Below are positions 1-64,000 of a DNA stretch of 64,000 nucleotides, piece after piece (the stretch's first letter is position 1; each line of letters opens with the position of its first letter). The position numbers and the translations under genes were made by a program. The notes beneath the pieces were generated by a model. The model was not told where the DNA came from. It was given only the letters and a program-made list of their open reading frames with translations, and searched no databases. The DNA comes from an uncultured Caulobacterales bacterium (GTDB lineage Bacteria > Pseudomonadota > Alphaproteobacteria > Caulobacterales > Caulobacteraceae), in the NCBI GenBank assembly GCA_903840435.1, contig CAIMFV010000022.1, forward strand, positions 1 to 64,000. The letters run 5' to 3'.

Positions 1-32
1 CATCTGCAAACCTCGGCGGGCCCGTCCCTGGA

Positions 33-50
33 CCCCGGCCTCCGCCGGGG
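33..50. repeat. GC-rich hairpin upstream of prfC
   Basis: Seven-base arms CCCCGGC and GCCGGGG are separated by a 4-base loop. There is no T tract on either strand, so this is not a clear intrinsic terminator. It lies in the 243-bp stretch before prfC, where I see no other gene. Confidence 0.4.
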
Positions 51-243
51 GGAGCGGTGTTGAAGGAGGGGCTCAATTAAATCCGCTCATGACCTGCGAA
101 GGCCGGTATCCAGGAATCCATCCCCAAACCTCAGCAGAGCGGCCGGAGGTACTGTTGAGTTTCAGGGCTGAATTCCTTCGGCTTCCCCTGCCTTGGCCAT
201 AAACCCATCGACAGCCGGGACATCCCGCGATAACCGACAGGGC

Positions 244-1833
244 ATGAGCTCTCCTCTCGCCCTTGAAGCCGCGCGGCGGCGCACCTTCGCAATTATTTCT
301 CACCCCGATGCGGGCAAGACCACCCTGACCGAGCATTTGCTGCTGGCGGGCGGCGCTATTCGGGCGGCGGGCGCTGTGCGGGCGCGGGGCGAAAACCGCA
401 GGGCGCGTTCGGACTGGATGAAGATCGAGCAGGAGCGGGGCATTTCCGTGACGGCCTCGGTCATGACCTTCGACCATGACGGTCTGATGTACAATCTGCT
501 CGATACGCCGGGCCACGAAGACTTTTCAGAGGACACCTATCGCACCCTGACTGCCGCCGACGCTGCGGTCATGGTGTTGGACGCCGCCAAGGGCATTGAG
601 CCGCAAACCCTGAAGCTGTTTGAGGTGTGCCGGCTCCGCGATATCCCCATCTTGACCTTCATCAATAAGATGGACCGCGAGGCGCTGGACCCGTTTGAGC
701 TGTTGGACGAGATTGCGGGAAAGCTCGCCCTCGACCCGGCACCGCTTTATTGGCCGGCGGGCTCGGGGCTGCGGTTTCGCGGCGTGCTCGACCTGCGCGC
801 CGACAGCTTTATTCCCTATGTTCGCAATTCTGACGAACCCTTGCCGCCGCCGACGCCGTTCCGCGGCGCTGGCGTTGAGAGCTATCTGGCGCCAGAAGAG
901 ATTGAAGAGCTCTCCGACAGCGCGGAGTTGATTTTGGGGGCGTCGAAGACTTTTGATCCCAAGGCCTTTCTCGAGGGCCATATGACGCCGGTCTTTTTTG
1001 GGTCGGCCCTGCGCCATTTCGGCGTTGAAGAGCTTTTAGACGGCCTGGGCCTTTTCGCTCCGCCGCCTAAACCGGTCTCGGCCAGCCGATCTGCCCACGA
1101 CACCCACATCGCGCCAGGAGAAAAAGAGGTCACCGGCTTTGTCTTTAAGGTCCAAGCCAATATGGACCCCAATCACCGCGACCGCATCGCCATGCTGAGA
1201 CTCTGCTCGGGGAAGTTCACCCGCGGCATGAAGCTCAAGGTGCAAAATACCGGCCGTCAAATCTCGGTCAATTCGCCGATCATGTTCTTTGCTGCCGACA
1301 GAGAGCTTGCCGAAGAAGCCTATGCGGGAGATGTGATCGGCATCCCTAATCATGGGGTGTTGCGGGTTGGCGACAGCCTGTCCGAGACGGGGGCCTTGCG
1401 CTTTCAAGGCCTGCCCAATTTCGCCCCAGAAATTCTGAGGCGGGTGCGCGTCAAGGACCCGCTGAAGGCGAAACACCTCAAGCGGGCACTGGAAGGATTG
1501 GCAGAAGAAGGCGTCACCCAACTCTTTCGCCCCATGCTGGGTGCAGATTTTATCGTCGGAGCTGTAGGTCAATTGCAGTTCGAGGTCATGGCCGACCGGC
1601 TGGCCAACGAATTCCAGCTTGAGGTGATTTTTGAGCCCTCGCCCTTTGCCGAGGCGCGCTGGGTCAGTGGCGGCAAGGCTGAGCTTGAGGACTTTACGGG
1701 TAAGCACCGCAACGCCATGGCCGAGGACATTGATCAGCAACCGGTCTTTCTGGCCAAATCCTCCTGGGAAGTCGGCTATGTCACCGAGCGCTTTCCGGCC
1801 ATTGACTTTCATCGCACCCGCGAGCGCGGCTGA
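244..1833 (+). CDS. prfC: Peptide chain release factor 3 (RF3)
   Basis: RF3 is a translational GTPase that recycles RF1 and RF2 from the ribosome after stop-codon-dependent peptide release. The P-loop HPDAGKT is at residues 20-26, followed by the switch region (EQERGIS), DTPGHEDFSEDTYR and the guanine-specificity motif NKMD. The EF-G-like later domains follow, including the QLQFEV segment. From ATG 244 the protein has 529 residues, the normal RF3 length, and its N-terminus (EAARRRTFAIISHPDAGKT) aligns directly with known RF3. The frame also opens at a TTG at 193, which would add 17 unconserved residues. It is monocistronic as far as visible. Confidence 0.95.
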   Translation: MSSPLALEAARRRTFAIISHPDAGKTTLTEHLLLAGGAIRAAGAVRARGENRRARSDWMKIEQERGISVTASVMTFDHDGLMYNLLDTPGHEDFSEDTYRTLTAADAAVMVLDAAKGIEPQTLKLFEVCRLRDIPILTFINKMDREALDPFELLDEIAGKLALDPAPLYWPAGSGLRFRGVLDLRADSFIPYVRNSDEPLPPPTPFRGAGVESYLAPEEIEELSDSAELILGASKTFDPKAFLEGHMTPVFFGSALRHFGVEELLDGLGLFAPPPKPVSASRSAHDTHIAPGEKEVTGFVFKVQANMDPNHRDRIAMLRLCSGKFTRGMKLKVQNTGRQISVNSPIMFFAADRELAEEAYAGDVIGIPNHGVLRVGDSLSETGALRFQGLPNFAPEILRRVRVKDPLKAKHLKRALEGLAEEGVTQLFRPMLGADFIVGAVGQLQFEVMADRLANEFQLEVIFEPSPFAEARWVSGGKAELEDFTGKHRNAMAEDIDQQPVFLAKSSWEVGYVTERFPAIDFHRTRERG

Positions 1834-1931
1834 TCGTTAAATTCGCGCGGCGCGCGCACTGGCGTCGAGTTTGCTCGTCTTGCTTGCCTCTCTTCCGGAA
1901 CGTGCCGGTTTGAGACGGCGAGGAGCGCGGC

Positions 1932-3260
1932 ATGAACTTTCCGAAGAACTTCCTGGGTCGGACACCGAGGTCCATGCGCGAGAGTCTATTCGCGGATTTG
2001 GCGCGTATGGAGTTGGTCGACCTTGCCGCATTGCGCCTGGAGAGTGCCCAGCTGGCCGTCGAGGTTCATCGCGCCAGTCCCGACGAAAAAGGCGCCCTCC
2101 TGCTCGAACAGGCAATCCTGTTGGCCGAAATCGCCCGGCGTACGGGGGAAGCTGTGGTGCTGGCGCGCGCGGCCCATTCGGCCGAGCGGGCGACACGCTG
2201 CGCCCACGATGCCCGCCACAAGATCCGGGCGAGCTATCAACTCGCCGCCATTGGCGCCCTGACCGGCGAGCTCTATGGCGACCCCTTGGCCACGGAGGCT
2301 GCGGAACAGCGGCTTTCACAGTTGGAAATCCATGCCGATCTGTCGGACGAAGATCGGGCCATGATCCTTGGCCTCAAGGGGCGACTGGAAGCGCGACGGG
2401 CGCTTGCCGAATCCGATCTCAATCGCGCTGTCACTGCGGCAGGCTTTTATGATGACGCCGTCATTGCCGCTGATGCCTGCGTTCGGACCGGGCGTTTGGG
2501 GCGGACCAATGCCGCAGCCTTGCGCTTAGATCGTGCTGACCTGTTGGTCGCCTTCGGCGGGCAATTAAAGGACGACCAGCTTCTGCTCCAAGCCAAGGCG
2601 GATATGGCAGCCTTGGCTGCAGGGCTCGATAAGGACCGCTTACCGATCAGTTGGATGCGTGCCGAAACGCTTGGCGGTGCGGCCCTCGTCCATTTGGGAG
2701 ATTTGAGCGGTGACGCTTTGCAAATCCAGGCCGGCGTTGAAAAGCTGTCGGCGGCCAGCCAACATCTCCCCGAAGGCCATAGCCCTCTCGACGTCGCCGG
2801 TGCCGACCGCGCGCTTGGCCTCGCCCTCGCTAGCCTTGGGGATGTTAGTGACAATGACCACTCTTTCGATGTGGCTATCAGTGTGCTCGAAAACGCCAGC
2901 CACGCCTACGAAGCCGCGCCGCAGGTGGTGGAAAGGGGACTGCTTGCCTATGATCGCGCCGCGACGATTTTACGACGGGCTGAGCGGGTAGGCGACCTTG
3001 CCAACCTCGCCAATGCCGAGCTGCTGTTTCGCGAGGAATTAGCCGTCCTCGATGCCCGCCGAGATGAGACGAGTTGGGCCGTGCTGCAATTTGCCCTGGG
3101 CCGGGTCTACCGCGCCCGACATCTTGCTGCCCCGTCGCCGGATTTGAAGGCCCACGCGCTAATGGCCTTAACCGAAGCCCTCGACATTTTTGCCGCCAAA
3201 GGGTTTCGCAGCTTGGCAGATGCAGCGCTCGGTGGCGTGGAGGAGTTGCGGGCCCTATAA
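1932..3260 (+). CDS. Hypothetical helical-repeat (TPR-like) protein
   Basis: I do not recognise this 442-residue protein. It is almost entirely predicted helix, rich in Ala, Leu, Glu and Arg, with recurring segments that look like degenerate TPR or solenoid helices (for example residues 30-90, 150-250 and 330-430). It has no signal peptide or membrane segment, so it is probably a cytoplasmic scaffold. A strong ribosome binding site (GAGGAG) sits about 7 bases before ATG 1932. The gene is 98 bp after prfC on the same strand. Its stop codon abuts the stop of the convergent minus-strand gene at 3255, so no terminator space separates them. The function is unknown and the TPR assignment is tentative. 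Confidence 0.7.
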   Translation: MNFPKNFLGRTPRSMRESLFADLARMELVDLAALRLESAQLAVEVHRASPDEKGALLLEQAILLAEIARRTGEAVVLARAAHSAERATRCAHDARHKIRASYQLAAIGALTGELYGDPLATEAAEQRLSQLEIHADLSDEDRAMILGLKGRLEARRALAESDLNRAVTAAGFYDDAVIAADACVRTGRLGRTNAAALRLDRADLLVAFGGQLKDDQLLLQAKADMAALAAGLDKDRLPISWMRAETLGGAALVHLGDLSGDALQIQAGVEKLSAASQHLPEGHSPLDVAGADRALGLALASLGDVSDNDHSFDVAISVLENASHAYEAAPQVVERGLLAYDRAATILRRAERVGDLANLANAELLFREELAVLDARRDETSWAVLQFALGRVYRARHLAAPSPDLKAHALMALTEALDIFAAKGFRSLADAALGGVEELRAL

Positions 3261-4406
3261 ACCGGCTCGGAAATCGACCCGACTGCTGGATGTGAAGCTC
3301 GCCTCGAAGTCGCGCAACAATTCGATATATTCGTCGGCGCTGATAACGGCCTTATTCTTATTGCGGCTTCGGTAGCTCCAAAATTGTAGGAGGTGCTGCA
3401 GACTTCCGACCAACTCGCCGATGCGGAGAAAGAGTGACGGTCCGGCCAGCAGAAATTCGCGAAACGGGTAAGGGTCGCGGCCCTGGGTCAGGGCCTGGAA
3501 GGCCTTATCATAGGCGCTTAAATTATCGGCCACCTCATTAAAGGCGCCGACCATGAGGCGACCCAAGCGTTGCAAGGATTCCGCCACCACCTGGCGTGTT
3601 GCCGTGTCCCAATCATGCTGGGGGCGTAACTGTCCCATATCGCGCAGCGCTATAGGAATGGCATTCTCAATCCGCTTAGCCACCCATTTATAGTATAAAA
3701 AGCCCTTCCAAGCGAAAAGCCCCTCGTGGAATTCGGTTTGGCTGAATCTCAACGTAATACGTAACGGCTCCAAATCCCGATCATATTTGTTGGACAGCAT
3801 TTTTTTGACCATGCGGCGCGAAGAATCTGTATGGCCAGAGCCTTCATTCGCTAAGACAACCAGCTCTAATATTTCATTTTGGACAAAAGATTCCATCCGC
3901 ATAACTTCGGTTATGTTCAGGTTGAAATAGAGTGGATCGGGATGGATATCGAACCGGGCTAACCACTCCCGCAACAAAAATGGATCGAAGGACGGTGCGC
4001 GCTCCAGCGCTTCGAGCGTGCGCAGGTCCGGCGTGCGATTGACCAAGTCCTCGCCGACCGCGCTCGCCAAACCTTCAACGAATCCCGGCTGATTGATGAA
4101 AATATACTGACCGCCGAGATCGAGCGCCTTTTGATCGAGCGGCATTAAAAGTTTTGTCGCGGTCGTGCGGCCATCGTGAAAGACGTTTCGCTCGTTGTCG
4201 CGCAGATTGTGTTTAATGATAAAGGCGGTATTAAGTGCAGCAAAAGAGAAAAAAGGCCGACCTATCGATTCGTTTTCTTTGAGTGCTGTTTCATGAGTTC
4301 TAAGTAAGTTTAAAACACGAGAAGTTGATCCGCGCTTATGCAAAGTTGACAAGCTTCTAACATTGTTCTCTACACTGATCTTTGCTTTCAATGACAGAGC
4401 GTTCAT
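3255..4406 (-). CDS. Uncharacterised protein, paralogue A of a two-copy family
   Basis: This 383-residue protein belongs to no family I can name. It is clearly homologous to the protein at 8211-9347. Shared blocks include STSRVLNL near residue 30, a block of the form KHxLRxNExxxFxDGRxTATK near residues 70-90, a SFDPFL-type segment, WKGFLYYKWV in the middle, and PFREFLLAGPSLF followed by GELVGSLQHLLQFWSYR near the C-terminus. It has no signal peptide and no transmembrane segment. ATG 4406 was chosen because the GTG one codon upstream adds nothing. Base composition is more A+T-rich than its neighbours, especially in its 5' half and upstream. The function is unknown. Confidence 0.8.
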   Translation of the reverse strand: MNALSLKAKISVENNVRSLSTLHKRGSTSRVLNLLRTHETALKENESIGRPFFSFAALNTAFIIKHNLRDNERNVFHDGRTTATKLLMPLDQKALDLGGQYIFINQPGFVEGLASAVGEDLVNRTPDLRTLEALERAPSFDPFLLREWLARFDIHPDPLYFNLNITEVMRMESFVQNEILELVVLANEGSGHTDSSRRMVKKMLSNKYDRDLEPLRITLRFSQTEFHEGLFAWKGFLYYKWVAKRIENAIPIALRDMGQLRPQHDWDTATRQVVAESLQRLGRLMVGAFNEVADNLSAYDKAFQALTQGRDPYPFREFLLAGPSLFLRIGELVGSLQHLLQFWSYRSRNKNKAVISADEYIELLRDFEASFTSSSRVDFRAGL

Positions 4407-4598
4407 CACGAATACATCATTCCCGCGCGACGTAAACTGCCAAAACTCCGACAGTTTTCCATATTTTGTGCGAGAGTACGTCCCAGGCGTTAAAAAGCCA
4501 GTAAAAATGACTTCATTAGTGATGTTTGTGGTAGGCCATCAAGAATTATACAAAGTATATGCGTTCATACTGTCAATTATTCTGGCCTAAGAACAGTC

Positions 4599-4639
4599 TA
4601 GAGCGCTGCTCGATCAGATTGCATCAGATCGGCGCTCTA
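4599..4639. repeat. Palindromic intergenic element
   Basis: Perfect 8-base arms TAGAGCGC and GCGCTCTA enclose a 25-base centre that contains GATCAGATT and ATCAGATC. The element lies in the 293-bp gap between two minus-strand genes. The flanking gap (4407-4699) is A+T-rich and otherwise shows no gene. The sequence style recalls short palindromic elements scattered through alphaproteobacterial genomes; that resemblance is from memory. It could also act as an RNA hairpin downstream of the DUF2336 gene's divergent neighbour. Confidence 0.55.
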
Positions 4640-4699
4640 TCGTTTTGAATTTTCGCCTTTCTTTTCCGCCAACCGGTGTCCACTTGGTCGGGAAAGGCT

Positions 4700-5791
4700 C
4701 TAGGCGGCGATTTCACCCGCCTCCCGACGCAAACGCCAGAACCGTAAGGTCCGTTGGGCGGTTTCCTTCGTCAGCGAGGTATAAAGGTGAGCATATTTCT
4801 GCGCCTTGCCCATGCCTTCACCGTCTTCCAAAATCAACACCGTGATGGTCAAGAACAACGACTTATCAAAGTCCGCCGCTTTACAGACGACGGCCAAGGC
4901 GTCGATCTGTTTGTTGTCGGTGATCCGCCGTGCTGTCTCAAAATCAAGGTCCGTCATTTCGGCGAAGGCGACGAGGAAGCGTGTGCGTTCGCCAAAGCGG
5001 AGGAAAGACGCCAGCACGGTCGGCGTAATCTTATTCTCCGCCCGCATCTTGCGAATGAGAATTTCGGTCTCGGCAAAATCTGGCGGTAAGGCGCCATCTT
5101 GGATGGCGAGTTTCTTGCGGCTGACCGAAAGCGCTTCTTGCACCTCGGCTGGGGACATGGCCCCGTTTCGCGCCAAGATTTGATCGCGTAACCGTTGCTC
5201 AACCACGAAATACATTTCGTTCAATAGGTCGATCGGCATGCTGCGCCGACGAATGAGCGATTCATGCAGGTCGGGGTTGGCGATGGCGCGGTCGACCACA
5301 GCCTCGGCCGCTGTCCTTGACAGCGGCGCATCCTGGTTTCGCAACAGGACGCCGAGCGTGGTGTCGTCGCCACGGTCGACCAGTACATCTGAAATGGCTT
5401 CGGTCAAGCCAGCGCGTCCCGATATGGCGCGCAAGTGGCCCTGGCCTCGGTCGCGCGCCACCTCAAGCAGCAGGTCTTCGGACAGGGCGGGCGAGCGGCT
5501 GAGCACCGATCCTGCCACTTCGATCTTGTCTAAGGCCAGTCGGCGCAGGACCGTATTGGGCGGCGAGGTGTGGAAGGCGAGGCGCTCGGCCAGTTCAGCC
5601 CGAACCTGGGTTTCCATCTCGCGGGTGAGAATATCTAAGACGTCGTCGAACAGGGCGTGTTCGCGAGGCTTTTGCGCGGTCGGGGACTGAAAAAACAGGT
5701 CGGTCACCTGACGCAGCAGTTCGCGACGCTTTTCGCTTGAGGGCTCTTCGGCCAAGGAAATGAGGGTCGAAAGGTCGATATCAGCGGACAT
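4700..5791 (-). CDS. DUF2336 domain protein
   Basis: A 363-residue cytoplasmic protein of the DUF2336 family, which is common in Alphaproteobacteria and has no established biochemical role. It is all helical, with HEAT-like short helices across residues 20-250. Typical family features are ERLAFHTSPPNTVLRRLALD near residue 70, the following ALSEDLLLEVA segment, and a conserved RRSMPIDLLNEMYFVVEQRLRD stretch split over residues 190-215. ATG 5791 begins MSADIDLSTLISLAEEP. The proline-rich exported protein gene ends only 5 bp upstream, so the two are probably cotranscribed. Family members often sit near signalling or motility genes, but nothing here confirms that. Confidence 0.8.
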   Translation of the reverse strand: MSADIDLSTLISLAEEPSSEKRRELLRQVTDLFFQSPTAQKPREHALFDDVLDILTREMETQVRAELAERLAFHTSPPNTVLRRLALDKIEVAGSVLSRSPALSEDLLLEVARDRGQGHLRAISGRAGLTEAISDVLVDRGDDTTLGVLLRNQDAPLSRTAAEAVVDRAIANPDLHESLIRRRSMPIDLLNEMYFVVEQRLRDQILARNGAMSPAEVQEALSVSRKKLAIQDGALPPDFAETEILIRKMRAENKITPTVLASFLRFGERTRFLVAFAEMTDLDFETARRITDNKQIDALAVVCKAADFDKSLFLTITVLILEDGEGMGKAQKYAHLYTSLTKETAQRTLRFWRLRREAGEIAA

Positions 5792-5796
5792 GGCGG

Positions 5797-6519
5797 TTAA
5801 GGCGATCCATCGCTGGCGATTGACAAGCGTTGGGCGGTCAATGCGGTTTTTCCGGCGGCCGTATTGGGGCTGGGCAGGGGTTGGGCGGCGCTCTGATCCT
5901 GTCCGGCAAGATCGACGCTGGTTGTAAAGGCGTCGGGGGGGATGGGCGCCGGGTCGGGTTGCAGGCCGTAATCGCGATGAACGGAATAGAGCCGTGCGCG
6001 CTGCGGTGAGGTGTCGACCGCAATCGGGGCTGGCTGTGGGGCAGCGCTTTGTGGGGCCGGGCCTTGCGGGCCTGAGCTTAAGGGAACAGGGGCTGCGGCA
6101 TTGGGCAAATCGGCCTTTTCCGCCCAGTTCAGATAGCTGACATGACGCCCGGCGTCGGCCGTAGGCGCGGCTGGGCTTTGCGCAACGGGGCGTGGGGCTG
6201 CGGGCGCTGCCACGTCTGCGTAACGCAGCACCTCAGGACGCGCTGGGGCGTCAGGAATGGGATGGGCAATGCCGCTGCCAAACCGATCCGAACGCTCGCC
6301 TGTTGCGGCAGGTCTCATCCAGGCGGCGGGGGTGGGCAGCGAAGTTGCGGTCGTGTCCTGCGCCCGGCTCCAAGACGGGGTAAGCAAACCCGCAAGGGCG
6401 ATCAGCGCCAGCCAAGGGGCGATGCGCTCAAGCAGGTGAGCATTGACCCGACTCGGCGTGCTGAGCAGTCTTCGCACACCGAAATAGGATTGAAGATTCA
6501 CCTTTGAGGCGAATGTCAT
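5797..6519 (-). CDS. Proline/alanine-rich membrane-anchored or exported protein
   Basis: An unrecognised protein of 240 residues from ATG 6519 (MTFASKVNL). The ORF continues 18 codons upstream, but that stretch looks non-coding. A hydrophobic segment near residues 34-51 (PWLALIALAGLLTPSWSRA) could be an uncleaved anchor or a signal peptide ending at SRAQ. The remainder is low-complexity and rich in Pro, Ala and Gln, consistent with an extended periplasmic region. It ends 5 bp before the DUF2336 gene, suggesting an operon. Short motifs give no function, and the composition makes homology searches unreliable. Confidence 0.6.
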   Translation of the reverse strand: MTFASKVNLQSYFGVRRLLSTPSRVNAHLLERIAPWLALIALAGLLTPSWSRAQDTTATSLPTPAAWMRPAATGERSDRFGSGIAHPIPDAPARPEVLRYADVAAPAAPRPVAQSPAAPTADAGRHVSYLNWAEKADLPNAAAPVPLSSGPQGPAPQSAAPQPAPIAVDTSPQRARLYSVHRDYGLQPDPAPIPPDAFTTSVDLAGQDQSAAQPLPSPNTAAGKTALTAQRLSIASDGSP

Positions 6520-6584
6520 AGGACCCGCGCTCCGCTCGCATCGCATGCTGGCGGGATTTATACCGCTGCACACTTAACCCCAGC

Positions 6585-7358
6585 CTAACGTCCGCGCCAT
6601 AAACGTAAGATGTAAACTTCGCCGAGACTGGCCAAAGCATTCAGTCCGACAGCGAGGAGGGCGAGGGCGGTCAGGGCGGCAAAAGTCTCCGCTGTCCGCA
6701 ACTGTTGGCTCGATTGCAAGATGCGCCACGCCAAGCCTTGTGACCCGCCAGATCCCGCAGCGATTTCCGCCACCACCGCGCCGATGATCGAAAGGCCCAG
6801 ACCAATCTTGCAGCCCTCGAGGGCGAAGGGCGTGGCTGCGGGTGCGCGAAGGCGAAATAGGCGCTGTAAGGCGCTGGCTTGGTAAAGATCAAAAAGCCGT
6901 TCCAAATCCGGGTCGGCCGACTTCAAGCCCGTCAGGAGCCCTGAGAAGATTGGAAAAAAGGCTGCGAGTGCGGCCAGCGCGGTGGTGGCGCGTTCAGGGT
7001 GATCAAGCCCAGCCCAGATGACCGCAAGCGGCGCCACGGCGACAATCGGAGTGACTTGAAGCGTCACCGCCACGGGTTTGATCGCCCGATCCACCGTTGG
7101 CGACAGGGCTGAAAGCAGGGCCAGGGGGACAGCGATAGCGATGGCAATGACAAGGGCGCTGAGCGCAGAGCCAAGAGTTAAGAGCGCCGACCCGAACAAG
7201 GGGCCCGCCTGGCTGATCAGCGCCAAGGCGACGGCGCTGGGAGGTGGCACCAGATAGACCGGTAGCCGTCCTGCCCGGCACGCAATCTCCCAAAGCGCAA
7301 CAATGGCAAGGATAAAGAGGGTCGGGGGCAGGAGGCGGGCTCTGAAGTCTCGGGTCAT
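6585..7358 (-). CDS. ABC transporter permease, SsuC/TauC-like
   Basis: A 257-residue inner-membrane permease of the nitrate/sulfonate/taurine ABC importer type, with about six transmembrane segments. The first is near residues 10-27 (TLFILAIVALWEIACRAG). The cytoplasmic EAA-like loop is near residues 180-210, with AEIAAGSGGSQGLAWRI close to the family pattern. It overlaps the ATPase gene by 4 bp (ATP-binding subunit first), so the subunits are translationally coupled. No periplasmic binding protein gene is adjacent, so the substrate cannot be assigned. The riboflavin/thiamine-precursor and sulfonate branches both share this architecture. Confidence 0.85.
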   Translation of the reverse strand: MTRDFRARLLPPTLFILAIVALWEIACRAGRLPVYLVPPPSAVALALISQAGPLFGSALLTLGSALSALVIAIAIAVPLALLSALSPTVDRAIKPVAVTLQVTPIVAVAPLAVIWAGLDHPERATTALAALAAFFPIFSGLLTGLKSADPDLERLFDLYQASALQRLFRLRAPAATPFALEGCKIGLGLSIIGAVVAEIAAGSGGSQGLAWRILQSSQQLRTAETFAALTALALLAVGLNALASLGEVYILRLWRGR

Positions 7359-8131
7359 GGCGCGCCCTCGGACATGGCCGCCGCCAAGCTTTCGCTCACC
7401 GTTTCCACCTGGTCACGGAACGATGTCGAGGTGCGAAAATGTGCTGCGCGCGGCGTCTCGGCGGCAAAGGCGAACCTGGCAAATTCGCGGCCGGGCGACG
7501 GCGCCATAACGATGATGTCATCGGCCATGAAGACCGCTTCCTCAACGCTGTGGGTGACAAAGACGACCGCTGGCCTGAGCTCGGATGTGAGGCGTTGGAC
7601 GTCCTCGGCCAATCGTCGCCGGGTGATTTCGTCCAAGGCGGCAAAGGGTTCGTCCAGCAGCAGAAGTCGCGGATTGGCGACTAAGGCGCGGGCGAGACTG
7701 ACCCGCATGGCCATGCCGCCAGAAAGTTGCTGCGGTTTGAGCCGCGTCGCGGACGAAAGTCCGACGCGGGCCAGGGCGTCATCCGCCCGCTGGCGTGCGA
7801 CCGCAACCGCCTCGCCCCGCAAGCGCAAAGGCAGAGCCACATTGTCAAGCGCTGTCGCCCAGGGCGCAAGGGTCGGCGCTTGGAAGACAACGGCGGTGTC
7901 GCCGACGCCAAGGCGGCGCACGACCTCGCCGGAATAGGGCTGTTCCAGTCCCGCGAGGAGGCGCAAGGCCGTTGACTTTCCACAACCCGAAGGGCCGACA
8001 AGCGCCACGGTTCTTGCAGGCGCGAGCGACAGGCTAAAAGGGCCTAAGACCCGCCGTCCGCCATAGGAGGCTTCGACATTGATCAGCGCCGCCACGGGGT
8101 CGGGCGGCAGCGGGGCTTTGGTATCAACCAT
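7355..8131 (-). CDS. ABC transporter ATP-binding protein, SsuB/TauB-like
   Basis: A 258-residue ATPase that energises the downstream permease. Walker A GPSGCGKST lies at about residues 42-50, the signature LSGGMAMRVSLARAL at about 138-152, Walker B LLLLDEPFAALDE at about 158-170, and the switch histidine in FVTHSVEEA. This pattern is typical of the nitrate/sulfonate/taurine family. The stop codon overlaps the permease start. A 79-bp gap to the upstream paralogue B gene contains a small hairpin (GCCGCA, TTTC, TGCGGC at 8144-8159) without a T tract. Confidence 0.9.
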   Translation of the reverse strand: MVDTKAPLPPDPVAALINVEASYGGRRVLGPFSLSLAPARTVALVGPSGCGKSTALRLLAGLEQPYSGEVVRRLGVGDTAVVFQAPTLAPWATALDNVALPLRLRGEAVAVARQRADDALARVGLSSATRLKPQQLSGGMAMRVSLARALVANPRLLLLDEPFAALDEITRRRLAEDVQRLTSELRPAVVFVTHSVEEAVFMADDIIVMAPSPGREFARFAFAAETPRAAHFRTSTSFRDQVETVSESLAAAMSEGAP

Positions 8132-8210
8132 TGCGCAAGTCTAGCCGCATTTCTGCGGCCGTGGGAACGGTCTCGGTGCGAAATTCCGTCACGGCCGCCG
8201 CGGCGGGGGC

Positions 8211-9347
8211 TCAGCCTTCGGTCGGTATATGTAGGCTGAACTCGAAGTCGGCCAGGAGATCGACCATCTCGGCGGCGTCGACCGTCCGGCGTTTGTCGAG
8301 CGGGAAACGGTAGCGCCAAAAACTGATAATGTGCTGCAAGGCCCCTAGGCGTTCGCCGAGGGTGTTAAAAAGGTAGGGCGCGCTGAGCAGGAATTCTCGA
8401 AAGGCGATGGGCTTGCCGTTTCGGGTGAGGTCGGCATAGGCGTCGTCATAGACCTTGAGCGATTCCCGAACCGTCTGGCAGGTATAGGCGATGGATTTAA
8501 CCAGCCGCGCCCGCGAATCGATAATGAAGGCGCGTTCGGCGTCGGACACCGGCCCAATCGGGGCGCATTTCGAAATTTCGGCGCTAATCGGGCGAACCTG
8601 GGGAACAAGTTCTCCTAAAACCCATTTGTAATAGATAAAGCCCTTCCAGCAAAACACCCCCTCTTGGAAGGCGGCGTGATCCAGGCCCATGCCGACGCGG
8701 AAGGGTTCAAGCTCGGCGTCGGCGGCATTGTCCATGATCTTCTGGACGAATTTGGTGCTGCGATCATCGAGGCCGACGCCCAGGTCGTCAAACGACATGC
8801 CAATCAGGGGAAGGATTTCGCGGCGGACGAAGTTCATCATCCGCTTGGTGTCGCCTTCGCTAATTTCGAAATAGCAGCGCGCCGGCTGAAAGCCCGCCTG
8901 CTTTAGCCGTTCGCGCGACAAAAACGGGTCGAGCGAGGGAAGTTTATCGAGCACGCGTAGGAGTTGCATGTCCCGCCGGGCATTTGGCGCGCTTTCGCGA
9001 CCGAGCAGGTCTTCGAGAATTTCCTCATAGCCATTTTGCCCAACGAAAAACGTCCGGGCGCCCGAATTGAAGTCATAGATATTGATCGGCAAGATCACTT
9101 TGGTCGCGGTCGAGCGCCCATCTTCGAAGGCGTCGAGCTCATTACTCCGCAAACGGTGCTTCAAAATAATGCTGCGGTTCAAAACGTTGCAGCGAAACAT
9201 CGGCTCGGCCAGATAGTCCGGGTCCTCGCCGAGCTTGAAATAAAGATCGACCAGATTCAACACGCGCGCTGTCGAGGAGCTTTTCCGCAACAGCATCAGG
9301 TCGCGGTTGGCTCTTCCACGTCCACGTGTGAGTTGCTTCAAAGCCAA
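8211..9347 (-). CDS. Uncharacterised protein, paralogue B of a two-copy family
   Basis: A 378-residue protein homologous to the product of 3255-4406. Shared blocks include SSTARVLNL, a KHRLRSNELDAFEDGRST segment followed by ATKVILP, the SLDPFLSRE region, GVFCWKGFIYYKWV, and AFREFLLSAPYLF followed by GALQHIISFWRYR. It is probably cytoplasmic. The frame opens with TTG at 9347. The first ATG is at 9296, but alignment with paralogue A supports the upstream start, since LALK-type residues match LSLK. This copy is more G+C-rich than paralogue A. Both copies face the same way and bracket about 3.8 kb. Function is unknown. Confidence 0.8.
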   Translation of the reverse strand: MALKQLTRGRGRANRDLMLLRKSSSTARVLNLVDLYFKLGEDPDYLAEPMFRCNVLNRSIILKHRLRSNELDAFEDGRSTATKVILPINIYDFNSGARTFFVGQNGYEEILEDLLGRESAPNARRDMQLLRVLDKLPSLDPFLSRERLKQAGFQPARCYFEISEGDTKRMMNFVRREILPLIGMSFDDLGVGLDDRSTKFVQKIMDNAADAELEPFRVGMGLDHAAFQEGVFCWKGFIYYKWVLGELVPQVRPISAEISKCAPIGPVSDAERAFIIDSRARLVKSIAYTCQTVRESLKVYDDAYADLTRNGKPIAFREFLLSAPYLFNTLGERLGALQHIISFWRYRFPLDKRRTVDAAEMVDLLADFEFSLHIPTEG

Positions 9348-9673
9348 GGTCGAGGTGTCCCTTCACAGAAGACGTGGGTGGCGTTCTCCCTGCGTATAGC
9401 ACCATCAGTCTTACTTTTCGCTTTCCATCGCCGGGATTAACCAACTTCTTCGCGCGCTTTCAGACGAAGTTTGGGTATGTCGCAGGAGAATTTGACCGAT
9501 GTCGACGGCAAGGCGTCAAAGGCTGACTTGAGTATATCGCAAAAATCACGAATTAAGAACTTTTAAGTATTTTCAATTTCATCATTAAATTTCAAATAAT
9601 CAAATATAATGGCGGTGTGCTTGAAAAATAGTCTGCAAGGGGTGCAACCGAAACAAGGCGCCGCCCTTCTGCG
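9348..9673. other. 326-bp A+T-rich intergenic stretch
   Basis: No convincing gene is present. The segment around 9540-9610 is strongly A+T-rich compared with the surroundings, with runs such as AAATTTCAAATAATC. It could hold the promoter for paralogue B, or a transferred or degraded insert. No tRNA fold, insertion-sequence ends or direct repeats are visible. Confidence 0.5.
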
Positions 9674-10048
9674 TCATGCGGCAAGACGTTTCCAAACCAT
9701 GCCATCAACCACGAGCAGGTTCAGCGCATTCTTCTCTTGGCGCATGGAGAGGTCAGCCATGAGGTCCACAGAGATGGAGGCGACTTTTGAAAGCACCAGT
9801 TCCGGCGCACATCCACGCGCCGGCGCGACGAACAGGGCGGCGTTCACTTCTGGAGCCTTGCTCATCAAGAGGCTTGCGACCTTCAGCGCCATTTCCGGCG
9901 CGTCTCGGTGAAGGAGGGGGCGTTCGGAGAAGCATTCTGCCGCAAGACCAAGGACGAAATCGAAGCTCAAAGCCCGCAAACGATTGGCATTAAGTGGCGT
10001 GCTGAGCGAACGAACATCCAAGACCTTATCATTCAGCAAAAACAACAT
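9674..10048 (-). CDS. Hypothetical protein
   Basis: A 124-residue unrecognised protein from ATG 10048 (MLFLLNDKVLDVRS). The frame extends to a GTG at 10081. An AGAGGA ribosome-binding-like sequence about 10 bases before 10048 favours the shorter form. It has no signal peptide or clear membrane segment, and mixed alpha/beta character. The gene stands alone between an A+T-rich gap and the DUF1491 gene 70 bp upstream on the same strand. Codon use looks like real coding sequence, but no motif suggests a role. Confidence 0.55.
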   Translation of the reverse strand: MLFLLNDKVLDVRSLSTPLNANRLRALSFDFVLGLAAECFSERPLLHRDAPEMALKVASLLMSKAPEVNAALFVAPARGCAPELVLSKVASISVDLMADLSMRQEKNALNLLVVDGMVWKRLAA

Positions 10049-10118
10049 CGTTCGCATTTCCTCTCGTGCAGCGAGAGACACTACTCAAAATTGTTTTCGC
10101 TTCGGTTGAGAAGTGCGG

Positions 10119-10451
10119 TTAACGGGCGAGAAGCTTTTCCGTCAAAAAGTGACGCCCATCGCGGTCTTCAATATCGATCACCCACAGATCGGCGTCGAAG
10201 GCCTCGGCCTTCTCCAAATAGGTGCGGTGGGCGTCGGCGTCAGATGTGGCGAGGGGCTCGATCCAAGCAAGCTCGCCTCCCGCGTCACGCACCTGGCTAA
10301 ACAGGCTTTGCTGTCCCAACCGGCTATTCCAGACCCGGACATAGACTACGCCCGCCTCGGGGTCGCCTTTGCGCGACACAACTGCCATGGCGCCATTGAG
10401 ATTGGCGCGTCGGATCAGGGCCGATACCCAAATATGGGTGGCAAGCGCCAT
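10119..10451 (-). CDS. DUF1491 family protein
   Basis: A 110-residue protein that matches the alphaproteobacterial DUF1491 family. Features are an N-terminal strand with SALIRRANLNGAMAVV, then KGDPEAGVVYVRVW, and a C-terminal DADLWVIDIEDRDGRHFL. Members are small cytoplasmic alpha/beta proteins with no established function. It diverges from the exported protein gene at 10563 across a 111-bp spacer that must carry both promoters. It may be cotranscribed with the hypothetical gene downstream. Confidence 0.8.
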   Translation of the reverse strand: MALATHIWVSALIRRANLNGAMAVVSRKGDPEAGVVYVRVWNSRLGQQSLFSQVRDAGGELAWIEPLATSDADAHRTYLEKAEAFDADLWVIDIEDRDGRHFLTEKLLAR

Positions 10452-10562
10452 GGAAGGGGAAGCCTCTCTGCGAACCTTGTTGCATTATCAGTCCGGTAGC
10501 CTCAGCAGTGCAAGGTGGTAAGACGCTTCGCGACGTGACGGCGAGGCAGGCCAGACAAGGGG

Positions 10563-11432
10563 ATGAGAGGAATGGAACGCCGCAGATCGAGGGTCTCTGC
10601 TGCAATCATGACTTTGGTCGTCATGCCCTGGGTTTTGGCCGCGCCACGGGTCTGGGCCGCGAGCTTGGATGAGGTCTATGCCAATCGGGTCGCCATGTCG
10701 GCCCTGAATGAGCGATGCCACCTGTTTGAGCCGAGCCTTGCCTCCGCCCTGGCGATGAGCCGGGATCAAGCGAGAAACGCCGCATTGCGGGCCGGAACGA
10801 GTTCGGCGCAGCTTTTGACTGTTGCGCGGACTGCGGTGAGCGTCGTGTCGCAAAAGGCCTGTAACGCCGCCTCGGTTCGCCAGGACGCGTTGCACCTGAA
10901 ATCGGCATTTGCCGCCTATCGCCACGTTTTGCGCAGCCGGTTTCCGGGACGCTATGCGAGTTGGAGCGCTGATCGCACGGTTTTAGAGACCCGCAACCCC
11001 ACAGGCCTTTGGGCGTTATGGGCAACGCCTGCCGCCGCCGATGCGGCCCGGGGGCGGCTCGGTATTCTCGCCTATGAAAGCAAGACCTTGCTGTTTAGCT
11101 CGTGGCATGGTGGCCAATTGCCCTCTCAGGCGCGCCTGTTGCTGCGCGACCCAAACCTTGCCGCCAATCCCTATCTTGCGGGGGGGCTGACGCCCGCACC
11201 GCGCAGCGCGGTGAAGGTGTTTTATGGCGCTAACCGCTTCACAGCGCCTGAAGGCGGAATAGGGTTTGGCTTTTCCGCCGAAGCCCGCGCCGCCCTCGCC
11301 GCCTTAGACCCGCGTGAGGCGGCGGTCATTGAATTCGTCTTTCCGACCCGCGACGGGGACAAGACCGAGCGCTTGATCTACGAAGTCGGCGATTTTGCCC
11401 CCGCTGACGGGTTCCTCGGTTTGGGCGATTGA
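10563..11432 (+). CDS. Hypothetical exported protein
   Basis: A 289-residue protein with an N-terminal signal peptide: basic residues MERRRSR, a hydrophobic core around residues 12-30, and a likely cut after RVWA. The mature part has several cysteines (in NERCHLFEP and QKACNAAS) that could form periplasmic disulfides. A second half is rich in small residues, with a VIEFVFPTRDGD segment near the end. ATG 10572 (MERRRSR) is an equally good start, with GGGG about 9 bases upstream. I do not recognise the family. It converges on xdhC 6 bp away. Confidence 0.65.
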   Translation: MRGMERRRSRVSAAIMTLVVMPWVLAAPRVWAASLDEVYANRVAMSALNERCHLFEPSLASALAMSRDQARNAALRAGTSSAQLLTVARTAVSVVSQKACNAASVRQDALHLKSAFAAYRHVLRSRFPGRYASWSADRTVLETRNPTGLWALWATPAAADAARGRLGILAYESKTLLFSSWHGGQLPSQARLLLRDPNLAANPYLAGGLTPAPRSAVKVFYGANRFTAPEGGIGFGFSAEARAALAALDPREAAVIEFVFPTRDGDKTERLIYEVGDFAPADGFLGLGD

Positions 11433-11438
11433 CGGCGG

Positions 11439-12443
11439 CTACAGACTGAGACCGAAGGACTTAAACTCGGGCTGATGGGTCAGGCGGGTGATTTCGGCCA
11501 GGATTGACAAGGCCACTTCAAACGGAGCCTTGCCGCCAAGACTTAAGCCCACCGGCGTGCGCAGTCTGCCGACATCGGGCTCGCTCAGGCCTGCGGCGAG
11601 GAGGGCGGCTATCCGGTCAGCCCGACGACGGCTCGCGCCCAATACCCCGACATAGGCGGCCTTCGACGGCAGGGCGGTGAGTAAGGCCTCTTGGTCAAGC
11701 TCCTGGTCATGGCTGGCAATCACCACAAAGGTCCAGGGGTCTATACCGATCTCAGCCAAAGCCTTTGCCGGTGCTGCACGCCAATAGCGCCAGTCAGGAT
11801 CAGGCGAAGTCGAAGGTCCACGCGGTCGGACAAGATGAAAGTCAAATTGCATGGCGCGCGCCATTTGCCCCAGCGCCAAGACGACGGGGTCACCGCCGAT
11901 GACCACCAAGCGCCGTTGCGGGGGTAGGAGCAGCCGCGCCGAGAAGGGATCTGAGCTCAGCTCCAGGCGTCGCGCCAGGGCCAATTCGTCCGTCGGCGTC
12001 GTCTCGCGGCCTTCTCCCGTCGTTGCATAGCTGACCGGGCAGCGTTGATGCCAGTGGGCGGTCAGCTTTTGCAACTCCCCGTCATCCCACCCACAGGGCT
12101 CAACCAAGAGCTCGATCTGCGAGCCGCAGAGGAGGCGAATATCTGGCCAGGGGCTGCCGCGCCCATAGATGAGCCGTCGAGATCTCCCATCGGCGAGGGC
12201 CCTGCTGGCGTGCAGATAGACATCCCCTTCAACACAGCCTCCTGAAACATAGCCCGTCAGCTGATCGCCCGTGGCGAGCATTTGCGCACCGGGAGGTCGG
12301 GGCGAGCCCTGGTCGGTGCGAATAAGGGTGATTAGGGCGAAATCAGTCTTCTCCGCCTGGGCGGCTGCCAAGGCCGGGCGAATATCATCGACGAGGCCAA
12401 GCCTTGGCCAATCCGGTGTGAAGGCGGGGAGCGAAGGGGTCAT
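11439..12443 (-). CDS. XdhC/CoxI family protein
   Basis: A 334-residue protein of the XdhC family, which helps insert or sulfurate the molybdenum cofactor for xanthine dehydrogenase or CO-dehydrogenase-like enzymes. The N-terminal XdhC/CoxI domain contains GSPRPPGAQML and GYVSGGCVEGDVY (about residues 45-80). The C-terminal Rossmann domain begins VVIGGDPVVLALGQMA near residue 185 and includes VLGASRRRADRIAALL. It overlaps the start of its downstream frame partner tilS by 4 bp. No molybdenum hydroxylase gene is in the window, so its client enzyme is elsewhere or unknown. Confidence 0.85.
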   Translation of the reverse strand: MTPSLPAFTPDWPRLGLVDDIRPALAAAQAEKTDFALITLIRTDQGSPRPPGAQMLATGDQLTGYVSGGCVEGDVYLHASRALADGRSRRLIYGRGSPWPDIRLLCGSQIELLVEPCGWDDGELQKLTAHWHQRCPVSYATTGEGRETTPTDELALARRLELSSDPFSARLLLPPQRRLVVIGGDPVVLALGQMARAMQFDFHLVRPRGPSTSPDPDWRYWRAAPAKALAEIGIDPWTFVVIASHDQELDQEALLTALPSKAAYVGVLGASRRRADRIAALLAAGLSEPDVGRLRTPVGLSLGGKAPFEVALSILAEITRLTHQPEFKSFGLSL

Positions 12444-13696
12444 GGGCTCTCAATATCACGCTCGGTCACCACTGCGCCAAGGGCTGCGCGAAAGCGCGCC
12501 TGGGCCAAGCTTGTGGCCATGATGTCTGCTTCGCCAAACGGTTGCGGCAGCCGCCAGACGCCGTCCTCACTGAGAACGACGGGCAAGGTGGGCCGGATGG
12601 GGGCGTTGAGCGCTTTGATCCTTTGCCGGTCAGCGGGGGTGAGGGCCGCCAGGCGACCTTGCGCCGCGCAGGCCGTGACCTCCGGCGACAGAGAAAAGCG
12701 CGCCTCAAACAGTCCGGCCAGCTCTGGGCACGGTGCGCGGCGATCATTCATATCGCGGGTGAGCAGCAAGGTGTCGCCAGACCGGCTGACCTTGGTCCCG
12801 CCTAGGGTTCGGGGTCCGGCGGGGCTTTCTGATAGCGCGGCGACCAGGTTGCGCACCCGTGCACCGTCGGGGATGGCTTCGCGTCCCGAAATACTGACCA
12901 GCGCCGCGGCGAACGCCTTTGTGCGCAAGGCTTCGGGTGCGGCGAGGAGAACTTGCAGCGGCACACTTGCCGCGCCAAACGCAGAAAACTGAAAGGCGTC
13001 GATCAGCGGCGAAGGTGCTAGGTCTCGGCTTTCCGGGACGGCTGGGGCCGTGGGTTTGGCCAGGTCGAGCGCGCGCCTTGCTCTCGCTCTTGGTCGCGCC
13101 AGATCGGTGTTGGCAGGGTCTTCAACCCATGTTTGGCCTTGGGCCAGAAGCGTTTCGCGCAAGGCGGCCCGTCTCAGGCTGAGAAGGGGTCGGCACAAAA
13201 AAACGCCTCGCCCTTCAGGCCAAACCGGCGAGGGCGACCATGAGGTCAAGTCGCCAAACGGGGCGAGCTTGTTCTGCCGCATCCAGGTATTTTCGGCCTG
13301 ATCGTCTGCCGTATGGCCGATCAGCAAGACCTTACAGCCTTCCGACCGCGCGGCTTCGGCCAGCAGGGCGTGCCGCGCGCGCCGCGCGGCGGCCGCAAGC
13401 CCTGTTTTCGGCTTGTCGCCCTGCCAAACAAGCCCTCGCCACTGAGCGCCGACAGCCAGGGCGGCTGTCCTGGCCGCGTCCGACCAGGCCTCGCTCTGCG
13501 GGTGAAGGCCGTGATTGACGGTGAGAGCCAGGATAGGCCGTCCGGTCTTTTTCCCAAAGGCAGCAGCAATGTGTAAAAGCGCCAAGCTATCGCTGCCGCC
13601 GGAAAAGGCGACCGCTATCGGGTGGGCGCTTGTTGGGTCTAGTCGCCGGGAAAGTTCAGCCTCGGCCTCCGAGCTGGACGAAGGGCTAGCCGCCAC
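12440..13696 (-). CDS. tilS: tRNA(Ile)-lysidine synthase
   Basis: TilS converts the wobble cytidine of the CAU anticodon tRNA(Ile) to lysidine, using ATP and lysine. The PP-loop SGGSDSLAL lies about 31 residues after the chosen start. Further family segments are LTVNHGLHPQSEAWSDAA and LIGHTADDQAE, which carry adenylation residues. The start is uncertain. GTG 13696 gives a normal N-terminus (VAASPSSSSE) and overlaps cpoB by 11 bp, while ATG 13759 or the ORF start at 13819 would extend further into cpoB with Arg-rich sequence unlike the family. Neither start has a good ribosome binding site. Confidence 0.88.
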   Translation of the reverse strand: MAASPSSSSEAEAELSRRLDPTSAHPIAVAFSGGSDSLALLHIAAAFGKKTGRPILALTVNHGLHPQSEAWSDAARTAALAVGAQWRGLVWQGDKPKTGLAAAARRARHALLAEAARSEGCKVLLIGHTADDQAENTWMRQNKLAPFGDLTSWSPSPVWPEGRGVFLCRPLLSLRRAALRETLLAQGQTWVEDPANTDLARPRARARRALDLAKPTAPAVPESRDLAPSPLIDAFQFSAFGAASVPLQVLLAAPEALRTKAFAAALVSISGREAIPDGARVRNLVAALSESPAGPRTLGGTKVSRSGDTLLLTRDMNDRRAPCPELAGLFEARFSLSPEVTACAAQGRLAALTPADRQRIKALNAPIRPTLPVVLSEDGVWRLPQPFGEADIMATSLAQARFRAALGAVVTERDIESP

Positions 13697-14537
13697 AACC
13701 CAATTTCGTCTTAAGCTGCGTCGCCCGCGCCCGAATGGCGGAAGGGGCGGTCGTGCCATAGCGATGCGAAAATTCTGCGAGAGCCGCACAGGCTTCGGGT
13801 GCCTTCTGCGTCGCCCCAAGGCTCTTGGCCAATTTCACCACCGCGTCCGGCGCCCAAGGCGATTTCGGCCAACCCTTCAAAGCCCGGGCGAACGCCGCCG
13901 TCGCATCGCCGTTCAGGTCACGAATTTGGTAACTATCCCCGAGCCAATAATAGGCTTCAGCCGCCTTTGGGTCAGCCGGGTGGGCGTCGAGAAAGCTCTG
14001 GAAGGCGCCCGTCGCGCCTGCATAGTCGCCATTGGCCAGAAGTGCGCGGGCGGATTTAAACTCAGCGCTTGCATCCTGCGTCGGGGTGGTCGGCGGCGGG
14101 GGCGGGGGGGGCGCCGTCGCGCTGGCAAGTTGGCCTTCGAGCTTTGCCAGTCGGTCGGTTAGACTTTGGATCGCGGTCGCCCGGTCGGTCCGCTCGGTCT
14201 CAAGGCCCGCGCGGTTCAGATCAATATCATGGCCGGTAATTTCGGAGCTGCCCTGGATTTTCCGAACCACGGCTTCGAGATCGTCGACACGCTGGGAAAG
14301 GGCGGCGAGCGCCGGGTCGGGACCCTCGGGCCGCACTTCGACAGGCTTACCCGTGTCACGCGCCTGGAAAACAATGGCGCGCAATTCCTTCACCTGCTTT
14401 TCCAACCGGTCGACCCGGGCTGTATCCTCACCGGCAAAGGCCGGGGCACTGGCCAGGATGAGGAGGCTTGGCAAAAGGGCGAGGCTGGCCCACCGACCGC
14501 CGCGACCGACGACTTGCCCATTCCAGGCACGACCCAT
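13686..14537 (-). CDS. cpoB: Tol-Pal system protein CpoB (YbgF)
   Basis: A 283-residue periplasmic protein that coordinates peptidoglycan synthesis with Tol-Pal during outer-membrane constriction. A signal peptide covers about residues 15-36 (LALLPSLLILASAPAFAG). A coiled coil follows (VDRLEKQVKELRAIV and QSLTDRLAKLEGQL, used for trimerisation), then a Pro/Thr-rich linker. The C-terminal part has TPR units, with AEAYYWLGDSYQ and APDAVVKLAKSL typical of the family. It is the last of the tol-pal genes and is followed by tilS. Confidence 0.9.
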   Translation of the reverse strand: MGRAWNGQVVGRGGRWASLALLPSLLILASAPAFAGEDTARVDRLEKQVKELRAIVFQARDTGKPVEVRPEGPDPALAALSQRVDDLEAVVRKIQGSSEITGHDIDLNRAGLETERTDRATAIQSLTDRLAKLEGQLASATAPPPPPPPTTPTQDASAEFKSARALLANGDYAGATGAFQSFLDAHPADPKAAEAYYWLGDSYQIRDLNGDATAAFARALKGWPKSPWAPDAVVKLAKSLGATQKAPEACAALAEFSHRYGTTAPSAIRARATQLKTKLGCGG

Positions 14538-14578
14538 GAATGCTCCTCACCGTGGGAAGTAAAGAAAATAAGCTAAGA

Positions 14579-14601
14579 CGCGAGAGCTTTTGGCCCTCGC
14601 G
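14579..14601. terminator. Hairpin between pal and cpoB
   Basis: The arms CGCGAGAGC and GCCCTCGCG pair with one mismatch around a TTTT-containing loop. On the minus strand, the direction of pal and cpoB transcription, the stem is followed by TCTTAGCTTATTTTC. It may attenuate or terminate transcripts after pal, or stabilise the pal mRNA end. Confidence 0.5.
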
Positions 14602-14628
14602 CCTTCACATCAAACGACATCTCTTGGA

Positions 14629-15195
14629 TTAAGGCGTGCCGCTCGTAATCGCGGTGTGGCCGTTACGATTTTTGGCCCAGGCATCTTCGCCAGTTCCCGC
14701 ATCGATCGGCTTTTCCTTGCCATAGGAGATGGTGGAAATCCGGCTTCCGGCGACGCCGTGAGCGGCCAAAAAGGCCTTTACCGATTCGGCCCGGCGGGCG
14801 CCGAGCGCGAGATTGTATTCGCGCGTGCCACGCTCATCGCAGTTGCCTTCGATCCGCACGCTGACGGAAGGATAGCGCGATAACCAAGCCGCTTGTCGGC
14901 TGAGCAGGTCTTGGCCCTGTCCGCTGACCGCATACTGGTCGGTGTCAAAATAGATACGATCCCCGACATTGACGACGAAGTCCTGCTCCGACCCTGGCGC
15001 GGGGCCGGGCGGCGGCGCGGGCGGCACATAGGGCGCGGGCGGCGGTGGAATATAGGGCGCGGGCGCTGGCGCAGGCGGCGGGGTTGGCGCCGGTGCTGGG
15101 GCCGGAGGCGGTGGCTTGTGGGCGCACGCGGCTGCGAAGCCGGAGAGGGCGACAATCATCGCCCCTTTCACGATAATGGATTTGAGGCTTTGCAC
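14629..15195 (-). CDS. pal: Peptidoglycan-associated lipoprotein Pal
   Basis: Pal is an outer-membrane lipoprotein that binds peptidoglycan and TolB. The 188-residue precursor has a lipoprotein signal with lipobox AAAC near residues 21-24. A long Pro/Ala linker of about 45 residues follows, then the OmpA-like domain with the motif IEGNCDERGTREYNLALGARRA, which holds the diaminopimelate-binding residues. The start is GTG 15195, with AGGAG about 10 bases upstream. The Pro-rich linker is longer than in the E. coli protein, which is common in Alphaproteobacteria. tolB lies 130 bp upstream on the same strand. Confidence 0.95.
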   Translation of the reverse strand: MQSLKSIIVKGAMIVALSGFAAACAHKPPPPAPAPAPTPPPAPAPAPYIPPPPAPYVPPAPPPGPAPGSEQDFVVNVGDRIYFDTDQYAVSGQGQDLLSRQAAWLSRYPSVSVRIEGNCDERGTREYNLALGARRAESVKAFLAAHGVAGSRISTISYGKEKPIDAGTGEDAWAKNRNGHTAITSGTP

Positions 15196-15325
15196 GACGA
15201 AAAGGCTCCTGCATGAACGTGATGAAGAGGGGTGCGCCCCACCCTGACCTTAAGTATGCACCGCCAGACTTCGTCGGTCGAGGGGGCAGGTATCGCAGGC
15301 GGTGCGTCAGACTGATGAATGGCGC

Positions 15326-16663
15326 TTATTTCAGCGGCGGTGACCAGGCTGGATCTGTCGCCGGTCCCGCATAGGGCGTTCTTCGCTCGATCCGACCGGT
15401 CACATCGACCGTCCACAGATGCGGCGGTCCCCCGCGTTCCTCGCGGCTAAACATAATGACCCGCCCGTTTGGCGCCCAGGTCGGCCCCTCATCGAGATAG
15501 GAGGTGGTGAGGATGCGTTCTCCCGTTCCGTCCGGTTTCATGACGCAGATGTGGAATTGGCCGCCAATCTGTTTGGTAAAGGCGATCAGATCACCCTTCG
15601 GGCTCCACACCGGCGTGGTGTAGCGGCCCGCGCCAAAAGAGATGCGGTGCACGTTTGTGCCGTCCGCGCTCATCACATAGATCTGCGGCGATCCGCCTCG
15701 GTCGGAATTGAAAGTGATTTGCGCGCTATCGGGAGAGAAGGACGGGGAGGTGTCAATCGCCGGATCGGTGGTCAAGCGCCGCACCTGCCCGGAGCGAAGG
15801 TCTTTGACATAGATGTCGACATTGCCGTTGTGCTCCATCGAATAGGCGACGCGGGATCCGTCCGGTGAGAAGCGCGGCGCGAACATCATGCCGCCACCCT
15901 GGCTGACCACCTCCTGGCGTCCGGTTTCGATATTGAACAGATAGATGCGCACACTGTCGGGACGCAGAGCGGCATAGGTGATCTCTTGCGTGTCAGAGGA
16001 GAACCGCGGCGACATGGCAATAAAGGCGCCGTCGGTCAGGTAGCTTGGATTGGCGCCGTCCTGATCCATAATGGCGAGCCGCGAAACATGTTTTGTCCGG
16101 CCACCCGTATCGGCGACGAAGACGATGCGCGTGTCGAAATATCCAGCCTCGCCGGTCAATTGTCGGTAGACTTCGTCGGAAATCTTATGGGCGATCCGGC
16201 GCCAATTGTCCGGCGTGGCGGTAAATTGCAGGCCGAGCAGCTGCTTTTCGTTGAAGATGCTCCACAGGCGAAAATCGACCCGCAATCGACCGTCAGCATC
16301 CTGCGACACCTGACCATTGATCAGGTACTGGGTGGAGACCGCTTTCCAATCGGCAAACTTTGGCAGTACATTGATATCAATACTGTTTTCCGGGAACACT
16401 GCGGCGGAAAGCGGCTTGAAATAGCCGGAACTCTCAAGATTGCCGCTGATGACCTTGGCAATATCGGCGCCGGTTTTTTGTGCCTTTGCGTCGGCGCCAG
16501 AAAAGTCGGGAATGGCGACAGGCACGGGTTGGATATTGCCCTGATTAATATCGACATCGACCGCAGCATAGCTCGGCGATCCGCACAGCCACAGGATCAG
16601 CGCGGACAGAAACGCCAAGGCGAGGCGGGGAAGGAAGGGTCTCAGTCGAGCGTTCGGGGTCAT
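15326..16663 (-). CDS. tolB: Tol-Pal system periplasmic protein TolB
   Basis: A 445-residue periplasmic beta-propeller that links TolA and Pal. A signal peptide occupies residues 1-33 (hydrophobic [15 protein letters not shown], cut after SYA). The N-terminal domain includes [10 protein letters not shown], and repeated propeller blades carry the TolB pattern ([48 protein letters not shown]). ATG 16663 overlaps the tolA stop codon in the sequence ATGA, deciding against the longer frame that opens at 16711. It is preceded by tolA and followed by pal. Confidence 0.95.
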
Positions 16664-17544
16664 CGGCGACAGGCGTCCTTGGCGATGAAATTGAAAGTGA
16701 CTTCGCGCCATGCGGCATAGCTTTCACGCGGCAACCCGTCATAGGGATCGCCCTCATGGACCGCCGCCATAGCGCGTTCGGCGGCAGCTTCAACAATCGC
16801 GCTTTCGGGTCCGGTGATGTCGCGGGCCCGTAAGACCCGGCCTTCCGGCGACAGGCTGATGGCGACACGCACCACCACATTGGCGGCGTCCTCAACGCCA
16901 CAATTGGGGTTCCACAGCTTGATCAGCTTGGCGGCCAAATAGGCGCGGGCATCGGCGCTGAGCGCCACACCTGGGCCGATGGCGTGACGCGCGATTTCGG
17001 CCGTTTCAGCCCGTGCCGGTCCGGCGTGCGGCGCATGAGCACTTCGACCTGTTCCTGAAGCGAGCCCGGCCAAATCGAGCGTGCGGGGCGTGGCTGAGGC
17101 CAATTGATCGAGATTGAGTTGCGGGCGGGGTGTGGGCTTGGGTGTCGCCTTGGCAAGCGGGGTGGGTTTGGGGGGAGGCACGGGGGCCTGAGGCTTGGGC
17201 ACGGGCGCCTGGACAGGCTTTGAAAGGGCGGGGGCAGGCTTCGGTGTCGGTGGCGCGGGTGTGGCGGGCGGTGGCGGCGTCGTATCCGCGCTTGGGCTTG
17301 GCGCGGCAGCGGCGTGGGTTTCAGGGGCCTTTTCCGCCGCAGGCGCTTGCGCTCGGGGCGCATTGGCCACCAGCATGACCGGCGTCACCTCGATCCGTCG
17401 CGGCGCGCTGGCGAACAGGAGGCTCGCTGCCCCGCCCACCAAAACCGCCAAATGCAGCGCCACCGAGCCGACCCAGGCGCGGGTCTGCGAACGTGGCGCT
17501 TTAACGGAGAAGCGGATCCAAGATGAGACCAGTGCGGAACTCAT
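16660..17544 (-). CDS. tolA: TolA-like envelope protein
   Basis: A 294-residue inner-membrane-anchored protein that spans the periplasm to transmit TolQR energy to TolB and Pal. A transmembrane anchor lies near residues 26-46 ([18 protein letters not shown]). A long Pro/Ala/Lys-rich linker covers about residues 65-150. The C-terminal TolA/TonB-like domain includes [20 protein letters not shown] and the [10 protein letters not shown] strand. The position between tolR and tolB settles the name, although the C-terminal domain would also fit a generic TonB. The stop overlaps the tolB start. Confidence 0.88.
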
Positions 17545-17559
17545 GGCGCCGACCGCTCG

Positions 17560-18036
17560 CTAGGGTCGAAGGGCGGGGGTCATGGCGGCGGGAGCATCGT
17601 CGCCGGTATCGGTCACCAGATTGATGCTGGAAAAACCCTGTCCGGAGAGTTTGGCCATGACTTGGGCCACGACGCCATAAACGGCCGCACCATCGGCTCG
17701 GACATAGATCGGCCGGTGACGGTCTGCACCCGTTAAGGCCTCAACCCGCTCGGCGACATCGGCAATTTGCGCCGGTTGGTCTTGAACGAACAGGCTGCCG
17801 TCCTTGCGGATGGTCAGGGTCAAGGGCTCATTTTGCTCGTTTAAAGCGGCCGCATCGGTTTTCGGCAGATCCACCGGCACGCCGACCGAGAGCAAGGGGG
17901 CTGAGACCATGAAGATGATCAGGAGCACCAGCATCACGTCGACCATGGGCGTGACGTTGATCTCGCTTAGGGTTCCGCGCCCGCGGCTGCGCCCACGGCC
18001 TCTGCCCCGCCGTCCTCCGGAGGCGTCAAACGCCAT
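17560..18036 (-). CDS. tolR: Biopolymer transport protein TolR
   Basis: TolR partners TolQ in a proton-driven motor that energises TolA. The 158-residue protein has an Arg/Gly-rich cytoplasmic N-terminus and one transmembrane segment, VDVMLVLLIIFMVSAPLL, near residues 32-49. The conserved proton-carrying Asp is in PMVDVMLVLLI. A periplasmic domain of ExbD/TolR type follows, with LPKTDAAAL and the VRADGAAVYGVVAQVM segment. It lies one base after tolQ. Confidence 0.95.
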   Translation of the reverse strand: MAFDASGGRRGRGRGRSRGRGTLSEINVTPMVDVMLVLLIIFMVSAPLLSVGVPVDLPKTDAAALNEQNEPLTLTIRKDGSLFVQDQPAQIADVAERVEALTGADRHRPIYVRADGAAVYGVVAQVMAKLSGQGFSSINLVTDTGDDAPAAMTPALRP

Positions 18037-18037
18037 C

Positions 18038-18736
18038 TTACTCGCCTCCGCGGTCTGCGAGCCTGCGCGCCACGGCGCTGGCCAAGTCGTCGGCGAAGCT
18101 TTCCATACGGCCGATCAAGCGGTCCTTGTCGGTATTGAACTTGTTGTAGGCGATATAGGCCGGGATCGCGGCTGCCAGACCCAAGGCGGTGGCAAAAAGG
18201 GCTTCAGCAATGGAGGGCGCGACCACGGTCAGGTTGGTGTTCTTCATCGCGGCAATATTGCGAAAGGCGTTCATGATCCCCCACACTGTGCCGAAGAGAC
18301 CGACAAAGGGGGAAGCGGTGGCGACGATGGCCAGCACACCCAATCCTTCCTCGATGGTCCGTGCGCCAGCGGCGATCAAGCTCTCCATGGTGCGGTCGAG
18401 CGCCACCAGCACCAGTTGAGGATGGGCAGGCGGTGGGTTCGGGCGCGCCCGCCAGTCTTTCAAGGCGGCAACCAGCATTTGGTGAAGGGGGTGGGTGGGG
18501 GCCTCCCCCGCCAACCGTGCGAGGTCCTCTAAGGATTTTCCTTTGGCCACTTGCTCTTCGAACCGGTCGGCTTCACGGGTCAAGGCGCGCAGACGCAAGG
18601 TGCGATCAATGATCACCGTCCAGGACCAAAGCGATGCACCCGCCAGGCCCAGCATGACGGTTTTGACCACGAGGTCGGCGCGCAGGAAGGTGGCCACCAA
18701 GCCGAAGCTGTCCGGCGCGGCCAATCCGTCAATCAT
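18038..18736 (-). CDS. tolQ: Tol-Pal system protein TolQ
   Basis: A 232-residue MotA/TolQ/ExbB proton-channel subunit with three transmembrane segments, near residues 20-40, 135-155 and 165-190. The family core includes GLGVLAIVATASPFVGLFGT followed by VWGIMNAF, and the third segment has the pattern AEALFATALGLAAAIPAYIAYN, listed here in part. ATG 18736 starts MIDGLAAPDS. tolR follows directly. The 65-bp gap to ybgC upstream may hold a minor promoter, since ybgC, tolQ, tolR, tolA, tolB and pal form the usual operon. Confidence 0.95.
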   Translation of the reverse strand: MIDGLAAPDSFGLVATFLRADLVVKTVMLGLAGASLWSWTVIIDRTLRLRALTREADRFEEQVAKGKSLEDLARLAGEAPTHPLHQMLVAALKDWRARPNPPPAHPQLVLVALDRTMESLIAAGARTIEEGLGVLAIVATASPFVGLFGTVWGIMNAFRNIAAMKNTNLTVVAPSIAEALFATALGLAAAIPAYIAYNKFNTDKDRLIGRMESFADDLASAVARRLADRGGE

Positions 18737-18801
18737 GAGGGTCTCCCAGGTCTTAAGAGGTCGGGCGTTCGAGGAGGTTTAAAGGATGTTTGTTGACCAA
18801 A

Positions 18802-19299
18802 CTATGACCCGTCGCGCACGGCTTGGCGAGAGGGCGATGGATCGGGCGCCAACCAGGGCTTGACCCGCTCAACCAGAACCGAAGGCGGACGGCGCGGGCG
18901 GCCTTGCAAATCAATACAGGCGGCGTCGACCACGGCCTCGGCAAGCAAGAGGTCGCCGCGATAGATGCGTTGGCTGACTGTCAGCTTGGCGCCTCGAAAG
19001 CTGTCATAGGTGGTGCGGACCAACAGCGCGTCATCAATCCGGGCAGGCCTGCGGTAATCGAGGGTGATGCGGGTGACGACAAAGGCGGCTGGGTCATCTC
19101 GTTCCAACAACAGCTTGTGATCGGCGCCGATCATGCGCAAGAAATCAGATCGGCCGCGCTCAAAATACCGCACATAGTTGGCGTGATAGACAAGGCCAGT
19201 AAAGTCGGTGTCTTCATAATAGACCCGCACAGGCAAGCAATGCTCGCGCCCCTCAAACCAGCCCGCCGAGGGCGAGGGGTCGTCTGGTCGGGCCTTCAT
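18802..19299 (-). CDS. ybgC: Acyl-CoA thioesterase YbgC
   Basis: A 165-residue hotdog-fold thioesterase of the Tol-Pal operon, acting on acyl-CoA or acyl-ACP in the cytoplasm. The catalytic 4-hydroxybenzoyl-CoA thioesterase motif is clear: [20 protein letters not shown], with the active-site Asp. [10 protein letters not shown] follows, and [12 protein letters not shown] is typical further on. It overlaps ruvB by 4 bp, which couples it to the ruv operon upstream, the standard order in many Proteobacteria. Confidence 0.93.
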
Positions 19300-20348
19300 A
19301 AATCCTCTCCCGCCGGGTCATCGGGCTCAAAGAGCGAGATTTGCGCCGGGGGTGGCGCTTTTGGCGGCGCTAAACCGAGATGCAGATAGGCCGCCGCCCC
19401 CGCCACCCGTCCGCGCGGGGTTCGCAGTACAAAGCCCTGTTGCATCAGATAGGGCTCAATGACGTCTTCCACTGCATCGCGACTTTCAGCCAAGGCGGCC
19501 GCCAAGGTTTCGGCGCCCACCGGCCCGCCGCCATAGGTTTCGATCAAGCTCTTCAGGTATTTGCGGTCCAAATTGTCCAGCCCCTGATCGTCCACCTCAA
19601 GCCGCGCCAGGCCCTTTCGCGCGACGATTTCCGTAATGGCGGGGGTTTCGTCCGCCGTGGCGAAGTCGCGGACCCGCCGCAGGAGCCGACCGGCGACGCG
19701 CGGTGTGCCCCGTGCACGGCGGGCGATTTCGGCGGCCCCTTCCGGAGTCAAATGGGCTCCCATCTTGCGGGCGGCTTGGGTCAAGACGAAGGACAATTCC
19801 TCTGGCGTATAGAATTCAAGCCGCAGGGGGATGCCGAACCGATCCCGCAGCGGCGTGGCGAGGAGGCCCGCGCGGGTGGTCGCCGCCACCAGGGTAAAGG
19901 GCGCAATATCGATGCGCACGGTGCGCGCCGAAGGGCCTTCGCCAATAATCAGGTCGAGAACATGGTCTTCCATCGCCGGATAGAGGATCTCCTCGACCGC
20001 GGCGGGAAGGCGGTGAATTTCGTCGATGAAGAGCACATCGCCCGGTTCGAGATTGGTTAGGATGGCAGCAAGATCGCCAGCCTTAGCCAGGATCGGCCCA
20101 GCCGTGGGGCGAAAGCTCACCCCCATTTCCCGCGCAACGATCTGGGCGAGCGTCGTCTTGCCAAGACCCGGCGGACCAAACAACAATACGTGGTCCAGCG
20201 CCTCGCCGCGCGCCTTAGCCGCGTCGATAAAGACTTTCAGATTGGCCTTTAGGCCCGCCTGCCCGACAAATTCAGCCAGGGTTTGTGGCCGCAAGGCCCG
20301 GTCGGCGGTTTCAAACCGATCCTTTTCGCCAGAGACGATGCGGCTCAC
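19296..20348 (-). CDS. ruvB: Holliday junction helicase RuvB
   Basis: RuvB is the AAA+ motor that drives branch migration of Holliday junctions with RuvA. The 350-residue protein has Walker [12 protein letters not shown] near residues 59-69, Walker [10 protein letters not shown], sensor [19 protein letters not shown], and the C-terminal winged helix ([20 protein letters not shown]). The start is GTG 20348, which overlaps the ruvA stop as GTGA. It overlaps ybgC downstream. Confidence 0.97.
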
Positions 20349-20956
20349 CGACCGAGCTCCTGCAAGGCGGCCTTGATCAGGGCCGCAAGGCTTGCGTCTT
20401 CGCCGAGCCTTTGGTCAGCGGCATCCACGGCGCGCCGGGCATTGGCCTCTGCGATACCCAGGCCCAAGAGGGCCGCGACCGCTTCGCCGGTCCGACTGAC
20501 CGGCAATGGCGCCCGACGCGACGTCGACGTGGTTGGATCGAATGTCGCTGCGCCGGGCAAAACCTTGCCTTTCAACTCGGTGACGATGCGTTGGGCCAAT
20601 TTTGGCCCCACACCATTGGCGCGTGCCACCATGGCCTTATCATCACGGGCGGCGGCGGCGGCAAGCTCGCTTGGGCTCAAAATATCGAGTACCGAGAGGG
20701 CCGCCTTTGGGCCCACCCCTTGAATGGCCTGGAGGGCGACAAAGCAGCCCCGATCATCCCGCGTCAGAAACCCAAAGAGGCGCGTGCCATCTTCGCGGGT
20801 TTGGGTTTCGATCTGCAAGGTCACCGTCTCGCCGGGCGCGGGCAGGCGCGACATGGTGCGCGCGCCGCAGCGGACGAGATAGCCAACGCCGTGGACGTCG
20901 ATCAACACGTCCTCACCGTCAATTTCCGCCACTTCCCCGCGCAGACGTCCAATCAT
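20345..20956 (-). CDS. ruvA: Holliday junction complex subunit RuvA
   Basis: RuvA binds the four-way junction and recruits RuvB. ATG 20956 begins [20 protein letters not shown], the canonical N-terminal OB fold, and overlaps the ruvC stop in ATGA, so the longer frame opening at 21061 is rejected. The 203-residue protein has the helix-hairpin-helix regions ([15 protein letters not shown] and [19 protein letters not shown]) and the C-terminal domain that contacts RuvB ([19 protein letters not shown]). Confidence 0.96.
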
Positions 20957-21474
20957 AGCGCCACCGACCGAGGTTTCGTCCGTGCGGCGGCGCGCCTGAG
21001 ATGGGCATGGGCGATGGCGACGGCCAAAGCGTCGGCGGCGTCCTCTCCGGGGTCGCCGCACAGGGGAAGCAGACGGCGCACCATAAAGCCTATCTGGGCC
21101 TTGTCGGCCGCGCCGGCGCCGACCACAGCCTTTTTCACCGCCCGCGTCGCATATTCCGCCACCGGTAAGCCTGCCCGCGCCGGTGCAATCAGGCCAGCCG
21201 CCCGCGCGTGACCGAGTTTCAGGGTCGAAGCGGGGTTCACATTGACGAAAACCTCTTCCACCGCCGCTTCATGGGGTGAATGCAACTCAATGACACTGGA
21301 GATTTCATTGAACAGGAATAACAGCCGCTCGGCAAAGTCGATGTCCGTGCGCGGCTTGATCACTCCATGCGCCACATAGATCAGTCGAGGACCGTCACAG
21401 GCAATCACCCCCCAACCGGTCCGTTGCAGGCCGGGGTCCAAACCTAGGATGCGGAGCTGATTCGTGTTCATCAT
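20953..21474 (-). CDS. ruvC: Holliday junction resolvase RuvC
   Basis: RuvC is the metal-dependent endonuclease that resolves Holliday junctions. The 173-residue protein has the first catalytic Asp in [13 protein letters not shown], the acidic residue in [11 protein letters not shown], and the C-terminal [12 protein letters not shown] with the last catalytic Asp. It starts the ruvCAB set, with ATG at 21474 and a second ATG at 21471. A 104-bp gap separates it from the A+T-rich gene upstream. Confidence 0.96.
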
Positions 21475-21578
21475 GTGTTCTTAGAAGCTTCGCGCGCTCT
21501 CGCCTCGAGGAAAAGCGATCATTTGGCGACTGGGCTTGAAAAAACAGTCCAAAAGAACCGAAACGCTGAGCGCTGGTC

Positions 21579-22622
21579 CTAAAAGTGCCGCTGCGCCCAT
21601 TCGGTCTTAATGACTTTACGCAGCCTGTCCGGCGAAAAATTGCGAAAATCTAATAAGCTTTCAAAATTTTCACCAAAAAATATCCATTTCCAAAAGTCTA
21701 AAAACCAATATTCATATAATAACGAGTTGAAATTCTGAGAATATTCCGAATTTTTTAGCCAATTATTGGGTGATACGCAATAGCAATCATGACCAAAAAG
21801 CTCAGCCTCATAGGTTGCTCCGGAGGATATACTGGTAAATTGCATATTTTTTCCGTTAACAAACAGACTATAGGTCGGAATGTCGAGGGGCTGAGAATTT
21901 GGAAAAATTTTTTTCCAAGCCGCCATGGCCTCTTCGTTTGCATCGTGCGGGTGGGGTTTGTGGAACGGCGTTCGGCCATTGCCAATTTTTGAGATGTGCT
22001 CCGAAACCTGGTCAATCGACAGGAAGCGTCCGTTCAGGATAACGCTGGCGTCGTAACGGCACTGTCCTAAAAACACGATCACTCCATCACAGTCCTCGCC
22101 AGCGCGTGACTGACAATTTTGGCGAAATATTTGAGTTTCGCGTGCAATTGTTTCAGGGCTAATGGCAATCCGCTTCAACCGCTCCGTAATTTTTGGGCAG
22201 TTGGATTGGCAGGCCATAATAAGGTCTCTTCCAAATCTCAGGGGATGGGTCCTGAAATTTATATAGATCTGGCCCAATTCATTTACGATATTCAGCAGGT
22301 TAGGCGACGCTTCGAAGAAGATCAGGGTCGCGTCTGCAAAATAGCCTGCCAAAAAGTCTCTAACACGCCTGTCGAGGAGCAGGTCATAGGCTTTCGCCCA
22401 TTTATAGCGCACCGCATCGTCCAGTTTTCCGTAGGCCAGTGCATAGAGGGTTTCGAACGGAAAGCCGCCTTCACGATCGCCGAGAACATCAACCTGAAAG
22501 TCTAGCGCCTCAATGTTATTTTTAAATAAATCTGAAAACCAAGTAATATTAGAGGTTTGATCGCAATGTCCTTTGGGATCTGCTCGCAATAAATCACCTG
22601 TAATAACAACCCTGTGTGGCAT
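21579..22622 (-). CDS. Putative capsule-type glycosyltransferase-like protein
   Basis: A 347-residue protein with no firm family. Its second half recalls GT-B capsular polysaccharide enzymes: TPFHKPHPHDANEE resembles the KPHPxD motif, and the later FTSISSGATYEAELFGHDC resembles the conserved segment in which a Ser and Glu contact the nucleotide-sugar. The first half has IYINFRTHPLRFG, with another His-Pro pair. The gene and its flanks are clearly more A+T-rich than the G+C-rich neighbours (aromatic- and Asn-rich C-terminus), which suggests horizontal acquisition. It stands alone between ruvC and the hydrolases, with no other polysaccharide genes. The functional call is inference. Confidence 0.5.
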   Translation of the reverse strand: MPHRVVITGDLLRADPKGHCDQTSNITWFSDLFKNNIEALDFQVDVLGDREGGFPFETLYALAYGKLDDAVRYKWAKAYDLLLDRRVRDFLAGYFADATLIFFEASPNLLNIVNELGQIYINFRTHPLRFGRDLIMACQSNCPKITERLKRIAISPETIARETQIFRQNCQSRAGEDCDGVIVFLGQCRYDASVILNGRFLSIDQVSEHISKIGNGRTPFHKPHPHDANEEAMAAWKKIFPNSQPLDIPTYSLFVNGKNMQFTSISSGATYEAELFGHDCYCVSPNNWLKNSEYSQNFNSLLYEYWFLDFWKWIFFGENFESLLDFRNFSPDRLRKVIKTEWAQRHF

Positions 22623-22830
22623 TGTGGCCCTATAGTGACGAATTATCGCCTAAAATTTAATCCTAAGCACGTAAATGATACTTATTGTGAGGTGCAAAAT
22701 AAATTTCTCATTTGCAATATAGTTCCAACTGCGCTGAATGACCGCAGAGCAGGCTATTTTGGTACGCCCGATCAAGCTAGAATTGCGGGATAGTTTAGCC
22801 ACGCTTGTCCATCGCCCTTCGGAGCCCTCC

Positions 22831-23511
22831 ATGTCTCACCTCATCTCCTTGACTGCTGTCCATGATGGCTTTGCCTTCTCTGCCTTGCACGCCAAGGCTC
22901 ACGGTGCGGTCAGCCGGGGCGCAGTCATCGTGATCCAAGAAATTTTCGGCCTCGATAAGTATGTGTACGAGGATGTGGCGCGGTGGTCGGCCTTGGGGTT
23001 TGAGGTGCTGGCGCCTTCCATGTTTGATCGCCAAGAACAGGGCTTCACCGCCGAGCACAATGCCGAGGGCATTGCCAAAGGGCGGGACTACGCCATGGCC
23101 AATGGTCCTGAAAATGCCATGGGCGACATCGCTGCGTGTGTCGCGGCGCTTAAGGCTTCGGGGCCGGTTTTTCTCACCGGCTATTGCTATGGCGGCACGA
23201 TGGCGTGGTTGGCGGCGTCGCGGGTGCCGGGATTAGCGGCGGCGGCGAGCTATTATGGCGGCGGCGTCGCGGCCATGGCGCATTTACCACTCGCCTGCCC
23301 GGTCATTGTCCATTTGGGACGCAAAGACGCGCACATTCCCGCCGACGAGGTCAAGTCTGCCATTCTCGCCGCGCGACCGCAGACGCCTGTTCATATCTAT
23401 GAAAAATCTGGCCATGGCTTCAACAATGACGGGGTCGACGCGCAAGACCCGGATGAGGCGGCATTGGCGCGCCAAAGAACGCTCGACTTTTTTCTCCAAG
23501 CCGTCGCATAG
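22831..23511 (+). CDS. Dienelactone hydrolase family protein (copy 1)
   Basis: A 226-residue cytoplasmic alpha/beta hydrolase of the carboxymethylenebutenolidase family. It has GAVIVIQEIFGLDKYVYEDV with the conserved Glu, the nucleophile elbow GYCYGG with catalytic Cys, an Asp region LGRKDAHIPADEV, and the catalytic His in KSGHGFNND. GGAG lies 7 bases before ATG 22831, so the longer frame from 22738 is rejected. A related gene follows 12 bp later. There is no aromatic-degradation cluster here, so the true substrate is unknown. Confidence 0.88.
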   Translation: MSHLISLTAVHDGFAFSALHAKAHGAVSRGAVIVIQEIFGLDKYVYEDVARWSALGFEVLAPSMFDRQEQGFTAEHNAEGIAKGRDYAMANGPENAMGDIAACVAALKASGPVFLTGYCYGGTMAWLAASRVPGLAAAASYYGGGVAAMAHLPLACPVIVHLGRKDAHIPADEVKSAILAARPQTPVHIYEKSGHGFNNDGVDAQDPDEAALARQRTLDFFLQAVA

Positions 23512-23523
23512 GAACCGCCGCTT

Positions 23524-24210
23524 ATGGGTGGGTGCGACTGGCGAACCCTGACAAGCGCCTATGACGGCGCCATCTTTGAAGCTTTCCACGTGCCGCCGGT
23601 TGATGCCCGTTTGGGCGGGCTGGTGCTGATCCAGGAGATCTTTGGGGTGACGGCGCCCTTACGGGATCTCGCCAAGGGATTTGCGGCAGAAGGGTTTGAA
23701 GTCTTGGCGCCATCGCTATTCGACCGGCGCGCGCCAGGCTTTCAGGGCGCCTATGACGCGGAAGGCGTTGCCGAAGGTCGGCGGCTGTCGGAGGCAACGC
23801 CGTGGGACGAGGTTGCGGCTGATCTTGCCACCTGTGTCGCAGAACTGGCCGGGCCGGTCTTTGTTGTCGGCTATTGCTGGGGCGGAACGGCGGCCTGGTT
23901 GGCGGCGTGCCGAACCGACGGGATTGCTGCGGTTTCAAGTTATTATGGGCGACGGATTCCCGAGCTGATTGCGGAGACGCCAAGGGCGCCCATCATCCTG
24001 CATTTTGGACGACAGGACCCCTCCATTCCGGCATCGACGGTAGAGGCCATCGCTGAGCGCCACCCAGAAATCCCCATCCACCTCTATGCCGCAGGTCATG
24101 GGTTCGTCTCGGACCGTCAGGCCGACTTCAATGCTGAGGCGGCCGGACTATCGCGTCTGCGCACCTTGGCGCTCTTCCACCGCCATATGGGCCTGCGCGG
24201 CGAGGTCTGA
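23524..24210 (+). CDS. Dienelactone hydrolase family protein (copy 2)
   Basis: A 228-residue paralogue of the preceding gene, sharing the LVLIQEIFGV block, the GYCWGG nucleophile elbow with Cys, the FGRQDPSIPASTVEAI Asp region and the AAGHGFVSD histidine. It is cotranscribed with copy 1, 12 bp apart. The two diverge considerably in the middle, suggesting an old tandem duplication with different substrate preferences. It converges with the cyclophilin gene 9 bp downstream. Confidence 0.88.
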   Translation: MGGCDWRTLTSAYDGAIFEAFHVPPVDARLGGLVLIQEIFGVTAPLRDLAKGFAAEGFEVLAPSLFDRRAPGFQGAYDAEGVAEGRRLSEATPWDEVAADLATCVAELAGPVFVVGYCWGGTAAWLAACRTDGIAAVSSYYGRRIPELIAETPRAPIILHFGRQDPSIPASTVEAIAERHPEIPIHLYAAGHGFVSDRQADFNAEAAGLSRLRTLALFHRHMGLRGEV

Positions 24211-24219
24211 AGCCTTGGC

Positions 24220-25401
24220 CTATTGCGGGCGGGTTGGCACTTCGATGTCGCAGATGGAGAAGTCGGCGCCCCTGATGGCGCGCACCTGGGCGACGAGGGT
24301 AGCGAATTGCGGGCTGAGTGTGTTCAAGACCCGCAGGCGCGGCCGCTCATTGTCGGGCAGGTCGGACATGACGCTGACCTTGACCATCTTGTCCGGATGC
24401 ACGGGCGGTTCGCCGACATTGACGGTGCGCACCACGTCCAAACCCTGTACCACGATGCCGACAGCGGTATATTCACGTTCCAGTCGGCGGGCGGCTTGGC
24501 GCATCAGAAAAAATTCGCTGTTGCCGCTATTGGGATCGGCATCGCGCCCCATGCCAACCACTCCGGAACAATAGGCCCCCCAGGCACTGACCCGATGATC
24601 GGGCGAATAGGCCATCTTTTGCTCGTCGACGGACACATAGGGAGAGGCACCGATAAAGCCCTCTGTCTCGCCTTGCGGTCTAGCGACCAGGGCCCTTGGC
24701 AGGTCGGCCCCGAGGCGAAAGGTGAACTCAGGCGGCAGGTTGGGTTCGTCGCTCTTTCCACCATCGCGGTTGTTAGGATTGCCGGTTTGGTCGACGAAGT
24801 CCTCAATCACCCGATGAAACAGCAAGCCATCATAGACCCCGCGTCGGGCCAGTGTTTTTAGCCGCGCCACCGAGGCGGGCGCGAAGTCAGGCCTAAGCTC
24901 AACCACAATCCGCCCCTTGGTCGTATCAATGATCAGTGTGTTCTCGGCGTCGAGGGGGCGATAGTCGGTGAAGCTGGCGGCATCTGCGGCGAAAAGGGCG
25001 GCCAAACCTCCCGGCGGCGGTGGCATGGGCGCGCCCAGACCCAAGGGCGGTAAAGGGAGTGCGGGCGGTTGCGGCTTCGGCTTGGGTTTTGGCTTACGCT
25101 TCTTATGCACCGGCTTTGGCGGCGCATCAGGCGCAGGCTTGGCGTCCTTGGCGGCTTTAGCGTCCGGCGGCGTATCCTTGACCGTTTGCAAGCTGCCATC
25201 TTGGGTGCGCACGGGCGCGCTGGCTTGCGAGGGGTCGCCAAAGGACAGCACTCCGCCATCATTGCCGCCAGAATTGGCGCCACCCGGAGGCGGTTCAGCC
25301 AGGGTGTGTGACGCCAGGGCCGCGCTCGCCACCGCGCCGACCAAGGCGGGGGCGAACCTGCGCCACAACGGCCTATTTGGCGATGGGGTGCGGGACCTCA
25401 T
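24220..25401 (-). CDS. Secreted cyclophilin-type peptidyl-prolyl isomerase
   Basis: A 393-residue precursor with a signal peptide (residues 14-35, LVGAVASAALASHTLAEP). An unusually long Pro/Lys/Ala-rich segment spans about residues 36-140 and includes the Lys-Pro run KKRKPKPKPKPQ. The C-terminal cyclophilin domain has NTLIIDTTKGRIVVELRPDF, GLLFHRVIEDFVDQTGNPN with the catalytic Arg context, and NSEFFLM. It catalyses prolyl isomerisation of proteins in the periplasm. The gene lies between the hydrolases and the petABC operon, in the same direction as petABC but separated by a terminator. Confidence 0.87.
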   Translation of the reverse strand: MRSRTPSPNRPLWRRFAPALVGAVASAALASHTLAEPPPGGANSGGNDGGVLSFGDPSQASAPVRTQDGSLQTVKDTPPDAKAAKDAKPAPDAPPKPVHKKRKPKPKPKPQPPALPLPPLGLGAPMPPPPGGLAALFAADAASFTDYRPLDAENTLIIDTTKGRIVVELRPDFAPASVARLKTLARRGVYDGLLFHRVIEDFVDQTGNPNNRDGGKSDEPNLPPEFTFRLGADLPRALVARPQGETEGFIGASPYVSVDEQKMAYSPDHRVSAWGAYCSGVVGMGRDADPNSGNSEFFLMRQAARRLEREYTAVGIVVQGLDVVRTVNVGEPPVHPDKMVKVSVMSDLPDNERPRLRVLNTLSPQFATLVAQVRAIRGADFSICDIEVPTRPQ

Positions 25402-25495
25402 GGACGTGGTTCCTCGTCAGCGACCTAGCAAAGCGACTAAGCCCTTCCCATTGCACCCTGATTTGGCAGTTGCGATCAAGGTCGTAACGCCAAGA

Positions 25496-25530
25496 CGAAA
25501 AACGCCCCTGACCCGAAGCTCAGAGGCGCT
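25496..25530 (-). terminator. Rho-independent terminator after petC
   Basis: On the minus strand, the arms CGCCTCTGA and TCAGGGGCG (one G-C to G-U type mismatch) flank an 8-base loop and are followed by TTTTTC. The element sits about 30-65 bases after the petC stop and before the cyclophilin gene. The reverse direction also has a short T run. Confidence 0.7.
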
Positions 25531-25560
25531 TTCAAGACCCGTTTAAGGGAGGAGGGCCGG

Positions 25561-26442
25561 TTAGTGGCCGATCTTGGCCCAAATTCGACGGTAAGAGAGA
25601 TAGGTGATCAGGGTCAGGACGAAGAGGTAAATCATCACCGCCAGACCGGTTTGCTTGCGTTCCACCTGATGGGGGTCGGCGGCCCAGGCCAGGAAGGTCG
25701 CCACAGCATGGGCTTCGTTGGCTGAGGTTGACTTGGTGCCATCATCAAAACTGACGCGGTCGTCGACGATTTGGCGCGGCATGGCAATAAAGCCGCCCTC
25801 CGGCACTTCCGTCTTTGACCCGGCCCAGTAAGAGCCCATGTCACCGGGCATATAAGGATTATAGTACTTGCCATCCGGCACGGTCATGCCCTTTGGCGGG
25901 TCTTCATAGCCCAGCAGCAAGGAATAGACATAGGCCGGTCCGCCTTCCCGCGCCCGGGTGATGACCGAGAGGTCAGGCGGCAGCGCGCCGCCATTGGCGG
26001 CCTTGGCGGCATATTCATTCGGGAACGGGGCTTTGAAATGGTCTGCCGGGGTGGCGGGCCGCTGCACAACGTCGCCGGTGCTCGTATCGATGTCTGACAC
26101 CTGAACCCCTGCCGCAATTGCCTTTGCATAGGGGCTTTGAGCAGGCGGGGTATTTGGGTGCTTCGGATCATAGAAGGGCCCGCCCTTCATCGCCAGATCG
26201 CGATAGGACAGGAGGTTCATCGAGTGGCAGGCCGAGCAGACCTCGTAATAGACCTTGTAGCCGCGTTGCAATTCGGCCTGGTCGAAGGTGCCAAACGGTC
26301 CTTCGAAGCTGAAATGCACGTCCTGCGGTTCGCGGGCACTGGTCTTGGCCAGGGCTGACCCCGCCGTCATCGCCACCGCGCCAAGCGTGAGGGCTGCGAG
26401 GACCGTCCGCATCTTGTTGGGCGTCATCAAACGAAAGCGCAT
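25561..26442 (-). CDS. petC: Cytochrome bc1 complex, cytochrome c1
   Basis: Cytochrome c1 passes electrons from the Rieske protein to a soluble carrier. The 293-residue precursor has a signal peptide (residues 11-32, ending SALA), a covalent heme site CSACH at residues 69-73, and a C-terminal membrane anchor (AVMIYLFVLTLITYLSYRR). The gene is third in petABC, 5 bp after petB. In this phototroph it is likely to reduce the HiPIP encoded at 31504, which is inference. Confidence 0.95.
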   Translation of the reverse strand: MRFRLMTPNKMRTVLAALTLGAVAMTAGSALAKTSAREPQDVHFSFEGPFGTFDQAELQRGYKVYYEVCSACHSMNLLSYRDLAMKGGPFYDPKHPNTPPAQSPYAKAIAAGVQVSDIDTSTGDVVQRPATPADHFKAPFPNEYAAKAANGGALPPDLSVITRAREGGPAYVYSLLLGYEDPPKGMTVPDGKYYNPYMPGDMGSYWAGSKTEVPEGGFIAMPRQIVDDRVSFDDGTKSTSANEAHAVATFLAWAADPHQVERKQTGLAVMIYLFVLTLITYLSYRRIWAKIGH

Positions 26443-26447
26443 GAGGA

Positions 26448-27782
26448 TCAGCCCTTCTTTTCCGGAGCGGCGGCTGCGCCGCTCGGCATTGCTGCCCCGC
26501 CCTTGGTCAGGACTGGGGTTGAGATGGAGTCCGGCACTGGCAGGGTCTTTTCGAACAGACCCAGCAAAGGCATGACGAGGAGGAAATAGGCGAAATAATA
26601 GGCCGCCAGCACCCGCGACATCATGACGACGGTGAAGCCAACCGCTTCGCCCGAAACCGCGTCCCGACCAAACGGGATCACCACATCGTCAGGCAGCTTG
26701 CCGCCACACCAGCCAAGCCCAAGGGTGGCCAGAATGAAGAAGCCGAAGAACCAGCGCGCCGTCGGACGATAACGCATCGACTTGATCTTTGAGGTGTCGA
26801 GCCAGGGCAGAGCGAACAGCATGGCAATGGCGCTGAACATCAAGAGCACGCCGAACAGCTTGTCCGGAACGGCGCGCAGTATGGCGTAGAAGGGCAGGAA
26901 ATACCATTCCGGCACGATGTGGATCGGCGTTGCCAAGGGATTGGCTGGCACCTGATTGTCGGCATGGCCGAGCGCTTCGGGTGCAAAGAAAACAAACCAG
27001 GCGAAGGGAATGAAGAAGACGAGGATCGCGAAGGCGTCCTTCACCGTATAGTAGGGATGGAAGGGGACCGTATCGGCCTTCGACTTCACTTCCACGCCGA
27101 CAGGATTGTTGTTACCAGGAACGTGAAGCGCCCAAATGTGCAAGCCCACCACGCCCGCAATCATAAAGGGCAGTAGGTAGTGCAGTGAGAAGAACCGGTT
27201 CAGGGTTGCATTGTCGACCGCAAAACCGCCCCACAGCCAGGTGGTGATCGCCGTTCCGACGCCTGGAATGATCTTATCAAAGGCCGAGAACAGGTTGGTG
27301 ATCACGACCGCGCCATAATAGCTCATCTGACCCCAGGGTAAGACATAGCCCATGAAGGCGGTCGCCATCATCAACAGATAAATGACGCAGCCCAACAGCC
27401 ATAGAACCTCGCGCGGCGCCTTGTAGGAGCCGTAATAGAGGCCGCGCGCAATGTGGACATAGACGGCGAGGAAGAACATCGACGCCCCATTGGCGTGGAT
27501 ATAGCGGATCATCCAGCCATGGTTCACGTCGCGCATGATGTGCTCGACGGAATTAAAGGCGAGGGCAGAGTTGGCCACATAGTGCATGGCCAAGACGATG
27601 CCAGTGACAATCTGCACCACAAGGCAGATCGCCAGGATGCCGCCGAAGGTCCACCAATAGTTCAGGTTTTTCGGCGTCGGGAAATCGAGGGCCGTATCAT
27701 TGGCCAGCCGAAGGATCGGCAGCCGCGTATCGAGCCAGCGCTCGAAGGCGGTCTTGGGTTCGTATGTCGAATGTCCGCTCAT
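26448..27782 (-). CDS. petB: Cytochrome bc1 complex, cytochrome b
   Basis: The membrane core of the bc1 complex, holding two b hemes and the quinol and quinone sites. The protein has 444 residues from ATG 27782 ([16 protein letters not shown]). The upstream part of the frame to 27995 is Arg-rich and non-homologous. Conserved features include [21 protein letters not shown], the heme-binding His pairs in helices B and D, and the quinol-site motif [12 protein letters not shown]. An extra C-terminal hydrophobic helix and a short tail ([10 protein letters not shown]) are usual for proteobacterial forms. petA lies 14 bp upstream. Confidence 0.97.
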
Positions 27783-27796
27783 GGGTGACTTGCGCC

Positions 27797-28345
27797 TCAG
27801 CCGATCTTGACCTGAGTGGGGCCAGTGAATTGGTAGTCGGGAAGTTGCAGGTTCAACGGGGCCGGACCCTTTCGGATGCGGCCCGACGTGTCGTAAACTG
27901 AACCGTGGCACGGGCAGAACCACCCGCCGTAGTCGCCGGTGCCGAAATTCGGCACGCAGCCCAGATGGGTGCAGACCCCGATGACGATCAGCCATTGCTG
28001 TTGGCCGGGCTTGGTGCGCGAGGCGTCAGACGCCGGATCGCGCATGTCGGCATGGTCGTCCTTTACGGCCGCCGCGATTTCCGCTGGCGTCCGATGGCGA
28101 ATGAAGACCGGCTTGCCGCGCCATTTAATGACCATTTGCTGGCCCACGGCGATTTTTGAAATGTCTTGCTCGATGGAGGCAAGCGCCAAGGTATCGCCCG
28201 ACGGGTTCATCTGATCGATGAACGGCCACGCGGTCGCTGCCGCCCCGACGCCGGCCACGGAAAGGGCGGCGATATGAATAAAGTCGCGCCGATTGGGATC
28301 TTCATCCGCAGTCGGGTGTGCGTTCGCCTTCGCTGATTCGGCCAC
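27797..28345 (-). CDS. petA: Cytochrome bc1 complex, Rieske iron-sulfur protein
   Basis: The 2Fe-2S subunit of bc1. The 182-residue protein has a Tat-type N-terminus ([11 protein letters not shown]) with a hydrophobic anchor at residues 25-45. The cluster ligands lie in CTHLGC and CPCHGS, with two Cys and two His. The start is GTG 28345, with AAGGGG about 7 bases upstream. It is the first gene of petABC. The 205-bp region upstream, to trmL, holds divergent promoters. Confidence 0.95.
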
Positions 28346-28550
28346 CTGGTCGCCCCTTTGTCGCCGCCACGCCTACACCTTGGCGCAACGGTCGGCTCAA
28401 TGAAACACCCCTAGCGCCGCCCCCTCGGCTCTGCGAGAGAGAAGGCGACCCAGGGCTGAAGGTGTCATAGTCTTGTAACCCCTTGGACTGCAAGCCCGAC
28501 GGGACCCATCTCGCAATCTTACGACACTCTCAATAATGGCAGCAGTTAGA

Positions 28551-29018
28551 ATGAGGCTCGCGCTTTTTCAACCCGACATTCCACAAAACCTCGGTGCAGC
28601 CATGCGCCTTTCGGCCTGTTTTGGCGTTTTTCTCGATGTGATCGAGCCCTGCGCCTTTCCTGTGTCGGACAAAAGTCTTAAGCGGGCCGCGCTTGACTAT
28701 GGTCCTAAGGCCCGGATCGCCCGCCATGACGGGTGGGAAGCCTTTTTGGCCGATCCGGCGCGACGTGAGGGTCGGCTTGTCCTCTTCACGACCAAGGCAG
28801 CGATTCGCCTGGACCTGGCGCGCCTTAAGCCCGGCGACACCTTGCTGTTTGGCCAGGAAAGTGCGGGCGTTCCCGATCATGTCCATGCAAAGGCGCAGGT
28901 CTGTGTGCGCATCCCCATGGCGCCAGACGCGAGATCCCTCAATCTTTCCGTCTCCGCCGGGATCGCCCTGTTTGAAGGGCTCCGCCAGACCGGAGGGTGG
29001 CCGGAAGGGGCGCTTTAG
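28551..29018 (+). CDS. trmL: tRNA (cytidine(34)-2'-O)-methyltransferase TrmL
   Basis: A 155-residue SPOUT methyltransferase that 2'-O-methylates the wobble base of tRNA(Leu) isoacceptors. It begins MRLALFQPDIPQNLGAAMRL, the family signature. A trefoil-knot SAM site follows in DTLLFGQESAGVPD and IPMAPDARSLNLSVSAGIAL. ATG 28551 is preferred to 28536 because it matches the family N-terminus. It converges with the M20 peptidase gene, overlapping by 4 bp at the stops. Confidence 0.93.
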   Translation: MRLALFQPDIPQNLGAAMRLSACFGVFLDVIEPCAFPVSDKSLKRAALDYGPKARIARHDGWEAFLADPARREGRLVLFTTKAAIRLDLARLKPGDTLLFGQESAGVPDHVHAKAQVCVRIPMAPDARSLNLSVSAGIALFEGLRQTGGWPEGAL

Positions 29019-30451
29019 CCGAACGGCTTTGTTTGACCGCCCAGAGCCTTCATCAGGCGATAGGTCCATTCGACCTGTTGATCAAAGACCTCCACACCGA
29101 TCCGTTCATCACGACCGTGCGCGCGGCCATCCTGCAGATCTTCCCAGGCCGCGTCCACGCCATAGCTCGGAATGCCCTTAATGCGGGTGAAGGCATTATC
29201 GCTCGCGCCAGCTTCCAAGGTCGGAATGATCACCACCTTTGGCCACAGGCTTTGGGTCACCTGTTCGACGGTCTGCATCACCTTGGCGGACAGGGGGCTG
29301 TCTGGACTTTCGTCGCTCAGATCAACCTCTGAGACGACCAGGGACGGGTCGTCGAGCGCCTTGACCAGTTGGGCGCGAATAGTGGGCAGCGGCTCGCCGG
29401 GGATGACCCGGCACTGCAAGGTCGCCCGCGCCCGCTGCGGCAGGGCGCTTTCAGCGTGACCGCCGGAAATCTGTGTCGCGATGCAGGTGGTACGCATCAA
29501 AACATTAGTGTCGACGAGATCCGATAAACGCGCCACGGCGTCAGGACCTGGACTTGGGCTGGCGAGGCTCTCCATGTCGGCCGCCAACTGGCCGCTCTCC
29601 AATTTGGCGCGTCGCTCAAAATAGGCTTTGACGGTCGGCGTCAGATCGAGCGGAAAGCGGTAGTCGGACAGCTTTGCCAACGCCTTCGACAGCCGGTAGA
29701 TCGGATTAGCAGGCGTAGGGCGCGACGAGTGGCCACCCTTATCTGTCGCCTCCACCTGCCAGGTTGCATAGACCTTCTCACTGGTCTCAAAACCGAGATA
29801 GAGTTTTTGGCCCTTAATCAAGCCGGTCTCAAACGAATCTGGGTTCATCACCAGCCCAGCGTCGATCAGCTCGCGATGGGTTTTAAGGAGCCACTCCACC
29901 CCATTGGCGTCGCCTTCGGCTTCTTCGTCGGCGGTGAGGGCGAGAATGATGTCCCCTTCCGGGGAAAACCCTTCCCGCTTCAATCGGATCAGACTCTCGA
30001 TCATGGCGGCGTCCTCCGACTTCATGTCGATGGTCCCACGGCCATAAAAATAGCCATCCTTTTCGGTCAGCACGAAGGGGTCGCTTGTCCAATCCTCACG
30101 TTTGGCTGTGACCACGTCGAGGTGGCCGATATAGAGTACGGGCTTGGCATGTCCGCGTCCGTGCAAGCGAACAATCAGATTTCCCTTGGTCGGGTGATCG
30201 GGTGGCGCGAGCAAGGTCACGTCAGTCGGCGCAAATCCTTCGGTCAAAAACCGAGCCGCGAGCGCTGAGGCAAGACCAGTCGACCCTTTGGCGTGGGTCG
30301 TGTCGGTTTCAATCAGCGCTTTCAGGAGTTCGCGACCCAAGGCCTGATCCACCGGTGGCGGCAGGTTGGTCGGTGCGGCGGCGAAACCGGGGGTGGTAAG
30401 GCTACCGGCGAGAAGGACAGCCAAGCCCGTGCGACGAATTCCTGACCCCAC
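29015..30451 (-). CDS. Exported M20-family metallopeptidase
   Basis: A zinc-dependent carboxypeptidase or aminoacylase-type enzyme of the M20/M25/M40 group. It is 478 residues from GTG 30451, which starts directly before a signal peptide (GIRRTGLAVLLAGSLTTPGF). The frame runs further up to 30640 but overlaps yebC divergently, with Arg-rich non-conserved sequence. Metal and catalytic motifs are YIGHLDVV (His and Asp), YGRGTIDMKSEDAAM (bridging Asp) and LTADEEAEGD (general base Glu). A dimerisation domain lies in the middle. It is likely periplasmic. The exact peptide substrate is unknown. Confidence 0.85.
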   Translation of the reverse strand: MGSGIRRTGLAVLLAGSLTTPGFAAAPTNLPPPVDQALGRELLKALIETDTTHAKGSTGLASALAARFLTEGFAPTDVTLLAPPDHPTKGNLIVRLHGRGHAKPVLYIGHLDVVTAKREDWTSDPFVLTEKDGYFYGRGTIDMKSEDAAMIESLIRLKREGFSPEGDIILALTADEEAEGDANGVEWLLKTHRELIDAGLVMNPDSFETGLIKGQKLYLGFETSEKVYATWQVEATDKGGHSSRPTPANPIYRLSKALAKLSDYRFPLDLTPTVKAYFERRAKLESGQLAADMESLASPSPGPDAVARLSDLVDTNVLMRTTCIATQISGGHAESALPQRARATLQCRVIPGEPLPTIRAQLVKALDDPSLVVSEVDLSDESPDSPLSAKVMQTVEQVTQSLWPKVVIIPTLEAGASDNAFTRIKGIPSYGVDAAWEDLQDGRAHGRDERIGVEVFDQQVEWTYRLMKALGGQTKPFG

Positions 30452-30611
30452 CTTGCACCCCGCTTCGACGACTGATCTCGCACCATGACGCTCCGCGGTG
30501 CGCCGGTAAAGCCAAGCCGTGCGTGACACGCGTGGACAAGCAGACGGTTTGGGCTCTAAAAGGCCGTGCTTTCGCCGCTCGGCGCAGACAGAGGATCTTG
30601 GACGTCGCCCC

Positions 30612-31358
30612 ATGGCAGGACATTCGAAATTTAAGAACATTCAGTTCCGCAAAGGCGCCCAAGACAAAAAGCGCTCGAAGCTGTTCTCCAAACTTTCGCG
30701 CGACATCACCTTGGCGGCGAAGCAAGGCCTTCCCGATCCGAACGCCAATGCGCGACTGCGGTTGGCCATCGCCAATGCCAGGGCTGAGTCTATGCCAAAG
30801 GACAATATTGATCGCGCTATCAAAAAAGCCCTCGGTGGCGAGACCGACACCTATGAAGATATTCGCTATGAAGGCTTTGGCCCCGGTGGCGTGGGTCTGA
30901 TCGTTGAGGTCTTGACCGACAACCGAAATCGCACCGCCGCCAATGTTCGCTCTACCTTTTCGAAGAACGGCGGCAATATGGGGGAAACTGGCTCGGTCGC
31001 CTTCATGTTTGATCGGCTTGGCCAGATCACCTATGCCAAGGCGGCGGGCTCTGATGACGCCATGATGGAAGCCGCCATCGAAGCCGGTGCAGAGGATGCG
31101 GAAAGCGACGAGGACGGTCACACCATCTTCACCGCCTTTGAGGACATGGGTGCGGTCCTTGAAGCCCTCGAGGCCTCGCTCGGCGCGGCGAAATCAACGG
31201 GGATAATCTGGCGGCCTAAGACGCTCACGCCGATTGCAGGCGATGATGCTGCGACCCTGATGAAGCTGATCGATGCGCTTGATGACGATGATGACGTGCA
31301 AAACGTCTGGGCGAATTTTGACATCAGCGACGAGGAGATGGCGCGCCTCTCGTCTTAA
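30612..31358 (+). CDS. yebC: YebC/PmpR family protein
   Basis: A 248-residue protein of the YebC family, described in various bacteria as a transcriptional regulator or a translation factor that eases stalling at polyproline. ATG 30612 gives the invariant N-terminus [20 protein letters not shown]. Further signatures are [31 protein letters not shown] and [17 protein letters not shown]. The upstream extension to 30519 is rejected. In many genomes yebC accompanies ruvCAB; here it sits 9 kb away. Confidence 0.95.
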
Positions 31359-31392
31359 GGCGGACCGGGTCTGCCAAATCTTGATTTACAGA
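31359..31392 (+). terminator. Weak hairpin after yebC
   Basis: GGCGGAC and GTCTGCC pair (one G-U) around CGG at 31359-31375, followed by AAATCTTGATTT. The T content is poor, so this may only partly terminate. The rest of the 145-bp gap up to 31503 probably carries the promoter for the HiPIP gene. Confidence 0.35.
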
Positions 31393-31503
31393 CGCTGGGA
31401 TATCGATAAAATCAGCCCACCTGGATTGGAAACGCTGGCCGTTCGCGCGGTCGAGGGAAGCCTACCGACACTAGGTTGTGATCTAACAACGGAGTGTAAC
31501 GAA

Positions 31504-31770
31504 GTGACAGACCATAATGAAGAGATGAAGTCGCGTCGGTTTATCATCAAGGCCGGGGCATTGGTCGCCGCCACAGCCGGTGTGGCTCTGGCGGGCTCAG
31601 CCCAAGCCAAGGTGCCGCAAAAAGGGGTTCAGTACGTCGCCAAATCGGTGAAGCCGAACCAGAACTGTGGAAACTGTTCCAACTTCATCGCCCCGAACGC
31701 CTGCAAGGTCGTCGACGGCCAAATTGCGCCGACCGGCTATTGCATGATTTGGGCGCCAAAGGCCCGATAG
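31504..31770 (+). CDS. hip: High-potential iron-sulfur protein (HiPIP)
   Basis: A small periplasmic 4Fe-4S electron carrier, 88 residues as precursor. A Tat signal carries the twin arginines at residues 11-12 (KSRRFIIKAGA), with cleavage likely after AQA at residue 35. The mature chain of about 53 residues has the four cluster cysteines at 55, 58, 67 and 80 (CGNCSNF, NACKVV, GYCMIW), the HiPIP spacing. GGAG lies 9 bases before GTG 31504. An internal ATG at 31525 is possible but lacks a ribosome binding site. In several phototrophs HiPIP donates electrons to the photo-oxidised reaction centre. Its place between petABC and the PGC fits that role. Confidence 0.9.
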   Translation: MTDHNEEMKSRRFIIKAGALVAATAGVALAGSAQAKVPQKGVQYVAKSVKPNQNCGNCSNFIAPNACKVVDGQIAPTGYCMIWAPKAR

Positions 31771-31810
31771 ACCGCGTTTCCCTTGCGGCGAACTTGCCTA
31801 AAGCTTTGAT

Positions 31811-31841
31811 AAAGCGGCTCAGTCTGACTGGGCCGCTTTTT
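31811..31841 (+). terminator. Rho-independent terminator after the HiPIP gene
   Basis: A strong hairpin, with AAGCGGC pairing GCCGCTT and an inner CAGT/ACTG extension, is followed by TTTTTT. It begins about 40 bases after the HiPIP stop and clearly ends that short transcript before hemE. Confidence 0.85.
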
Positions 31842-31894
31842 TCATGCCTTCCAGCGCCTGAAAATCAGCTTGGCCTCTTGAGCTCTGGCACGAC

Positions 31895-32950
31895 ATGTCG
31901 TTCATTCGGCGCATGACACATCCCGCGCCGTCTTCCGCTCCGCCCTTTATCAAAACCTTGTTGGGCGAGGCGCAGCCCCGCCCGCCCGTTTGGTTCATGC
32001 GCCAAGCGGGTCGCTACCTGCCGGAATACCGCGCCTTGCGCGCCACGGCCCCGGATTTTATTAGTTTTTGCCTCGACCCGGAAAAGGCGGCCGAAGCGAC
32101 CTTGCAGCCCATGCGACGCCTGCCCTTTAGCGCTGCAATCGTCTTTGCCGACATCTTGCTCATTCCCCGCGCGCTCGGTCAGGACGTCTGGTTTGAGACC
32201 GGCGAGGGACCAAAGCTTGGCGAGCTGCCAAGCGTCGAACAGCTTCGGGACGCTATTCCTCAGGTGGCGGAGCGTCTGGGCGCGGTGGGGGAGACCCTGG
32301 CCTTGGTGCGCGCGACGCTTGAGCCGAACCGGGCCTTGATCGGCTTTGCCGGCGCGCCCTGGACGGTGCTGACCTATATGATTGAGCGGCAATCGAGTGA
32401 TCGCGAACACGCCCGATCCTATGCCTGGCAACACCCCGAACAGGTCGACGCCTTGCTGGCGATCTTGGTCGAAGCCACGGCGCACTATCTTGCCATGCAG
32501 GCAGCCAAGGGCGCTCAGGCCCTGCAACTGTTTGAATCTTGGGCTGAAGGCCTCTCTGAGAGCCAATTTATTCGCCTCGTGGTCGCGCCGCATCGCGCCC
32601 TGGTGGCGCGGCTTCGGGAACTGGGCGTCCAGGTGCCGCTGATTGGCTTTCCACGGGGCTGCGGGGCGCTTGCCAAGCTCTATGCCGAATCGGTCGAGGT
32701 GCAGGCGGTAGCGCTCGACACCGCCACGCCGCTTGCCGCAGGCCGCGAGATTCAAAAACTCAAAACCATCCAAGGGGCCCTCGATCCCCTGGCGCTGCGC
32801 GCAGGTGGTCCAGGTCTCGATGCCGAGGTGGAGCGGTTATTGGAAGCCTGGGGGCAGGGTCCCTATGTGTTCAATCTTGGCCACGGCATCTTGCCGGACA
32901 CACCCATAGCCCATGTGGAGAAGGTTCTGGCGCGGGTCACAGCCGGATAG
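31895..32950 (+). CDS. hemE: Uroporphyrinogen decarboxylase
   Basis: HemE decarboxylates uroporphyrinogen III to coproporphyrinogen III, the shared precursor of heme and bacteriochlorophyll. The 351-residue protein has the N-terminal signature PVWFMRQAGRYLPEYR near residues 34-50, the catalytic Asp region FADILLIPRALG, and GFAGAPWTVLTYMIE. ATG 31895 or the in-frame ATG 31913 could start it. The gene converges with ppsR, with 30 bp between stops, at the edge of the PGC. hemE is often found near photosynthesis genes. Confidence 0.95.
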   Translation: MSFIRRMTHPAPSSAPPFIKTLLGEAQPRPPVWFMRQAGRYLPEYRALRATAPDFISFCLDPEKAAEATLQPMRRLPFSAAIVFADILLIPRALGQDVWFETGEGPKLGELPSVEQLRDAIPQVAERLGAVGETLALVRATLEPNRALIGFAGAPWTVLTYMIERQSSDREHARSYAWQHPEQVDALLAILVEATAHYLAMQAAKGAQALQLFESWAEGLSESQFIRLVVAPHRALVARLRELGVQVPLIGFPRGCGALAKLYAESVEVQAVALDTATPLAAGREIQKLKTIQGALDPLALRAGGPGLDAEVERLLEAWGQGPYVFNLGHGILPDTPIAHVEKVLARVTAG

Positions 32951-32979
32951 ACACGACCGCCCAATCCGGTCGCACCCAC

Positions 32980-34482
32980 TCAATTATCTGAGGTGAGGTT
33001 CCCAAGACCAAACTTGTGCAGCTTGGTGTACAGACCTTGGCGGCTCAGGCCGAGGAGATCGGCAGCGGATGCCCGATTATTGCGGGTCAACTCCAAAGCC
33101 GCCTCGATACACAGGCGTTCGACCAAGTCGGTACTTTCGCGAACCAGCTCTTTTAAAGTCAGCTTGCCGACCAATTCGGTCAGTTGCTCGACAGAGCGGC
33201 TTTGGCCGGGGCGGCCGACATTGCGGTCCGGCGCCATGCGCGATACGGTCCGCAAGGTGAGGCCATAGCAGGGCGCATGACTGTCGGGATTGGCGAACAC
33301 GCCTGAGACTTCCACGTCCTCAGATTCGCCGACCTGGGTGCGCACAGTGGTGCTGAAATTTTTGATCATTCCGTGGGCGCGGATGTTGTCGATCAAGATG
33401 TCGCGCTCGAGGCCAGCGCGTCCGACAAAGCGGTTCAGCGGTTGACCTTCAATCTGGGTGGTACTGCCTAGGCGGACCAAGTGTAGGAAGGCGGAATTGG
33501 CGGTTAGGATTCTTTGATCCTCATCCACCAAGACAAAGGCATCGGGAATCTTCTCCAACACCCGTTCCAGGTGATCGGTCGGGTTCACGCTTGCCGGTTC
33601 GATGGAGCCCGCGCCACTCAGGCGAACCAGGAATTGTGTGGCGCGCTCTTGCCGAAACACCGATGCTGACGCGACCAGGGGACGGCCTTCGCACAGGAGC
33701 CGCATTTCAATATGGCTGGCTTGCGGGCGCGACTGAGCCAAGGAGAGCAGGGACGCGGCATCGTCCTGGCTCGCCGGATCAAAAAGCCGCGAAAAGACTT
33801 CGCCGAACGGGTGGGCATGGGCCGGGCCGATCAACTGTTCCGCAGCCGGGTTTGCCTCGACAATCCGCTTGGTGGCCGCATCGACGATGATGATGGCCTC
33901 GCCCGACATTTGAAACAACAGACGGTAGCGGAACTCGACATCGCGCAGACGGGTATAGTCGCGCTCCATGGTTTGTTGCGCTTCAACCAGGCGCTGCTGC
34001 AGGCGGTTGGTGACGCGCTCATCCCGACCGATGGCGATGATATGGCCATCGTGGCCCGCATTGACCGCGACATAGCGAAGCGAAATCGGATCGCTATTCG
34101 GTGTTGTCTGATTGATTTCGCGCCACCGGGTGCGACCGTTTAGCGAGGCGTCTTTTAAAAGCTCTTGCACCTTATGGCGGCTATCGGCGGCGACCGTATC
34201 CGCCCAACGCCGATCAAGCCACCCATCTGCACCCTCTCGCGCCATTTCCCGCGAGGCGGCTATGTCGCAAATCTTCCCGTCTGGGTCGATGACCATGGTG
34301 ACGTCGCCACTGGCCGCCAACACAGCCTCCGCCACATCAGATTCCAACGCGCCAAGCACCCCCCGTCGAAACGGCAGGTGTTCCGAAATTTCGGCATTGG
34401 CCTGCGAGTGGGACAAGGGGGCTGGATCCAAAAACGAAAACGTTACCGAGTCAGGCGCGGACGTCAGTGAGCGAGTTGGCAT
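32980..34482 (-). CDS. ppsR: Photosynthesis repressor PpsR/CrtJ
   Basis: A 500-residue transcription factor that represses bch, crt and puc genes under oxygen or light by binding TGT-N12-ACA sites. At least two to three PAS-type domains are visible (around residues 45-150, 165-270 and 290-400; for example VMVIDPDGKICDIA-like and IPDAFVLVDEDQRILTAN). The C-terminal Fis-type helix-turn-helix has NNRASAADLLGLSRQGLYTK. A Cys at 458 at the start of the HTH corresponds in position to the redox-active Cys known from the Rhodobacter protein. It overlaps aerR by 19 bp and probably shares its transcript. Confidence 0.93.
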   Translation of the reverse strand: MPTRSLTSAPDSVTFSFLDPAPLSHSQANAEISEHLPFRRGVLGALESDVAEAVLAASGDVTMVIDPDGKICDIAASREMAREGADGWLDRRWADTVAADSRHKVQELLKDASLNGRTRWREINQTTPNSDPISLRYVAVNAGHDGHIIAIGRDERVTNRLQQRLVEAQQTMERDYTRLRDVEFRYRLLFQMSGEAIIIVDAATKRIVEANPAAEQLIGPAHAHPFGEVFSRLFDPASQDDAASLLSLAQSRPQASHIEMRLLCEGRPLVASASVFRQERATQFLVRLSGAGSIEPASVNPTDHLERVLEKIPDAFVLVDEDQRILTANSAFLHLVRLGSTTQIEGQPLNRFVGRAGLERDILIDNIRAHGMIKNFSTTVRTQVGESEDVEVSGVFANPDSHAPCYGLTLRTVSRMAPDRNVGRPGQSRSVEQLTELVGKLTLKELVRESTDLVERLCIEAALELTRNNRASAADLLGLSRQGLYTKLHKFGLGNLTSDN

Positions 34483-35348
34483 ACTCGGTTGTGGGCGAAT
34501 GTCAAAGCTTCCTGGCCGTCGCGGGCCGAGGCGTCAGCCCCTGATCTCGCCACCAATTCGGGTTGATCGACAAACGCTCCACCTCCGACAATGATAAACA
34601 GGTCGGAGTTTTTCGAGGTGGATCGCGCCAGAGAGATTAGGTCGCGAAGTCCGTCAATTCGCGAAGCATCGCTTAGCGAAAATCCCATGGCGTCAAACCA
34701 ATTATGCTCGATCGTATCGGAGATTTCGCTGGAATGGCTTCGGGTTTCAATCCAAGTGCGCCAACCGGCCCGGCGAAAATGATCCTCAACCGTGATGAGG
34801 CCAAAAATATGCTGCTCTCCCGGTGAGGGGGCGAAGAGGGCGCTATAGGGAGAGTCGGTCCGATCATAGGCGTGGGAGTGCCGAGAGCTGATCTCGCGGA
34901 CCAGCTGTTGCATGTGGCCAAGTCCTAGGGTGACGTCGGAGTAGGAGACAACGTCATCTTCCCAGTATTTGCCCAAGAGCGCCGCTGTGGGGGCGAACAG
35001 GTCAAGATAGATGCTCTCTAGCGCGTAATGCTGATCCAACAGGTCGGTGACATAGAGGATCGTCACGTCAGAATTGCCCTTGAGCACAATTGCGGCGAAG
35101 TTTTTGACCCGCTCCTCATCAAGACCGAGCTGCCGATGAGATTCTGGCGCGCTCAGTTCCCGCGCCTGGGAATGGGCGAGCATCAATCGCGGAATAATCT
35201 CGGTTTCAACAACACTGGTCAGTCTTTGATTACGCTCAGCCGTTTTTACACCTGAGTCTTTAACCCCGGCGTCGACAGCGGTTTCTGGAGCGTTTCGCGA
35301 CGCTTTCGCGAAGGTTTGGAACAGGGATGAAAAGGCGATTCCGTTCAT
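34464..35348 (-). CDS. aerR: B12-binding antirepressor AerR/PpaA
   Basis: A 294-residue cobalamin-binding regulator that antagonises PpsR in response to light and oxygen. The B12-binding domain is visible from about residue 160 on: PGEQHIFGLITVEDHFRRAG, the following WRTWIETRS, and a later LFIIVGGGAFV strand. A helical domain resembling the MtrA/MeaB-type four-helix bundle precedes it (residues 70-155). ATG 35348 has GGAGGG 7 bases upstream; the frame opens earlier at 35384 without support. The gene is divergent from bchF across the 318-bp control region and coupled with ppsR. Confidence 0.9.
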   Translation of the reverse strand: MNGIAFSSLFQTFAKASRNAPETAVDAGVKDSGVKTAERNQRLTSVVETEIIPRLMLAHSQARELSAPESHRQLGLDEERVKNFAAIVLKGNSDVTILYVTDLLDQHYALESIYLDLFAPTAALLGKYWEDDVVSYSDVTLGLGHMQQLVREISSRHSHAYDRTDSPYSALFAPSPGEQHIFGLITVEDHFRRAGWRTWIETRSHSSEISDTIEHNWFDAMGFSLSDASRIDGLRDLISLARSTSKNSDLFIIVGGGAFVDQPELVARSGADASARDGQEALTFAHNRVCQLAH

Positions 35349-35575
35349 ATTGACCCTCCACCGGTCCGTACGACAGTTTGCCAAGGCAAACCGTCGTCAC
35401 TCCTTCTGGCCCGGTGCGGAAGCGCCCTTCAGGACTTCTCGTTCGCGAACCTTTTGCGTTTCCCGGCGTGATCAGGGGTGTCTCGGGCGCCCGTGTGATC
35501 CATCCGCGCCCACCCTAGACCAGATTGTGGGTTTGTTAAGATGGACTCGCGGTAAAAATTTCGTCAAGTCAAAAG

Positions 35576-35593
35576 TGTCAAATTTGCTTGACG
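35576..35593. promoter_or_regulatory. PpsR-type box 1 upstream of bchF
   Basis: TGTCAAATTTGCTTGACG fits TGT-N12-ACG. It is a near-perfect dyad TGTCAA-N6-TTGACG with one mismatch to the TGT-N12-ACA consensus. It lies 74 bp before the bchF start in the aerR-bchF control region (35349-35666), which otherwise holds no gene. Confidence 0.75.
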
Positions 35594-35609
35594 TCATTTT
35601 TCATTGACA
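35592..35609. promoter_or_regulatory. PpsR-type box 2, abutting box 1
   Basis: CGTCATTTTTCATTGACA fits CGT-N12-ACA and shares two bases with box 1. The pair forms the tandem arrangement that PpsR/CrtJ typically uses for cooperative binding. Its right half TTGACA doubles as a -35 hexamer. Confidence 0.75.
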
Positions 35610-35633
35610 CCCCGCTTGTCGCGGTCCTAGCAT
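35604..35633 (+). promoter_or_regulatory. Likely sigma70-type promoter of the bchF operon
   Basis: A -35 TTGACA at 35604-35609 is spaced 18 bases from a weak -10 TAGCAT at 35628-35633. It overlaps the second PpsR box, so repressor binding would block polymerase. The predicted start point is about 27 bases before bchF. Confidence 0.5.
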
Positions 35634-35666
35634 CCGATCAGACGCCAACGTTTTCGGAGGCAGGGT

Positions 35667-37648
<1,982 letters not shown>

Positions 37649-39157
37649 CCATGAAACTGGCCGTTTGGACCTATGAGGGACCCCCGCATGTCGGGGCCAT
37701 GCGGGTCGCCACCGCCATGAAGGGGGTGCATTATCTCTTGCATGCGCCGCAAGGCGATACCTATGCCGATCTGCTATTCACCATGATCGAGCGGCGCGGA
37801 GAACGCCCGCCGGTAACCTACACCACCTTCCAAGCCCGGGATTTGGGCGGCGACACAGCCGATCTCTTCAAGGACGCAGCGCGCGGTGCCTATGAGCGGT
37901 TTTTGCCGCAAGCCATGCTGGTCGGCGCATCCTGCACAGCCGAGCTGATCCAAGATGATCCCGGCGGCCTGGCCAAAACGCTTGGCCTTCCCATTCCGGT
38001 GGTCCCGTTGGAGCTGCCCTCCTACCAAAAAAAGGAAAATTGGGGCGCGTCGGAGACCTTTTTCCAACTGGTCAAACGCTTTGCTGTGAAGCGCGAGGGT
38101 CCGGCCCAAGGCGGCGCGCCACGTTGCAATCTGCTCGGCCCCACGGCGCTCGGCTTCCGCCATCGCGATGATGTGCTGGAAGTTACGCGCCTGCTCGGCC
38201 AATTGGGCTTTGAGGTCAATGTGACCGCGCCGCTCAACGCTACGCCTGCTGATCTGGCGCGGCTCGGGGACGCAGATTTCAACGTCGTCCTTTACCCTGA
38301 AATTGCCGAGACGGCTGCGACCTGGCTTGAGAAAAATCTCGGTCAGCCTGCCATCCGCACGCCGCCGATTGGCATTGGCGCCACCCGGGACTTTATCGCC
38401 GCCGTCGCCGCCCTCACCGGGCGGGATGCAAGCGCGCTGTTGCACTCCATGCCCTCCAATCAACCCTGGTGGTCGCGGTCGGTGGATTCGACCTATTTGA
38501 CCGGCAAGCGGGTCTTTGTGTTTGGCGACGCCACCCACGCCATCGCCGCCGCCCGCATCGCTCGGGAAGAAATGGGGTTCGAGGTCGTCGGACTGGGAGC
38601 CTATAATCGCGAATTCGCCCGCGAGGTTCGTGCAGCCGCCGAGCATTATGGCTGCCCGGCCCTGATTACCGATGATTATCTTGAGGTCGAGCGCACCATT
38701 GCCGATCTGCAACCCGAGTTGGTCTTGGGCACCCAGATGGAGCGCCATATCGCCAAGCGGCTCAACATCGCCTGCGCCGTCATATCCGCCCCGGCCCATG
38801 TGCAAGACTTTCCGGCCCGTTACTCGCCGCAAATGGGTTTCGAAGGTGCGAATGTCATGTTCGACACCTGGGTGCATCCCTTGGTCATGGGGCTGGAAGA
38901 GCATTTGCTCGCCATGTTCCGCGACGATTTCGAATTCAACGACCATGCCGGTCCGTCCCATCTCGGCCACGGCGGCGGCAAGGCTGTGGAGCCTACGGTC
39001 GCGGTCCCGCCTCAAGCGGTCACAGAGACGGTGCCTGCGACCATCAGCTGGACCTCGGACGCCGAGGCTGAACTGATCAAAATTCCTTTCTTCGTCAGGG
39101 GAAAGGCCCGCCGCAACACGGAGATCTTCGCGGAACGCAACGGCATTTTCCGGATCG

Positions 39158-43906
<4,749 letters not shown>

Positions 43907-43907
<1 letters not shown>

Positions 43908-44608
43908 TGACCAGTCTGGCTTACGATCAACGCCGCGGGCGGCTGCAAACCTATTTCAACGCCACCGCCGTCGAGGCCTGGGCGGCCCTGACCTCGGACG
44001 CGCCGGTCAGCCGAATTCGCCAAACTGTACGCGCTGGCCGGGATCGGATGCGCGAGACGCTTTTGTCATGGTTGGCGGACGATCTCGACGGCGTTCGCCT
44101 TTTGGATGCCGGCTGCGGCACAGGCGCCTTATCGGTGGCGGCGGCCCATCGCGGCGCCCAGGTCACGGCCGTCGATATCGCCGCCAATCTGGTCGAGATT
44201 GCGCAAGATCGCCTGCCCGAGCGCATGGGCAAGGGGCGGATTGATTTTCATGTCGGCGACATGCTTGACCCGGCCTTTGGCCGTTTCGGTCATGTGGTGG
44301 CGATGGACTCGCTGATCCATTATCCCACCCCAGAAATTGTGCGGTTTTTGGCGGCGATTGCCGCACGCACCGACCAGTCCATCCTGTTTACCGTGGCGCC
44401 GCGCACGCCGGCTCTCTCCGTCATGCACGCGGCCGGGCGGCTGTTCCCACGCGCCAATCGCGCGCCAGCGATTGAACCTGTGGCGCCCACCCAGTTGACG
44501 CGGCTGGTCGATAGCGACGCCGCCTTGCGCGACTGGCGCGTCGGGCGCAGCGAAAGGATCGTCAGCGGCTTCTACACCTCGCAAGCCTTTGAGCTCGTCA
44601 GGCGATGA
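43907..44608 (+). CDS. bchM: Magnesium protoporphyrin IX methyltransferase BchM
   Basis: BchM methylates Mg-protoporphyrin IX at the C13 propionate using SAM, giving the substrate of AcsF. The 233-residue protein has SAM motif I LLDAGCGTGALSVAAA near residues 65-80, the acidic post-I residue in VTAVDIAANLVEIA, and the family segment AMDSLIHYPTPEIVRFL. It overlaps bchL by one base and lhaA by four, so translation is coupled. Confidence 0.95.
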
Positions 44609-46053
44609 TTGAGCGTCCGCCCCGTCCTGTTTGGTCTTGGCGTGCGGTTGGCCTTGGTTGGCTGCCGTTTGCGGACGCGGCGACGCCAGAGCTACCGCTC
44701 GGCCGGATGCTGCGCCTGTCGCTATTCCAGGTCAGCGTTGGTGTGGCGGCGGTCTTGCTGATCGGCACGCTCAATCGGGTGATGATTGTCGAGCTCAATC
44801 TTCCGGCCTGGCTGGTGGCGACGATGATCTCCTTGCCGCTGGTCTTTGCGCCCTTTCGCATGTTGGTCGGACATAGGTCAGACCATCATCGCTCGGTACT
44901 TGGCTGGAAGCGGGTTCCCTATATTTGGTTTGGCACGCTGATGCAGTTTGGCGGACTGGCCATCATGCCGTTTGCGCTCATCCTGCTTTCTGGCGACAGT
45001 CATGGCCCGCCGATCCTCGGCCAGGCCAGTGCAGCCCTAGCTTTTTTGGCGACAGGGGCGGGCGTTCATATGACTCAGACGGCAGGCCTCGCCTTGGCGA
45101 CGGACCTTGCACCGGCGGACGCGCGCCCAAAAGTCGTGGCACTGTTGTGCTTGATGTTACTGGTGGGGACGGTGGTTTCTGCAGTGACCTTCGGGCTCTT
45201 GCTGTTTCCGTTTAGCGAAGTGCGCTTGGTGCGGGTGGTGCAGGGCGCGGCGGTTGCCAGTCTGGTCTTAAACACCTTGGCCCTGTGGAAGCAGGAGGCC
45301 CGCGACCCGGCGCGCGCATTGATTGCCAAGACGCCAAGCCCCCGCTTTGGTGAGGCTTGGACGGCCTATACGCGCACAGGTCGCGCAGTTCGGCGCTTGG
45401 TTGCCATCGGGCTTGGGACCATGGCGTTTAGTATGCAAGATGTCCTCTTAGAGCCCTATGGCGGGCGCGTGCTGCATCTGCCGGTCGGGGCGACGACGAT
45501 CTTGACAGCCATGTTGGCGCTTGGCGGCGCCTGTGGGCTTGGACTGGCAGCGCGGCAATTGAACCGCGGCGCTGATCCCTATCGCATTGCAGGCTATGGC
45601 GCCACGGCAGGGCTTTGCGCCTTTACCGCAGTGATTTTTGCAGCCCCCTTGCAGTCGGGAGGCTTGTTCGCCGCGAGCGTCCTGATGATCGGCTTTGGCG
45701 CTGGCCTTTTCGCTCACGGCACCTTGACCGCCTCGATGAACATGTCTGAGCGCGATGCCACCGGCCTGGCGCTAGGCGTCTGGGGCGCGGTGCAAGCCCT
45801 TGCCGCTGGGGTCGCTATCGCCGCGGGCGGCCTGATTGGCGACGGCGTTTCAGCGCTTGCCCGGACGGGTCGCCTGGGCGAGGTGCTCGCCAACCCAGCT
45901 ACGGGGTTTACTGCCGTCTATCTAATTGAAATTGTGTTGTTATTTTCAACGCTTGTCGCTTTGGGGCCGCTTGTACGGTTTGGTGTGGCGCCCGAGACTG
46001 ACGAGCTTGCGACCCTATCCGCTGATCCCATCATGCTTACACCGACCCGGTAG
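44605..46053 (+). CDS. lhaA: Light-harvesting complex I assembly protein LhaA (PucC family)
   Basis: A 482-residue, 12-helix MFS-like protein of the PucC/BCD family. It is needed for assembly of light-harvesting 1, probably by delivering bacteriochlorophyll. Family marks include GTLNRVMIVELNLPAWLVA, APFRMLVGHRSDHHRSVLGW with KRVPYIWFGTLMQFGG, and FSMQDVLLEPYGGRVLHLPVG split over residues 275-295. The position right after bchM and before puhA is typical. In relatives, promoters for puh lie within this gene. Confidence 0.95.
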   Translation: MIERPPRPVWSWRAVGLGWLPFADAATPELPLGRMLRLSLFQVSVGVAAVLLIGTLNRVMIVELNLPAWLVATMISLPLVFAPFRMLVGHRSDHHRSVLGWKRVPYIWFGTLMQFGGLAIMPFALILLSGDSHGPPILGQASAALAFLATGAGVHMTQTAGLALATDLAPADARPKVVALLCLMLLVGTVVSAVTFGLLLFPFSEVRLVRVVQGAAVASLVLNTLALWKQEARDPARALIAKTPSPRFGEAWTAYTRTGRAVRRLVAIGLGTMAFSMQDVLLEPYGGRVLHLPVGATTILTAMLALGGACGLGLAARQLNRGADPYRIAGYGATAGLCAFTAVIFAAPLQSGGLFAASVLMIGFGAGLFAHGTLTASMNMSERDATGLALGVWGAVQALAAGVAIAAGGLIGDGVSALARTGRLGEVLANPATGFTAVYLIEIVLLFSTLVALGPLVRFGVAPETDELATLSADPIMLTPTR

Positions 46054-46064
46054 AGGGGGCTAAG

Positions 46065-46853
46065 ATGTTTCACAATCTGCAATTCGCCGGAAATTTCGAT
46101 CTGGTCTCGCTGATCTTCAGCGTGTTCGTCGGATTTTTCCTCGCCTTGATCCTCTACCTGCGCCGCGAAGACCGCCGGGAAGGATATCCCCTCGAAGATG
46201 ACGTTACCGGACGGCTGGAAAGCGTCGGTAGCTTCTTCTTCTTTCCGGAACCGAAGACGTTTCGGCTGCCCAGCGGCGAGGTGATCTCGCGGCCCGACGG
46301 GGCACGGGATGTTCCCTCCAAAACCATGCGCCAAACCACGCGCTCGGCCGGATCACCTTTCCAACCGATTGGCGATCCAATGAAGGCCGGTGTTGGACCG
46401 GGCTCATACGCGCAACGCTCGAAAAAGCCCGATGTGCTGGCGCACTCCGGCGCGCCGAAAATTGTGCCGCTTCGGGTCGCCAAGAGTTTTTGGATCGACA
46501 AGCCCAGCGAAGATCCGCGCGGGGCAAAGGTCTATGGCGCTGACGGCGCGGTCGCAGGCGTCGTTACCGATCTGTGGGTCGACCAAGCCGAATTCATCAT
46601 CCGCTATCTCGAGGTCGAGGCCTCGGAAGGTGGCACGGTTCTGCTGCCATTGACCATGGCTGTGGTGGTCAAGTCGGGTGACGCTAAGAAGCGCAAGGTC
46701 AAGGTCAATGCCATAACCGCAAGTCAGTTTGCTGGCGTCCCGAAACTCGCCTCCGCTGACCAGGTCACCATCGACGAGGAAGAGCGCATCGTTGCCTATT
46801 ATGGCGCGGGCCACCTCTATGCCACGCCAGACCGCCTGGAGCCCCTGATATGA
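46065..46853 (+). CDS. puhA: Photosynthetic reaction centre H subunit
   Basis: The H subunit caps the cytoplasmic face of the RC-LM core and supplies protons to the secondary quinone. The 262-residue protein has one transmembrane helix near residues 12-32 (SLIFSVFVGFFLALILYL) followed by RREDRREGYPLE. The PRC-barrel domain includes GVVTDLWVDQAEFIIRYLEV, with conserved acidic residues. AGAGGGGG lies before ATG 46065. The stop overlaps puhB. Its presence implies that pufLM exist outside the window. Confidence 0.96.
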   Translation: MFHNLQFAGNFDLVSLIFSVFVGFFLALILYLRREDRREGYPLEDDVTGRLESVGSFFFFPEPKTFRLPSGEVISRPDGARDVPSKTMRQTTRSAGSPFQPIGDPMKAGVGPGSYAQRSKKPDVLAHSGAPKIVPLRVAKSFWIDKPSEDPRGAKVYGADGAVAGVVTDLWVDQAEFIIRYLEVEASEGGTVLLPLTMAVVVKSGDAKKRKVKVNAITASQFAGVPKLASADQVTIDEEERIVAYYGAGHLYATPDRLEPLI

Positions 46854-47512
46854 GCGAGCACGATTTCGAGGCCATTCGCGGCATTCCAGGCGCCTTGCCG
46901 CAGGGCGAGCATGTGGTGTGGCAGGGCGCGCCAGACGCGTGGCGTCTCGCGTGTCGGGCCTTTCACATTCGCGCTGTCGCGGCCTATTTCGCCGTCATGC
47001 TCGGCTATCGCGCTGTGGTGGCGCTTATGGCTGGAGAGGCTGTTTCGCGGGTCGCCTTGCAAGTCGTCCAGGTGTCGCCCTTGGCCTTTGTCGCCCTTGG
47101 GGTGCTGGGCGGTTTGGCGCTGCTCTACAGCCGCACCACCGTCTATACGATCACGACACGGCGCCTTGTCGTCCGCTTCGGCCTCGCCCTTCCCAAGGCG
47201 ATCAACCTGCCTTTTGCCCAGATCGAAAGCGCCGCGATCAAGCGCCAAAATTCCAGCTGTGGTGAATTGGCGGTAAAGCTGAAATCGCCCAACAAGGTGC
47301 CATTTTTGCAGCTGTGGCCAAATGTTCGGCCTTGGCGTCTTGCCTCTCCCGAACCGGCTCTGATGGCCTTGCGCGATGTGGACGCCGCCGCAGAGGCCTT
47401 GGTCCGTGCCATGAACGCTGCCGGACCGATCACGGTTTCCGACGCCGCCTTGCGGGGGCGGGGGCTCGGTTCCGCGCATGGCGCGCCGACACCTGAAGCC
47501 TTGGTGGCTTAA
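46850..47512 (+). CDS. puhB: Photosynthetic complex assembly protein PuhB
   Basis: PuhB helps assemble the reaction-centre core and light-harvesting 1. The 220-residue protein begins with ALPQGEHVVWQGAPDAWRLA, then two transmembrane segments (about residues 42-60 and 75-95) and a cytoplasmic PH-like bPH2 domain (TVYTITTRRLVVRFGLALPK and VPFLQLWPNVRPWRL). It overlaps the puhA stop (ATGA). The C-terminus is Ala-rich. Confidence 0.93.
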   Translation: MSEHDFEAIRGIPGALPQGEHVVWQGAPDAWRLACRAFHIRAVAAYFAVMLGYRAVVALMAGEAVSRVALQVVQVSPLAFVALGVLGGLALLYSRTTVYTITTRRLVVRFGLALPKAINLPFAQIESAAIKRQNSSCGELAVKLKSPNKVPFLQLWPNVRPWRLASPEPALMALRDVDAAAEALVRAMNAAGPITVSDAALRGRGLGSAHGAPTPEALVA

Positions 47513-47566
47513 GCTCATGGTCGCGTTCAGAAAAAGCCCTCCCGCCCTTTGCCAAGGAGCCAACCC

Positions 47567-48043
47567 ATGAGTGCGCTCGATCATGAAGCGTTTCCACGGG
47601 GCGCGCTGATTGCAGCGGCTGGACTGGTGAGCTTCTCCCTGCTTGCGACGATCCTTGGAAATCACGCAGGCCTGGGAAATCACGCCGGTCGCATCGCCTC
47701 GACCATTCCGCCGATTTCGGCGCCCGCTCGCGAGGTCAGCCTGGCCTTCGCCGACCAGACCGATGGGTCGGTTCAGGTGAAGGATTTTGCATCGGGGCGC
47801 GTGCTGGGCGTTTTGCCCGCCGGATCGGATGGATTTGTGCGGGGCGTCATGCGGGGCATGGCCCATGAGCGCATAGCCCATCACATCACCAACGGGCCCG
47901 GCTTTCACCTGGTCGAAGGCGCGGACCGGCGGGTGGTTTTGGAAGATCCGGCGACCGGTCGACGTATCGATCTCAATGCGTTCGGCGATATCAATTTGAA
48001 GGCGTTCAGCCGCTTCCTGCCCGCGACGGGAGGCGCCTCATGA
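47567..48043 (+). CDS. puhC: Photosynthetic complex assembly protein PuhC
   Basis: A 158-residue membrane-anchored protein needed for efficient RC-LH1 assembly. It has one N-terminal transmembrane segment (residues 12-30, GALIAAAGLVSFSLLATIL) and a periplasmic beta-rich domain with REVSLAFADQTDGSVQVKDF and GSDGFVRGVMRGM. ATG 47567 has AAGGAG 8 bases upstream. A short 18-bp tandem duplication encodes repeated GNHAG residues just after the anchor. The stop overlaps the next small gene (ATGA). Confidence 0.92.
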   Translation: MSALDHEAFPRGALIAAAGLVSFSLLATILGNHAGLGNHAGRIASTIPPISAPAREVSLAFADQTDGSVQVKDFASGRVLGVLPAGSDGFVRGVMRGMAHERIAHHITNGPGFHLVEGADRRVVLEDPATGRRIDLNAFGDINLKAFSRFLPATGGAS

Positions 48044-48327
48044 GCCGTCGCACTGAGGTCCTGCCCTGTACGATTAATATTGAGCATTCGGCCGCCAGCC
48101 TGCACGCCCATGTGGAACTGGATGGCGAACCGGAAATCCTGCCGGGCGACCGCGTCTGCGTGCTCGGAGACCCGATTTTTGTCCGCTTCGGCCAAACCCT
48201 GGTTCTGCGTCGCAATGCGCGGGTTGAGCGGGCGGGTTTTCTGGCCCGGCAGTGGACCAAACTGACCGCCAGCCTCGCCCTTACTGAGCTTTATGAAGTC
48301 AGCTTTACACCTGGGAGACTCCCATGA
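48040..48327 (+). CDS. Small conserved-looking PGC protein of unknown function
   Basis: A 95-residue protein, probably cytoplasmic and beta-rich, with [20 protein letters not shown] in the middle and [18 protein letters not shown] after it. It is translationally coupled on both sides: its ATG overlaps the puhC stop and its own stop overlaps the acsF start. That tight placement strongly supports a real gene, with a role in assembly or in the cyclase step. A small ORF in this position occurs in other alphaproteobacterial PGCs as I recall, but I cannot assign a name with confidence. Confidence 0.8.
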
Positions 48328-49391
48328 CCGCCACCGCTGCGATGATCGATACCGCCCCCGACACGACCCGGATGGCCCAGACCGACACGCTTTTGAGCCC
48401 GAGGTTTTACACCACTGACTTCGATGCCATGGATCGCATCGATGTGGGCGCGGTGCGCAAGGAATGGGACGCTCTGATCGCCGAAATGGCCAGCGACCCC
48501 AATCGCAACCACTTCAAACGCACCGAAGCTTTTGAGAACGTGCTCGACAAGCTGAGCCCGGAGCTGCGCCAGGAGTTTATTGATTTTCTTGTCAGCTCGC
48601 TGACGGCGGAGTTTTCGGGCTGCGTCCTCTATGCCGAGATTGTCAAGCGGGTGAAGAACCCCGACATCAAGGCGCTGTTCAAATATATGAGCCGCGACGA
48701 GGCCCGCCATGCCGGTTTTATCAATGAAGCCTTGAAAGACTTCAATATTGGCGTTGACCTCAGCTTTTTGACCAAGACGAAAAAGTACACCTTCTTCAAG
48801 CCTAAATTCATTTTCTACGCCGTCTACCTTTCCGAAAAGATTGGCTATGCCCGCTATATCACCATCTTCCGGCAGCTTGAGCGCCATCCCGAGATGCGTT
48901 TCCACCCCATCTTCAACTGGTTCAAAGAGTGGTGCGCCGACGAGTTTCGTCATGGTGAAGCCTTTGCTCTGTTGATGCGCGCCGACCCCAAACTGTTGCG
49001 CGGTGGAAACCGGCTGTGGATCAAGTTCTTCCTCTTGTCGGTCTATGCCACCATGTATGTGCGCGACCATGCCCGGCCCGCCTTCCACGCGGCGCTGGGG
49101 GTCGATCCGACCGACTATGATTATCGGGTGTTCCGCGTCTGTTCGGAAATCACCAAACAAATCTTCCCCTTTACCATCGACATTGATCATCCTGGCGCGC
49201 GGAAAGCGTTTGACCGCCTCTCCGAAATCAACCTGCGCATCACGAGAGCCTCGGCCCGGGGCGGCGTGGTCGGAGCATTGCAAAAGGTCGGGTTGTTCGC
49301 AGCGGCAGGCGCGGCCTTCGTTTCGCTCTATCTCGTTCCGGCGACGCCAAATGAAGCGCCGGCCGATGTGCGTCTCGTTCCGGTTTGGTAG
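48324..49391 (+). CDS. acsF: Aerobic Mg-protoporphyrin IX monomethyl ester cyclase AcsF
   Basis: AcsF is the di-iron, oxygen-dependent cyclase that forms ring E, yielding divinyl protochlorophyllide. The 355-residue protein has iron-ligand motifs in [32 protein letters not shown] and [13 protein letters not shown]. Its N-terminus [15 protein letters not shown] is typical. It overlaps the small ORF upstream and is followed by puhE. It indicates that bacteriochlorophyll can be made with oxygen present. Confidence 0.96.
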
Positions 49392-49405
49392 GGAGCAATT
49401 TGGCA

Positions 49406-50203
49406 ATGTCCTTGGCTGTGCTCGGCATGACCTTTGGTTACACGATCTTCGTCTGGTGGTTTTCCACCGGCGCGATCGTGTGGCTGGACCGTCGTCCGCA
49501 GCACACCCACGGGCTGAGCTTTGCGCTCGTGACCTGCATCGCCGCGGCGGCGCTGGCGGGCGTATTTGCAAGCTTGGATGATCATACCACCACAGGCGCC
49601 GTACTGGGCTTTACCTCGGCGGTGGGGCTGTGGGGATGGCACGAGGCGAGCTTTTTAATGGGTGGCGTCACGGGGCCAAGGGTCGCCCCTTGCCCACCGG
49701 ACGCGAGCCTTGGGCAAAGATTTAAGCTCGCCGCTGCGACCCTCATCTATCATGAGGCGGCGCTGGTGGTGACCCTGGTGTTTCTGGGCATGGTCATCTC
49801 AGGGCACGCGAATACGGTTGGCTTTTGGACCTTTGCCCTGTTGTTCGTCGCAAGGCTGAGCGCCAAGCTTAATCTGTTCTTTGGCGTGCCAAATTTCAGC
49901 TTGGAGTTTTTTCCGCCGCGCTTGGCCTATCTCGCCACCTATCTTGGCAAGGCCAAACGCAATGCCGTCTTTCCGGTCTCGGTCGCTGCAGGCCTTTTGG
50001 CGCTTTGGCTCGAGGTTCGGATGGTTAGTGCCGCTTCGGCAAGTGCTGCTGACGTGGTTGGCGGCTCCTTGGTCATGGCTTTGACAGCGCTGGCTCTGCT
50101 CGAGCATGGCTTCATGGTGGCGCCCATTCCGGACGCGGCGCTCTGGCGCTGGGCGCTGTCCTCTCACCGCAAGGCGGCGGGCGCGCCGACACTTGATTTA
50201 TAA
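49406..50203 (+). CDS. puhE: Photosynthetic complex assembly protein PuhE
   Basis: A polytopic membrane protein of 265 residues, with about seven hydrophobic segments, required for normal reaction-centre assembly in Rhodobacter. Family features include [38 protein letters not shown], and [20 protein letters not shown] followed by [14 protein letters not shown] 49406 is chosen; an in-frame TTG at 49400 is nearer the GGGAG ribosome site and cannot be excluded. hemA follows. Confidence 0.92.
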
Positions 50204-50288
50204 CAAAGGACCCGGGGCGATCCCGGTCATAACACAAGCCACGCCGCTAAAGGACGCGGACCTGGACTGGGTACGAGGAGTTGGGAAG

Positions 50289-51509
50289 ATGGACTATGAA
50301 GGTTTTTTCCAGGAACAACTGGACGGACTTCGCCAAGAAGGCCGCTATCGGGTGTTCGCTGAGCTTGAACGCAAGGCCGGTGTCTTCCCAGCCGCCAAAC
50401 GCCATACGGGCGACGAAGTCCATGACGTGACGGTCTGGTGCTCGAACGACTATCTGGGCATGGGCCAAAACCCCAAGGTTTTGCAGGCCATGCATGAGGT
50501 CCTCGACCGCTGTGGCGCCGGCGCTGGGGGCACGCGCAACATTTCAGGCACCAATCACTATCATGTGCTGCTCGAGCAAGAATTAGCCGATCTGCACGGC
50601 AAGGAAGCGGCGCTCACCTTTACTTCAGGCTATGTGTCGAACTGGGCGGCGCTCGGCACCTTGGCCGGGCGAATTCCCAATTGCCTTGTGCTTTCGGACC
50701 AATTGAACCACGCCTCAATGATTGAAGGCATCCGCCACAGCGGGGCGGAGTGTCAGATCTTCAAGCACAATGATGTGGAAGACCTTGAGCGTCGCCTGAA
50801 AGCTGTCGCTCCGGGGCGGCCTGTCTTGATCGCCTTTGAGTCCGTCTATTCGATGGATGGCGATATTGGTCCCATTCGGGAGATTTGCGATCTCGCCGAC
50901 GCCTATGGCGCCATGACCTATCTAGATGAGGTGCATGCGGTAGGCCTCTACGGTCCCCGCGGCGGTGGCATTGCAGAACGCGAAGGGCTGATGGACCGGC
51001 TGACCGTGATCGAGGGCACACTGGGTAAGGCCTTTGGCGTCATGGGGGGCTACATCGCCGCCTCGGCCGCCCTTTGTGATTTTGTCCGCAGCTTCGCCTC
51101 GGGCTTTATTTTCACCACCGCCCTGCCACCCGCCGTAGCGGCGGGCGCGCTCGCCTCGATCAAACACCTGAAAACCAGCCAAGCCGAGCGGGCGCGTCAC
51201 CAAAACCGCGTCGCCAAGGTGCGCAAGGAATTGAAGGCCATCGGCATTCCCTGTCTCGACAACCCAAGCCACATTATTCCGGTCATGGTTGGCGATCCGG
51301 TGAAGTGCAAAATGCTGAGCGATTGGCTGTTGGATAAGCACGGCATCTATATCCAGCCGATCAACTATCCGACTGTGCCGCGCGGCACGGATAGGCTGCG
51401 CATTACGCCCTCGCCGGTGCATTCCGACGCCGACATTCAGCGCCTCGTCACGGCCCTGTCGGAACTTTGGTCCATCTGCGCCCTGGCGCGCAGTTCGGCC
51501 GCAGCCTAG
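50289..51509 (+). CDS. hemA: 5-aminolevulinate synthase
   Basis: HemA condenses glycine and succinyl-CoA to 5-aminolevulinate (the C4 or Shemin route), the first committed tetrapyrrole step. The 406-residue PLP enzyme starts at ATG 50289 ([11 protein letters not shown]) behind GAGGAG. Motifs include [32 protein letters not shown] with the PLP Asp, and [15 protein letters not shown] with the Schiff-base Lys. The PGC position couples ALA supply to bacteriochlorophyll synthesis. Confidence 0.95.
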
Positions 51510-51522
51510 CGAGGGCGATTCT

Positions 51523-52101
51523 ATGGCCGTTTCCGCAGCCCGCAGGATGGTGGCCGGTTCGCCCGGCCCGTTCGACGTCGCAGCGACGGCGGGCCTCATT
51601 CCCGCCATCTCCACCGATGGCTCGACCTATCCGATTGAAAAGCTCGATGCCCATCGCCGGGCGGTAAAACATCTGGCGATCTCGGTCTTTGTCTTTTCGG
51701 ACGACGAGCTTTTGTTGCAAAGGCGGGCGGACGGCAAATACCATTGCGGGGGACTGTGGGCCAATACCTGCTGCACCCACCCCCACTGGAACGAAAGTGT
51801 GGCGGCGAGCGCCGTGCGGCGTTTGCGCGAAGAAATGGGTCTAACGCTCGATCTCCAGCCCACCGCCATCATCGAATACGAGGCCCGGGTTTCCAATGAC
51901 CTGTGGGAAAATGAGCGTGTGCACCTGTTTCAAGCCCGGGTGGACCGCCGAACCACGCGGCCAGCTTTGAATCCAGAAGAGGTGTCCCATGCCCGCTGGA
52001 CGTCACTCGCATCGATCCGCCAAGATATTGTCGCCGATCCTGACGCCTACGCGCCCTGGTTCAAAATCTACATGTCTCGCTGGTCGGAACTCGGGTTTTA
52101 G
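51523..52101 (+). CDS. idi: Isopentenyl-diphosphate isomerase (type 1)
   Basis: A NUDIX-fold, metal-dependent enzyme interconverting IPP and DMAPP, which supplies geranylgeranyl units for phytyl tails and carotenoids. The 192-residue protein has the catalytic Cys in GLWANTCCTHPHWNE, the Nudix helix RLREEMGLTLDL, and the acidic WENERVHLF motif. GAGGG precedes ATG 51523, 13 bp after hemA. idi is a regular member of alphaproteobacterial PGCs. Confidence 0.95.
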   Translation: MAVSAARRMVAGSPGPFDVAATAGLIPAISTDGSTYPIEKLDAHRRAVKHLAISVFVFSDDELLLQRRADGKYHCGGLWANTCCTHPHWNESVAASAVRRLREEMGLTLDLQPTAIIEYEARVSNDLWENERVHLFQARVDRRTTRPALNPEEVSHARWTSLASIRQDIVADPDAYAPWFKIYMSRWSELGF

Positions 52102-52164
52102 CGTCCGCCAAGGCAAACGCCCGGCGCACGCGCTTCTGTGGCCTTGTTGAGAGGGGCGTTATCG

Positions 52165-53442
52165 ATGGGCCTGATCTCTGCGCCTTGGCGGTTTCATCCG
52201 AAGCGCGACGGGCTGCTCGCCGAGGCCCATGCCCGACCGTCGACGCCTGTCTCCGCGCCGATGCTTGCCACACGGGTCGCCACACTGGGGGGTGACGGTG
52301 GCGCCGAAGGGGACCGCGCCCATATGGCGGTACTCTGCCGCAAGATCGGTGCGCCGGAGCCAGGACCAGGGGCGAGATGGTGCGGGCTCGATGCCGGTGG
52401 ATGGCGCCTGCGGTGGGAGCGCCATACCGAAACCTCGACCTGGACCTTTTTTCGTCCCAAGCCGGATGTGGCGCGCGCGCCGTTTCAAGATACGGCTTTG
52501 GACCTTGCGCCAAGCGATTGGTTGGCGGCGCTTCCGGGCATGGTGTTGGCCGCTGCCCATGTGGAGATTTTGAGCCAATCGCCCACAGGCTTGGCCTTTG
52601 CTGGCGAGGATCTGATTGCCTCAGATGTCGCGGGCGGACAGGCGCAGGTCTTGACCGATTTCCGCGCCGGACCCGATGGATTTACGCGGTTTGTCATTGT
52701 TCAAAATTCGCCCGATCCGGTGCTGGGCGGGCATGTGCTGCAGCAAATTCTTGAAATTGAGACCTATCGGCTGCTGGCGCTGCTCGCCTTTCCCTTGGCG
52801 GGCGAGGCGGGCGTGGTGCTGAGCCGCCTGGAAGCCGACGCGGCCGCCACTGCGAATCGCGTTGGTGAAGAAGGGGGCGTTGAACAAGACCGCCAGCTGT
52901 TGGAGCGTCTGGCCGGACTGGCGGGCCAGGCCCAGTCGCTGGCGGGCGAGACCAGCTATCGTTTCGCGGCCGCTCGGGCCTATCACGGCCTGGTGCAGGA
53001 ACGGATTCGCCAACTGAATGAAATTTCGGTCTCTGGCAGGCCGACCATTGGCGAATTTATGGCCCGTCGCCTCGCGCCTGCAATGCGCACCTGTATCGCT
53101 ACGGAAGACCGATTGCAGGACGTCAGCAGCCGGATCGCCCGCACCACGCAACTCCTCAGCACCCGCGTCAGCGTGGCGGCGGAACAAACCAATCTTGACC
53201 TCCTAAAATCCATGAACCGGCGGGCCGAGCTGCAACTTCAACTGCAGCAAACGGTGGAGGGCCTCTCTGTTGCGGCCATCTCCTACTATCTGATGGGGCT
53301 GATCAAATTCATCCTCGAGGGCTTGGGTGAGGTACGCCATACCCTCAATCCGACCTTGATGACCGGCCTGCTGGCCCCGTTGGTGGTGTTGATCGTCTGG
53401 CGCGTGCTGCACAGGTTGCGCATGCGCATCGGTGCTCATTAG
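52165..53442 (+). CDS. DUF3422 family membrane protein
   Basis: A 425-residue protein of the DUF3422 family, function unknown. It has a soluble N-terminal domain (residues 1-230, with WRFHPKRDGLLAEAHARPST near the start and RWERHTETSTWTFF) and a long helical coiled section (about 230-370). Two C-terminal transmembrane segments follow (AISYYLMGLIKFILEGL and LMTGLLAPLVVLIVW). ATG 52165 has GAGAGGGG upstream and fits the family better than GTG 52138. The gene is 63 bp after idi and probably ends the bchF-puh-hemA transcript. Confidence 0.85.
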   Translation: MGLISAPWRFHPKRDGLLAEAHARPSTPVSAPMLATRVATLGGDGGAEGDRAHMAVLCRKIGAPEPGPGARWCGLDAGGWRLRWERHTETSTWTFFRPKPDVARAPFQDTALDLAPSDWLAALPGMVLAAAHVEILSQSPTGLAFAGEDLIASDVAGGQAQVLTDFRAGPDGFTRFVIVQNSPDPVLGGHVLQQILEIETYRLLALLAFPLAGEAGVVLSRLEADAAATANRVGEEGGVEQDRQLLERLAGLAGQAQSLAGETSYRFAAARAYHGLVQERIRQLNEISVSGRPTIGEFMARRLAPAMRTCIATEDRLQDVSSRIARTTQLLSTRVSVAAEQTNLDLLKSMNRRAELQLQLQQTVEGLSVAAISYYLMGLIKFILEGLGEVRHTLNPTLMTGLLAPLVVLIVWRVLHRLRMRIGAH

Positions 53443-53455
53443 TGTCCTCTGTTTT

Positions 53456-53502
53456 CGTTTGTCTTTTCAGAAAAACCGGATCCCACTTTTTCCTGACAAA
53501 CG
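53456..53502. repeat. Palindromic element between convergent genes
   Basis: Perfect 8-base outer arms CGTTTGTC and GACAAACG, with inner TCAGAAAAA and TTTTTCCTGA arms, make a 47-bp hairpin. It fills the gap between the DUF3422 gene (+) and the small membrane protein gene (-). It can serve as a bidirectional terminator with T runs on both strands. The core resembles short palindromes common in Alphaproteobacteria, as I recall. Confidence 0.7.
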
Positions 53503-53778
53503 CTAAGGCAAGGACCGCCTGACCAAAAATCCGCGTCGCCAAAGGTCGGTCAGATGGACCGGAAAGGCTGCGGCTAAAAACCCCGCCATCACGCGCCAAT
53601 CCCCGTGAGGAACCGTGCCGCGAAAGGCGAGCAGGATCAGGGCGCCGGGCAGGATGGCAAAAGCGAGATCAAGGCCCGCTTTGCGCGTCCGCCTCAACAG
53701 CCACAAGAGACCCCCTTCGACTGCCATCACCAGAAGGATGAGGTCGATGATCGCGCCGGTGTGAAACAGCGCCGCCAT
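53503..53778 (-). CDS. Small membrane protein downstream of tspO
   Basis: A 91-residue protein from ATG 53778 (MAALFHTGAIIDLILL), one base after the tspO stop. The frame opens at 53847 inside tspO, but those residues are unlikely to be coding. It has three hydrophobic segments, near residues 8-25, 37-52 and 60-80, separated by RRTRKAG and HGDW. No family is recognised. Being last in the bchG-bchP-tspO operon suggests a role in pigment metabolism or membrane organisation, which is inference. Confidence 0.65.
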   Translation of the reverse strand: MAALFHTGAIIDLILLVMAVEGGLLWLLRRTRKAGLDLAFAILPGALILLAFRGTVPHGDWRVMAGFLAAAFPVHLTDLWRRGFLVRRSLP

Positions 53779-53779
53779 T

Positions 53780-54289
53780 TCAGCCAAACGGACCGTTGAG
53801 GTGCAAAATCGTGGCGTTGAGCTCTGCCGCAATGCTGACCCAGACAAGGTAAGGCAGGATGAGCAATGTCGACAGTTTTGAGATGCGAACCAAAAACGCC
53901 ATCAGAATGGTGATCGAAACCCAGAGCGCGACAACCTCAAAGAGCGCCCAGTCGGGGCGATGCAGTCTAAAAAATAACAGGCTCCAAAAAATATTGAGCG
54001 CCGCATTGGCTGCAAACACCCCATAGAGGCGCGCCTTCCGCCGCCCATCGCCTTTTAACCTGCGCCATGCGCGGACGCCTGCAATCGTGGCCAGGCAGAA
54101 GATGGTGGTCCAGATGGCTCCAAAGGCCCAGGGCGGCGGCACCCAGGTTGGCTTATTGAGCTGTTGGTACCAAGGGCCAATATCGGTCACCAGTCCGCCC
54201 GCCATGCCGACAAAGGTGGCGCAGCCCGCGCCAATCAGCACGGGCTTCCAGAGGGGAGTAGCAGGTGTCGCCTCGCTCCCGATGGTCAC
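53780..54289 (-). CDS. tspO: Tryptophan-rich sensory protein TspO/CrtK
   Basis: A 169-residue, five-helix outer-membrane protein of the TspO/MBR family that binds porphyrins and negatively affects photosynthesis gene expression under oxygen in Rhodobacter. Features are WYQQLNKPTWVPPPWAFGAI with the conserved Trp and Pro residues, then NIFWSLLFFRLHRPDWAL and PYLVWVSIAAELNATILHLN. The start is GTG 54289, overlapping the bchP stop. Its place within the PGC is typical. Confidence 0.94.
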   Translation of the reverse strand: MTIGSEATPATPLWKPVLIGAGCATFVGMAGGLVTDIGPWYQQLNKPTWVPPPWAFGAIWTTIFCLATIAGVRAWRRLKGDGRRKARLYGVFAANAALNIFWSLLFFRLHRPDWALFEVVALWVSITILMAFLVRISKLSTLLILPYLVWVSIAAELNATILHLNGPFG

Positions 54290-55530
54290 GTCGGCGATAG
54301 GCCGAGCAGGTGGCCGAGGTCTTTGAAGAAGATGCGCGCATGGGCCGACGGGTCGGCGCGCACCAGTTCCTTATTCATATAGGCCTGCCAGGTTAGCCTT
54401 TGCACATCTGGATCGGCGCACATTTTGACGAACCGCTCGCGGCGGGCGTCGTTGCGATACCAGAAATGTTGCATAATCCCCAGCACCCAGAAGACTTGCC
54501 CATGGGCTTTCATGAAGGTTTTGCGGGCCTTGGCGAGCGCTGCCGCCTTACCGGTGGAAAGGGCCTCGTGCACCGCGTCGGCCGCGACCCGTCCGCCCAT
54601 CATGGCATAATAGATACCTTCGCCCGATGCGGGTGCGACCACGCCTGCCGCGTCTCCGGCCAGCACAATGTCCTTGCCATTGTCCCAGTGTTTGAGCGGC
54701 TTTAGCGGAATCGGCGCGCCTTCGCGCCGCACGGTTTCGCATCCTTCCAGCGCCGTTGATTTGCGCAAAGCGGTGATGGCGGTGCGCAGCGAAAATCCCT
54801 TATGGGCGCTGCCGACGCCGACACTGGCTGTGTCGCCATGGGGGAAGATCCAGGCATAGAAATCAGGCGATAGCTTGCCCTGGTAGAACACATCGCAGCG
54901 GCTGGGGTCGAAATCCCGACCTGCCTCACCGGCTTTTGCGGGTGAGCGGATGATCTCATGATAAGCAAAGACGCAATGGACCTTTTCGGCACCCTTGATG
55001 GTTTGTCGCGCCAGTTGGGAACGCGCGCCGTCGGCGCCGACCACCATCTTGGCCCAGACATGCCCCGCCTCCCGATTGCCCGATTTCTCGTAGTGCACAA
55101 TGGCGACGCCGTCTTGGTCGCGGGCAATATGGGTGAAGGTCCCCGTCCGCCTTATGGCACCAGACGATGCGGCGCGCGCGCGCAACCACTCGTCGAAAAT
55201 GTCTCGATCCACCATGCCGACAAAGCCGCCCTCAATCGGCATATCCACCTGATGCGATGATGGCGCGATCATCCTTGCCGAGGTGGCGCGAGCGGCGAGA
55301 AGATGGTCTGGAATGTCAAAATCACGCATCAAGCGGGGCGGGATGGCCCCGCCGCAGGGTTTGGTGCGCCCAGCCCGATCAAGCAGCAGTACCTTATAGC
55401 CCTTGCGGGCCAGATCATGCGCAGCCGTGGCGCCGGAAGGGCCACCGCCCACCACCACCACGTCAAAGATCTCAGCGGGCTCGGCGCGCGGGCCGCTTCC
55501 ATTGCCGGTCGTCATCCCACCATCGGCCAT
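54286..55530 (-). CDS. bchP: Geranylgeranyl reductase BchP
   Basis: BchP reduces the geranylgeranyl tail of bacteriochlorophyll to phytyl in three steps, using NADPH. The 414-residue flavoprotein has the FAD motif VVVGGGPSGATAAHDLARKG near residues 25-45, GADGARSQLARQTIKGAE in the middle, and GDAAGVVAPASGEGIYYAM, the second FAD-binding segment. It overlaps the upstream transporter gene by one base and tspO by four. Confidence 0.95.
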   Translation of the reverse strand: MADGGMTTGNGSGPRAEPAEIFDVVVVGGGPSGATAAHDLARKGYKVLLLDRAGRTKPCGGAIPPRLMRDFDIPDHLLAARATSARMIAPSSHQVDMPIEGGFVGMVDRDIFDEWLRARAASSGAIRRTGTFTHIARDQDGVAIVHYEKSGNREAGHVWAKMVVGADGARSQLARQTIKGAEKVHCVFAYHEIIRSPAKAGEAGRDFDPSRCDVFYQGKLSPDFYAWIFPHGDTASVGVGSAHKGFSLRTAITALRKSTALEGCETVRREGAPIPLKPLKHWDNGKDIVLAGDAAGVVAPASGEGIYYAMMGGRVAADAVHEALSTGKAAALAKARKTFMKAHGQVFWVLGIMQHFWYRNDARRERFVKMCADPDVQRLTWQAYMNKELVRADPSAHARIFFKDLGHLLGLSPT

Positions 55531-56897
55531 TAGCTAACGCCTCCAAGTTCGGCCCCAAGCCCTGGCGGGCGCGGGGCGGGTTTCCGGGGAGCAGCGCCGA
55601 TCGACGCTGCCAGCGCCGCAGCGCCCACAAAGATCAGGGCTTCGACCGTAAAGACGATCAGAAAGGCGGAGACAGCTTGATGCATCAGGCTGCGCAAAGC
55701 GTCGGACGCCGCCGCACCGACAAATCCGCCCAAGGCAAAGGCTGCCGCTTGCGCCGCGCCCCACACGCCCATGCGCGCACCGGCGCTCGGCGACTTCCCA
55801 CCGCCCGCCAAGGCCATCATCGAGCCGATGGCGGATACAGCGAAGACGCCATTGGCGAAGCCGAGCACAAAGACCGTCGGCGGCAATGGCCAAACCGGGC
55901 GAAAGAGGGTCGCCGCTCCAAGACCCATCAAGGCGACCGCCGAGCCGAGGCAGCCAAACAGCGTCCACTCCCGCATCCAGGCGCCCTTGGCCTTGCCAAA
56001 GCGCGCGCCAAACACACCGACCAGGATCATGCCCAATAGCACGCCGCCATGCTGCAGCCCGGACAGGGCGGCGGACTGGTGCGGCGCCATGCCAAACACA
56101 AGGCCAGCAAACGGCTCAAGGATTAATTCCTGGGCGCTGTAGGCGAGCATGGAGAAGAAGACGAACAGGGTGAATTTGCGCGCCGTCGGGTCTGACCAAA
56201 TGTCGCGCAAGACCTCGGCAAAGGGCGGGCGAGCAGCTGTGGCTGGCTCGGTTTCGCCCTGATCGGCCTCCGCTTCGATCTTCCAGACGGCGACGAAGGT
56301 CAACAGCACCGACACGCCCGCCACTCCGGAGGCGACCATGGCCAGTCTTTGCGCCGAGAAGGGATTTAACAGGGCGCTCAAGGTTCCTGCTGAAGCGACA
56401 ATGCCGAAAATCATCATGATCCAGGTGATCGAGGCCGCTGCGGGGCGGCGCTCTGGGGCAACCCGTGTGGCCAGAAGCGCCAGAAGCGATGTGCCCGCAG
56501 CCCCCATGCCGCCACCGATCATACTGTAACCGAGAAGACCCAAGCAGATGCCAATGAAAGGGTTTCCATGCACCATGGCGACGGCGTCGGTGGCGACCAT
56601 GGCGCCGAGCGCCAAGACGCACATGCCGCCAACAATATAGGGCGTGCGGCGATGGCCCCGGTCGGAGCCATGACCCCAGTGGGGACGGCTCAACTGGACA
56701 ATATAGTGCCACGCCACCAAGGCGGCTGGCAGCATGGCGGGCATTCCGGCCTCGACCACCATGACCCGGTTCAATGTCGAGGTGGTCAGGGCCGCCACGG
56801 CGCCAATCGCCAATTGCACGAGGCCTAAGCGAACCACGCCTGCCCAGCTGAGGTGAGGGGCCCCATAGGATGACGCTTTGGCTGCGCTCGGGTTCAC
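55530..56897 (-). CDS. PucC-family transporter (BCD family MFS)
   Basis: A 455-residue, 12-helix PucC-like protein, a paralogue of LhaA, located between bchG and bchP as in many PGCs (often annotated bch2 or orf428). It begins with MNPSAAKASS from GTG 56897, whose GTGA overlaps the bchG stop and has AGGAGG upstream. Signatures include TLNRVMVVEAGMPAMLPAAL, WGHGSDRGHRRTPYIVGG and AQELILEPFAGLVFGM. It probably handles bacteriochlorophyll or its precursors at the membrane. The longer frame from 57143 is rejected because it overlies bchG. Confidence 0.9.
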   Translation of the reverse strand: MNPSAAKASSYGAPHLSWAGVVRLGLVQLAIGAVAALTTSTLNRVMVVEAGMPAMLPAALVAWHYIVQLSRPHWGHGSDRGHRRTPYIVGGMCVLALGAMVATDAVAMVHGNPFIGICLGLLGYSMIGGGMGAAGTSLLALLATRVAPERRPAAASITWIMMIFGIVASAGTLSALLNPFSAQRLAMVASGVAGVSVLLTFVAVWKIEAEADQGETEPATAARPPFAEVLRDIWSDPTARKFTLFVFFSMLAYSAQELILEPFAGLVFGMAPHQSAALSGLQHGGVLLGMILVGVFGARFGKAKGAWMREWTLFGCLGSAVALMGLGAATLFRPVWPLPPTVFVLGFANGVFAVSAIGSMMALAGGGKSPSAGARMGVWGAAQAAAFALGGFVGAAASDALRSLMHQAVSAFLIVFTVEALIFVGAAALAASIGAAPRKPAPRPPGLGAELGGVS

Positions 56898-57820
56898 ACC
56901 TGTCCTCCTGTGTGGGCGCCAATGGCGAAGGCGCTGATCAACATGCCCAGCACATAGAGCGAGGTGCCGGTCGCATTGTACCAGGGCGCATGGGCCTTCG
57001 GGTCGCGCAAAAGTTTCGTCATCAGTCCGCACTGGGCGAGCGTGAGCGCGGCGATGACCGCCCCGCGAATAGGGCTGCCCCACTCTACCAAGAGGGCGGC
57101 GACAACCGCTTGCGGCGCCGCCATCACCACACAGGCGAGCCATGCGGCATTCTCAACCCCAAGATCGACCGGAACTGAGAGAATGTTCATTTGCCGATCG
57201 CCGTCGACGGCCTTGAAGTCGTTCAACACCATGATGCCAATGGCGCCGAAACTGTAGAGCGCGGCGAGGGTGACAACCGGCGGGCGAGGAAATCCATGGC
57301 CCATGACCGCTGCGCCGGTAAACCAGGTCAGACCCTCATAGCAGATGGCCACCGAGATCGGGCCCCACCAGCCGCATTGCTTGAGACGAAAGGGCGGCGC
57401 GCTATAGGCCCAGGCAAGGGCGAGACCTAATGCCGCAGCCCCCGCCACCCACGGCCCCAAGGCCAGGGCCAGCGTGAACGACAGGCCGCTCCAGATCACC
57501 GCGATGACAAGACCCCAACGTCCGGGAATGCGTCCGGAGGGGATGGGCCGATTTGGCTCGTTAATGGCGTCGACATGGCGATCAAACCAGTCATTGACCG
57601 CCTGGCTGGTGGCGCAGATCGCCGGTCCGGCCAAAACAATGCCAGCCAATGCCAGAGGAAGATGGTTGAGAAGCGGCGCCCCCGACGAGACCAGCCCGCA
57701 CATAAAGGCCCACATGGGCGCGAACCAGGTGATCGGTTTGAAGAGCGTCAGGACCGCGCTGGCCTGGGGCAGCCGCCGCGACTGAGGGAAGACGGCCTTG
57801 TCAAGCATCAGCTGGCTCAT
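56894..57820 (-). CDS. bchG: Bacteriochlorophyll synthase BchG
   Basis: BchG is a UbiA-type prenyltransferase that esterifies bacteriochlorophyllide a with geranylgeranyl diphosphate. The 308-residue membrane protein has the Asp-rich site NDWFDRHVDAINEPNRPIPS near residues 80-100 and the second motif NDFKAVDGDRQMNILSVPVD. ATG 57820 is preferred to the TTG two codons earlier. It is the first gene of the minus-strand operon and diverges from bchI across 109 bp with a PpsR-type box. Confidence 0.94.
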   Translation of the reverse strand: MSQLMLDKAVFPQSRRLPQASAVLTLFKPITWFAPMWAFMCGLVSSGAPLLNHLPLALAGIVLAGPAICATSQAVNDWFDRHVDAINEPNRPIPSGRIPGRWGLVIAVIWSGLSFTLALALGPWVAGAAALGLALAWAYSAPPFRLKQCGWWGPISVAICYEGLTWFTGAAVMGHGFPRPPVVTLAALYSFGAIGIMVLNDFKAVDGDRQMNILSVPVDLGVENAAWLACVVMAAPQAVVAALLVEWGSPIRGAVIAALTLAQCGLMTKLLRDPKAHAPWYNATGTSLYVLGMLISAFAIGAHTGGQV

Positions 57821-57837
57821 GGCCAAGACGCTACAAA

Positions 57838-57855
57838 TGACATATTAAAATGTCA
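57838..57855. repeat. Perfect dyad overlapping the bchG-bchI PpsR box
   Basis: TGACATATTAAAATGTCA has perfect 6-base arms TGACAT and ATGTCA. It shares TGTCA with the PpsR-type box that follows. The polarity is opposite to the TGT-N12-ACA pattern, so it is not itself a classical box. Confidence 0.55.
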
Positions 57856-57868
57856 ATCTGAGTTGACG
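57851..57868. promoter_or_regulatory. PpsR-type box between bchG and bchI
   Basis: TGTCAATCTGAGTTGACG matches TGT-N12-ACG as TGTCAA-N6-TTGACG, the same arm pattern as box 1 upstream of bchF. On the minus strand its left arm reads TTGACA, a potential bchG -35. One site could repress both divergent operons. Confidence 0.75.
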
Positions 57869-57929
57869 CTTTCCGCTCTGTCCCTCACCATCGGCTGGCG
57901 GTTGCAAGCGCGGAGGGTCGTTAAGTCCC

Positions 57930-58958
57930 ATGGCAGATGTCTATCCATTTTCCGCCATTGTCGGTCAGACGGCGCTCAAACGCGCCTTGATGATGGCGGC
58001 GGTCGATCCGGCCATTGGCGGTGTCTTGGTATTTGGCGACCGTGGCACCGGCAAGTCCACGGCCGTGCGCGCCTTGGCTGGCCTATTGCCGCCGATCCGA
58101 GTGGTGCGCGGCTGTCCGTTCCACTGCGATCCGCAAAAGCCAAGCGCGTGCGGCTCGGACTGTGAACGGCGGGATGCGAGCGGCCATGCCACCTATACCG
58201 ACGTCATCTCGACGCCGGTGGTCGATCTGCCTCTCGGGGCCACGGAAGATCGGGTGGTCGGGGCGCTCGATCTGGAACATGCGCTGACCCGTGGCGAAAA
58301 GCGGTTTGAGCCCGGCCTGCTCGCCCGCGCCAATCGCGGCTTCCTCTATATTGATGAGATCAACCTGCTTGAGGATAATCTCGTCGATCTGCTGCTCGAC
58401 GTTGCCGCGTCCGGCGAAAATCTCGTCGAGCGGGAGGGCTTAAGCGTTCGCCATCCCTCGCGCTTTGTGCTGGTCGGCAGTGGCAATCCGGAAGAGGGCG
58501 AATTGCGCCCACAACTTCTCGACCGTTTTGGACTGTCAGTGGAAGTGCGAACGCCAACGGTTCTGGCCGAGCGGGTCGAGGTGATCAAGCGGCGCGCTGC
58601 GTTCGACCATGACCCCGCCGCCTTTGTCGAGACTTGGGCCGAAGAGCAGGCGCGGCTTAGCCGACTGCTGGTCACGGCCAGTCAGGTCGTCAGCCAGTTG
58701 CCCGTTCCGGATTCGACATTGGAGGCGTCGGCGCGGCTGTGCATCGCCATTGGATCGGATGGATTGCGCGGCGAGCTTACCTTGATGCGCGCTGCCCGTG
58801 CTGCGGCGGCACTGGAAGGCGCAGATGAGGTTCGCCTGTCCCATGTGCGTGATGTGGCCCCGATGGCGCTCGGTCATCGGATGCGGCGCGACCCCTTGGA
58901 TGAGGGCGGATCGACCGCGCGAATCGAACGGGCAATGCTGGAGGTGTTCGACGCGTGA
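57930..58958 (+). CDS. bchI: Magnesium chelatase ATPase subunit BchI
   Basis: BchI is the AAA+ ATPase that drives Mg insertion together with BchD and BchH. The 342-residue protein has Walker A GDRGTGKSTAVRAL near residues 34-47, the insert with four Cys/His residues (RGCPFHCDPQKPSACGSDC), Walker B LYIDEINLLEDNLVD, and the sensor segment VGSGNPEEGELRPQLLDRFG. GGAGGG is 12 bases before ATG 57930. It overlaps bchD by four bases. Confidence 0.96.
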   Translation: MADVYPFSAIVGQTALKRALMMAAVDPAIGGVLVFGDRGTGKSTAVRALAGLLPPIRVVRGCPFHCDPQKPSACGSDCERRDASGHATYTDVISTPVVDLPLGATEDRVVGALDLEHALTRGEKRFEPGLLARANRGFLYIDEINLLEDNLVDLLLDVAASGENLVEREGLSVRHPSRFVLVGSGNPEEGELRPQLLDRFGLSVEVRTPTVLAERVEVIKRRAAFDHDPAAFVETWAEEQARLSRLLVTASQVVSQLPVPDSTLEASARLCIAIGSDGLRGELTLMRAARAAAALEGADEVRLSHVRDVAPMALGHRMRRDPLDEGGSTARIERAMLEVFDA

Positions 58959-60763
58959 CCTCTGCCGTCGCCCCCGATCCTGAGGCCCTTTGGACCGACG
59001 CTGATCTGATTGCGGCGCTCCTTTCGGTTGATCCTGCCGGGCTGGGTGGTGTCGCAGTGCGGTCAGGATTTGGCGCGGTGCGGGAGCGTTGGCTGGGCCT
59101 CCTGCGCGCGCGCTTGCCGGGCCACGCGCCGGTGGTCAGGATTCCCATCCATGTCGGCGAGGATCGGCTGCTCGGGGGGCTCGATCTGACAGCGAGCCTA
59201 TCCCAAGGAAGGCCCGTGGCGCAGGGTGGGCTACTGGCCGCCTGTCATGGCGGGGTCGGCGTGCTCGCCATGGCCGAACGCCTGGACGTCACCGCCTCCG
59301 CCCTGATTGCCAGCACCCTCGACCAGGGCGCGGTGCTGGCGCAGCGCGACGGCTTGACGCTGCGTGAGGTCACCTCCTTTGGCCTGGTGGCCTTGGATGA
59401 GGGAGCGGATGAAACCGAGCGCCCACCAGAAGGGCTGATGGACCGGCTTGCCTTCCATCTCGACCTTTCGGGCCTTTCGCACCGGGATGTGGCGGCCGCC
59501 AATTTCACCCCTGAAGCCGTTGAAACCGCGCGCCGCATCTATCCGTCTGTCGCCAAGGTCGATGACGACCTGATTGACGCGGTTTGCGAGGCTGCGGCCC
59601 TCGTGGGGGTCAGCTCGGCCCGCAGTTGCCTTTTGGCGCTCCGGGTCGCGCGCGTGCACGCGGCCTTGTCAGGTCGCCTGACCGCCACGGCAGAAGACGC
59701 AAGCGTGGCGGGGCGGCTGGTGCTGGCACCACGGGCCAAGCACGCCATGGCTGAACGCGCGCCGCAAGGCCAACAAACCGAGCCGAATGAAGAGGCGTCG
59801 CACGAGCCGCAACCGCCGTCGTCGGGGGAAACAAGCGAGACCGCCTCACCCCCTGATCTGGACGAAACGGCGGCGCGAGACCTGGCGGCAGAGATGATCG
59901 TGGCGGCTGTGCGCGCCGCCCTGCCCGATGCTTTCAAACTGGTCGACCCGAGCGGGCGCGCCAGCGCTGCCAGCATTAGCCGGTCGCGCGGCGGCGGGGC
60001 AGCGGTCAAGTCCGCTCTGCGGGGACGACCCTTAGGCTCCCGCCCGGGCCGGTTGAAACCCGGGGCGCGGCTTGATCTCTTAGACACCTTGCGAGCGGCG
60101 GCCCCGTGGCAGAAGCTTCGTGCCGCAGGCGAGGATGCTGGCCGTCTGCGTATCCGCAAAGACGACTTTCGCATTCGTCGCTATGTCCAGCGGGCGGAGT
60201 TGACCACCATCTTGGTGGTGGACGCTTCCGGGTCGACAGCCTTCCAAAGATTGGCCGAAGCCAAGGGTGCAGTAGAGCCCTTGCTGGCCCAAGCCTATGT
60301 CGCGCGGGCGCGCGTGGCGCTGATCGCATTTCATCACGGGGAAGCAAGCCTCCTCCTGCCACCAACCCGGTCCTTGACCCGCGCTAAGCGCTTGTTGGCG
60401 GATTTGCCCGGGGGGGGCGGTACCCCGTTTGCCTCGGCCATTGATCTGTCGCTCGCCGTGGCCGTGGCAGAAAAAAGCAAGCAACGTACGCCGATGCTGG
60501 TCTTCCTGACCGATGGCCGGGCCAATATTGATCGCGCAGGTCAGCCGGGCCGTCAGGCCGCCGACCGCGACGCGCTGGCCGCCGCCAAGCGGGTTGCCCA
60601 GTATGGCGTGCGCGCCCTGTTCATCGATACCTCACCCCGCCCCCAAGCGGGCGCAGACCGTTTCGCTCAGGCCATGCGCGGCTCTTATGCCTCCTTGCCT
60701 TTCGTCCAATCGGACCGGTTAGCCGATCTCGTGGCCCGTGAGGGCCGGGCGGTGATGTCGTGA
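58955..60763 (+). CDS. bchD: Magnesium chelatase subunit BchD
   Basis: BchD is the scaffold subunit, an inactive AAA-like domain joined to a von Willebrand A domain. The 602-residue protein has an N-terminal degenerate AAA part (residues 1-250), an acidic and Pro-rich linker around 265-310, and a C-terminal integrin-like VWA domain with the MIDAS motif VVDASGSTAFQRL near residue 420 and FLTDGRANIDRAG. It starts at GTG 58955, overlapping the bchI stop, and overlaps bchO. Confidence 0.95.
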   Translation: MTSAVAPDPEALWTDADLIAALLSVDPAGLGGVAVRSGFGAVRERWLGLLRARLPGHAPVVRIPIHVGEDRLLGGLDLTASLSQGRPVAQGGLLAACHGGVGVLAMAERLDVTASALIASTLDQGAVLAQRDGLTLREVTSFGLVALDEGADETERPPEGLMDRLAFHLDLSGLSHRDVAAANFTPEAVETARRIYPSVAKVDDDLIDAVCEAAALVGVSSARSCLLALRVARVHAALSGRLTATAEDASVAGRLVLAPRAKHAMAERAPQGQQTEPNEEASHEPQPPSSGETSETASPPDLDETAARDLAAEMIVAAVRAALPDAFKLVDPSGRASAASISRSRGGGAAVKSALRGRPLGSRPGRLKPGARLDLLDTLRAAAPWQKLRAAGEDAGRLRIRKDDFRIRRYVQRAELTTILVVDASGSTAFQRLAEAKGAVEPLLAQAYVARARVALIAFHHGEASLLLPPTRSLTRAKRLLADLPGGGGTPFASAIDLSLAVAVAEKSKQRTPMLVFLTDGRANIDRAGQPGRQAADRDALAAAKRVAQYGVRALFIDTSPRPQAGADRFAQAMRGSYASLPFVQSDRLADLVAREGRAVMS

Positions 60764-61722
60764 GCCTGTTTGGTGTCCTGAGCGGTGCGACCGATCTCGA
60801 TTGGGCGGTTGACGGTTCCAACTGGCCGAACCGCGCTGCGAGCCGCTTTGTTCAGGCGGCAGGCTTGCGTTGGCACGTCCAGGAATTTGGCCAAGGGCCG
60901 AACCTCTTGCTGTTGCACGGCGCAGGCGCCAGCACCCATTCCTGGCGGGACTTGGCCCCTCGCCTCGCCAATGACTTTCGGGTCGTGGCGCTTGACCTGC
61001 CCGGCCATGGCTTCACCCAAACGCCAAGCGCGGAAGGGCTCACCCTGGACGGGATGACCAAAAGTATCGCCGAACTCACCCAGGCATTGAATTTTGCTCC
61101 AGACGTGATTGTCGGTCATTCGGCAGGGGCGGCGATTGGCCTGTCGCTGCACCTTCTTGGGACCGCTTCTGTTCGGGCAATCATCAGTCTCAACGGCGCG
61201 CTCAGTCCGTTTCCCGGCGCGGCGGCGCAGATTTTTCCCCTGCTGGCCAAGCTCCTGTTCATCAATCCCGCTGCGATCTCGATGTTTGCTTGGCGGGCGG
61301 GTCAGCCGGGCGTGGTGGAGCGCCTTATTCAGTCCACCGGTTCCCGTCTCGATGCGCAAGGGATTGCGGGCTATCGCAAACTGCTCGGCTCCCGTCGTCA
61401 TATTGCCGCGACACTTGGCATGATGTCCGGCTGGGACCTGCTACCCTTGCGGGCGAAGCTTGCGCGGATCGACCTTCCCGTGGTGCTGTTTGCCGGCGAG
61501 ACCGATGCCGCCGTGCCACCCGAGGTATCGCGCGAGGTGGCGAGGCTTATTCCGGGTGCACGGTTTGAGCTTTTGCCGGGACTTGGACACCTCGCCCACG
61601 AAGAAGCGCCAGATGTGATGGTGCAATGGGTGCGCGACGCTGCGAAAGCGGGCCTCGCCGCGCCTGCGCCAACGTGCGAGCGCGATCAGCAAAGGGAAGC
61701 ATTGCGCCATGTTGAGGCTTGA
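60760..61722 (+). CDS. bchO: Alpha/beta hydrolase BchO
   Basis: A 320-residue alpha/beta hydrolase, always found with bchID in purple bacteria and implicated in Mg chelation, though its reaction is not settled. The oxyanion segment LLLHGAGASTHSWRDLAP, nucleophile elbow IVGHSAGAAIGLSL with catalytic Ser, VLFAGETDAAVPP and GLGHLAHEEAP with the His are all present. The start is GTG 60760, overlapping the bchD stop. The gene overlaps crtI by 14 bp. Confidence 0.93.
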   Translation: MSLFGVLSGATDLDWAVDGSNWPNRAASRFVQAAGLRWHVQEFGQGPNLLLLHGAGASTHSWRDLAPRLANDFRVVALDLPGHGFTQTPSAEGLTLDGMTKSIAELTQALNFAPDVIVGHSAGAAIGLSLHLLGTASVRAIISLNGALSPFPGAAAQIFPLLAKLLFINPAAISMFAWRAGQPGVVERLIQSTGSRLDAQGIAGYRKLLGSRRHIAATLGMMSGWDLLPLRAKLARIDLPVVLFAGETDAAVPPEVSREVARLIPGARFELLPGLGHLAHEEAPDVMVQWVRDAAKAGLAAPAPTCERDQQREALRHVEA

Positions 61723-63256
61723 TCCGCAATTTGACATTGATCCCGCCCCAGCCTCGCCGCGCGCCCATGCGGTGGTGATCGGCAGTGGCTTTGGCGGGCT
61801 CGCGGCTGCAGTGCGATTGGGCGCCAAGGGCTATCGCGTCACTGTGCTCGAAAAACTCGATGCCCCAGGAGGGCGGGCCTATGTCCATCGGCGCGACGGC
61901 TACACCTTTGATGCCGGTCCGACCCTGATCACCGCGCCATTTCTGTTTGAAGACCTCTGGCGGCTCTGTGGACGCAAGTTGTCGGAGGACATTGATTTGC
62001 GCTCCATTGATCCGTTTTACAAACTGGTGTTTGACGATGGTGAGGAAATCACCTGCTACGCTGACACGGCCGCCATGGAGGCCGAGGTCGCGCGTATCTC
62101 GCCCGAGGATCTGGCAGGCTATCGCCGCTTCATGACCCGCAGCGCCGAGATCTGCCATCTCGGCTTTGAGCAACTGGGCCATGTGCCGTTTTTGTCGCTG
62201 AAGGACATGCTGCCAGTGGCGCCGGATCTGTTGCGGCTTGGCGGGCATTTGAGCGTCCATGCGCTCGTGGCGAACTATGTACGCCACCCCAAACTCCGCA
62301 TCGCGCTTAGCTTTCACCCGCTATTTGTCGGGGGCAATCCCTTTGACACCACCGCCGTCTACAGCATGATCTCGCATTTCGAGCGGCGGTGGGGCGTGCA
62401 TTTTCCCATGGGGGGGACCGGCGCCCTGGTCACAGGCCTCGTCAATCTGATCGAAGGTCAAGGGGGACGCATCCGCCTGAATACCGAGGTGCGCACCATC
62501 ATCGTCGAGGCTGGCGTCGCCAAGGGCGTTCGACTGCAAGATGGCGAAGAGATCTTGGCCGATGTGGTGGTGTCAAACGCCGATGTCGCCCACACCTATC
62601 GCGAAATGGTGCCCGCCGCGGCGCGCAAACGCTGGACGAATAAGCGGCTCGACAGCGCGCGTTATTCGATGAGCCTGTTCGTCTGGTATTTTGGCCTGAC
62701 GCGCCCCTATCCGCAGTTGGACCACCACACCATTCTTTTGGGTCCGCGCTATCGCGGACTGCTCGACGACATCTTTAAGGCCAAGGGCCTTGCCAAGGAT
62801 ATGAGCCTTTACCTGCATCGTCCGACAGCCACCGATCCGTCGCTGGCGCCGGAGGGGTGTGAGGCCTTTTATGTCCTTTCCCCCGTTCCCCACCTCGATG
62901 CGGGCATTGACTGGGCCACAGCGGCTGAGCCCTATCGCCAAGCCATTCAAGACCGGTTGGAGGCGACGCTCTTGCCGGGACTTTCCCAGCATTTGGCCAC
63001 CTCCTTCGTCACCACGCCGCAGGATTTCAAAGATCGCCTGTCATCGGTAAAGGGCGCGGCCTTTAGTCTCGCGCCGACCCTGACCCAGAGCGCCTGGTTC
63101 CGACCGCACAATCGTAGCGAGGATGTGCAAGGCCTTTATCTGGTTGGCGCGGGCGCACAGCCCGGGGCCGGGGTTCCAGGCGTTTTGTCCTCCGCGCGCA
63201 TGGTCGGCGATCTGGTTCCCGACGCGCACCAGGGGGTTAACCATGCCCTTCGCTAG
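61709..63256 (+). CDS. crtI: Phytoene desaturase CrtI
   Basis: CrtI is the FAD-dependent enzyme that introduces three or four double bases of conjugation into phytoene, to neurosporene or lycopene. The 515-residue protein has the dinucleotide motif VVIGSGFGGLAAAVRLGAKG near residues 20-40, GGRAYVHRRDGYTFDAGPT, and the C-terminal signature LYLVGAGAQPGAGVPGVLSS near residue 485. It overlaps bchO by 14 bp and crtB by 14 bp. AAGGGAAG lies upstream of ATG 61709. Confidence 0.95.
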   Translation: MLRLDPQFDIDPAPASPRAHAVVIGSGFGGLAAAVRLGAKGYRVTVLEKLDAPGGRAYVHRRDGYTFDAGPTLITAPFLFEDLWRLCGRKLSEDIDLRSIDPFYKLVFDDGEEITCYADTAAMEAEVARISPEDLAGYRRFMTRSAEICHLGFEQLGHVPFLSLKDMLPVAPDLLRLGGHLSVHALVANYVRHPKLRIALSFHPLFVGGNPFDTTAVYSMISHFERRWGVHFPMGGTGALVTGLVNLIEGQGGRIRLNTEVRTIIVEAGVAKGVRLQDGEEILADVVVSNADVAHTYREMVPAAARKRWTNKRLDSARYSMSLFVWYFGLTRPYPQLDHHTILLGPRYRGLLDDIFKAKGLAKDMSLYLHRPTATDPSLAPEGCEAFYVLSPVPHLDAGIDWATAAEPYRQAIQDRLEATLLPGLSQHLATSFVTTPQDFKDRLSSVKGAAFSLAPTLTQSAWFRPHNRSEDVQGLYLVGAGAQPGAGVPGVLSSARMVGDLVPDAHQGVNHALR

Positions 63257-64000
63257 GCCCGCCGATCTCGCCGCCTGTCGTGAGATGATCCGCACTGGGT
63301 CGCGTTCCTTCTTTATGGCGTCGCTCTTCCTGCCCAGCCGTATGCGCGAGGCGGCCTATGCGCTCTACGCCTTTTGCCGCTTGTCAGACGATGAAGTGGA
63401 TGTGGCGGGCGGGCCCGAGGATGCGGTCGCGCGCCTGCAAGGGCGGCTGGATCGGGTCTATGCAGGCACGCCCGACGCCCATGCCGTCGACCGGGCCCTG
63501 GCTGACACGGTGGCCGATTATGGCGTGCCAAAAGTGTTGTTCGAAGCCCTACTCGAAGGGCTGCACTGGGACGCCATTGGACGGCGGTATGAAACCCTCG
63601 ATGAGGTGCAAGACTATGCGGCGCGCGTGGCCGGTTCGGTCGGTGCCATGATGGCGGTCTTGATGGGGGCTCGCAGCGCCGACATGGCCGCGCGCGCCTG
63701 CGATCTTGGTGCGGCGATGCAGCTGACCAATATTGCCCGCGACGTCGGCGAGGACGCCCGTATGGGCAGGCTCTACCTGCCGAGACGCTGGCTGCGCGAG
63801 GCCGGACTTTCGCCAGAGGCCTGGCTTGCCAATCCCGTGGCGCGACCCGAAATCGCCGCAGCGACCGAGCGCTTGTTACAAGAAGCCGACGCCCTCTATG
63901 CCCGCGCCGACCGCGGTGTCGCCCACCTTGATCCGGCCTTCCGTCCCGCCATTTTCGCCGCCCGTAGGCTCTACTGCGCCATTGGCGATCAGGTGCGGCG
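63243..64000 (+). CDS. crtB: Phytoene synthase CrtB (5' part, runs off the window)
   Basis: CrtB condenses two geranylgeranyl diphosphates to phytoene. About 252 codons are in the window, with no stop reached. ATG 63243 (MPFARPADLAACREM) lies in the crtI 3' end. The sequence has the typical ALYAFCRLSDDEVD, a DXXXD-type Asp-rich motif near residues 55-60, and QLTNIARDVGEDARMGRLYL, the second Asp-rich motif. It is coupled to crtI. Confidence 0.94.
   Translation, partial: MPFARPADLAACREMIRTGSRSFFMASLFLPSRMREAAYALYAFCRLSDDEVDVAGGPEDAVARLQGRLDRVYAGTPDAHAVDRALADTVADYGVPKVLFEALLEGLHWDAIGRRYETLDEVQDYAARVAGSVGAMMAVLMGARSADMAARACDLGAAMQLTNIARDVGEDARMGRLYLPRRWLREAGLSPEAWLANPVARPEIAAATERLLQEADALYARADRGVAHLDPAFRPAIFAARRLYCAIGDQVR

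Follow-up and report, generated by a model that had tools for sequence, protein, structure and literature searches.

A predicted compact PpsR operator of two abutting boxes between bchF and the divergent aerR-ppsR genes

Introduction

The locus analyzed here raises the question of how PpsR would read the region between bchF and the divergent aerR-ppsR genes. Textbook PpsR control is derived from Rhodobacter, with complete TGT-N12-ACA palindromes that lie 8 bp apart or at a distance, and a recent paper divides CrtJ sites into closely linked ones, usually separated by eight nucleotides, and distant ones that involve looping (PMC9144470). In the window, by which we mean the whole 64,000-nucleotide stretch of DNA under study, two PpsR-type boxes run into each other in front of bchF. 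A sequence-only reading had taken them for a Rhodobacter-style paired site, but pairs in Rhodobacter are 26 bp apart or distant, and the spacing here is 16 bp.

Results

Two PpsR-type boxes abut between bchF and aerR-ppsR

The genes on either side of the region are the following.

32980 to 34482, minus strand: ppsR, with PAS domains, a Fis-type HTH and Cys458 beside the HTH (TIGR02040, 415.7 bits, cut-off 275.4; PF02954)
34464 to 35350 (approximate end), minus strand: aerR/ppaA-like gene with a B12-binding domain and a likely ATG near 35350 (PF02310, 46 bits); a homologue is divergent from bchF in most loci
35667 to 36353, plus strand: bchF, which encodes 2-vinyl bacteriochlorophyllide hydratase and heads bchFNBHLM (TIGR02020, 184 bits; PF07284)

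These domain matches bear out the earlier proposal that ppsR and aerR adjoin the region, as a PpsR and a B12-binding AerR/PpaA-like protein are both encoded divergently from bchF. The elements between the genes are these.

35576 to 35609, no strand assigned: predicted 34-bp symmetric fused PpsR operator, TGT-N12-ACGT-N12-ACA, kept upstream of bchF across phototrophic Proteobacteria
35576 to 35593, no strand assigned: left PpsR-type box TGTCAAATTTGCTTGACG, facing aerR-ppsR
35592 to 35609, no strand assigned: right PpsR-type box CGTCATTTTTCATTGACA, over the bchF -35
35604 to 35609, plus strand: TTGACA, the predicted bchF -35, forming the right arm of the operator (sequence and conserved -10 spacing)
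35628 to 35633, plus strand: TAGCAT, the predicted bchF -10, after an 18-nt spacer; TAGCAT also occurs in the same-genus relatives L017 and L018 (17-nt spacer)

The fused element, TGTCAAATTTGCTTGACGTCATTTTTCATTGACA, consists of two TGT-N12-ACA-type boxes with CG (C35592-G35593) in common, and its two 18-mers lie exactly where the earlier reading had placed them. Both boxes deviate from TGT-N12-ACA at a single base, the shared inner terminal one, and both keep an intact GT-N12-AC core. The left core (35577-35592) directly abuts the right core (35593-35608) without overlap, which gives a centre-to-centre period of 16 bp. Each inner half is altered at one base because the boxes are fused and ACGT doubles as both inner arms; fusion costs either inner arm no more than its outermost base. 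The earlier reading was right about the altered half-sites, but they are not evidence of affinity tuning in this species, which it had raised as a possibility, since they belong to the fused form across alpha-, beta- and gamma-proteobacteria.

When compared with a canonical pair (two complete boxes with an 8-bp gap, 26 bp centre to centre), the element differs in that its spacing is 16 bp and its cores abut. A distant looping pair would have two complete boxes tens to hundreds of bp apart, but the matrix scan described below found no further strong box between bchF and aerR. Three usual marks of a PpsR/CrtJ operator are found here: each box has the TGT-N12-ACA form (tGT-N12-ACa in ChIP-seq) minus one terminal base, the element lies at a photosynthesis-gene promoter where its right arm is the predicted bchF -35 (overlap with a -35 or -10 being typical), and the regulator is encoded in the genome, PpsR adjoining the operator. 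Immediately upstream, CGTCAAG(T/C)CAAAAG (window 35562-35575) abuts the operator and is kept in four same-genus genomes (L016-L019); it may represent another half-site or belong to the aerR promoter.

A matrix from other genomes recovers known PpsR targets

A box matrix was built from the bchF operators of other genomes, with the window genus excluded, and was used to scan the 120-kb contig. Its top matches were the two bchF boxes, which ranked first (left) and sixth (right), and the following sites.

66895/66921, 68974/69000, 72042/72068 and 108240/108266: four exact 26-bp box pairs, at crtD/crtE, bchC, bchX and a puc-type antenna operon with pucC
57851 to 57868, no strand assigned: a strong PpsR-type box standing alone, TGTCAATCTGAGTTGACG, between bchG and bchI

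Because a matrix from other genomes recovers the canonical pairs at crtD/crtE, bchC, bchX and puc, we assign the bchF boxes to the PpsR type, in agreement with the sequence-only reading. ChIP-seq in R. sphaeroides found PpsR bound at nearly the same list of genes (PMC4344238). The 16-bp form is found on this contig at bchF only. In spacing controls over 29 genomes at no more than one mismatch, N8 pairs occurred at 31 places, N7 pairs at 10 and N9 pairs at 4; at no more than two mismatches, N9 was nearly as common as N8, its matches being largely GC-rich and resembling chance.

The operator is rare, but rarity alone is not our argument, since the genome is noisy at one mismatch. The exact 34-bp form has 10 fixed bases and an expectation of 0.02 per window in dinucleotide shuffles, and 35576-35609 is its sole exact match in the 3.5-Mb genome. 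With one mismatch allowed, the same form was found genome-wide at 18 places versus 49 in a reversed control. A scan for TGT-N12-ACA itself, suggested earlier as a check, was uninformative, with 6 exact matches in the window versus 4.7 expected and 315 places in the genome versus 262 in the reversed control.

The fused element is kept upstream of bchF across phototrophic Proteobacteria

The decisive evidence for a fused operator is phylogenetic. The element is kept upstream of bchF in most of the phototrophic Proteobacteria sampled, including a majority of 80 named loci whose counts are not independent events, because the set is rich in Erythrobacter relatives. Named carriers were found in Caulobacteraceae, Hyphomonadaceae, Erythrobacter, Sphingomonas, Blastomonas, Acetobacteraceae, Rhodoplanes, Variovorax, Rhodoferax, Oxalobacteraceae and Chromatiaceae. 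A phylum-wide sample of 398 genomes contained 31 with BchF, and 30 of these yielded loci. Outside the family labeled f16, the element was present upstream of bchF at 0-1 mismatch in 20/20 loci, and a stricter two-core count (GT-N12-AC cores and arms at 16 bp) gave 17/20; G222, a 21st BchF genome for which there was no locus, carries the element with two mismatches. In the Acetobacteraceae-like family f12, the corresponding counts were 30/30 and 29/30.

Family f16 is Rhodobacteraceae-like and resembles the named Rhodovulum and Rhodobacter loci. By the two-core count, none of its 10 loci has two abutting boxes; most have two exact TGT-N12-ACA boxes at about -255 and -111, about 125-145 bp apart. 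The 10-base count was not trusted alone, because it scored 3/10 of these loci as positive although 0/10 passed the two-core count, and a looser combined score, B8, was dropped, as a single strong box satisfies it. The two separate f16 boxes match the ChIP-verified sites of R. sphaeroides at ppaA (TGTCAAAGAAAATTGACA) and bchF (TGTAAGTCAGAATTGACA) (PMC4344238), so that, by position, the left box of the fused element is the counterpart of the ppaA box and the right box that of the bchF box.

Among five new gammaproteobacterial loci, two have the element by either count. It is missing from two others, in which bchF faces bchG and not aerR-ppsR, and the remaining locus has a canonical 26-bp pair. 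In eight Chromatiaceae loci (L038, L040, L042, L044, L049, L058, L068 and L072), no AerR relative was detected between ppsR and bchF, and the left side of the operator faces ppsR directly; all eight retain the fused operator, mostly near letter for letter.

A spacing-free search of 120 regions found box pairs at 16 bp in 80, and the next distance occurred in 8 regions; 15 and 17 bp were not among the distances listed. Within the element, conservation is strongest in the outer arms, TGTCAA and TTGACA (0.9-1.85 bits), and box positions 7-12 carry 0.1-0.3 bits. Such free variation in the middle of the boxes, alongside preserved outer arms, means that the conservation is not merely recent shared ancestry. 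In the matrix of bchF operators, the central ACGT (positions 16-19) holds 1.2-1.7 bits per base. Positions 14-15, in the inner left arm, are degenerate, and the inner arms may accordingly be weaker than complete ones.

A pattern search also turned up the fused operator a second time, as an exact copy, in four genomes of one genus (G037, G045, G049 and G053). In the three genomes inspected (G037, G045 and G049), this copy is flanked by an FrhB-type (bciB-like) gene and by bchN, which lies away from bchF there. In these three (L157, L155 and L156), bchN is preceded by a small ORF that shows modest alignment to the N-terminal extension of the window BchF, some 57 aa that precede the BchF domain (window 35667-35840), and the alignment suggests that a split or fusion took place where bchF meets bchN. 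Many loci of family f12 (L163-L192) have an exact TGT-N12-ACA (TGTCAAGCGATGTTTACA and variants) at about -120 relative to where the BchF domain begins, which places it close to or within the beginning of bchF; this in-frame box could reflect coding conservation (CQAMFT) or be an additional PpsR box.

The right arm doubles as a predicted bchF -35

The use of TTGACA as the bchF -35, as the earlier reading had it, agrees with a -35/-10 arrangement that is conserved in relatives. A TANNNT was found 16-18 nt behind the right arm in 65/88 distinct operators, versus 3.1 in shuffles (maximum 8). In the window, CTAGCA, 17 nt past TTGACA, is an alternative reading of the -10, and the bchF transcript is predicted to begin near 35640. 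The spacer between -35 and -10 contains CCGCTTGTCGCGG (window 35612-35624), an imperfect inverted repeat that we take to resemble RegA/PrrA sites. Read in reverse, the left arm is also TTGACA, and a -10 was seen on the aerR side of 18/88 distinct operators. A divergent aerR promoter with the left arm as its -35 was set aside, since this count supports it weakly in general and none is clear in the window genome.

Discussion

We consider it very probable that the element is a compact PpsR operator, in which two abutting sites form a 34-bp dyad between divergent operons, are occupied jointly and control both bchFNBHLM and aerR-ppsR. PpsR forms dimers, tetramers and octamers (PMC3949515), and either two dimers or one tetramer would sit on both boxes. 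Occupation of the right box would cover the bchF -35 and keep RNA polymerase off bchFNBHLM, occupation of the left box would allow PpsR to limit its own aerR-ppsR operon, and AerR would modulate the PpsR-operator complex. With aerR-ppsR divergent on the other side, the likely role is thus repression of bchFNBHLM together with autoregulation of aerR-ppsR. Repression by occlusion is the part of this prediction that analogy with tested relatives supports well: PpsR control of bchF has been established experimentally by ChIP-seq in R. sphaeroides (PMC4344238), and in D. shibae mutation of bchF boxes derepresses bchF (PMC10890935). Autoregulation is likely, but it is the weaker half because the aerR-side -10 is weakly supported and not evident in the window genome. 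Transcription of ppsR has been reported to be constant in several species (PMC10734443).

What was observed is the sequence, its conservation and spacing, the promoter overlap, the gene context and the matrix identity of the boxes; PpsR binding, joint occupancy, cooperativity and autoregulation are inferred, and joint occupancy is the less certain because the inner arms appear weaker than those of a complete box. At 10.5 bp per turn, the canonical pair spans 2.48 turns and the fused pair 1.52. Because 16 bp is this genome's canonical 26 bp minus one helical turn, the spacing numbers suggest that two bound units would be rotated relative to each other much as in a canonical pair, but would sit one turn nearer.

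One alternative is that a single box is occupied at a time, the abutting sites being too tight for two dimers, with alternative registers that favour control of either aerR-ppsR or bchF. The boxes lend themselves to this in that each alone is incomplete, since the terminal base is missing from both inner arms and the left one is degenerate at positions 14-15, but both cores are intact and do not overlap, and the pairs are fixed at 16 bp, with neither 15 nor 17 bp among the listed distances. Loss of exactly one turn from the canonical spacing is also what would be expected for bound units that touch, and we regard alternating occupancy as rather unlikely. A second alternative, that the TTGAC arms are mere -35 hexamers of two divergent promoters and that no repressor reads the element, would account for the conserved -35 in the right arm and for the TTGACA of the reversed left arm. 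It is very improbable, because the central ACGT is conserved though it is no promoter element, the left arm is kept even where there is no visible -10 behind it, and the derived matrix recovers known PpsR targets on the contig. That some regulator other than PpsR reads the central palindrome is slightly less probable still: the centre does read TGACGTCA in the window and throughout its genus, but beyond the genus just ACGT survives (TTACGTCC, GGACGTAT and AAACGTCC), the outer arms are the best conserved, and arms and position match ChIP-verified PpsR sites in Rhodobacteraceae.

The fused form also bears on how PpsR sites are searched for, as a strict TGT-N12-ACA search misses an operator of this form, which sits at a gene pair that includes the repressor itself. 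Sediminicoccus KRV36, which we take to be a member of the Acetobacteraceae, may illustrate this. A Prodoric-based search in that strain gave sites at bchC and puc only, yet ppaA and ppsR responded like targets (PMC10949492), and autoregulation has been suggested (PMC11406998). The fused operator could be the missing site, given its presence in all 30 loci of the Acetobacteraceae-like family. We give even weight for and against a broader proposal, in which the 16-bp double box would add a third class to the PpsR operators and would be the ancestral form between bchF and aerR-ppsR in phototrophic Proteobacteria. On it, one PpsR assembly would set both bacteriochlorophyll synthesis and its own level, and Rhodobacteraceae, from which most mechanistic work comes, would have lost it by a split into two complete sites. 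With 16- and 26-bp operators in one genome, the influence of spacing on PpsR cooperativity and redox response lends itself to direct comparison.

In the open-access literature searched, no description of an overlapping or abutting class of PpsR sites was found, and the element can be placed beside three known systems. The bchC operator of R. capsulatus has two CrtJ palindromes at -47 to -30 and -21 to -4 (PMC5362033), and it resembles the fused element in having two TGT-N12-ACA-type boxes over a bacteriochlorophyll operon promoter, near half-integral helical phase; its boxes, however, are 26 bp apart with an 8-bp gap, whereas those of the fused element are 16 bp apart, with abutting cores and common inner terminal bases. 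At the pucB and crtI operators of Rubrivivax gelatinosus, PpsR binds ACG- or CGT-armed boxes like those of the fused element, and spacing alters cooperativity and redox response (PMC4452267). The 8- versus 9-bp effect there indicates that PpsR binding responds to changes in spacing, although the gaps at pucB and crtI are 9 and 8 bp and no abutting pair is described. Closest in setting is the bchF/ppaA region of Rhodobacteraceae (PMC4344238; PMC10890935), which has the same divergent gene pair, PpsR-type sites and a right box over the bchF -35, but there the boxes are exact and, in f16, mostly about 125-145 bp apart, whereas here they form a single fused 34-bp dyad.
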